Source: a virus
Length of the DNA stretch: 28,168 nt
Reading direction: 5' to 3' (one strand)
IMG/VR virus record: IMGVR_UViG_3300027980_000517
Coordinates: 1 to 28,168 of that record
Made by a program: the position numbers and the translations under genes. The notes below the pieces were generated by a model. That model did no database searches and was not told where the DNA came from. It was given only the letters and a program-made list of their open reading frames with translations. Numbering within the stretch: position 1 is the stretch's first letter; every line of letters starts with the position of its first letter. This document shows positions 1 through 28,168 of this stretch, one piece after another.

Positions 1-345
1 CTTCGGCTACTCGCCCCCGAGTTCGACGCCGTCGCCGACGACGACGTCGACGCGGTGCTCGCGCTCTCTGCGACCAGCTGCGCGCCAGCGGCGTGGGGTG
101 CGCTCTACCAGGAGGGCGTGGTGCGGCTCGCGTGCCACTTCCTCGAGCTGCGTGCGCGAGGCGCGGCCGGCGACGGCGGCGTCGGCCCGATTGTCCGCGA
201 GAAGGCGGGCGACCTCGAGCGTGCGTACGGCGCGGCCGTGGGCGTCCTCGCTCGTGACGGCGTCCGGGCTACCACGCGCCACGGCATCGAGTTCATTGCG
301 CTCCGTCGGCAGATCTCTGCCGGCGCCGGCGCCATCGTGGTGTAG
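1..345 (+). CDS. DUF4054-like head-tail connector protein, 5'-truncated
   Basis: The reading frame is open from the first base, so the gene begins to the left of the window. The visible 114 codons start with an L-L-A-P-E-F-D type segment, followed by helical sequence with W-G and a V-R-L-A-C-H-F-L motif. That order resembles the DUF4054 family found between the capsid and tail genes of contractile phages, where it helps build the head-tail connector. An internal GTG at 55 could be mistaken for a start, but the preceding 18 codons fit the family and have no stop. The next late gene follows after 3 nt. Family assignment is from remembered pattern only. Confidence 0.6.
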   Translation, partial: LRLLAPEFDAVADDDVDAVLALSATSCAPAAWGALYQEGVVRLACHFLELRARGAAGDGGVGPIVREKAGDLERAYGAAVGVLARDGVRATTRHGIEFIALRRQISAGAGAIVV

Positions 346-348
346 GCC

Positions 349-861
349 ATGGTGCGACGCCGACAGATTCGAGAGACCGACCGCGGCTGGGACCAGCTCC
401 GCGGACGACTCGCCGCCGAGATGCGGCGTGCGGTCGTCACCGTCGGCGTGCATGCCGACGAGGAGGCCGTCGGCGACGGCACGTCGATGGCGCTCATCGC
501 CAGTGTCCACGAGTTCGGGTCCGAGAAGGCGGGCGTGCCGGAGCGCTCATTCATCCGCGCCACCGTCGACGACAAGCGCGAGGAGTACACGACGGTCCTG
601 CGGCGCATTGCTGCGGCAGCCATGCGCGGCGGCTCGGTGCGCGCCGGCCTGCACCGGCTCGGCCTGCTGGTGACCGCCGACATCCAGCGCACGATTCGAG
701 AGCGAATCCCGCCGCCGCTGGCCGAGGCGACGATCGCGAAGCGCCTCAAGCGGCTCGGCAAGAGCGGGCAGCCGAAGAACGACCGGTTCGGCGGCTTCAC
801 TCCGCTCGTCGACACCGGACGGCTCATCAACTCCATCCGGCACGAGGTGAGCGACGAATGA
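349..861 (+). CDS. phage neck / tail completion protein (gp10-like)
   Basis: The product has 170 residues. Near the N terminus is a V-G-V-H segment and then an A-x-V-H-E-F-G-S motif followed by P-E-R-S-F-I-R. This pattern is typical of head-tail joining or virion morphogenesis proteins (HK97 gp10-like or Mu gpG-like), which often read 'hEfGt...iPeRpflr'. The C terminus has P-L-V-D-T-G-R-L-I-N-S-I, matching the 'LvdTGrLr.Si' end of the same families. It starts 3 nt after the connector gene and overlaps the next gene by 4 nt (ATGA). It probably acts in the neck during virion assembly. The exact subfamily is uncertain. Confidence 0.65.
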   Translation: MVRRRQIRETDRGWDQLRGRLAAEMRRAVVTVGVHADEEAVGDGTSMALIASVHEFGSEKAGVPERSFIRATVDDKREEYTTVLRRIAAAAMRGGSVRAGLHRLGLLVTADIQRTIRERIPPPLAEATIAKRLKRLGKSGQPKNDRFGGFTPLVDTGRLINSIRHEVSDE

Positions 862-1196
862 TCGGACGACGACAGGTCACCCGCATCCGCCGCAGCGTCG
901 CCGGCAGCACCATCGGTCCGGATGGGCGTGCGGCGCCGCGTGGCGAGACGTCGACGACGATCTTCGCCACGGTCGTGCCGGCGAAGGGGCACGTCATCGA
1001 GCGAGCGCCTGAAGGGGTGCGCGAACGGGTCGAGCTGCGCGCGTACACGGATGACGAGCTGCGTGCGACGAGCACGACGGACGACGTCGATGGCGACCTC
1101 ATCGAGATCGACGGGGTGCGCTACGAGGTGGTGCAGGTCGACGCGTACTCCCGAGTGATCCCGCACTACGCCGCCACGCTCGCGAGGCCGCGATGA
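858..1196 (+). CDS. putative phage head-tail joining protein
   Basis: This 112-residue protein starts with the ATG of an ATGA overlap with the preceding neck gene and ends in an ATGA overlap with the next gene. The N-terminal third is Arg/Gly/Thr-rich, and the rest is predicted beta-rich with a D-G-V-R-Y-E-V-V-Q-V core near residues 90-99. That core resembles small head-closure or neck proteins ('i.i.g..Y.V..v..y'). Its place between the gp10-like protein and the tail terminator supports a connector role. No catalytic motif is visible. The family was not securely recognised, so the call rests mainly on gene order. Confidence 0.5.
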   Translation: MIGRRQVTRIRRSVAGSTIGPDGRAAPRGETSTTIFATVVPAKGHVIERAPEGVRERVELRAYTDDELRATSTTDDVDGDLIEIDGVRYEVVQVDAYSRVIPHYAATLARPR

Positions 1197-1696
1197 CTGC
1201 CCTCGCCCCCGAGACCGCGGACGAGTCGGCCCTGCAGGCGCTTCGCGCGTGGGTCACGTCGGTGACGTCGCTCGAGGTCGCCACCGAGCCCTTCGAAGAA
1301 CGACGCCCCGCGTTGCCGTACATGGGCATCCGCCTCACGTCGCCGGGCCGCGGCGAGGGCCACGACGCCGAAACGTACGCCGACGACGACGGCGACGGGC
1401 TCGCCGTCCGAAGTGGTGTGCGCCGGGCGACAGCGACGCTCAACGCGTACGGTTCCGGCGGCGCGGGGGCGATCGAGACGCTCCGCCTGTCGATCGCGAG
1501 CTCGGCGCATCGCGAGACGTTGCTCGCCGCCGGCGTCGTCGTCATCCGCGTCGGCCAGACCCGCGATGCGTCGGACTGGTTCGGCGACAAGACCGAGACG
1601 CGCCACATCGCGGAGGTCGACTTCCGATACGTCGTCGCTGCCTCGGACCCGGTCGACGTCATCGAGTCCGTCGAGGCGACCATCGCCACCGAGTAG
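1193..1696 (+). CDS. phage neck/tail terminator protein (LIC_12616-like)
   Basis: The protein has 167 residues and is translationally coupled (ATGA) to the gene before it. It has an early helix (A-L-R-A-W-V), a central P-Y-M-G-I-R-L strand, R-R-A-T-A-T-L-N-A-Y-G repeat-strand sequence, and a C-terminal F-R-Y-V-V strand. That order resembles the tail terminator/neck family seen just before the tail sheath in contractile phages, which caps the tail tube and meets the head connector. The length is normal for the family. It is followed by a 94-nt gap before the sheath gene, the first real break in the late operon. Confidence 0.6.
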   Translation: MTALAPETADESALQALRAWVTSVTSLEVATEPFEERRPALPYMGIRLTSPGRGEGHDAETYADDDGDGLAVRSGVRRATATLNAYGSGGAGAIETLRLSIASSAHRETLLAAGVVVIRVGQTRDASDWFGDKTETRHIAEVDFRYVVAASDPVDVIESVEATIATE

Positions 1697-1790
1697 GCGC
1701 CCCGACCGCGTGCGGGGGGTGCTCGTGCAGCCGTAGCGTGGGCCGTGCCTGACGCGCGATGCGCGACCCTCCTCACGACCACGGTGCGGC

Positions 1791-2825
1791 ATGGCCCTCG
1801 ACGACCTCGTCCTCAACATCTCCGTTTCGCTCGATGCCCCCTCGGTCGGTGTCGAGGGCTTCGGGCTCGTCCTCTGCGCGGGCCCGAACGCGACGTTCAC
1901 CGAGCGGGTGCAGGTGTTCACCGATCCGGACTCGGTCATCGCGGCCAGCACCGGCATCGAGTCGACCGACCCCGAGTACGCCGCCGCGGTCGCCGCGTTC
2001 TCCAACAACGCCGCGCGCTTCGCGATCGGCCGCATCGACGTCGGCGACGCGGACCTCACCGCGAGCCTCGTGGCGATCGCCGCCGAGAACGATGACTGGT
2101 TCGGCCTGTGCCTGACCAGCCGGGCGAAGGCGGACATCGCCCTCGGCAGCGCCTACGCCGAGGCCAACGGCAAGCTCTTCGTCGGCCAGTCGTCGGACGC
2201 CGAGATGCTCACGGCGGACACGACGGACCCCGCGAACGTCGCGAAGGCCGCGGGCTACAACCGCACCATCGTCGCGTACCACGCCGACGACGACGAGGCG
2301 CTGGACGCGGCTCTGCTCGCCAACCGGCTCGCCGTCGACCCGGACATTCAGGCGACCACGTGGGCGCACACGTCCCTCGCGGGCATCACCGTCGACAAGC
2401 TCACGGCCACCGAGCGCGGTCACGTGCTCGCCGCCAACGGCCTCGTCTACCTGCCGCTCAAGGGCATCCCCGCCACGTACCCGGGCAAGGTGGCGAGCGG
2501 CCGTTTCGCCGACGAGATGGTCACCGCGTCGTGGTTGCAGGCGCGACTCGAAGAGCGCAACGCGCAGTCGCTTCTCGATGCTCCCGCCCGCGGCAGCAAG
2601 ATCCCCGGCACGTCGATCGGCGACGCGGTGTTCGAATCGAACGCCCGCGCGCTGTACCGGCAGGGAGTCTCTGCGGGCCATTTCCGAGAGGACGCGCTCA
2701 TCCTGAACTTCCCCCCGCGCACGGATGCCGAGACGTCGGCTCGCAACCGAGCCTTCACCGGGAGCATGGGCCTCGCCGGCGCGGTGCACTCCGTCCAGTT
2801 CGCCGTCGCCATCACCAACGACTAG
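1791..2825 (+). CDS. tail sheath protein (DUF3383-like)
   Basis: This 344-residue protein is the size of the compact sheath proteins of KPP10/Bcep781/Pam3-type phages (DUF3383). Recognisable parts are an N-terminal I-S-V-S-L-D strand, A-R-F-A-I-G-R-I near residue 75, a central K-L-F-V-G-Q segment, and a C-terminal half with D-K-L-T-A-T-E-R-G and G-K-V-A-S-G-R-F-A-D-E-M. The C terminus would carry the conserved core domain. It forms the outer contractile cylinder around the tube encoded next. The ATG at 1791 has no obvious Shine-Dalgarno sequence. The upstream 94-nt gap contains two GC-rich hairpins, 1700-1717 and a CGCGC/GCGCG pair near 1752-1764. Confidence 0.8.
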   Translation: MALDDLVLNISVSLDAPSVGVEGFGLVLCAGPNATFTERVQVFTDPDSVIAASTGIESTDPEYAAAVAAFSNNAARFAIGRIDVGDADLTASLVAIAAENDDWFGLCLTSRAKADIALGSAYAEANGKLFVGQSSDAEMLTADTTDPANVAKAAGYNRTIVAYHADDDEALDAALLANRLAVDPDIQATTWAHTSLAGITVDKLTATERGHVLAANGLVYLPLKGIPATYPGKVASGRFADEMVTASWLQARLEERNAQSLLDAPARGSKIPGTSIGDAVFESNARALYRQGVSAGHFREDALILNFPPRTDAETSARNRAFTGSMGLAGAVHSVQFAVAITND

Positions 2826-2878
2826 GCCGCGCCCGACGCGCCCCACTCGTCTGACCCTCGCCTCTGGGAGCGAACGCC

Positions 2879-3310
2879 ATGTCCATCGCCCGCAACTACG
2901 ACTTCAATTCGGTGATCCTGCTCATCGGCGGCGTGCCGATCACGGGGTTCGCCGACGGCGACGCCATCAGCGTCGACCTCCCCGAGCGGTTCACCACGCA
3001 GGTCGGCGCCGGCGGCGCGACCACGCGGTCGAAGCGCAACGACCGGACGGCGACACTCACCATCCGCCTGCAGCAGTCCAGCCCGTCGAACGACGTGCTC
3101 TCCGGCTATGCGAAGCTCGACGACCTGACGGGCAAGGGCGTGGTCCCGGCGCTGCTGAAGGACCTCAACGGCCGCGACCTGCTCGCCGCACCGCAGGCGT
3201 GGATCGAGCAGATGCCCGGGCCGACGTTCGGCGCCGAGTCGGGCGTCCGTGAGTGGGTGCTTCGCCTCGCGAACACCGAGCTGTGGGCCGGCGGCGCGAC
3301 CGCCGCGTAG
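2879..3310 (+). CDS. tail tube protein (DUF3277-like)
   Basis: The product has 143 residues and matches the size and pattern of DUF3277/KPP10-type tail tube proteins. It starts with a Y-D-F-N-S-V-I-L-L-I-G-G strand, then I-T-G-F-A-D-G-D. The middle holds a beta-rich T-A-T-L-T-I-R-L-Q-Q-S-S-P-S-N-D segment, typical of tube proteins ('a.i.l.l.qtS.sN..l'). The start ATG is preceded by GGGAGCGAACGCC, a usable ribosome binding site. It lies directly between sheath and chaperone, the canonical place. It forms the inner tube through which DNA passes. Confidence 0.8.
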   Translation: MSIARNYDFNSVILLIGGVPITGFADGDAISVDLPERFTTQVGAGGATTRSKRNDRTATLTIRLQQSSPSNDVLSGYAKLDDLTGKGVVPALLKDLNGRDLLAAPQAWIEQMPGPTFGAESGVREWVLRLANTELWAGGATAA

Positions 3311-3345
3311 CCCGCCCGTCCACCTGACCCATTCGAGGCGCATCC

Positions 3346-3876
3346 ATGAACTACGACCCGGCACCGAAGCGCGAGCTCGTCGACGACTTCGGCGGCGCGC
3401 ACACCTACGTCATCCGCATCCCCACCGCGCGCGACGCGCTCTTCGGCGTCGGCCCGAAGGTGCTCGGCCTCATCGGCGACACCATCGACCTGCGCCGTGG
3501 CGTCGGCTCGGCGCTGACGGGCCTCGCCGACAGCGTGACCCGGCACGGCGGATGGGAGCTGCTGTCCGAGCTGCTGCGTGGCGTCACCCGTGACGGCGTC
3601 GATGTGTCCGAGGTCGCAGGCTTCGAAGCGGCGTACACCGGCAACCTCGGCGAGGTCCTGCGCGCTGTCGAGGCCGTGCTCGAGGTGAAGTTCGGGGGTT
3701 TTTCGAAGGCCGCGCGCGCAACGGTGGGCGCGTGGCTTCGAGACTCCCTGCGGCAGTTGAACGGCGCTTCGCCGACGTCGCTGATCGCCATCCTCGCGTC
3801 CGGTGGCGCGTCTGGCGCGTCGTCGACGCCGGGCTCGCCTCCGGACTCGTCGAGTGCCTCGACCGGTGGAATGTGA
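3346..3876 (+). CDS. tail assembly chaperone, short (G-like) product
   Basis: This 176-residue zero-frame product sits between the tail tube and the tape measure, where phages encode the chaperone that coats the tape measure during tail assembly. GAGGCGCATCC precedes the ATG and supplies a ribosome binding site. The C-terminal ~50 residues are Ser/Gly/Ala-rich and low in complexity, consistent with read-on past a frameshift site at codons 118-119 (Gly-Phe, GGT TTT). A second open frame overlaps its 3' part in the -1 frame and is more protein-like than the zero-frame tail. No enzyme motif is visible; the call rests on context plus the frameshift architecture. Confidence 0.7.
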   Translation: MNYDPAPKRELVDDFGGAHTYVIRIPTARDALFGVGPKVLGLIGDTIDLRRGVGSALTGLADSVTRHGGWELLSELLRGVTRDGVDVSEVAGFEAAYTGNLGEVLRAVEAVLEVKFGGFSKAARATVGAWLRDSLRQLNGASPTSLIAILASGGASGASSTPGSPPDSSSASTGGM

Positions 3877-3983
3877 CCGAGTTCCTCGAGGCCGAGGCGT
3901 ACCTCGACGCCCGCGCCGAAATGGACGCCATCCTCGCTGACCACCATCGCCGCGAGCTTGAGAAGAGTCGCCCCCGGCGCTGA
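3346..3983 (+). CDS. tail assembly chaperone, long (GT-like) frameshift product
   Basis: A -1 shift at 3696-3702 would join codons up to 3702 to the frame resuming at 3702 and ending with TGA at 3981-3983, giving about 212 residues. The -1 frame has no stop between the slip site and 3981 and encodes a helix-rich, charged segment (E-R-R-F-A-D-V, V-T-E-F-L-E-A-E-A-Y-L-D-A-R-A-E-M). It looks like the T domain of lambda-type GT fusions, which recruits tail tube protein to the tape measure. Without the shift the -1 segment would need a weak GTG start at 3732. The fusion is inferred from sequence; the shift efficiency is unknown. Confidence 0.7.
3696..3702 (+). promoter_or_regulatory. programmed -1 frameshift slippery heptamer G GGT TTT
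   Basis: In the chaperone frame the codons read GGG GGT TTT TCG, so the heptamer fits X XXY YYZ with X=G and Y=Z=T. After a simultaneous slip, the P-site codon becomes GGG and the A-site codon remains TTT. The site lies in a G5T5 run (3694-3703), conspicuous in this GC-rich gene. It leads into the -1 open frame ending at 3983. Confidence 0.75.
3704..3740 (+). promoter_or_regulatory. stem-loop stimulating the frameshift
   Basis: Bases 3704-3708 pair with 3736-3740 (CGAAG/CTTCG). After one bulged G at 3709, bases 3710-3717 pair with 3728-3735, including one G-U pair, and the loop is 3718-3727. The lower stem starts 1 nt after the slippery site. If it is melted, the 8-bp upper stem starts 7 nt downstream, the usual spacing for -1 stimulators. 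Confidence 0.65.
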
Positions 3984-4001
3984 CCCCCGAAGAGCATCCC
4001 C

Positions 4002-5804
4002 GTGACCATCATCCGCGAGCTCCGCGCCCTGTTCGGATTCGACCTCGACGAGGCATCGATCCGCCGGGCCGACGTCGCGCTCGACCGGGGACGACGGAAC
4101 CTCGCGCAGTACCAGCGCGGGGTGAACGGGCTGAACCTTGGGATCGGTCGGATGCTCGCCACGTACGCCGGCGCCGCACTGGTGATGGGCGGTGGGCGCG
4201 GCCTCTTCAGCGCGAACCAGCAGATTGACTCGCTGCGGGCGCGCCTCGAGCTTGTGACCGGAAGTGCCGAAGCGACCGAAGCCGCCCTCGACTTCGTGCG
4301 GGAGTTCGCGGTGCGGTCGCCGGACCAGATCGGCCAGATCGCCGACGCGTGGATCACGCTGCAGTCGCAGGGGCTCGACCCGACGGTGGAGCGGCTGACC
4401 GCGCTCGGCGACGTCGCCGCCGCGACGCAGGTGCCGATCTCGGAGTTGCTCGACGCCATGTCTGGCGGCGCGATCGGCAACACCGAGCGGCTCGACCAGA
4501 CCTTCCGTGCGTTCGGCCTCAACTTCATGTCCCGCAATGGGCGCCTGTTCGTCTCGATGAACGGGCAGGTCCGCGAGATCGGCGAAGGGTTCGGAGAGAT
4601 CGCGGCCTTCGTCGAGGACCTCGGCCGCACCCGGTTCGCCGGTGGCATGGTTCGGCAGTCGGAGACTCTCGCCGGCCGCATGAGCATGCTGCAGGACGCC
4701 GCGACGGCGTTCGCGGTGTCCGTCGGCGACGCTGGGGCGACCGAAGCCATGCGCGGCCTGCTGGACAGCTTCACGTCGGCGATCGGCGACAGCGACGACC
4801 TCGCGCACTCCATCGGCACTGTGCTCGCCGGCGGGCTCGACACTGCCGCTGACCTCGTGGACTACCTCCGCGAGAACACCCACATGCTCCGCCTCGGCCT
4901 CATCGTGCTGGGCGCGGCGTCCACCACCGGTCCGATCCTCCGTGGCGCTGACGCGCTCATGGAGATGAACCGCGCTGCGGTCCTCGTGCGGCTGCAGGCT
5001 CTCGCTGTGACCGGCGCCGTCACCGCCGCCGTCGTCGGCACTGTCCTGCTCATCGACGACTTCGTGGCGTTCATGCAGGGGCGGCCGTCGGTGATCGGCG
5101 TGCTCGTCGGCAACCACTCGGAGGCGGATGGGTTCATGGGGAACCTCGCACGGATGTTTGGCGACATCCGCGAGCATGGTGGTGCGGCGTGGGACCTCTT
5201 CCTCGAGGACGTCGAAGCCGTCATCGATCGAGCGAAGGAGCTCTGGCGGACGGTGACGTCGCCGGTGCGGTGGCTGATGGAGAACCTGCCGGAGCTCACT
5301 GCCCAGATGGGCGACCTGATCCCCGAGGAACTTGTGAACGCCGCGCGCACAGTCGCGGACGCACTTGAGCGGATCACGGAGCTGACGCACGGCATGGGGC
5401 CGGCTGGGCTCGCCGTGAACCTGCTGCCCGAGTCCACGCAGCAGACGTTCGACCAGATGCTCATCCCGAACCCAGCCAGCTTCCTGGGTATCTCTGGGCG
5501 GAGGGAGTTTCAGGGCGAGGACAGCGGCGGAACGGTCGCAGATCTACTCCGATGGGTGGGCGGCACCGGCCCCGACCGTGTGGACGCGAACGGGGATCCG
5601 ATCGGAGCGCGGGCAGTGGGGCGCGAGCGGGCCGCTGCGCAGTCCCGGTCCTCGCGCACAAGCGTACGGGTCGAGCGCCTTGAGGTGACCGTCCCCGCAT
5701 CCGAGGACCCGGGCGTGTTCGGGCGCGCGGTCGCTCGCGCAGCTGCGGTCACGCTCGAGGACCTCATGCTGTCGTACGACAGGTCGACGATGGAGGAGTC
5801 GTAG
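4002..5804 (+). CDS. tail tape measure protein
   Basis: At 600 residues this is the longest late gene, and it follows the chaperone directly, as tape measures do. Residues ~65-160 contain a typical tape-measure N-terminal domain: I-D-S-L-R-A-R-L-E-L-V-T-G, then A-L-D-F-V-R-E-F-A and G-Q-I-A-D-A-W-I-T-L-Q-S-Q-G. Two hydrophobic stretches lie around residues 300-350, the second containing V-T-A-A-V-V-G-T-V-L-L-I-D-D-F-V-A-F-M. These may insert into the host membrane during DNA entry. The start is GTG at 4002, with AGAG a few bases upstream. It sets tail length; 600 residues suggests a short to medium contractile tail. Confidence 0.85.
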   Translation: MTIIRELRALFGFDLDEASIRRADVALDRGRRNLAQYQRGVNGLNLGIGRMLATYAGAALVMGGGRGLFSANQQIDSLRARLELVTGSAEATEAALDFVREFAVRSPDQIGQIADAWITLQSQGLDPTVERLTALGDVAAATQVPISELLDAMSGGAIGNTERLDQTFRAFGLNFMSRNGRLFVSMNGQVREIGEGFGEIAAFVEDLGRTRFAGGMVRQSETLAGRMSMLQDAATAFAVSVGDAGATEAMRGLLDSFTSAIGDSDDLAHSIGTVLAGGLDTAADLVDYLRENTHMLRLGLIVLGAASTTGPILRGADALMEMNRAAVLVRLQALAVTGAVTAAVVGTVLLIDDFVAFMQGRPSVIGVLVGNHSEADGFMGNLARMFGDIREHGGAAWDLFLEDVEAVIDRAKELWRTVTSPVRWLMENLPELTAQMGDLIPEELVNAARTVADALERITELTHGMGPAGLAVNLLPESTQQTFDQMLIPNPASFLGISGRREFQGEDSGGTVADLLRWVGGTGPDRVDANGDPIGARAVGRERAAAQSRSSRTSVRVERLEVTVPASEDPGVFGRAVARAAAVTLEDLMLSYDRSTMEES

Positions 5805-5806
5805 CC

Positions 5807-6445
5807 ATGCGTGACCCCATCCGCCGTGTCCTGCTGCAGTCGCCGTCGCGGTCGATCGAGTTCGACGCCGTCCTGCGCGAGACCCACAACCGCTCGTCGC
5901 AGGTCAGCGAGTTTCCGGTCGAGGACGGCGCGCCGGTGTCGGACCACATCCGGGCGATGCCCGTCGAGGTGACGATCGACGTCATGGCGACGGCAACGCC
6001 GATCGACGCCGAACCCGATCCCGAGCGCGACCGCATGGTGCGCGCCGAGCTCGAGGCGATGTGGGCCGCGCGCGAGCTCGTCGACATCACCCTCGTTGGC
6101 GGCGCCTACACCGGCATGGCGATCGCTTCGGTCGTCGAGCCGATCGACGACCGGACCGGGCTTTCCTACCAGGCGACGGTCGTGCTGCGCGAGGTGCGAC
6201 GGGCGAACACCCGGCGGGTGGAGATTCCGCCGCTGCCCGCAGACCAACGCAACGCCGCCGAAGAGGTCGACCTTGGCGAAGTGCAGGGCGAAGAGCCGAC
6301 GGAGGCCGAGCAGGAGGGCGGGGCGCGCCCCTCGCTCGCCTTCCAGGTCGCCGGCGGTACCGACGAGGCGGTCGGCGCCGCAATCCGTGCGCCCGGCAAC
6401 CTGTTCAACAATGCGATGGCGAACATCCCGCTCGGGGGCCCGTGA
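5807..6445 (+). CDS. Dit-like phage tail/baseplate protein
   Basis: The product has 212 residues. Its N-terminal ~115 residues fit the Dit-like N-terminal family: I-E-F-D-A-V-L-R-E-T-H, then V-S-E-F-P-V-E-D-G and V-S-D-H-I-R-A-M-P-V-E-V-T-I, and further on V-V-L-R-E-V-R-R-A-N-T. The pattern 'T.fPVE.G..isDHi' is very characteristic. The remainder is an acidic, Glu-rich linker (around residues 155-175) and a C-terminal tail. It starts 2 nt after the tape measure stop and overlaps the next gene by one base. It should sit where the tube meets the baseplate hub. Confidence 0.75.
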   Translation: MRDPIRRVLLQSPSRSIEFDAVLRETHNRSSQVSEFPVEDGAPVSDHIRAMPVEVTIDVMATATPIDAEPDPERDRMVRAELEAMWAARELVDITLVGGAYTGMAIASVVEPIDDRTGLSYQATVVLREVRRANTRRVEIPPLPADQRNAAEEVDLGEVQGEEPTEAEQEGGARPSLAFQVAGGTDEAVGAAIRAPGNLFNNAMANIPLGGP

Positions 6446-6786
6446 TGATCCGCATCCCCGTTCGGCCCGGTGTCGCAAGCCAGCGGCTCACCATCAACCT
6501 CGACGGCTCGAGGTATGTGCTCCGGTTCCGCTGGCGCGAGCGAACGCAGCGGTGGGCCTACGCGATCGAGACGGCCGACGGCGAGGGCATCATCCGCGGG
6601 CGGCCCGTGCTTGTGGGTCGGCCGATGCTGGACCGCGTCGCACACCCGCGCGCGCCTCGGGGTTTGCTCGTCGCTGTCGATACATCAGGCGCCGACGCGG
6701 ACCCGGGCTTCGTCGACCTCGGCGACCGGGTGACCATCGTGTACACGCCCGCCGACGAGCTGGCCGAGGCACTCCGCGGGTCCTAG
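6445..6786 (+). CDS. baseplate plug protein (Pam3 gp18-like)
   Basis: The ATG at 6445 overlaps the preceding TGA by one base, giving 113 residues; the GTG at 6442 is an alternative start. The pattern L-T-I-N-L-D-G-S-R-Y-V-L-R-F-R-W-R-E-R, followed by W-A-Y-A-I and G-R-P-V-L-V-G-R-P-M-L, matches the small beta-rich baseplate plug domain described for cyanophage Pam3. That family typically reads '..v.LdG..y.l.l.wN.r...W.l.i...dG'. The stop lies in a CTAG that also ends the opposite-strand lipoprotein gene. In the usual order the hub gene follows directly; here it is 1 kb further on because a cargo gene intervenes. Confidence 0.7.
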   Translation: MIRIPVRPGVASQRLTINLDGSRYVLRFRWRERTQRWAYAIETADGEGIIRGRPVLVGRPMLDRVAHPRAPRGLLVAVDTSGADADPGFVDLGDRVTIVYTPADELAEALRGS

Positions 6787-7688
6787 TCGAGCTCGGGCAC
6801 TTCGAGGCCCGAGCAGATCTCGTAGAACTCGTCGCAGCGCGCTTCCTCTCGGCAGGTGATGCACTCCGGCGCCAGCAGGTCCGCCGTGTCGGCGTCAGCA
6901 TCGGCGCACACGTCGCCGCAGTTCGTGATCCAGCACTCATCCCAGACCCGTCGGCACGGACCGCAGGGGCGGGTGTAGTTGTCGACCTCGTCGAGGCACG
7001 CCTCGAGGTTGTCTCGGCCGACGCAGGGCGCAGCGAACTCTCCCGTGAAGTTCGAGGTTCGGTTGGCGAACCGCTCGCCAGCGTCGTCGAGATTCGAGCA
7101 CTCGCCACGCGGAAGCGGAACCTCCCATCCTGAACACTGCTCGAACTCCGCAATGACCGACGTCGTGGCAAGACAGTAGCCGCATCCGGGCTCGCGAGGA
7201 CACGCGTCCTCGCACGTCTCGAAGATCGCGTTCGCGGCATCGCGGAAGCAACCGCGGCACTCTCCCTCAAGCCCGAGGGTATCGAACTCGGCTTCGTAGC
7301 ACATGTGCTGGAACGGAAACTCCTCGGTGTCACGACATGCGTCGATCGCTTCGAGGACAAAGCCGAAGCCGCCTCGTTCATGATCGCCTTGAAGGTCGGA
7401 GAACTCGGAGTCCACACACAGCGACGGCCCGGTGTCGGCAGTGTCGGCCATGCCTCCATCCGTCGCGTCTTCAGCCACCGCATCGGTCGCGACATCGGGC
7501 CCCTCGGCGTCGACGTCCACGTCGGCCGCCCCAGCGCCAATGTCGCTGCCGTCGACCGCAGCATCCGACGCGACATCAGCTGCCGCACCTGCATCGCCCC
7601 CGTCGAGGATCGGCCCGCTCTGCAGACCTTCGCCGCCGCACCCACACACCAGCACCGCCACGGCAATCACCGCGCCCCATCGAAGCAT
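6783..7688 (-). CDS. Cys-rich lipoprotein, cargo gene within the tail operon
   Basis: The ATG at 7688 gives 301 residues. A GGAGGG lies 4 nt before it, which is why it is preferred to the in-frame ATG at 7700. The N terminus is a lipoprotein signal: a short M-L-R-W start, a hydrophobic core and V-C-G-C, with Cys17 the likely lipidated residue. Residues ~20-78 are an Asp/Ala/Gly/Thr-rich low-complexity linker. The remaining ~220 residues hold 22 cysteines in irregular pairs (C-x2-C, C-x3-C, C-x4-C, C-x5-C), suggesting a disulfide-bonded surface domain. Such linkers plus Cys-rich domains are common in Myxococcota and Bradymonadota surface proteins. It lies antisense in the baseplate operon and shares a CTAG stop with the plug gene. 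Function is unknown; a surface-altering lysogeny gene is a reasonable guess. Confidence 0.8.
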   Translation of the reverse strand: MLRWGAVIAVAVLVCGCGGEGLQSGPILDGGDAGAAADVASDAAVDGSDIGAGAADVDVDAEGPDVATDAVAEDATDGGMADTADTGPSLCVDSEFSDLQGDHERGGFGFVLEAIDACRDTEEFPFQHMCYEAEFDTLGLEGECRGCFRDAANAIFETCEDACPREPGCGYCLATTSVIAEFEQCSGWEVPLPRGECSNLDDAGERFANRTSNFTGEFAAPCVGRDNLEACLDEVDNYTRPCGPCRRVWDECWITNCGDVCADADADTADLLAPECITCREEARCDEFYEICSGLEVPELD

Positions 7689-7718
7689 CGCGCCCTCCAT
7701 CGGCTGTCGTGTGCTGAG

Positions 7719-7745
7719 AGTATGCGCGAGAGATCGCCACTGCAA
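7719..7745 (-). promoter_or_regulatory. possible promoter of the lipoprotein gene
   Basis: On the minus strand TTGCAG (7745-7740) is followed, after a 15-nt spacer, by CATACT (7724-7719), 31 nt before the chosen start codon. The spacer is shorter than ideal, so this is a weak candidate. A private promoter is expected for a gene antisense to the late operon. Confidence 0.35.
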
Positions 7746-7826
7746 CGCCAACCCACGCACCCGACGACCACGCCCATGAGCGCCCGTGCGACACCCTGAC
7801 GCCGTCACCACCACGTCGGGCGCCCG

Positions 7827-8702
7827 ATGTCCTCCCCGCTCTACAACCGCCGCGTCGAGCTCGCCGTCGGCACCTACGGCGACACCGGACGCGTCTGGAG
7901 CGACCTGCGCACCACGTTCACAGTCCGGCACGTCCGCCGCAGCGCCCCGAACGCCGCGCGCGTCGAGGTCTACAACCTCTCGGCCGACTCGCGTGCATGG
8001 CTCGAGCAGCCGGACCGGGTGTGCTGGCTGCGTGCCGGGTACACCGGCGACGACGAGACCGCGTCCGTGCCACTCGTCCTCACCGGCGACGTCATGTTCG
8101 CCGAGCACGTGCGGAGCGGGCCGGACATCGTGACGCGCCTGCACGTTCGCGAGGGCGAGCGGGCCTTGCGCAACGCGTGGGTGTCGACGTCTACCGCTGG
8201 CGTGCGGACCCGCCGCGACCTGCTGGCCCGGGTCACCGACCACCTCGCTGCGGCAGGGCCGTTCGCGCCGACGGTGCAGGATGCGCTCGATGCGGCCGTC
8301 GGCGACGAGTGGTCTGGACCGGTGGGGTCGACGGTGATCGACGCCGGGGCGAACGACGCACTCGACGCCGCGATGCCGGACGGCTGGACGTGGACGATCG
8401 TCGACGGCGTGCTGCGGATCGTGCCGCCCACCGGCGAGCTCGACGGCACGGCCTACGTCCTCTCGCCCGACACCGGCCTGCTCGAGTCGCCGCGACACCG
8501 GGTGCGCACCACGCGCGGTCGTGTCCGTGCAGACGGCATCGAGGCCCGCTGTCTGCTGCTCGGCGAGCTGCGTCCGGGGCGGGTCGTCCGCGTCGAGTCG
8601 CGCGACATCACCGGCGACTTCGTCGCGACCGAGGTCGAGCACAGCGGCGACACGCACGCCGACCGGTGGGAAACGTCCCTGCTGTTGGAGCCGCGCCAAT
8701 GA
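7827..8702 (+). CDS. baseplate hub protein
   Basis: This 291-residue protein opens with Y-N-R-R-V-E-L-A-V, then F-T-V-R-H-V-R-R-S-A-P-N-A-A-R-V-E-V-Y-N-L-S. That resembles the 'f.v.k......N...v.iyNLs' start of hub proteins in KPP10/Pam3-like phages. It continues with W-L-R-A-G-Y and a V-L-T-G-D-V strand, and ends in a beta-rich region (G-L-L-E-S-P, L-R-P-G-R-V-V-R-V-E-S) like the oligomerisation part of gp27/gpD-type hubs. It overlaps the spike gene by 4 nt. It should form the ring to which the spike and tube attach. No clear ribosome binding site is seen; a 10-bp palindrome (7817-7826) abuts the ATG. Confidence 0.7.
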   Translation: MSSPLYNRRVELAVGTYGDTGRVWSDLRTTFTVRHVRRSAPNAARVEVYNLSADSRAWLEQPDRVCWLRAGYTGDDETASVPLVLTGDVMFAEHVRSGPDIVTRLHVREGERALRNAWVSTSTAGVRTRRDLLARVTDHLAAAGPFAPTVQDALDAAVGDEWSGPVGSTVIDAGANDALDAAMPDGWTWTIVDGVLRIVPPTGELDGTAYVLSPDTGLLESPRHRVRTTRGRVRADGIEARCLLLGELRPGRVVRVESRDITGDFVATEVEHSGDTHADRWETSLLLEPRQ

Positions 8703-9322
8703 CCCGCCCGACCCTCGACGAGGTCCTCACCGCGAAGGTGTACGCCGTGGCGTCCGCATGGGAGAGCGGTGGCCCTGCTCGGGTCGAGCGCTACGACGCC
8801 GAGGCGCACACCGTCGACGTGCTGCCCCTGCTGCAGCGAGAGGACCCGGCAACGGGCGAGGCGCGGTCGCGGCCTGTGCTGCCCGGCGTGCCGGTACACT
8901 CGGCGGCTGGCTCCGGCGGCGCATTCGTCGTCGAGCTCGCGAAGGGCGACGTCGTCTGGCTACTGCACGCGTCTCGGTCGATGGCGGCGTGGCGCGAGGG
9001 TGACCCGGCGAGCGAAGCGCCGAGCCCGCGTCGGCCGCGGTTCCCCCTCGGGTCGGCGATCGCGCTGCCGTTCATGCCGGGTGCAGCGGCGGTTTCGTCG
9101 CCGGCGCAGGTGCGGATCGGCGCGGACGGGACCGTCGCGATCGGAAACGGCACCGTGGACCTCGTCGCCACGCTGCGCGAGCTGATCGACCTGCTCACTG
9201 GTGGCGGTGTGGTGGACCCGCAGAGCGGCGCGCTGGCTCCGCTGGTGGATTCGCTGCTCGCTCCCCTGCAGGCGCGCCTTGAGGCGATGTCGGCGGGGCT
9301 ACTTGCGGTCGAAGCGAGATAG
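8699..9322 (+). CDS. baseplate spike protein (Gp138-like membrane-puncturing)
   Basis: The start is the ATG of an ATGA overlap with the hub gene; the frame is open further upstream, but that part is a shadow. The 207-residue product has V-E-R-Y-D-A-E-A-H-T-V-D-V-L-P-L, then P-V-L-P-G-V-P-V and a G-D-V-V-W-L-L-H strand. This is an OB-fold-like pattern typical of Gp138/gpV spike proteins ('v..yd...t..V.p.l'). It continues with F-P-L-G-S-A-I-A-L-P-F-M and a short repetitive beta region (V-R-I-G-A-D-G-T-V-A-I-G). It should form the central trimeric spike. Unusually, its C-terminal ~40 residues are predicted helical, not a metal-bearing tip. Confidence 0.75.
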   Translation: MTRPTLDEVLTAKVYAVASAWESGGPARVERYDAEAHTVDVLPLLQREDPATGEARSRPVLPGVPVHSAAGSGGAFVVELAKGDVVWLLHASRSMAAWREGDPASEAPSPRRPRFPLGSAIALPFMPGAAAVSSPAQVRIGADGTVAIGNGTVDLVATLRELIDLLTGGGVVDPQSGALAPLVDSLLAPLQARLEAMSAGLLAVEAR

Positions 9323-9335
9323 GTCAGACCTGACC
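9322..9335. repeat. inverted repeat at convergent gene ends
   Basis: GGTCAG and CTGACC are perfect inverted arms with AC between them. The element spans the end of the spike stop codon and the stop of the opposite-strand cargo gene. There is no T tract on either side, so it is not a standard intrinsic terminator. It may be a weak bidirectional hairpin. Confidence 0.4.
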
Positions 9336-10427
9336 GCGTGCGTTCTCCCGTGCTCGAAGCCTTGCCGCCACCTTCCCCATGGTTGTGCGGAGACTCTCGC
9401 CGCGAATCCGCTCTTGCCGCATCCGGGCGCGGTCAAGCAGCTCGCTCGGATCGTTCCAGCACGCATGGATGGCCCAGTGCAGCGACGCAACCAGTGCTCC
9501 AGACTCGGCTTCAATGACATCTGCGACGGGCTCTCCCGTTTTCAATTCAAGCTCGCCATGAGCGACCTTGTTCCGGACCTCGAAGGCTCGATCAAGGCTA
9601 TCCTCCAGAGTTCCGGGGTACGGGAGGTGAAGCACGCCTTTATCTGAGGCCTCGTTCTTCAAGGCCTTGAGCCCCGCGAACGATTCTAGCCTACTCCTCG
9701 AAACACCTCGTATCCGCAATTCCGTTCGAAGTGCGTCTTCTAGCGCGACCGCGGCCATCACTACTTGAGCCCGGTTGGAATGCTCGCGGCTCAGTGAAGC
9801 GGCTGCCAGCTCAAGAGCCGTGCCAAACGTCCTCGACACGCGATCGCATGCGTATCGCCACGCGGGTTCTGCTGAGTCGGTAGGGTTCGAGAATCGCAGA
9901 TCAACTGCTCTCCGGTCTATCGCCGTCGAGCTCTCGCCTTCCCTGCGATCGCGATGGTGCCCTGGTGCCGGGACTGGTGAGTGGTGCTGGCTCCACTCAA
10001 GCCGCTCTCCCGTCCAGGCTTCCCGATACAATTGGGCTCCATGTCTACCGCGGTACCAGGTCATCCCATCGAAGAACCTGTGCAGAAGTCGCTGTGATCG
10101 TTCGCGTGGCCTCAAGAAGGAGATCGCCAGTTCAGTGAAGTCCGCCGAAGATCGGGTATCTCCCGGGATCGCCACCGTCCCCGCAATCGAATTGAGGACG
10201 GAAGAGTAGCGGTCATCAACATTGACCGTGCACCGAACCTCTATGACCGCATCGGTTGGATTCGAATCGCGCGCGACCAGCCGATCGCTAGGCTTGGGCC
10301 ATCTCCGCTCCTCGCCACGGAGCGACACGATGTGCTCGACATCCTCCCAATTGACCTTCTCAACAACTTTCCCTCCGCCGTGAGTGAATCCCATCACCCT
10401 GGATGTCGATACGAGTTCAACCTCCAT
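9324..10427 (-). CDS. HEPN-motif protein, probable defence/exclusion cargo
   Basis: The start at 10427 has a well-placed GGAGG 6 nt upstream, giving 367 residues; an in-frame ATG at 10451 is less likely. Residues ~1-200 are not recognised. The C-terminal part has a helix A-V-A-L-E-D-A-L-R-T-E-L (226-237) and R-N-K-V-A-H-G with Arg285 and His290. This Rx4H (RNxxAH) motif is the active-site signature of HEPN ribonucleases, many of which act in abortive infection. Base composition is clearly lower in GC than its neighbours: 9661-9720 counts 55% G+C, against 73% at 11461-11520. It lies antisense between the spike and gp25-like wedge genes. An RNA-cleaving exclusion protein is inferred. Alternatively, the motif may be structural, as in non-catalytic HEPN proteins. 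Confidence 0.65.
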   Translation of the reverse strand: MEVELVSTSRVMGFTHGGGKVVEKVNWEDVEHIVSLRGEERRWPKPSDRLVARDSNPTDAVIEVRCTVNVDDRYSSVLNSIAGTVAIPGDTRSSADFTELAISFLRPRERSQRLLHRFFDGMTWYRGRHGAQLYREAWTGERLEWSQHHSPVPAPGHHRDRREGESSTAIDRRAVDLRFSNPTDSAEPAWRYACDRVSRTFGTALELAAASLSREHSNRAQVVMAAVALEDALRTELRIRGVSRSRLESFAGLKALKNEASDKGVLHLPYPGTLEDSLDRAFEVRNKVAHGELELKTGEPVADVIEAESGALVASLHWAIHACWNDPSELLDRARMRQERIRGESLRTTMGKVAARLRARENARGQV

Positions 10428-10474
10428 TGGTAGCCTCCGGTCCCTGACCATGCCTCTGAGCGACCAAGTCCAGA

Positions 10475-10480
10475 TACCCT
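10475..10480 (+). promoter_or_regulatory. possible -10 element (TACCCT) for leaderless gp25-like gene
   Basis: A TANNNT hexamer ends exactly 6 nt before the ATG at 10487, and no Shine-Dalgarno sequence is visible. The same arrangement occurs before the genes at 12140 and 15781. No -35 consensus is seen. A new promoter would be useful here because the antisense cargo gene separates this gene from the upstream late genes. Confidence 0.3.
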
Positions 10481-10486
10481 TGGCAC

Positions 10487-10918
10487 ATGACGTTGCTCGC
10501 CCTCAAGCCCACCACCCTCGACGTCCTCGACCTCGCCAGCGGCGGATCCCGCCTGTCCGGCATCGATGAGGTCGCCCAGCGCGTCCGCATCAGCCTCGCC
10601 ATCGGCAAGGGCGAGTGGTGGCGCGACGGCTCGCGCGGCCTCGACCTGCGCGGCGTCTGGCTCGTGAACAGCCCGTCTCCGCTGGGGATGGAAGCGGACT
10701 TCCGCCGCGTCGTCCTCGCGGTCCCGGGTGTCACCGGCGTCCGCGACGTCGCCGTGACCATCGACCGTGCGCGCCGGACCGTGTCGGTGCGCGCCGTCGT
10801 GCTGACCGCTGAGGGTTCGATCGCCGTCAGCAGCGACGGCGACCCGGCGACGCTCGGCGACCTGCTGCGCTGGCGCATGGTCGACACCCACGGCCCCTCG
10901 ATCGCCCCGGCCCCGTAG
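10487..10918 (+). CDS. baseplate wedge protein (gp25 / DUF2634-like)
   Basis: The protein has 143 residues. G-I-D-E-V-A-Q-R-V-R-I-S-L-A-I-G-K-G-E-W is the core of gp25-like baseplate wedge proteins ('...ei.q.i.~rL....gew'). This is followed by N-S-P at ~residue 61 and a strand-rich C-terminal half ending V-S-V-R-A-V-V-L-T. Family length is about 110-145 residues. It lies 2 nt before the baseplate J gene, the normal pairing of wedge proteins. It anchors the first sheath ring to the baseplate. Confidence 0.75.
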   Translation: MTLLALKPTTLDVLDLASGGSRLSGIDEVAQRVRISLAIGKGEWWRDGSRGLDLRGVWLVNSPSPLGMEADFRRVVLAVPGVTGVRDVAVTIDRARRTVSVRAVVLTAEGSIAVSSDGDPATLGDLLRWRMVDTHGPSIAPAP

Positions 10919-10920
10919 AC

Positions 10921-12093
10921 ATGGCACACCCGACCGAAACGCAGTGGACGCCCGCGGGCCTCGATGCGCCGACCCTCGACGAGTGGACGTCGTACTTGCT
11001 CGAGCTCGTCGAAGCACGCAGCGGCGAGCGCATCGTCCGCGACGTGTCGTCGCCGGTGTACGCGCTGATCCTCGGCACGGCCGACGGCCTCGTCCGCGCG
11101 ATGGAGCTGGCGAACGAGACGATCCTCGCGATCGACCCGGCGACCGCAGCGGGCGAGGCGCTCGACATCGCTGCCCGACACGCCGGCATCTCGCGGCTCA
11201 TCGCTTCGCCGTCGACCGCGCTGGTCACCCTCACGGGAACCGCGGGCGTCATCGTGCCGGCCGGGACGTGGGTGTCCGACGCTGCGACGACGACGACCTT
11301 CGCCACCGACGAGGTCGTCGCCATCGGCAGCGGCGGGACGGCCGACGCCGCGGTCACCGCGATCGAGGTCGGTCCCGCGACGGTCGACGACGTCTCGAAC
11401 ATCGTCACCCCGGTCGCCGGCCTCGACTCCGTGGCTCTGGCATCCGGGGCCATCGTGTCGCCCGGCCGCAACCTCGAGACGGACGCCGAGCTGCGCGAAC
11501 GGCTCGACCTCGCTCGCTTCGCGGGTGGGCGCGGGACGCGGGGCGCCATCGAGGCCGCGCTGCAGGCCGTCGACGGTGTCCAGTATGCCCGCGTCTACGC
11601 CAACCGCTCCGACGAGGTCGACGCCGAGTACGGCGGCATCCCGGCACACCATTACCGGCCGGTCATCTACCCCGCCGTCGCCGACGCGCTGGTGGGCGCC
11701 GCGCTCATCAGCCAGGAACCGGTGACAGCAACGTCGTTCGGTGCCGAATCGTACACGGACCCGGACGACGCTGAGCACACGGTGTCGTGGGACGTCGCCA
11801 CCGAGGTCGCCGTCGAGGTCCGTGTCACCGGCGTCCGGCTCGGCCCCGGCGCCCCGCTGGACTACGCCGCGCAGATCGCGGCCGCGTTCGCTGCCACCGT
11901 CGACGAGCTCGACATCGGTGACGACCTCGAGGCGGTGCCGCTCTACGCGCCGCTCGGGCAGCTGGGGTGGGTGCAGCGTGGGATCATCGAGGTGCGCATC
12001 GCCGAGGGGGTGTGGGGCGCGTCCGTGGCGATCGACCACGACGAGGTGGCGACGATGGGTGTGGACGACGTGACGGTGACGCTGGAGGCGTAG
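10921..12093 (+). CDS. baseplate J-like wedge protein
   Basis: The 390-residue product starts with a helical region, then A-A-G-E-A-L-D-I-A-A-R-H-A-G-I-S-R at residues ~77-93. This matches 'a.G..Ld..a...Gi.R', the hallmark of baseplate J proteins. Next come V-P-A-G-T-W-V-S (about 112-119) and the N-L-E-T-D-A-E-L-R-E-R-L segment (about 183-194), equivalent to 'gadpEsDeelR.R'. The G-A-I-E-A-A-L-Q-A-V-D-G-V segment matches the family's 'v..al..v.GV..a.V'. It forms the wedge that triggers sheath contraction. It is about average for the shorter members of the family. Confidence 0.9.
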   Translation: MAHPTETQWTPAGLDAPTLDEWTSYLLELVEARSGERIVRDVSSPVYALILGTADGLVRAMELANETILAIDPATAAGEALDIAARHAGISRLIASPSTALVTLTGTAGVIVPAGTWVSDAATTTTFATDEVVAIGSGGTADAAVTAIEVGPATVDDVSNIVTPVAGLDSVALASGAIVSPGRNLETDAELRERLDLARFAGGRGTRGAIEAALQAVDGVQYARVYANRSDEVDAEYGGIPAHHYRPVIYPAVADALVGAALISQEPVTATSFGAESYTDPDDAEHTVSWDVATEVAVEVRVTGVRLGPGAPLDYAAQIAAAFAATVDELDIGDDLEAVPLYAPLGQLGWVQRGIIEVRIAEGVWGASVAIDHDEVATMGVDDVTVTLEA

Positions 12094-12127
12094 CCCCGAC
12101 CGCCAGCGGCACCGTGGTCCCCGTGGG

Positions 12128-12133
12128 TACCGT
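12128..12133 (+). promoter_or_regulatory. possible -10 element (TACCGT) for leaderless tail I-like gene
   Basis: TACCGT ends 6 nt before the ATG at 12140 in a 46-nt gap without a ribosome binding site. The spacing equals that of the motifs before 10487 and 15781. No -35 box is recognisable, so this is a comparative guess within the window. Confidence 0.3.
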
Positions 12134-12139
12134 CGCCCC

Positions 12140-12703
12140 ATGACGACCGCCCCCCTCGAAACCTACGCGGCAGACGCCGAGGCTCGCCTACCGTGCCCGT
12201 ACCAGACGCCCGACATGCTCGCGCTCGCCGCGGCTGGCGGTGAGGCGGTGCAGGTGCTCGAGCACGTCCTCGCCGAGGCCTACCTCGCGGTGGACCTGCG
12301 CAACGCCTCCGGCGGGCTCCTCGACCTGTACGCGTCCCGCGTCGGCCTGTCCCGGGGCGGTGTCGGAGACGCCGAGCTGCGCGGCCTCGTGCGCACCTGG
12401 TACCGGGTGGGTAGCTCCGCTGGCACCTCGGCCCGCGTCCGTGAGGTCGCGACCGACCTGCTCGGCGCGGACGATGACGAGGTGCGTCTTCTGCAGCACG
12501 GCGTCGGAGTCGAGGTGCACTACGACGCGGACGGCATCGACGGCGAGACCGACCCCGCTCGGCGTGCCCGCTTCGTCGAGTGGGTCACCGACACCCTGCC
12601 GGTCGACGGCGTCCTCGAGGCCGTCGTGCCCTACACCGCCGAGACGTTCCGGCTCGACTCCGGTCCCGGGCTCGACGTCGGCGTCTTCACCGAGAGCTGG
12701 TAG
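12140..12703 (+). CDS. phage tail protein I-like / DUF2612-like baseplate protein
   Basis: This 187-residue protein follows baseplate J, where tail protein I-type wedge partners are found. It has L-L-D-L-Y-A-S-R-V-G-L-S-R-G-G-V-G-D-A-E-L-R. This resembles 'LD.~g.~~gv.R.g.~D..yR', followed by a helical R-V-G-S-S-A-G-T segment. The C-terminal part contains strands (E-V-H-Y-D-A-D) and ends F-T-E-S-W. It probably links baseplate wedges to the fibre encoded next. The start ATG has no ribosome binding site but has a TANNNT motif upstream. The next gene starts 2 nt after the stop. Confidence 0.7.
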   Translation: MTTAPLETYAADAEARLPCPYQTPDMLALAAAGGEAVQVLEHVLAEAYLAVDLRNASGGLLDLYASRVGLSRGGVGDAELRGLVRTWYRVGSSAGTSARVREVATDLLGADDDEVRLLQHGVGVEVHYDADGIDGETDPARRARFVEWVTDTLPVDGVLEAVVPYTAETFRLDSGPGLDVGVFTESW

Positions 12704-12705
12704 CC

Positions 12706-14022
12706 ATGCCCCGTCCCTCGATCCTGCCCACGTGGGCGACCGACGCCGCTGCGCGCGTGTCCATGCCGACGACCGCGAAGCGGCTGATCGGTTGGGTGTT
12801 CGGCGAGACGCCGACGTCCGACATGTTCAACGCGCTGCTCAACCACCTCGGCGAGTGGACCACCTACCTCGACGAGACAGCAACGGACCACGAGACCCGC
12901 GTGGCCGGGATCGAGGACGCGGCGATCCTCGAGCTGCCGGCGGACTCGATGTCAGCCGAGCAGAACCGTCCGTACTGGATCACACCCTCGACCGCCGCCC
13001 CGGGTGAGCGTCACTCGGGCCGCACGCTGTCGGGCACCTGCCTCGCCGTCGCCAGTGATGGCGTCTACGTGTGGGTGGCCGAGGACGACGACCCGGCCGA
13101 CGACCCCGGCGGCGAGTGCACCGTACGGCGCTACCTCGCGCGCGACATGTCGCTCGATGCGACGTGGTCTAAGTCGTACACCGCACCCGTCACTCATATC
13201 GCGACGTCCGGCGGGGTCGTCTACATCGCGGTCGATTCGACCCTGTACGCCATCGATCGCGACGACGACTCCGTGTCGGCGTCGACAGCCATCGGCGCGA
13301 CGATCGAGGCCATTGCGCACGACGGGCTCAACCTCTACGTCGCCACGGGCAACACCGTGTCGGCGTACCTGTCGACGACGGCCGCGACCCTCGGCACTGC
13401 GCTGTGGACGTACGACCACGGCGCCGCGGTGAACGACCTGGCGACCTTCCCCGGTGGGGTCGCGCTCTCGGGCGATCCGGGCACCAACGATGGCGCCAAC
13501 GACTTCGGCGTCGCTCTCGTCGACTCGGTGGCCGGTACGCTCATCGCGCGCGGCATCTCCGACGCCACGTACCCCCTCGGCGCGCGCGCCATCGCCTGTG
13601 ACGGGCGACGCGTCTTCACCCTCGTCGAGTCCGGACGCATCGTCGCCCTCGGCATCTCGGGCGGCTCGACCACGTACGCCCCCGAGCTGTGGGTGTCGGT
13701 CAGCCTCGTGAGCGGCGAGCTCGACGACATCGTCGCCGACGGCCGCGACGTCATGGCGCTGGAGACCTTCTCCACCGTCGAAGCCGTTCACGGCGTCGAC
13801 GCAGCCACGGGCGCCCCCCTGTGGGCCTACGAGAACCCGTCGGACGTGGCCGGCCGGCTGCTCGCCATCGACGCGTTCGGTCCGATCGTCGGCGGCCACA
13901 AGGACGGCGCGTTCGAACTCGCCCGCATTGCCACCGGCAACACCCCGGCCCTCGTTGCCCGGCGTGCGCTGACCGCTGGCCGCACGCCCTTTCACCAGCT
14001 CCTCACCCCGGTGCTGCGATGA
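12706..14022 (+). CDS. tail fibre with beta-propeller-like (PQQ/WD-type) repeats
   Basis: The ATG at 12706 is 2 nt after the previous stop and gives 438 residues. Residues 1-55 look like a phage tail-fibre attachment domain: L-P-T-W-A, then a G-W segment (29-30) and M-F-N-A-L-L-N-H-L-G-E-W (40-51). The remainder is built of repeating strand units such as A-S-D-G-V-Y-V-W-V-A, G-G-V-V-Y-I-A-V-D-S-T-L-Y-A-I-D and D-G-L-N-L-Y-V-A-T-G-N-T-V-S-A-Y. These resemble PQQ/WD-type beta-propeller blades (about six or seven). It is a likely receptor-binding protein. A propeller fibre is less usual than a beta-helix or triple-helix fibre. The gene ends in an ATGA overlap. Confidence 0.65.
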   Translation: MPRPSILPTWATDAAARVSMPTTAKRLIGWVFGETPTSDMFNALLNHLGEWTTYLDETATDHETRVAGIEDAAILELPADSMSAEQNRPYWITPSTAAPGERHSGRTLSGTCLAVASDGVYVWVAEDDDPADDPGGECTVRRYLARDMSLDATWSKSYTAPVTHIATSGGVVYIAVDSTLYAIDRDDDSVSASTAIGATIEAIAHDGLNLYVATGNTVSAYLSTTAATLGTALWTYDHGAAVNDLATFPGGVALSGDPGTNDGANDFGVALVDSVAGTLIARGISDATYPLGARAIACDGRRVFTLVESGRIVALGISGGSTTYAPELWVSVSLVSGELDDIVADGRDVMALETFSTVEAVHGVDAATGAPLWAYENPSDVAGRLLAIDAFGPIVGGHKDGAFELARIATGNTPALVARRALTAGRTPFHQLLTPVLR

Positions 14023-14699
14023 CCGTCCCCTCCGCACGCGACCTCGCCGTCGTCGCTGGCCTCGACTCCGCCCGGTACCCGAGTTGGGTCGACGCGGACC
14101 AGTTCGCCGCTGCCGCCAACGGCGTGCCGCCGACGCTGTCTGCCGGTTTCGACGTCGCCGACGCCCAGGCCGCGCTCATCGCCGTCGAGCTCAACGAGGA
14201 CCCGGCGTTGCCGTCCGCGTGGGTCACCGTCGACACCGTCGCGGACGCGACCACCTACACGGTCACCGTCGGCGGCACGCCGTCGACGTACGTGTCCGAC
14301 GCCGACGCCACCCTCGTCGAGATCCTCGTGGGGCTCCGCGACGCCATCAACACCGACGCGGTGGGTGTGGCGGTCACCGTCGACCTCGACGGCGACGGCG
14401 AAGCCGACGCAGTGCGCGTGTTCATGTCGAGCGGCGCGGCGCCTGTGGTGTCCATCACCGCCGGCGACATGACGGCGACCGACGAGGCGACCGCAGTCAG
14501 CGTCCGTGTCTGGGGCCTGCCCACGGGCCGGGACCGCTGGTCGCTGCTGCACATCGCCCCGTTCGACCTCGCTGCGAACTACGTCGACGTGTGGCGTGTC
14601 GCTCCGCTGCGCCGCGTCTACGTCGAGCTCACCGCGACGGATGGTCGTGTCCGCATCGGCGCGGCGCCCACCGTCCCCACAGCTGCGGACCTCGCATGA
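14019..14699 (+). CDS. unknown late protein, probable fibre or baseplate-tip component
   Basis: The product has 226 residues from the ATG of an ATGA overlap, and it ends in another ATGA overlap. It is rich in Asp, Thr, Val and Ala with alternating hydrophobic strands: T-Y-T-V-T-V-G-G-T, a Y-V-S-D segment, then V-A-V-T-V-D-L-D-G-D-G-E-A-D-A-V-R-V-F. The acidic D-x-D-G-D-G-E-A-D part (near residues 122-130) could bind calcium. No family was recognised. Because it is coupled between two fibre-type genes, it is probably a virion component at the tail tip or a fibre partner. Confidence 0.6.
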   Translation: MTVPSARDLAVVAGLDSARYPSWVDADQFAAAANGVPPTLSAGFDVADAQAALIAVELNEDPALPSAWVTVDTVADATTYTVTVGGTPSTYVSDADATLVEILVGLRDAINTDAVGVAVTVDLDGDGEADAVRVFMSSGAAPVVSITAGDMTATDEATAVSVRVWGLPTGRDRWSLLHIAPFDLAANYVDVWRVAPLRRVYVELTATDGRVRIGAAPTVPTAADLA

Positions 14700-15733
14700 G
14701 CGTGACCGATCGTCAGCTCGCGCCCCGCCCGGTGGTGCTCGTCGGCCTCGCCGGCGCGGACGAGTCCGCCGGATCGTGCGCGCCCACGGTCGAGTCGCTG
14801 ACGATCGGGGATGCGACGTCGGGCGTCATCACGTTCCGCAACGACGCCGACTCCCGGCCGGGCGCCGCCATCGACCTCGCGATCACCGGCGAGTTCGCGC
14901 TCGACAAGACGACGATCGGCCCGCTCGGCCCCGGCGAGACAGAGGCAGTCACCGTCACCGTCACGGCGGTCGGCGCGCAGATCGGCGTGCTGACTGCGAC
15001 GACGAGCGGCGGCGAAGTGGCGGTGTCGGTGAGCAGCTCGCTGTCGCACGTGCCGTCGGCGATCGCCGGGCTGGTCGACGCGTACGACGCGCGACTGCTC
15101 GACGGCGTCACCGACGGCGCCATCGTCACCGCCTTCCCCGCACGGCTCGGCGATGACGCCGCCGAGAACGCGACGCGCAACGGTGCGACGTTCGCCGAGG
15201 ACGCGTTCGGCGCGGGCCTGCACGCGGTGCAGTTCCTCGGCAAGACGGCGAAGTTCGACCTCCCCGCGGCGGTGCGTGCGGCGCTCATCGCTACGGGTGA
15301 GGCCGAGGCGTGGGTCGTGACCAACGGCATCACCACGGGCGTCGGTGCCGAGCCGGTGGGGTTCGGCACCCGCAACGAGACAGGGCAGCACGGGCTCTTC
15401 ACGAGCGGCGGGCTCATCTACACGAACTTCGCGATCACCTCGCAGCAGTCGCTCGCGACGGTCGCGTCCGGGGTCTACACGAACCCTCACGTCGTCCGCC
15501 TGTACTTCCGCGCCGACACCGGCCGCGTCGGCGTCGAGGTCGACGGAGCCCTCGTCGCCGAGAAGGCCGCGACGTTCGGGCTCGACGACGTCCTCACCAT
15601 CGGCGGCGACTACAACGGCACGTACTTCTGGAACGGCGACATCGGGGAGTGCCTCGTGTTCGACCGGTTCCTGACCGGCGACGACGTCACCGACCTCTAC
15701 GCGTACTTCGCATCGGTGTGGGGCGTGTCGTAG
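14696..15733 (+). CDS. tail fibre/adhesin with concanavalin-like (LamG-type) domain
   Basis: The ATG at 14696 overlaps the previous stop (ATGA) and gives 345 residues; the open frame upstream is a shadow. Residues ~20-120 form a beta-sandwich-like region with Thr/Val alternation (E-A-V-T-V-T-V-T-A-V). Residues ~130-345 resemble a laminin-G/concanavalin fold: L-V-D-A-Y-D-A-R near the start, A-V-Q-F-L-G, H-V-V-R-L-Y-F-R-A-D-T-G-R-V-G-V-E-V, then W-N-G-D-I-G-E-C-L-V-F-D-R near the end. The pattern 'G.i.E.liydr.Ls..e...l..Y' is characteristic. It may bind surface polysaccharide during adsorption. A 47-nt gap with no ribosome binding site follows. Confidence 0.65.
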   Translation: MSVTDRQLAPRPVVLVGLAGADESAGSCAPTVESLTIGDATSGVITFRNDADSRPGAAIDLAITGEFALDKTTIGPLGPGETEAVTVTVTAVGAQIGVLTATTSGGEVAVSVSSSLSHVPSAIAGLVDAYDARLLDGVTDGAIVTAFPARLGDDAAENATRNGATFAEDAFGAGLHAVQFLGKTAKFDLPAAVRAALIATGEAEAWVVTNGITTGVGAEPVGFGTRNETGQHGLFTSGGLIYTNFAITSQQSLATVASGVYTNPHVVRLYFRADTGRVGVEVDGALVAEKAATFGLDDVLTIGGDYNGTYFWNGDIGECLVFDRFLTGDDVTDLYAYFASVWGVS

Positions 15734-15768
15734 CCCCCGACGGCGGGTGAGTGGGCCGCCGCCGTCGG

Positions 15769-15774
15769 TACGTT
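15769..15774 (+). promoter_or_regulatory. possible -10 element (TACGTT) for leaderless endolysin gene
   Basis: TACGTT ends 6 nt before the ATG at 15781, the third instance of this spacing in the late region. No ribosome binding site or -35 box is seen. It could give the lysis genes a separate promoter. Confidence 0.3.
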
Positions 15775-15780
15775 CGGCCC

Positions 15781-16725
15781 ATGAAAGCCGACTTCTCACG
15801 CGCGCACGCACTCCTCACGCTTGCCTCTCTGCCCGACCGAGGCGCGTTCAGTGACGACATCCGCGCACTGCAACGCGTGCTCGTCGACAGCGGGTACGAC
15901 CTCGGCATCGCGGGTATCGATGGCCACTACGGCGACCGCACGATGTGGGCGCACACCCGCGCGCTGTGGTCGCATCTCGGTGGCCGTGTCTGGGTCTTCA
16001 CGCAGTCGACCGGGCCGTCCGATGCCGCGGCGCTGGCCTCCACGTTGCGTGAGACCGGTGCCACCGACGTCTGCATCTTCGTCGACTCGCTCGACGCGCC
16101 TCTCAAGCCGCGGTGGTCTTCGGCCGAGGTCGAGCCGTGGGTTCGCGAGCTCCGCGAGCTCGCCGGCGTGCACGTCCATTTCATGTGGGCGCCGGTGGCC
16201 TCGCAATACGGCGTCGAGCGTCTGCGCGAGCTGCTGCAGCAGTACCGACACATCGTGCAGCCGGACGAGACGGTCATCCTCGACGTCGAAGAGAACTGGA
16301 CGAAGTCCGGCAGCCAGCACGCGGTGTGGGCCGACCACGTCCGCGTGATGATGAGCACCCTGCACGGCACGCGGTGGGGCGTCACGGCGATCCCCTACCT
16401 GCCCACCCGCGCGGCCCTGCTGGCCGACGTGGCGCCGGTCGTCATCCCGCAGACGTATGCGCGGCAGTACGGCAGCGCCGAGCACCAGCCCCACTACGAG
16501 CCCGGCACCATCCACCAGACCGCCGCCGACCGCTACCGGATGGAGGGTCGGCGCGTCGTGTGGGGAGCCGCGGCCTACGCGCAGCGCGAGCACGACGTGC
16601 AGCGCTCGATGGCCGCCATCCTGCGACAGGGTGGGCGAGAGGTCGCCATCTGGTCGTCGGCGTGGCTCGCCCGATACCCGCACATCCGCGCCCGATTCCG
16701 TGCGCTGTCCGAGCGCCCGACCTGA
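15781..16725 (+). CDS. endolysin: peptidoglycan-binding domain plus TIM-barrel-like hydrolase
   Basis: The ATG at 15781 gives 314 residues; a GTG at 15751 would add ten Arg-rich residues and is not favoured. Residues ~22-62 resemble a peptidoglycan-binding unit (I-R-A-L-Q-R-V-L-V-D-S-G, then D-G-H-Y-G-D-R-T). Residues ~70-310 look like a TIM-barrel lysin related to GH25/DUF1906-type proteins. Strands include V-C-I-F-V-D-S (98-103), V-H-F-M-W-A-P and V-I-L-D-V-E-E-N-W (165-173). Asp168 and Glu170/Glu171 are catalytic candidates. There is no signal peptide, so export would need a holin. It opens a lysis cassette with the small genes that follow. The substrate bond is not certain. Confidence 0.65.
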   Translation: MKADFSRAHALLTLASLPDRGAFSDDIRALQRVLVDSGYDLGIAGIDGHYGDRTMWAHTRALWSHLGGRVWVFTQSTGPSDAAALASTLRETGATDVCIFVDSLDAPLKPRWSSAEVEPWVRELRELAGVHVHFMWAPVASQYGVERLRELLQQYRHIVQPDETVILDVEENWTKSGSQHAVWADHVRVMMSTLHGTRWGVTAIPYLPTRAALLADVAPVVIPQTYARQYGSAEHQPHYEPGTIHQTAADRYRMEGRRVVWGAAAYAQREHDVQRSMAAILRQGGREVAIWSSAWLARYPHIRARFRALSERPT

Positions 16726-16737
16726 TCCGGAGCTGAC

Positions 16738-16929
16738 ATGCCGATCCTTCGATTCTTCACCTACGAGCACCTCCCCCCGCACCTCGCCAAGATCTCGCGC
16801 CCGTTCTGCGAGCTCGCCCACCAGCTCGCGGAGACGCTCGAGCCGAGCGCAGAAACATCCACCGCGCTGCGCAAGCTGCTCGAGTCGAAGGACGCCGCGG
16901 TTCGAGCCGCACTGCCCGCGCCCGACTGA
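16738..16929 (+). CDS. small Acb2/Tad1-like hairpin protein, candidate anti-CBASS sponge
   Basis: The protein has 63 residues, with GGAGCTGAC before the ATG as a good ribosome binding site. The sequence runs F-F-T-Y-E-H-L-P-P-H-L (6-16), S-R-P-F-C-E-L-A (20-27), then A-L-R-K-L-L-E-S-K-D-A-A-V-R-A (43-57). This 'YeHLP.hL...s.pf..lA......E...aLRkLLeaKDAAVRA' pattern is a widespread small phage protein family. I recall it being grouped with the Acb2/Tad1 hairpin domain. Acb2 proteins form hexamers that sequester the cyclic nucleotides used by CBASS. The family resemblance is read from sequence; the sponge activity is inference. It sits between endolysin and membrane protein genes, so a lysis-linked role is an alternative. 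Confidence 0.6.
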   Translation: MPILRFFTYEHLPPHLAKISRPFCELAHQLAETLEPSAETSTALRKLLESKDAAVRAALPAPD

Positions 16930-16959
16930 TCCTCGCCCCCTCCCCCACCGGAACGACCC

Positions 16960-17643
16960 ATGCCCTACCTCAACCGCAACATCCTCTGGGCCGCGCTGCT
17001 CGCCGGTCTCCTCGCCCTCGGCGCCTTCGCCCTCACACTGGTTACCGGCGAGACCGCAACCGACGCCGTGTGGCGCGCGCTCGCCGGCGCACTCGCGGGC
17101 CCCGTGCTCGTCGCCGTGCGCCGCGTGCTCATGGCGGACTGGGATGGCGACGGCACGCCGAACATCCTCGATCGGACTCCCGGATCGCCGCCCGGGTCGA
17201 CGAGCGCGAAGCACCTGCGCGACACTACAGGACACAGCCTCGTGCTCGGCTTCGCGTGCCTGCTGCTGCTCACCGTCGTGGCGCTGCCGATGTTGATGGC
17301 CTGTGGCGGCGGGCAGTCCTCGCCGACCTACGAGCCGCAGAGCGCGTCGATCGAGGGTGAGTTCGTGTTCGCTGGCGACGTCGAGTGGTCGGCAGGCGAC
17401 GGCGTCGAGGGCGCGTGGGACGCCGACGGTGACATCGTCGGCGTCTACGCCTCCGAACTCTGCCTCGCGCCGGGTATCTGCCAGCCCGTCGACACCACCT
17501 CGCGCATCTCCGCCGGCGTCGATGTCAGCGGCGGCCGGTCCCTCGTCTGGACGATCTGCCACTCCGTGCCCCTGATGCCCGACCTGCAGTGCCACGAGGT
17601 ACTCACCGCGGGCACCATCACCGACGCGCCGCTCCAGCCCTAG
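16960..17643 (+). CDS. multi-helix membrane protein with internal lipobox, putative holin/spanin-type
   Basis: The product has 227 residues. Hydrophobic helices lie at ~8-29 and ~38-56, followed by an acidic D-W-D-G-D-G-T-P-N-I-L-D segment (60-71) like a thrombospondin type 3 or dockerin-like calcium loop. A third hydrophobic stretch at ~93-114 ends in L-M-A-C-G-G-G, a textbook lipobox placed in the interior (Cys115). The last ~110 residues have no helix but four cysteines and look exported. The N-terminal half resembles a two-helix holin and the C-terminal half a lipoprotein such as an outer-membrane spanin. An internal GTG at 17242 could start a separate lipoprotein. Neighbouring endolysin and coiled-coil genes support a lysis role. 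Confidence 0.5.
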   Translation: MPYLNRNILWAALLAGLLALGAFALTLVTGETATDAVWRALAGALAGPVLVAVRRVLMADWDGDGTPNILDRTPGSPPGSTSAKHLRDTTGHSLVLGFACLLLLTVVALPMLMACGGGQSSPTYEPQSASIEGEFVFAGDVEWSAGDGVEGAWDADGDIVGVYASELCLAPGICQPVDTTSRISAGVDVSGGRSLVWTICHSVPLMPDLQCHEVLTAGTITDAPLQP

Positions 17644-17650
17644 GCACGCC

Positions 17651-17971
17651 ATGAACGTCGACGCACTGACCCTGTCCATGCCGCAGTTCTTCGCCGCCGT
17701 GTCCGTGCTGGGCACGGTACTCGGCTCGGCGGCATGGCTCATCTGGACGGCCGCCGCGAAGCGACTCGACGAAGTCGAGAAGGCGCAGCGCCAGCGGGAC
17801 GCTCGTGTCGTGGCGGTCATCGAGGGGGTGCGCGACAAGCTCAACGAGCTGCAGCTCGAGCTTCGGACGGACTACGCCACGCGGGCCGCGCACGAACGCC
17901 TCGCCGAGATCGTGCAGGATCACGCTGTACGGCTGACCCGGCTCGAGACCACGGCCGAGGCGGAGAGGTAG
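17651..17971 (+). CDS. small membrane-anchored coiled-coil protein, i-spanin/holin-like
   Basis: This 106-residue protein starts 8 nt after the previous stop, with AGGCACGCC as ribosome binding site. Residues ~12-33 are one transmembrane helix (F-F-A-A-V-S-V-L-G-T-V-L-G-S-A-A-W-L-I-W). The rest (~36-104) is a charged heptad-like helix, such as R-L-D-E-V-E-K-A-Q-R-Q-R-D, ending R-L-T-R-L-E-T-T-A-E. One helix plus a coiled coil fits an inner-membrane spanin, or a DUF2730-like small phage membrane protein. It is the last recognised + strand late gene. The following 230 nt up to the convergent regulator gene hold no convincing gene or terminator. Confidence 0.55.
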   Translation: MNVDALTLSMPQFFAAVSVLGTVLGSAAWLIWTAAAKRLDEVEKAQRQRDARVVAVIEGVRDKLNELQLELRTDYATRAAHERLAEIVQDHAVRLTRLETTAEAER

Positions 17972-18202
17972 ACCCGTTCGTGTCGTCCTGCCCCTGCGCC
18001 CAGGCCTGCACGAACCCCTACACGCCGCCGAAACGCAGAAGCGCCGGCGACGTGAGGGCAGGCTCACCCGGGGTTGAGTCAATCGTGGGCTACTACTGCC
18101 TCGCCAGCCTCCGCCGTGGTACCGCAGAGCTACAGAACCGCGGCCGGCAGATGTTCCAGGACTGGCGTCGCTGACTGGAATTCATGTCGAGCAGCGAACG
18201 GG

Positions 18203-18421
18203 TCATGAGGTGACCTCGTCCGCAGATTCGAAGCGTTCTTCCGATTGAGTGGAGCCGCTGACGATCGGGCTCTCCACTGCATTGCCGAGCACATCCATGA
18301 CTTCGTTCGTCACGATGAACTGGATGTATTGCGCCGGAGTCATGCGCAGACGCGCCGCCGCTTCTGCAAGGGCGGACACGACGTGCCTGGGCAGCGTGAC
18401 GGTGAAGGATTGTCCCCTCAT
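18203..18421 (-). CDS. small ribbon-helix-helix type regulator
   Basis: The ATG at 18421 is chosen because GGAGGGATCC lies shortly upstream; the open frame extends further, but that part is not protein-like. The 72-residue product begins with a strand F-T-V-T-L-P (6-11), then two helices: H-V-V-S-A-L-A-E-A-A-A-R-L-R and A-Q-Y-I-Q-F-I-V-T-N-E-V. This strand-helix-helix order is typical of CopG/Arc-like repressors, which bind DNA as dimers. The C-terminal 25 residues are acidic and disordered. It lies downstream of the tandem-HTH gene on the same strand and is convergent with the late operon. The target is unknown; autoregulation or control of late genes is possible. Confidence 0.55.
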   Translation of the reverse strand: MRGQSFTVTLPRHVVSALAEAAARLRMTPAQYIQFIVTNEVMDVLGNAVESPIVSGSTQSEERFESADEVTS

Positions 18422-18547
18422 TTGAGGATCCCTCCGACTCGGACTGGAACGCGCGTCACCCGGAAGTAACGTGCGCGGTTTGTGGTGCCATTCGTAGGCG
18501 AAGGTACCACCGTCACCTACAGAGATCCACACCGTATCCAATCGGCG

Positions 18548-19291
18548 TCACGCTGCGTCTTCTTCGCTCCCGTAGATCTCGCGCAGCAACAGGCTGCTGA
18601 ACCGACGGAGTCGCCGGCACTCGATGGTGTCGTCTTCCTCGAGCTCCTCGAGGACGCCGATGATCATCCGCAGGTGGTCGCGCCCCTCGCCCTCGTCCGG
18701 CAGCACCATCACGGTGTCCGCGTCGGCCTCGTCGAGCGACTCACTGTCGAAGCGGACCGAGAGCGCGCCCTGCACCAGCAGATCCCGCCACACCGCCGGC
18801 GGCATCATCTCGGCGACGGTGAACCCGAGCTCGCGGGCGATGCGGAACCAGATGCCATCCTTGCCCTTGCGCAGGTCGTAGATCTGCTGGGCCTTCCAGG
18901 CGTTGAGCTTGCGCAGCTTGTCTCGCTCCTTGCGGACCTCTTCGAGCTTCTGCTCGGCGTACACCGCACGCTCGGCGAGGCGTCGATCCGTGGCCGCCTG
19001 CTTGAGCCGCGCCGTGACCTGCAGTTCGGCGTCACGTACCCAGCGCGTCACCGTCGCGCGGCCGACCTCGAGGCGGACGGCGACGTCGCTCGGCGACATG
19101 CCTTCGCGCACCAGCTCAAGCGCGCGGATCCGCAGCCGACCCATGCGGTCGGAAGGCGACTCGGCGCCGGCGGCGCGAATCCATGCGTGGACTGTCTGCC
19201 TCCGGACGCCGACCGCGGCAGCCGTCTTCACCACCGACGCGCCGTCGGCGACCATCTCCAGTGCTCGAACCCTCTTGCTGTCAGCCGCCAT
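18548..19291 (-). CDS. tandem helix-turn-helix DNA-binding protein with coiled coil
   Basis: The product has 247 residues. Two homeodomain-like HTH units follow each other: A-D-G-A-S-V-V-K-T-A-A-A-V-G-V with T-V-H-A-W-I (about 15-38), and E-G-M-S-P-S-D-V-A-V-R-L-E-V-G with T-V-T-R-W-V (about 63-88). A long charged helix (about 93-140, rich in Glu, Lys, Arg) looks like a coiled coil for oligomerisation. The acidic C-terminal third ends E-E-D-A-A. Such a layout occurs in transposase-like regulators and in some terminase small subunits. Its orientation, opposite to the late genes and beside regulators, favours a regulator. Two inverted repeats lie just upstream (19319-19336 and 19350-19362). The family was not firmly recognised. 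Confidence 0.6.
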   Translation of the reverse strand: MAADSKRVRALEMVADGASVVKTAAAVGVRRQTVHAWIRAAGAESPSDRMGRLRIRALELVREGMSPSDVAVRLEVGRATVTRWVRDAELQVTARLKQAATDRRLAERAVYAEQKLEEVRKERDKLRKLNAWKAQQIYDLRKGKDGIWFRIARELGFTVAEMMPPAVWRDLLVQGALSVRFDSESLDEADADTVMVLPDEGEGRDHLRMIIGVLEELEEDDTIECRRLRRFSSLLLREIYGSEEDAA

Positions 19292-19318
19292 GCTGCCCCG
19301 CGTGGCTGTAGGTTACGG

Positions 19319-19336
19319 TTGAGCCTCGCGACTCAA
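19319..19336. repeat. inverted repeat, possible operator
   Basis: TTGAG and CTCAA are perfect arms around an 8-nt centre containing the palindrome TCGCGA. The element lies 28 nt upstream of the tandem-HTH gene start. The minus-strand TTGAGT could also serve as part of a -35 box. Confidence 0.4.
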
Positions 19337-19349
19337 GTGTCATGCGGGC

Positions 19350-19362
19350 AGCGTACCACGCT
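19350..19362. repeat. inverted repeat, possible operator
   Basis: AGCGT-ACC-ACGCT is a perfect 13-bp inverted repeat 59 nt upstream of the tandem-HTH gene, between that gene and the end of the XRE-ImmA gene. Its closeness to the first repeat suggests a compact control region. Confidence 0.35.
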
Positions 19363-19435
19363 CAAAAAGGCACGAACAGCAGGAAGTTGCGGATCAACTG
19401 GATTTTTGTTCAGTCGGCTTCTGTGCACGTAGACG

Positions 19436-20575
19436 CTATCGGTTTCCAGAGGACCGCCCGCCTTCAATCACGTCGAATCGAGGCCTGGTCGGAGCGCTCG
19501 GCTCTGGCTCCAGCATGTGGCCCGGAAGGTGGTGTCGATATCGTTCGCGGAATGACGCGGGACGAACGCCGACGACACGAGAGAGCGTGTCGACGTGGTA
19601 CCCCTGTGACTTCACGAAATCGAAGAGTCGCCGCAGCACGGTCCCTGATTCGCGCGCCGGCTGGTCCGGTTCGTTTCGACCCCACCTGATTTGAATCTGC
19701 TTCATGAACTGGGACACCTCGTCCCGCTCCAATAGTCCGACGTCTCTCGCGCGATAGACCCCGGCCCGAAGCGAGATCCCGTACTCGGTCTTGGCGAGGC
19801 GCAGAGTACGAAGTGAGACCCTACCGAGCACAGCCTCTACCTCTTCGGCCGGGAACAGCAGTTCCGCTGCGAACGCGTTGGCTTCATCTTCGAGTACCGA
19901 CTCGTCGACGTATGCCGGATGCAGCAGGGAATGCATCAGGAGGTGACCAAGCTCGTGCGCGATAGTGAAGCGGGATCTGTCTGGGGGGAGCGTCGACGAT
20001 ACGAAGATCAGCGGCGGGGAGCCTGCAGGGCTCGAGAGGCTCATGCCGGACACGCCCGCGGGGATCTTATCCGTCGTGACCACAACTGCGCCTGCGCGCT
20101 CCGCGACTGATGTTACGGAGCGTATCGGCCCGCTCGGCAACTCAAGCCGGCGGCGCAAGGTGGAGGCAAACTCCATCGCCGACGCGCCTTCTCGCGCGGC
20201 GAAGTCGTGCACGTTTGGGGCGCTCTGTAGGTCGACGAGGTCGAAGATTCGCCGAAGGTCATTCACGATGAAGCAGTACTCGGCCTCCCATCGGTTCAGA
20301 TCGCCTCGGCGAGCCTTCTTGAGCTTCCGGAAGTTCGCGAGCCCTGGGAGTCCGTACCAGTTGAACTCCATCCGAAGGAACTCGGGCTCAACGCCCAATG
20401 CTTCGCACAGTCGATCCGCAGTGTCCGCCTCCGTCGTCCCGCCAAGATTCTCCCATTGAGAGACTCGCGGCTGGGTCACATTGATCTTGGCCGCCAGACC
20501 TTTCTGAGACAGGCCCAAAGCCAGTCGGGCTCTGCGAATGTTCTCGCCACGGAGCTCAACCACCAGCTTCCTCAT
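19436..20575 (-). CDS. XRE-family HTH fused to ImmA/IrrE metallopeptidase
   Basis: The ATG at 20575 gives 379 residues. Residues ~8-62 form an XRE/Cro HTH (N-I-R-R-A-R-L-A-L-G-L-S-Q, then V-T-Q-P-R-V-S-Q-W-E). Residues ~150-250 carry the zinc peptidase: F-T-I-A-H-E-L-G-H with His207, Glu208 and His211, followed by E-D-E-A-N-A-F-A-A-E-L-L, giving the third-ligand glutamate around 229-231. These fusions act as phage regulators or as antitoxin-like sensors inactivated by proteolysis. The C-terminal ~100 residues end in a basic, disordered tail. The upstream gene overlaps it by 20 nt, so the two are translationally coupled. Base composition is lower in GC than the backbone (20221-20280 counts 53% G+C). 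Confidence 0.85.
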   Translation of the reverse strand: MRKLVVELRGENIRRARLALGLSQKGLAAKINVTQPRVSQWENLGGTTEADTADRLCEALGVEPEFLRMEFNWYGLPGLANFRKLKKARRGDLNRWEAEYCFIVNDLRRIFDLVDLQSAPNVHDFAAREGASAMEFASTLRRRLELPSGPIRSVTSVAERAGAVVVTTDKIPAGVSGMSLSSPAGSPPLIFVSSTLPPDRSRFTIAHELGHLLMHSLLHPAYVDESVLEDEANAFAAELLFPAEEVEAVLGRVSLRTLRLAKTEYGISLRAGVYRARDVGLLERDEVSQFMKQIQIRWGRNEPDQPARESGTVLRRLFDFVKSQGYHVDTLSRVVGVRPASFRERYRHHLPGHMLEPEPSAPTRPRFDVIEGGRSSGNR

Positions 20576-21221
20576 GTTCGGTGTTCCGCTGGGTTGCTGG
20601 ACCGAAGGTCCATCCACTTGCTTCGTCTTCAGCTGCGTTCGTTGAGGCGACCCGAACCGGGCGTTCCTCGATTTCGCCGGAGAACTGAATCTCCGGCCAC
20701 ACGGCCGTCTCGACGATTCCGTTCGCGTCGAGAAGCGAAAGGTCCCACGCACCGCTGGGCAGGCGAACGCCAACGTGCCACAGCAGCCACACCACCGAGA
20801 CTTCGCCGATGTCGAGTGTCATCTGGCCCGTCTCGACGATGTCACGCCCTCGATCGCTGATCGGCGGATTGGCAGGGCGTCCCTCACCGTCCGATCTCCG
20901 AAGTCGAATGACGAACTCACCGTCGATGAGGAAGTCGACGGAGCAGTGCGATCCGATGACCGAACACCCCTTCCACCCGAGCTCGTCCAGTTCGTGCCGA
21001 AGCTGATCGCAATACAACGCCCACAGGGTCGTGCCGTGGCGAGGGACCGTCGCCTGTGCAAGTTCAACTCGCAAGCCCCGGAGCGCGCGCGCCAATGCCA
21101 ACCGAAGCTCCCTCTGCCGAGTCGGCCCGAGCCGGTCTACGACATAGGACAGAGAGAGAATGGGTTCTGCTGAGCGTAGTAGTGCCACGAGTTCCCTTGG
21201 GTGCGTGGGAGTACCCAACAT
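20556..21221 (-). CDS. unknown partner gene coupled to XRE-ImmA
   Basis: The product has 221 residues if it starts at ATG 21221; an ATG at 21287 would add 22 residues across the AT-rich repeat region and is less favoured. No family is recognised. Visible parts are an N-terminal helical half (R-Q-R-E-L-R-L-A-L-A-R-A-L-R), and a central C-S-V-D-F-L-I-D-G-E-F-V-I-R-L-R-R-S strand region that resembles a nuclease-like or binding core only loosely. A beta-rich C-terminal half follows (L-P-S-G-A-W-D-L-S-L-L-D). It overlaps the XRE-ImmA start by 20 nt. Pairing with XRE-ImmA suggests an effector or toxin held in check by the peptidase protein, but this is inference. GC content is lower than in the late genes. 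Confidence 0.6.
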   Translation of the reverse strand: MLGTPTHPRELVALLRSAEPILSLSYVVDRLGPTRQRELRLALARALRGLRVELAQATVPRHGTTLWALYCDQLRHELDELGWKGCSVIGSHCSVDFLIDGEFVIRLRRSDGEGRPANPPISDRGRDIVETGQMTLDIGEVSVVWLLWHVGVRLPSGAWDLSLLDANGIVETAVWPEIQFSGEIEERPVRVASTNAAEDEASGWTFGPATQRNTEHEEAGG

Positions 21222-21245
21222 CTCCAGGTGCGGCACGCACGTCAA

Positions 21246-21269
21246 CCAGGAATATAACCAAAAATATAA
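21246..21269. repeat. tandem 12-bp direct repeat in AT-rich promoter region
   Basis: CCAGGAATATAA and CCAAAAATATAA lie head to tail and match at 10 of 12 positions. They form the most AT-rich stretch of the window and sit 25 nt upstream of the partner gene start. On the minus strand each contains TTATAT, so a -10 box and an operator for the XRE protein may overlap here. Confidence 0.5.
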
Positions 21270-21295
21270 ACGGCGCTTCTCGAGCATCTGTCGCC

Positions 21296-21622
21296 CTATG
21301 CTGCCGACGCGGCGGCATCGACCAGCTCGGTGAGAGCGAGGCAGCGATCGAGGACACGACGCCACGCGTCGTCGCGGTTGTGGCGGTCGCTCGCACGCTC
21401 GCTGACCCGTCGCAGGGCGCAACAGGCCGCGTCCGGCGTCGTCCCGTAGGCGTACTGCCACGCGAGATGGCCGTTCGCGACCTGTGCGCGGTAGGCGAGG
21501 GGGTCGCCGGCCTTGTGCGTCCGAACGACACTGAGTGTCCATCCGTCGACGCGGCGGCACCAGTGCGAGTCGGCAAGGACGCAGGGTAGGCGGCCGAACG
21601 GGGTATCGAGTGGGGCGCTCAC
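21296..21622 (-). CDS. small hypothetical protein of the early operon
   Basis: A GTG start at 21622 with GAGG 6 nt upstream gives 108 residues. The protein contains W-T-L-S-V-V-R-T-H, then Y-R-A-Q-V-A-N-G-H-L-A-W-Q-Y-A-Y-G. This strand-turn-strand pattern is followed by a helical C-terminal half (A-C-C-A-L-R-R-V-S-E-R-A). No family was recognised. It resembles small early phage proteins that pair with the unknown gene at 23500-24159, which also has an 'F-T-V-R-Y-C-G-D-E-V' strand-turn segment. It lies downstream of ssb and probably ends the early transcript. Confidence 0.5.
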   Translation of the reverse strand: MSAPLDTPFGRLPCVLADSHWCRRVDGWTLSVVRTHKAGDPLAYRAQVANGHLAWQYAYGTTPDAACCALRRVSERASDRHNRDDAWRRVLDRCLALTELVDAAASAA

Positions 21623-21683
21623 GGGTGGCCTCGGGATCAGTCGGTTGCGGTTGATTCGTGGATCTCTACCGGTGGTGGTTGAT

Positions 21684-22154
21684 TCAGAACGGGATGTCGT
21701 CGTCGCTGAACCCGTCGTCCGTGCGCCCGCTGTGCGTCGTCGGCCGTTGGACCTCACCCGCCGGCGGCGGCCCCGGGTCATTGTACCGGCCCCCTCCGCT
21801 GCTCGAGCCGCGCGACGCGCCGTCACCGCCCGACAGGAACTGCACGACCTGCGCGACGATCTCGGTCGTGAACCGCTTGTTGCCGTCCCGGTCGGTCCAG
21901 TCGCGGGTCTGCAACCGTCCCTCGACGTACACCTGCCGACCCTTCGAAAGGTACCGCGCCGCGTTCTCGGCCTGACGACCCCAGACGACGACGCGGTGCC
22001 ACTCGGTGCGTTCCTGCCACTCTCCCGACTTGTCCTTGAACCTCTCATTGGTCGCGATGGCGAGCTCGCAAACGGCGTTGCCGCTCTGGGTGTGCTTGAG
22101 CTCGATGTCTCGGCCGATGTTGCCGAGGATGATGGCCTTGTTCACGGATGCCAT
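21684..22154 (-). CDS. ssb: single-stranded DNA-binding protein
   Basis: The 156-residue product has the classic SSB order: [12 protein letters not shown] (5-16), the OB-fold core [13 protein letters not shown] (52-64), and [14 protein letters not shown] (71-84). A Gly/Ser/Pro-rich disordered linker follows. It ends D-D-D-I-P-F, the acidic tip that recruits repair and replication partners. A GGAG precedes the ATG by 4 nt. It belongs to the leftward early operon with RecT, which acts on SSB-coated DNA. Length is normal for phage and bacterial SSBs. Confidence 0.95.
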
Positions 22155-22172
22155 GGGTCTCCTTCTGGTCGC

Positions 22173-22769
22173 CTACGCGGCGCCCTTGTCGTCGTTGTGG
22201 TTGAGGTTCTCGCCGCGGATCTTGAGGGGCACCACGACGGACCACCGGCGATGGCCGGTCGGGAGTGAGAACGCGGCGAACCGGATCGTCTTCTCGTTGT
22301 GCAGGTGCCGCAGGATGCGCTCGGCCTCGGCGAGCTGCGGCACTCCGATGTCGCGCGCGACATCCCGCGGTGCGCCCGTGAGGCAGCGGTGGGTCGAGGT
22401 CGCGACCGCCCAGACTACACGTGCGATGAGGTGGCTTGGCGGCCGCGATGGATCCTCGTCGACCTCCGAATCCCATGGCGCACCCGCCTCAAGGCCTACC
22501 GGCACGCCCTCGTCGACGAGGTCACCGAGGGCGAGACGTTCGATCGCCTTCCGGGTCGCGGTGATCAGGTGGGTCGATGACCGGACGCCTGCGAGCTCGG
22601 CGCACTCGCGCCACGTCCTTCGTCGCATGCGGTAGTAGATCGCGACGGCAACGGCCTGCGCGCACGGCCGAGGGCCGGAGCGATGGTGCTCTTCGAGCCA
22701 CGCCTCATAGGCGTCCTCGATCGCACCAATCGTCCAGCCCGCCGACGGGGTGTCGCGCAGTTCCGTCAT
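22173..22769 (-). CDS. early-operon protein, winged-helix-like
   Basis: The ATG at 22769 overlaps the exonuclease stop (ATGA) and gives 198 residues. The N-terminal half is helical (T-W-R-E-C-A-E-L-A-G-V-R-S-S-T-H-L), possibly an HTH. The C-terminal half has G-A-P-R-D-V-A-R-D-I-G-V, a following helix L-A-E-A-E-R-I-L-R-H-L-H, and a wing-like I-R-F-A-A-F-S-L strand. A two-HTH replication or regulatory protein is possible, but no family was identified. It sits between the exonuclease and ssb in the early operon. The family call is low in confidence; the reading frame is secure from its overlaps. Confidence 0.55.
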   Translation of the reverse strand: MTELRDTPSAGWTIGAIEDAYEAWLEEHHRSGPRPCAQAVAVAIYYRMRRRTWRECAELAGVRSSTHLITATRKAIERLALGDLVDEGVPVGLEAGAPWDSEVDEDPSRPPSHLIARVVWAVATSTHRCLTGAPRDVARDIGVPQLAEAERILRHLHNEKTIRFAAFSLPTGHRRWSVVVPLKIRGENLNHNDDKGAA

Positions 22770-23503
22770 GCCGCCGCGTCCCGCGCGAGCGTCGACAGCG
22801 GGAACCCCCACTGTGCGGCGAGCTCTTCGATGAGGTCTGCGCGGACGCGACGGTGCCAGATGCGCCGCTCCGGATCCCACCGGAAGCCGCGCTTTTTCGC
22901 CTCGACGCGATTGTCGTACGACACGTGGGCACGCACCTCGGCCCGCGGCAGGGTCGCCTCGGTCACGAGACGACGAAGGCTGTGACCCGTCTCGGCGACG
23001 CGGGTGAGCGTGCGGGCGAGGGTCAGGCAGTCGTCGAGAGCCCGGTGCGCGGTGACGACGCCGACGCCGTGGTTGAGCGCGACTTCGACGAGCTTCCCGC
23101 TGCCCCTGGGCCACGTGAAGTCCTCGTAGGTGCAGACCCACTTGTCGTCCGGCGTGATGGGCAGCGTGCCTGCCCGGTTCGCGGCCCAGAACAGGACCTC
23201 GCGGTCGAACGATGCGTTGTGCGCGAGCAGGATGGGCTCACGGGCGTACTCGTGCGCCCACCCGAAGAACTCGCCGACGAGCGCCTCCTCGTCTCGCCCG
23301 GAGCTCGCCGCGAGCTCGTACGAGATGCCGTGGATGTCTTCGGCGCCCCACTCGTCCTCGTGCTCGGTGGCGGCGATGCCCGACCACACGTCGACGATCG
23401 ATGCGTGCTCGAGGTGGTAGGCGACGCCGGCGGCCTCGATGACGCTGCAGGTCTCGCGGTCGGCGCTGGTCGTCTCGGTGTCGACGATGATGACGATGCT
23501 CAC
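22766..23503 (-). CDS. DEDDh 3'-5' exonuclease (DnaQ-like)
   Basis: The 245-residue protein contains all four exonuclease motifs: V-D-T-E-T-T (Asp8, Glu10), L-A-H-N-A-S-F-D (Asp100), and T-A-H-R-A-L-D-D (His153, Asp158), giving DEDDh. The last ~65 residues form an extra domain with R-G-F-R-W-D-P-E-R-R-I-W-H-R-R-V. This resembles the short 'KalGfrWd...W.r' segment seen at the end of some phage exonucleases. It overlaps both neighbours by 4 nt. It could supply single-strand ends for the RecT-like protein, or act in proofreading. Confidence 0.85.
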   Translation of the reverse strand: MSIVIIVDTETTSADRETCSVIEAAGVAYHLEHASIVDVWSGIAATEHEDEWGAEDIHGISYELAASSGRDEEALVGEFFGWAHEYAREPILLAHNASFDREVLFWAANRAGTLPITPDDKWVCTYEDFTWPRGSGKLVEVALNHGVGVVTAHRALDDCLTLARTLTRVAETGHSLRRLVTEATLPRAEVRAHVSYDNRVEAKKRGFRWDPERRIWHRRVRADLIEELAAQWGFPLSTLARDAAA

Positions 23504-24159
23504 GCTGCACGCTCCCGGCGCACCACCGGCGCGCCCTCGTAGTCGATTCCCTCGATCGCAAGCGCTGCGCGCAAAGCGTCAGGGGCAGATGTGTGACGGG
23601 CTACCTCGTCGCCGCAGTACCGGACGGTGAACACGGGCGTGCCAGTCGCGCGCACGGCGACGACCACCTTGCGCTCCGGCGTCGCGCGATGCGTCCGATC
23701 CACGACGCGGCCGTCGACGAGCTGCGTCGTCCGTGCGGCGCCGTGCGGGAGCCACCAGACCGCCTGACCCTCGCGGCCCGCCATGCGGCCGTGCGGGTTG
23801 CCTCGCTCGGCGCCGCCGAATGCGACGTCCGGAGTCTCGCCGGTGACGTTCCAACGCTCGGCGAGGATCCACGCCACCGACAGGCTCCGCACGAGCGCGT
23901 CCTCGAGTGAGTCGCTCGGGCGCTTCGACAGTGGCACCGCCGCCTGCGCACAGAACACGCGCCCCGCGATGCAGTGCATGATCCGGACGCGGCTCACGGT
24001 GTCGACGTCCTCGTCGTCACGGATGACGATCCGAAGCGCAGCCACGCCGGCGCCGGTCGCCGGGTGTGCGGTGTACTGGGGCCCGTTCTGTTCCCACGAG
24101 GTCAGCAGCAACCCCGCGCGCCGAGTCGCCTCGGCGAGCGTCGCCAGAGCCCGGTTCAT
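23500..24159 (-). CDS. unknown early protein between RecT-like and exonuclease genes
   Basis: The ATG at 24159 forms an ATGA overlap with the RecT-like stop and gives 219 residues; the frame also overlaps the exonuclease gene by 4 nt. Visible parts are L-R-I-V-I-R-D-D-E-D-V, then M-H-C-I-A-G-R-V-F-C, a central G-N-P-H-G-R-M-A-G-R-E-G segment, and a C-terminal V-F-T-V-R-Y-C-G-D-E-V-A-R-H. No known motif is complete. Tight coupling on both sides suggests a role in recombination or DNA processing with RecT and the exonuclease, but no function is claimed. Confidence 0.6.
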   Translation of the reverse strand: MNRALATLAEATRRAGLLLTSWEQNGPQYTAHPATGAGVAALRIVIRDDEDVDTVSRVRIMHCIAGRVFCAQAAVPLSKRPSDSLEDALVRSLSVAWILAERWNVTGETPDVAFGGAERGNPHGRMAGREGQAVWWLPHGAARTTQLVDGRVVDRTHRATPERKVVVAVRATGTPVFTVRYCGDEVARHTSAPDALRAALAIEGIDYEGAPVVRRERAA

Positions 24160-25526
24160 GCGGCCTCCGTGGAGCCCGCGGTCTCGCCGCGCATGCGGGT
24201 GATCTGCGCACGCAGGATGTCGACCCGTTCTTGCGCGCTGACGAGCGCGTCGCCGATGCGCAGAGCCTCGACGGCCGCGAACACGCTGGCGTCCGACACG
24301 GTCTGGATCGCCGCCTTCCACTGGCTGCGGGTGTGGCTGTCGACGTCGGGCAGCTCGTCGACCTGCCGCAGGGCGGTCGCCATGCGCACGGCGTTCACTT
24401 CCTCGTCGTCGTTGCTCGCGTCCATCGCATCGACCTTCGCGGCCGACTCGAGCACGGCGAGCAGGTGGCGCAGCCGCTCGACACGGTCGGTCGGCTGGAC
24501 GTCGACGACCTTCGACGCGAGCTCGACGAGTTCGTCGTGGGTGCAGATGCCGGACACCTCGCCGACGCGAGCCCGGAGCGCGTGTCCGTCGCAGTCGGCG
24601 ACCGCGGCGAGGGTGGCGTGCGCCCACGCGACGCGGAGCCGGTCATGGTTTGCGAGTGCGGCGAGCGTCTCGCCGCCGAGCGCGTCGACGCGCTGCTCGG
24701 CGGTCCAGCCGGCCTTCAGGCGCAGCAGGCGCCCGAGCGGGGCCGCCTCGGTCTCGTCCCGCGTCTCCTCGCACACGTCGAGCACCTGCGAGGCGAGCAT
24801 GCACCACTCGGCGCAGATGCGCTCACCGTCGATCTTCGCGAGAACGCGACGCCCCTGCGCGACCTTCGCGAGGAACTCGCTCGATGCCGACGGGGCGGTT
24901 TCCGCGTCCTCGAACTCCGCGTCGATGACGTCGGACGGCGTATCGGTCGTAGGCTGCCCGGCGGTCGGCGTCGACGACGAGCGTCGTGCGCCGCCGCGCT
25001 GCAGCTCTTCGGGCAGGTACACGCCCATGAGGGCATCCGGGTACACGGCGCGTCCGAGGTCGGCGCTGCAGCGCGCGCGGAGCATGGCGGCCGGGTACGC
25101 CTTCCAGTTGTTCTTGCTGGTGAGGTTGGCCTGCCGGGCATCCTCGATGGTCCACGTGCGCGTCGTCGGGCCGGGGTCACCGGTGCGCAGCGTCTCGATC
25201 GTGCAGCGCTCGTTGTTCGTCTCGCGGACGACCCAGTACTCACAGTCCGGGTGGCGCTTCACGAGTGCGACGATGGCGTCGGACGACAGGGTGATGCGGC
25301 CTTCGACCAGATGGATCGACCGGACCGACTGCAGGAAGGTCATGCCCAGCTCGGCGCCCGCCATCGCGATGGTGACGGCCGCCTCGGGCGACTTGATGGT
25401 GCGAGGCAGCAGGCCGCCCTTGAACAGGACGTTCGCGACCTGCAGCGCATTGTTGAAGTTGTTCGGCTCGTACTTCGCGGCGGCGGTTGCCGTCGCCACG
25501 CGGGTCATCTCGGTGGAATCGCTCAT
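24156..25526 (-). CDS. RecT-like single-strand annealing recombinase
   Basis: The 456-residue product starts at 25526, with GAGGG 7-8 nt upstream. Its first ~170 residues fit RecT-family proteins: A-N-V-L-F-K-G-G-L-L-P-R-T-I (about 31-44), A-M-A-G-A-E-L-G-M (54-62), V-E-G-R-I-T-L-S-S-D-A-I (75-86), and N-W-K-A-Y-P-A-A-M-L-R-A-R-C, followed by Y-P-D-A-L-M-G-V-Y. RecT proteins anneal complementary strands in phage recombination. A Ser/Thr/Pro-rich linker at ~180-215 precedes an unusual ~240-residue helical extension rich in Val, Leu, Ala and Arg that ordinary RecT proteins lack. It overlaps the next gene by 4 nt and leads the early operon. Confidence 0.75.
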   Translation of the reverse strand: MSDSTEMTRVATATAAAKYEPNNFNNALQVANVLFKGGLLPRTIKSPEAAVTIAMAGAELGMTFLQSVRSIHLVEGRITLSSDAIVALVKRHPDCEYWVVRETNNERCTIETLRTGDPGPTTRTWTIEDARQANLTSKNNWKAYPAAMLRARCSADLGRAVYPDALMGVYLPEELQRGGARRSSSTPTAGQPTTDTPSDVIDAEFEDAETAPSASSEFLAKVAQGRRVLAKIDGERICAEWCMLASQVLDVCEETRDETEAAPLGRLLRLKAGWTAEQRVDALGGETLAALANHDRLRVAWAHATLAAVADCDGHALRARVGEVSGICTHDELVELASKVVDVQPTDRVERLRHLLAVLESAAKVDAMDASNDDEEVNAVRMATALRQVDELPDVDSHTRSQWKAAIQTVSDASVFAAVEALRIGDALVSAQERVDILRAQITRMRGETAGSTEAA

Positions 25527-25614
25527 TCGAAACCCTCACATTCGTTCAGTGTTCTGGACGGTACGCAGGCGCAGAAGATCGATCCAGATCGAATCCACTA
25601 CGTCTCGCATGGCT

Positions 25615-25629
25615 GGCACGTATCGTGCC
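25615..25629. repeat. perfect inverted repeat between two early genes
   Basis: GGCACG-TAT-CGTGCC is a perfect 15-bp inverted repeat. It lies directly after the stop of the small Cys/His protein gene and 88 nt before the RecT-like start. Without a T tract it is not a standard terminator; it may be an operator or an attenuating hairpin. Confidence 0.45.
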
Positions 25630-25630
25630 G

Positions 25631-25981
25631 CTACGCCGCGGGCGTCCAGTCCTCATCGGAGTCGGCGATTTCGACGTCGAGGCGCATGCAGGCGGCCTCG
25701 AGCTGGTCGGACGCCCGGGTCAGGGAGTCCGAGCGCTGGGTGATGTCGTCGCCGTCGGGCATCGCCGCGACGAGCTCGACGTCGCAGTTCGTGTCCGAGA
25801 CCTGAACAAAGAGCCGGATAACGGCCGCGCCGGTCCGGGCACGCAGCTGGTCGAGCTGCGTGCAGAGAAGGTCGTTCGTGTGAGCCATGTGTGCGTCCCG
25901 ATGTGGTCTGCCGCCGTTGTCGCACCATGGGGCACAGGTGCGGCGGGTGGGTCTCGTTTTGCCCCGGTCTGCGAACTCCAT
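25631..25981 (-). CDS. small Cys/His-rich protein, DUF6907-like N terminus
   Basis: With the ATG at 25981 the product has 116 residues; TTG 26008 and ATG 25888 are alternatives. Near the N terminus, R-T-C-A-P-W-C-D-N and then P-H-R-D-A-H resembles the 'C.pWC......H' start of DUF6907-type proteins known mostly from Actinobacteria, probably a small zinc site. The rest has V-I-R-L-F-V-Q-V-S-D and V-E-L-V-A-A-M-P-D-G-D, then a helix L-T-R-A-S-D-Q-L-E. It is the first gene of the leftward early operon, divergent from the regulator at 26047. Its function is unknown. Confidence 0.5.
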   Translation of the reverse strand: MEFADRGKTRPTRRTCAPWCDNGGRPHRDAHMAHTNDLLCTQLDQLRARTGAAVIRLFVQVSDTNCDVELVAAMPDGDDITQRSDSLTRASDQLEAACMRLDVEIADSDEDWTPAA

Positions 25982-26008
25982 AGTGTTCACTTCGCGGTTT
26001 CGGGTCAA
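25980..26008 (-). promoter_or_regulatory. possible leftward early promoter
   Basis: On the minus strand TTGACC (26008-26003) is followed, after 17 nt, by CACTAT (25985-25980), a plausible sigma70-type promoter. If used, transcription would start inside the first early gene and favour the ATG at 25888. An alternative further upstream is TTGATA-N17-CAAAAG over the 26017-26033 repeat. Confidence 0.35.
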
Positions 26009-26016
26009 GACCTTTT

Positions 26017-26033
26017 GCGGACATTATTTCCGG
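26017..26033 (-). promoter_or_regulatory. left operator-like inverted repeat
   Basis: Read on the minus strand, the 17-bp CCGGA-N7-TCCGC is nearly symmetrical and matches the right copy at 26417-26433 in 13 of 17 positions, in opposite orientation. It lies between the divergent early operon and the small winged-helix gene, right before the latter's GTG. It is probably bound by the protein encoded next to it. Confidence 0.55.
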
Positions 26034-26046
26034 GTATCAATCCGGG

Positions 26047-26415
26047 GTGGAGAGTGACGGCGACAAAGCGGCCGTGCTGTGCGATCCTCTGGCCCCGTAT
26101 CGACTGATGTTCAACGCGAGCGACATGGCCCGCCCACGAAGACTCAAGCCACGACTCGACATCCTATGGGCTGTCATCACCGCTGAGGATCTGTCGCTTG
26201 GGCGATTCAACCTCTCTGCCTCGGACATTGCGGTCTGGGCGGAGATGGCGACGTCCTCGGCCCACGAGTACGTGAAGAGCATGCTCGACGAAGCGCTCCT
26301 GGAGCGGATCGATGGGCGCCGGATCCGCGCGACTCGCAGGGGACGCGCAGTGTTCGAGGAAGCTCGAGCAAGCGGCGCGTGGTCACTGCCGCTCGGTGAT
26401 AGCGAAGAGGATTGA
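26047..26415 (+). CDS. small winged-helix regulator, candidate phage switch repressor
   Basis: A GTG start at 26047 gives 122 residues; ATG 26107 or 26125 would give 102 or 96 and are equally possible. The core has L-D-I-L-W-A-V-I, then L-S-A-S-D-I-A-V-W-A-E-M-A-T-S-S-A-H-E-Y-V-K-S-M. That is an HTH with its recognition helix, followed by L-L-E-R-I-D-G-R-R-I-R-A-T, the wing, and a further helix. This fold resembles MarR/ArsR-like small regulators. The gene lies between two related inverted repeats, and its stop codon overlaps the -35 box of the rightward promoter. Autoregulation and control of both flanking operons are inferred from this. Confidence 0.6.
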   Translation: MESDGDKAAVLCDPLAPYRLMFNASDMARPRRLKPRLDILWAVITAEDLSLGRFNLSASDIAVWAEMATSSAHEYVKSMLDEALLERIDGRRIRATRRGRAVFEEARASGAWSLPLGDSEED

Positions 26416-26440
26416 CCCGGATATTGTGTCCGGCTATTAG
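26412..26440 (+). promoter_or_regulatory. rightward promoter for integration genes
   Basis: TTGACC (26412-26417), a 17-nt spacer and TATTAG (26435-26440) form a good sigma70-type promoter. The spacer is almost completely filled by the inverted repeat at 26417-26433, so a bound repressor would block it. It reads toward the excisionase-like and integrase genes. Confidence 0.65.
26417..26433 (+). promoter_or_regulatory. right operator-like inverted repeat
   Basis: CCGGA-TATTGTG-TCCGG is a perfect inverted repeat (5-bp arms, 7-nt centre) placed between the -35 and -10 boxes of the rightward promoter. It is related to the copy at 26017-26033. The placement is typical for a repressor that excludes RNA polymerase. 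Confidence 0.6.
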
Positions 26441-26448
26441 GGTGGACA

Positions 26449-26463
26449 GGATGCGATGCATCC
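26449..26463. repeat. perfect inverted repeat near the transcription start
   Basis: GGATGC-GAT-GCATCC lies 8 nt after the -10 box and therefore around the expected transcription start. It could form a 5'-end hairpin in the integrase mRNA or be a second protein-binding site. Confidence 0.4.
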
Positions 26464-26562
26464 GCCCGACGCGACCGGTGCATCATGAGCCGGCGCCTCT
26501 TCTCTTGTGCTGACCCTTGCACCGGAACGCGCGTTCAGTAACGTGAAGCACGAAACGAGCGA

Positions 26563-26602
26563 CGCCGCCCCCCTCTAGTTTGCAGACCGGGAGGGAGCGG
26601 CG
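26563..26602 (+). other. stem-loop in the leader of the integration transcript
   Basis: CGCCGC (26563-26568) pairs with GCGGCG (26597-26602), and the stem continues as CCC with GGG and TC with GA, interrupted by one mismatch and one bulge. The loop is about 15 nt. No T tract follows. The 179 nt from 26464 to 26642 hold no convincing gene, only an 18-codon ATG frame (26485-26541). The hairpin may mark a structured leader. Confidence 0.35.
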
Positions 26603-26642
26603 CCGAGACCCACCGATGAGGTGGCAACACCATGAGGTCATC

Positions 26643-26906
26643 ATGACGTCGCAGAAACAGGTACCCGATTCCGGGCTCGCCATCAACGGCAGAATCCGCG
26701 CGCTCACGCGTCGGTGGTCGTTCGATGTGCCAATGTCCGTCGGTGAGATCGCCGAGCTTCTCGGATACGGCCGCTCCACCGTGCACGACCTCGTGCACAA
26801 CCTCGAGCCGCGCTACCGGCTTGCCAGCTCGACACGCCGATTCCTCCCATCCGAGGTCGCGCAGGTGCTTCGAGGCAAGACGCGGTCAGAAGCGGAGGCC
26901 GCGTAG
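26643..26906 (+). CDS. excisionase-like small HTH protein
   Basis: The ATG at 26643 has GAGG upstream and gives 87 residues; the longer open frame from 26580 is not preferred. Residues ~30-60 form an HTH: M-S-V-G-E-I-A-E-L-L-G-Y-G-R-S-T-V-H-D-L-V (31-51), followed by Y-R-L-A-S-S-T-R-R-F-L-P-S-E-V-A-Q-V-L-R. This matches MerR/excisionase-type domains ('s..eaA..Lgvs..tv.~~i......r..r......v..~l'). Its stop overlaps the integrase GTG start by one base, so the two are co-translated. It probably acts as a directionality factor for the integrase. Confidence 0.65.
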   Translation: MTSQKQVPDSGLAINGRIRALTRRWSFDVPMSVGEIAELLGYGRSTVHDLVHNLEPRYRLASSTRRFLPSEVAQVLRGKTRSEAEAA

Positions 26907-28168
26907 TGCCTCTCACACGACGACCCCACAAGCGGGTGGATCGGCGCCTCTACCAGTACACCGACGGTGACGGGGGCTACTTCGTTCGCGTCGAAGGATG
27001 GCGCCCGGACGGAACGAAGGAGCGTACCCACAAGGTCGATTGCCCGCCCGGCACGTCTCTGGGCCAGGCGATGGTGCTTCGGGACGAGATGCTCGCGGCC
27101 GTCGCCGACGGAACGTATCGGCGCGAAGCCCAGATGCTCGACATCACGCCGCGAACGCTTCGCGACGCCGCCGACGCGTACCTCGACGACCGCCGGCGCC
27201 GATGGTCGATTCAGTCCCGGCGGACCTTCACGGCGATTCGGCAGCGATGGGCCAGCCTCGACGGGATCCGGCTCGATCGCCTGACGTATCGCGAGCACAT
27301 CGCCCCTCTGGCGCTCGAACTCGAAGAGGCCGGCTACTCCGTGCGATATCGCGCGGCGATCCACTCACGGCTTCGTGCCGTGCTCCGGTTCGCGGTGCTT
27401 CTCGGCTGGATCCCTTCGTCACCTGCGGCCCGACTCCGCACCCCGATGCCAGAATCGCGCATGAAGGTGCTCCCGGATGTCGTGGAGCTCGAGCCCATGT
27501 TCGCTCACTGGCGCGAGCACGACGCGAAACGCGAGGCTGTCGGTCGGTATGTCGGCGTCGAGACGCTGTACCGACTGATCCTCTGGGGAGCCCTCCGACA
27601 AGGCGAGGCACGCAACGCTCGGTGGTCATGGATCGACGTCGACGCGCAGGTGCTCGAGCTGCCGGCGGAGATCGTGAAGACCCGACGTGGCCGACAGGTG
27701 CCCCTCTCGCTCGAGATGCTGTCGCTCCTCGCGACGCATCGAGCTCGGCTCGAGCGATGTGGCCGACCGACGGACGATGACGCACCGATCTTCCCGTCGG
27801 CGATGCACAGCAAGGTGATCGCGGCCCACGTCGTCTCGGCGCTCTGGTGGCAGCCCGCGCTCGAGGCCGCGGGCCTCGAGGACCTCACGCCGCACGACCT
27901 TCGACGCATCGGGATCTCGCGCATGGCAGAGGCGGGGATGTCCGAGGCCGTCATCCTCAAGATCACCGGGCACCGCTCTTCGAAGATGCACTGGCACTAC
28001 CGGGGCGTGTTCAAGAGCGACCTGCAGCAGGCAGCGGAGCGGATGCCCTCCGTCCTGCCCCGACAGTCTGCCGAAACCACTGAACCGGCGTATAGCGTTG
28101 GGGTACGAGGCGGGTACAAATCGAACAATCAACAGGGCGCGAGCCACGGAGAGTCCGATGAGAGCTGA
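26906..28168 (+). CDS. int: tyrosine recombinase (phage integrase)
   Basis: The 420-residue protein starts with GTG overlapping the previous stop by one base and ends at the last base of the window. The N-terminal part has an arm-binding-type segment (G-G-Y-F-V-R-V-E-G, 23-31). The core-binding domain is at ~80-185, and the catalytic domain at ~195-375. All active-site residues are present: Arg231 (G-A-L-R-Q-G-E), Lys258 in the K-T-R-R-G hairpin, H-D-L-R (His330, Arg333), G-H (His356), and Tyr365 in H-W-H-Y-R-G-V. A Ser/Gly/Asn-rich tail of ~40 residues follows. It inserts and excises the phage genome; the attachment site is probably just outside the window to the right. Confidence 0.93.
   Translation: MPLTRRPHKRVDRRLYQYTDGDGGYFVRVEGWRPDGTKERTHKVDCPPGTSLGQAMVLRDEMLAAVADGTYRREAQMLDITPRTLRDAADAYLDDRRRRWSIQSRRTFTAIRQRWASLDGIRLDRLTYREHIAPLALELEEAGYSVRYRAAIHSRLRAVLRFAVLLGWIPSSPAARLRTPMPESRMKVLPDVVELEPMFAHWREHDAKREAVGRYVGVETLYRLILWGALRQGEARNARWSWIDVDAQVLELPAEIVKTRRGRQVPLSLEMLSLLATHRARLERCGRPTDDDAPIFPSAMHSKVIAAHVVSALWWQPALEAAGLEDLTPHDLRRIGISRMAEAGMSEAVILKITGHRSSKMHWHYRGVFKSDLQQAAERMPSVLPRQSAETTEPAYSVGVRGGYKSNNQQGASHGESDES

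Follow-up and report, generated by a model that had tools for sequence, protein, structure and literature searches.

A low-GC antisense gene inside the baseplate operon

The window analysed here is a stretch of 28,168 nucleotides (IMG/VR virus record IMGVR_UViG_3300027980_000517, positions 1 to 28,168) that carries a tail operon with genes in the order neck/tail completion, tail terminator, sheath, tube-like protein, tape measure, hub, spike, gp25-like and J-like. The operon runs on the plus strand around the baseplate genes, and the interval between the spike and gp25-like genes is taken up by a single gene on the opposite strand. The features of this region are as follows:

7827-8702, plus strand: baseplate hub gene (phrog_196, E = 7.1e-50)
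8699-9322, plus strand: spike gene with a Gp138-type N-terminal domain, the left border of the cargo interval (PF18352 at 8699-9319, E = 2.4e-9)
9324-10427, minus strand: cargo gene of 367 amino acids, with a frame longer than those in all shuffles, low GC and predicted helices
10434-10438, minus strand: Shine-Dalgarno sequence GGAGG, separated by a 6-nt spacer from the ATG at 10427
10487-10918, plus strand: gp25-like baseplate wedge gene, the right border of the cargo interval (phrog_120 at 10487-10915, E = 1.1e-14)
10921-12093, plus strand: baseplate J-like wedge gene, used as the anchor for finding relatives (PF04865, E = 1.4e-19; phrog_6)

On the minus strand, the frame translates from the ATG at 10427 to a TGA at 9324-9326 into a protein of 367 amino acids. 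Another in-frame ATG is located at 10451, and a Shine-Dalgarno sequence is present for the 10427 start only; no promoter of the gene was recognised. With the spike gene stopping at 9322 and the gp25-like gene starting at 10487, the antisense gene occupies nearly the whole gap between them, and no rival long frame filling this interval was found. Frames of at least 370 codons occurred in 0 of 300 dinucleotide shuffles of the interval, the longest reaching 322 codons. The composition of the gene is foreign to its surroundings, as the GC content of the interval is 0.60 compared to 0.71 for the rest of the operon, and the GC3 value of the gene is 0.65 compared to 0.86-0.96 for its tail-gene neighbours. 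The first-pass annotation had described a lower-GC gene on the opposite strand with its own ribosome binding site, and this observation is confirmed by the frame, the ribosome site, the fit between the neighbours, the GC gap and the shuffles. The names it gave to the two neighbours, spike and gp25-like, agree with the PF18352 and phrog_120 matches.

The heptamer GGTCAGG (minus strand) is found at both ends of the cargo gene, within 9322-9335 and at 10443-10449, and a small palindrome, GGTCAGACCTGACC, is located at the convergent stop codons at the end of the gene. These repeats and the palindrome may be due to chance or may represent the trace of an insertion.

Further along the window lie two genes that bear on the lifestyle of the phage:

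19436-20773, minus strand: fusion of HTH_3 with an IrrE/ImmA-type peptidase (PF06114), 444 amino acids
26906-28168: integrase

The fusion may regulate the lysogeny module. Since the window contains both an integrase and an HTH-IrrE gene, a temperate lifestyle is indicated for this contractile-tail phage. The sole other contig found to carry the cargo gene, IMGVR_UViG_3300005590_000097, is 100% identical across the overlap and is probably the same virus assembled again; it reaches 3.35 kb further upstream and there adds a head maturation protease and the major head protein.

A second antisense gene is present in the tail operon at 6783-7700 of the window (minus strand), flanked by a phrog_349 structural gene and by the hub gene. 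Its product is a Cys-rich predicted lipoprotein of 305 amino acids, in which a lipobox is followed by an Asp/Ala-rich spacer; the gene has a GC content of 66%, and no family match was found for the protein. We take the style of this lipoprotein to resemble that of Myxococcota-type bacterial lipoproteins, which would be a hint at the host. The gene could be surface or superinfection-exclusion cargo.

A putative HEPN domain in the C-terminal part

The cargo protein can be divided into an unrecognised N-terminal part (residues 1 to ~185) and a HEPN-like C-terminal part (~186-325). HEPN domains fold into four helices, with an R-x4-6-H motif, in which N, D or H follows the arginine, at the end of helix 3, and an Ex3[KR] motif in helix 2 (PMC3710099). 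Both motifs are found in the C-terminal part:

9558-9575, minus strand: encodes R285-N-K-V-A-H290, which would be the catalytic HEPN motif (RNxxAHG, frequency of 0.00025 among shuffles)
9726-9740, minus strand: encodes E230-D-A-L-R234, which matches Ex3[KR] and lies in predicted helix 2 (motif defined in PMC3710099)

The translation indeed contains R-N-K-V-A-H at residues 285-290, as had been noted before, with an asparagine directly following the arginine. Rx4-6H, named earlier as the HEPN signature, is not informative by itself, as the protein has 4 matches to this pattern and shuffles lead one to expect 4.7. The informative form is RNxxAHG, which arises in 0.00025 (0.025%) of shuffles, while RN...HG together with Ex3[KR] positioned 38-66 residues earlier arises in 0.0007 (0.07%). 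Single-sequence AlphaFold2 models, of poor confidence (pLDDT of 37 for the whole protein and 52 for the C-terminal part), place E230-DAL-R234 inside a predicted helix at 219-239 and have RNKVAH closing a predicted helix at 274-289, an order of helices that matches HEPN.

Among Pfam families, the best match of the C-terminal part, and its sole one, is to a HEPN family, HEPN_RiboL-PSP (PF18735). The match aligns at the catalytic motif but spans only ~30 residues and is sub-threshold (E = 0.17-0.26, ~12 bits versus a cut-off of 28.4); no Pfam match of the cargo protein exceeded the cut-off. TraH (E = 0.069) and Tetrabrachion (E = 0.22), which were returned with the full-length protein, lie far below the cut-off and were dismissed. 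PADLOC and NCBIfam scans of the protein gave no match. Fold searches with the low-confidence AlphaFold2 model did not single out HEPN proteins; the HEPN protein AbiV (9bj7) was returned at rank 32 (Z = 5.0), amid unrelated helical bundles, which is evidence neither for nor against the assignment. The earlier proposal of a HEPN protein is partly supported, by the motif pair, the predicted helices and the sub-threshold profile match, while its fold is not confirmed by models with pLDDT values of 37-52. These three lines make a HEPN domain likely, and we place good confidence in the assignment of the C-terminal part.

Apart from the duplicate contig, no homologues were detected in viral contigs or, using tblastn, in phages and plasmids, either with the whole protein or with its two halves, and genome contigs contained no homologue of the whole protein. 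The contig scans require an exact pattern of eight residues, which diverged relatives would escape. When the J and sheath proteins of the window were used as queries, they matched the same duplicate contig only, and close relatives with an empty site are therefore not available for comparison. A search of viral contigs with a degenerate DNA pattern for F[DE]xRNxxAHG returned no homologue of the cargo protein. It did return a few phage-borne HEPN-like proteins of ~190-210 amino acids, at L019 (near 4500, plus strand), L020 (near 6284, minus strand) and L023 (near 2971, minus strand). They carry FEFRNSLAHG or FDFRNTIAHG, their HEPN Pfam matches are likewise sub-threshold, and they are probable uncharacterised phage-borne HEPN proteins.

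Comparison with the Tha system

The closest parallel that we considered is Tha, a tail-activated HEPN anti-phage system of the Staphylococcus aureus prophages 80alpha and phiNM2 (PMC11087260). Tha-1 of 80alpha, a protein of 301 amino acids, was shown to be a HEPN RNase (HEPN domain at 184-296, motif R265NSIMH270) that is activated by tail proteins, and its N-terminus lacks a recognisable domain (PMC11087260). When Tha was included in our Pfam scan as a control, it remained below every cut-off (DUF4145, E = 0.025; HepT-like, E = 0.029). Since a proven HEPN protein also scores sub-threshold, the weak HEPN_RiboL-PSP match of the cargo protein is not disqualifying, although the matches of Tha extend over ~90 residues and that of the cargo protein over ~30.

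Both are single genes encoded by prophages, antisense to a phage gene on the other strand, with an unrecognised N-terminus and a C-terminal HEPN region, which in the cargo protein is a predicted one. The two proteins share ALExxxR and RNxxxHG, spaced by 53 residues in Tha and by 55 in the cargo protein. A BLAST comparison of the whole proteins aligned the motif region only (E = 0.20; 18 residues, 8 identities). The score of the C-terminal alignment was reached by 11 of 1000 shuffles; for the L019 protein the corresponding number was 4 of 1000, a value that is not independent because L019 was found through the motif. Similarity between the N-terminal parts of Tha and the cargo protein is at shuffle level only. 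As whole-length homology was not found, the cargo protein is not filed in the Tha family; by analogy, it may nevertheless work like Tha.

The settings of the two genes differ. tha is part of the lysogeny (cI) module, whereas the cargo gene lies inside the late tail operon. tha is also overlapped by the gene for its inhibitor, ith, but no inhibitor was seen for the cargo gene: the list of open reading frames contains no convincing overlapping ith-like small gene, small genes being hard to call. Tha must be switched off when its prophage is induced, and antisense transcription plays a minor part in this beside the inhibitor protein (PMC11087260).

The spike-gp25 interval as a cargo site in relatives

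To place the locus in context, we surveyed 80 viral contigs with phiAO1-like J proteins, 4 contigs from a second query and 9 phage records, which yielded 88 measurable loci. This survey is anchored on one clade, that of phiAO1-like J proteins, so that it is biased and its loci are not independent; within it, a gap of more than 250 bp separates the spike and gp25 genes in 22 of the 88 loci, compared to 2 of 88 for gp25-J and 2 of 81 for hub-spike. Spike-gp25 cargo occurs in 11 of the 45 clusters that form at 90% J identity. The GC content of the cargo is below that of the flanks in all 22 loci. The comparison runs across distant phages, and distant relatives have the order hub-spike-gp25-J in common. 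The phages of Vibrio, Pectobacterium, Klebsiella and Acinetobacter that were examined show a closed interval, while Psychrobacter phage pOW20-A has two other genes in it and Acetobacter phage phiAO1 (LC644971) has an antisense catalase gene in exactly this position. Genes identified in the survey include the following:

L012, 1608-3731, minus strand: large catalase of ~707 amino acids, antisense baseplate-operon cargo of Acetobacter-type prophages (also in L025-L031 and L033)
L026, 1100-3001, minus strand: SIR2-TPR gene (PADLOC SIR2-family matches to 2.6e-18)
L029, 1100-3001, minus strand: gene of the same length as the SIR2-TPR gene of L026
L033, 1980-2894, minus strand: PDC-S14 candidate defence gene (E = 2.4e-100)
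L036, sense orientation: non-specific (secreted) nuclease, spike-gp25 cargo

The antisense SIR2-TPR and PDC-S14 genes adjoin the antisense catalase gene in phiAO1-like prophages. The catalase frame of L032 appears broken. At L057, a gap of 1.7 kb is located between the gp25-like and J-like genes, possibly a second cargo position.

phiAO1 and the related prophages (L025-L033) share with the window phage the arrangement hub-spike-[antisense cargo]-gp25-J. Their cargo is a catalase, in some cases together with SIR2-TPR or PDC-S14, whereas that of the window phage is HEPN-like, and the J proteins of phiAO1 and the window phage are only 26% identical. The gaps, the GC values and the identities of the cargo lead us to regard the spike-gp25 interval as an optional cargo site that includes defence-type genes, a reading that is well supported. 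This bears out the earlier suggestion that the baseplate region serves as a cargo site. The cargo is not solely defensive, as catalase, secreted nuclease and lipoprotein-like genes occupy the same interval.

Similar arrangements have been described as the defence hotspots of P2-like phages and P4 satellites (PMC9122126). These share with the spike-gp25 site a locus of 1-5 kb in which conserved phage genes flank variable, partly defensive cargo, and in our clade-anchored survey the interval likewise holds variable cargo, including several defence genes, between conserved flanks. The P2/P4 hotspots are located next to cos, or between cI and the integrase gene, whereas the new site lies between spike and gp25 in the baseplate operon and, unlike them, has several cargo genes antisense to the late operon. 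A cargo site at the spike-gp25 junction is not described in the open-access literature that we searched, and an earlier report elsewhere is possible; the paper on phiAO1 mentions neither the catalase nor the baseplate. As a docking site for cargo, the spike-gp25 junction seems not to have been reported before.

Discussion

Several explanations of the antisense gene can be compared. Its position inside the baseplate operon would suit a tail structural or assembly gene, and long antisense frames are frequent in high-GC DNA, which would suit a spurious open reading frame. Against the former stand the opposite strand, the GC difference (60% versus 71%) and the finding that the interval is either closed or occupied by other genes in relatives. 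Conservation as a structural gene is not seen, as most relatives have a closed interval and the searches found no relative of the protein. Against the latter, none of the shuffles produced a frame as long, and the interval contains no competing gene in sense orientation. On the basis of the shuffles, the GC content and the variable interval we rejected both, and their probability is very low.

It is also conceivable that the gene is lysogenic-conversion or other cargo without a HEPN domain, with RNKVAHG occurring by coincidence in a different helical domain. The low pLDDT of the models and the outcome of the fold searches leave room for this, as do the catalase, nuclease and lipoprotein-like cargo genes of relatives, but the rarity among shuffles of RN...HG accompanied by Ex3[KR] at the right distance and the position of the sole C-terminal Pfam match, a HEPN family on the motif itself, make it improbable. 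A HEPN RNase might instead act as a toxin of a toxin-antitoxin or prophage-stabilisation system, or as a stress RNase, its N-terminal half being self-inhibitory. Motif rarity and Ex3[KR] spacing apply equally to such a protein, and HEPN proteins are common in toxin-antitoxin pairs (PMC3710099). The cargo protein is alone in its interval, with no partner gene, and single-gene defence proteins with an additional N-terminal part match it more closely. HEPN toxins are usually paired with a nucleotidyltransferase or another antitoxin. We consider a toxin of this kind unlikely, if the least unlikely of these alternatives.

The reading that we favour, with moderate confidence, is that of a prophage-borne HEPN abortive-infection gene working like Tha. 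A temperate myovirus would carry the gene as cargo that acts during lysogeny. The C-terminal half of the protein is predicted to be, most likely, a metal-independent HEPN RNase, and its N-terminal half would most likely be a regulatory part by which a product of the infecting phage is sensed, in line with the superinfection exclusion and the sensing N-terminus suggested earlier from the sequence. The HEPN dimer would stay inactive until the N-terminal part meets this product; once activated, it would cut RNA of the cell, and growth would stop before the invader multiplies, as with Tha. Given its antisense position within the late tail operon, the gene is predicted to be silenced when its own prophage is induced: strong late transcription would run against it, helping to switch it off and limiting self-harm.

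A more far-reaching version appears doubtful to us, namely that the spike-gp25 interval is a widespread, undescribed hotspot with antisense auto-shutoff and that the gene encodes a new HEPN sensor-effector, with an N-terminus of a new type that is possibly tuned to tail proteins. What we regard as likely is that this orphan gene encodes a HEPN effector in a cargo site recurring across distant phages. If so, a further HEPN effector, an orphan whose N-terminal part is unrecognised, would join those known. The site is of greater interest than the gene. Searches of prophage and virome contigs for new anti-phage genes could then start from the conserved spike-gp25 pair, as has been done with the P2/P4 hotspots, and the antisense placement suggests how a defence gene may be kept in a prophage with no harm to the lytic growth of that phage.
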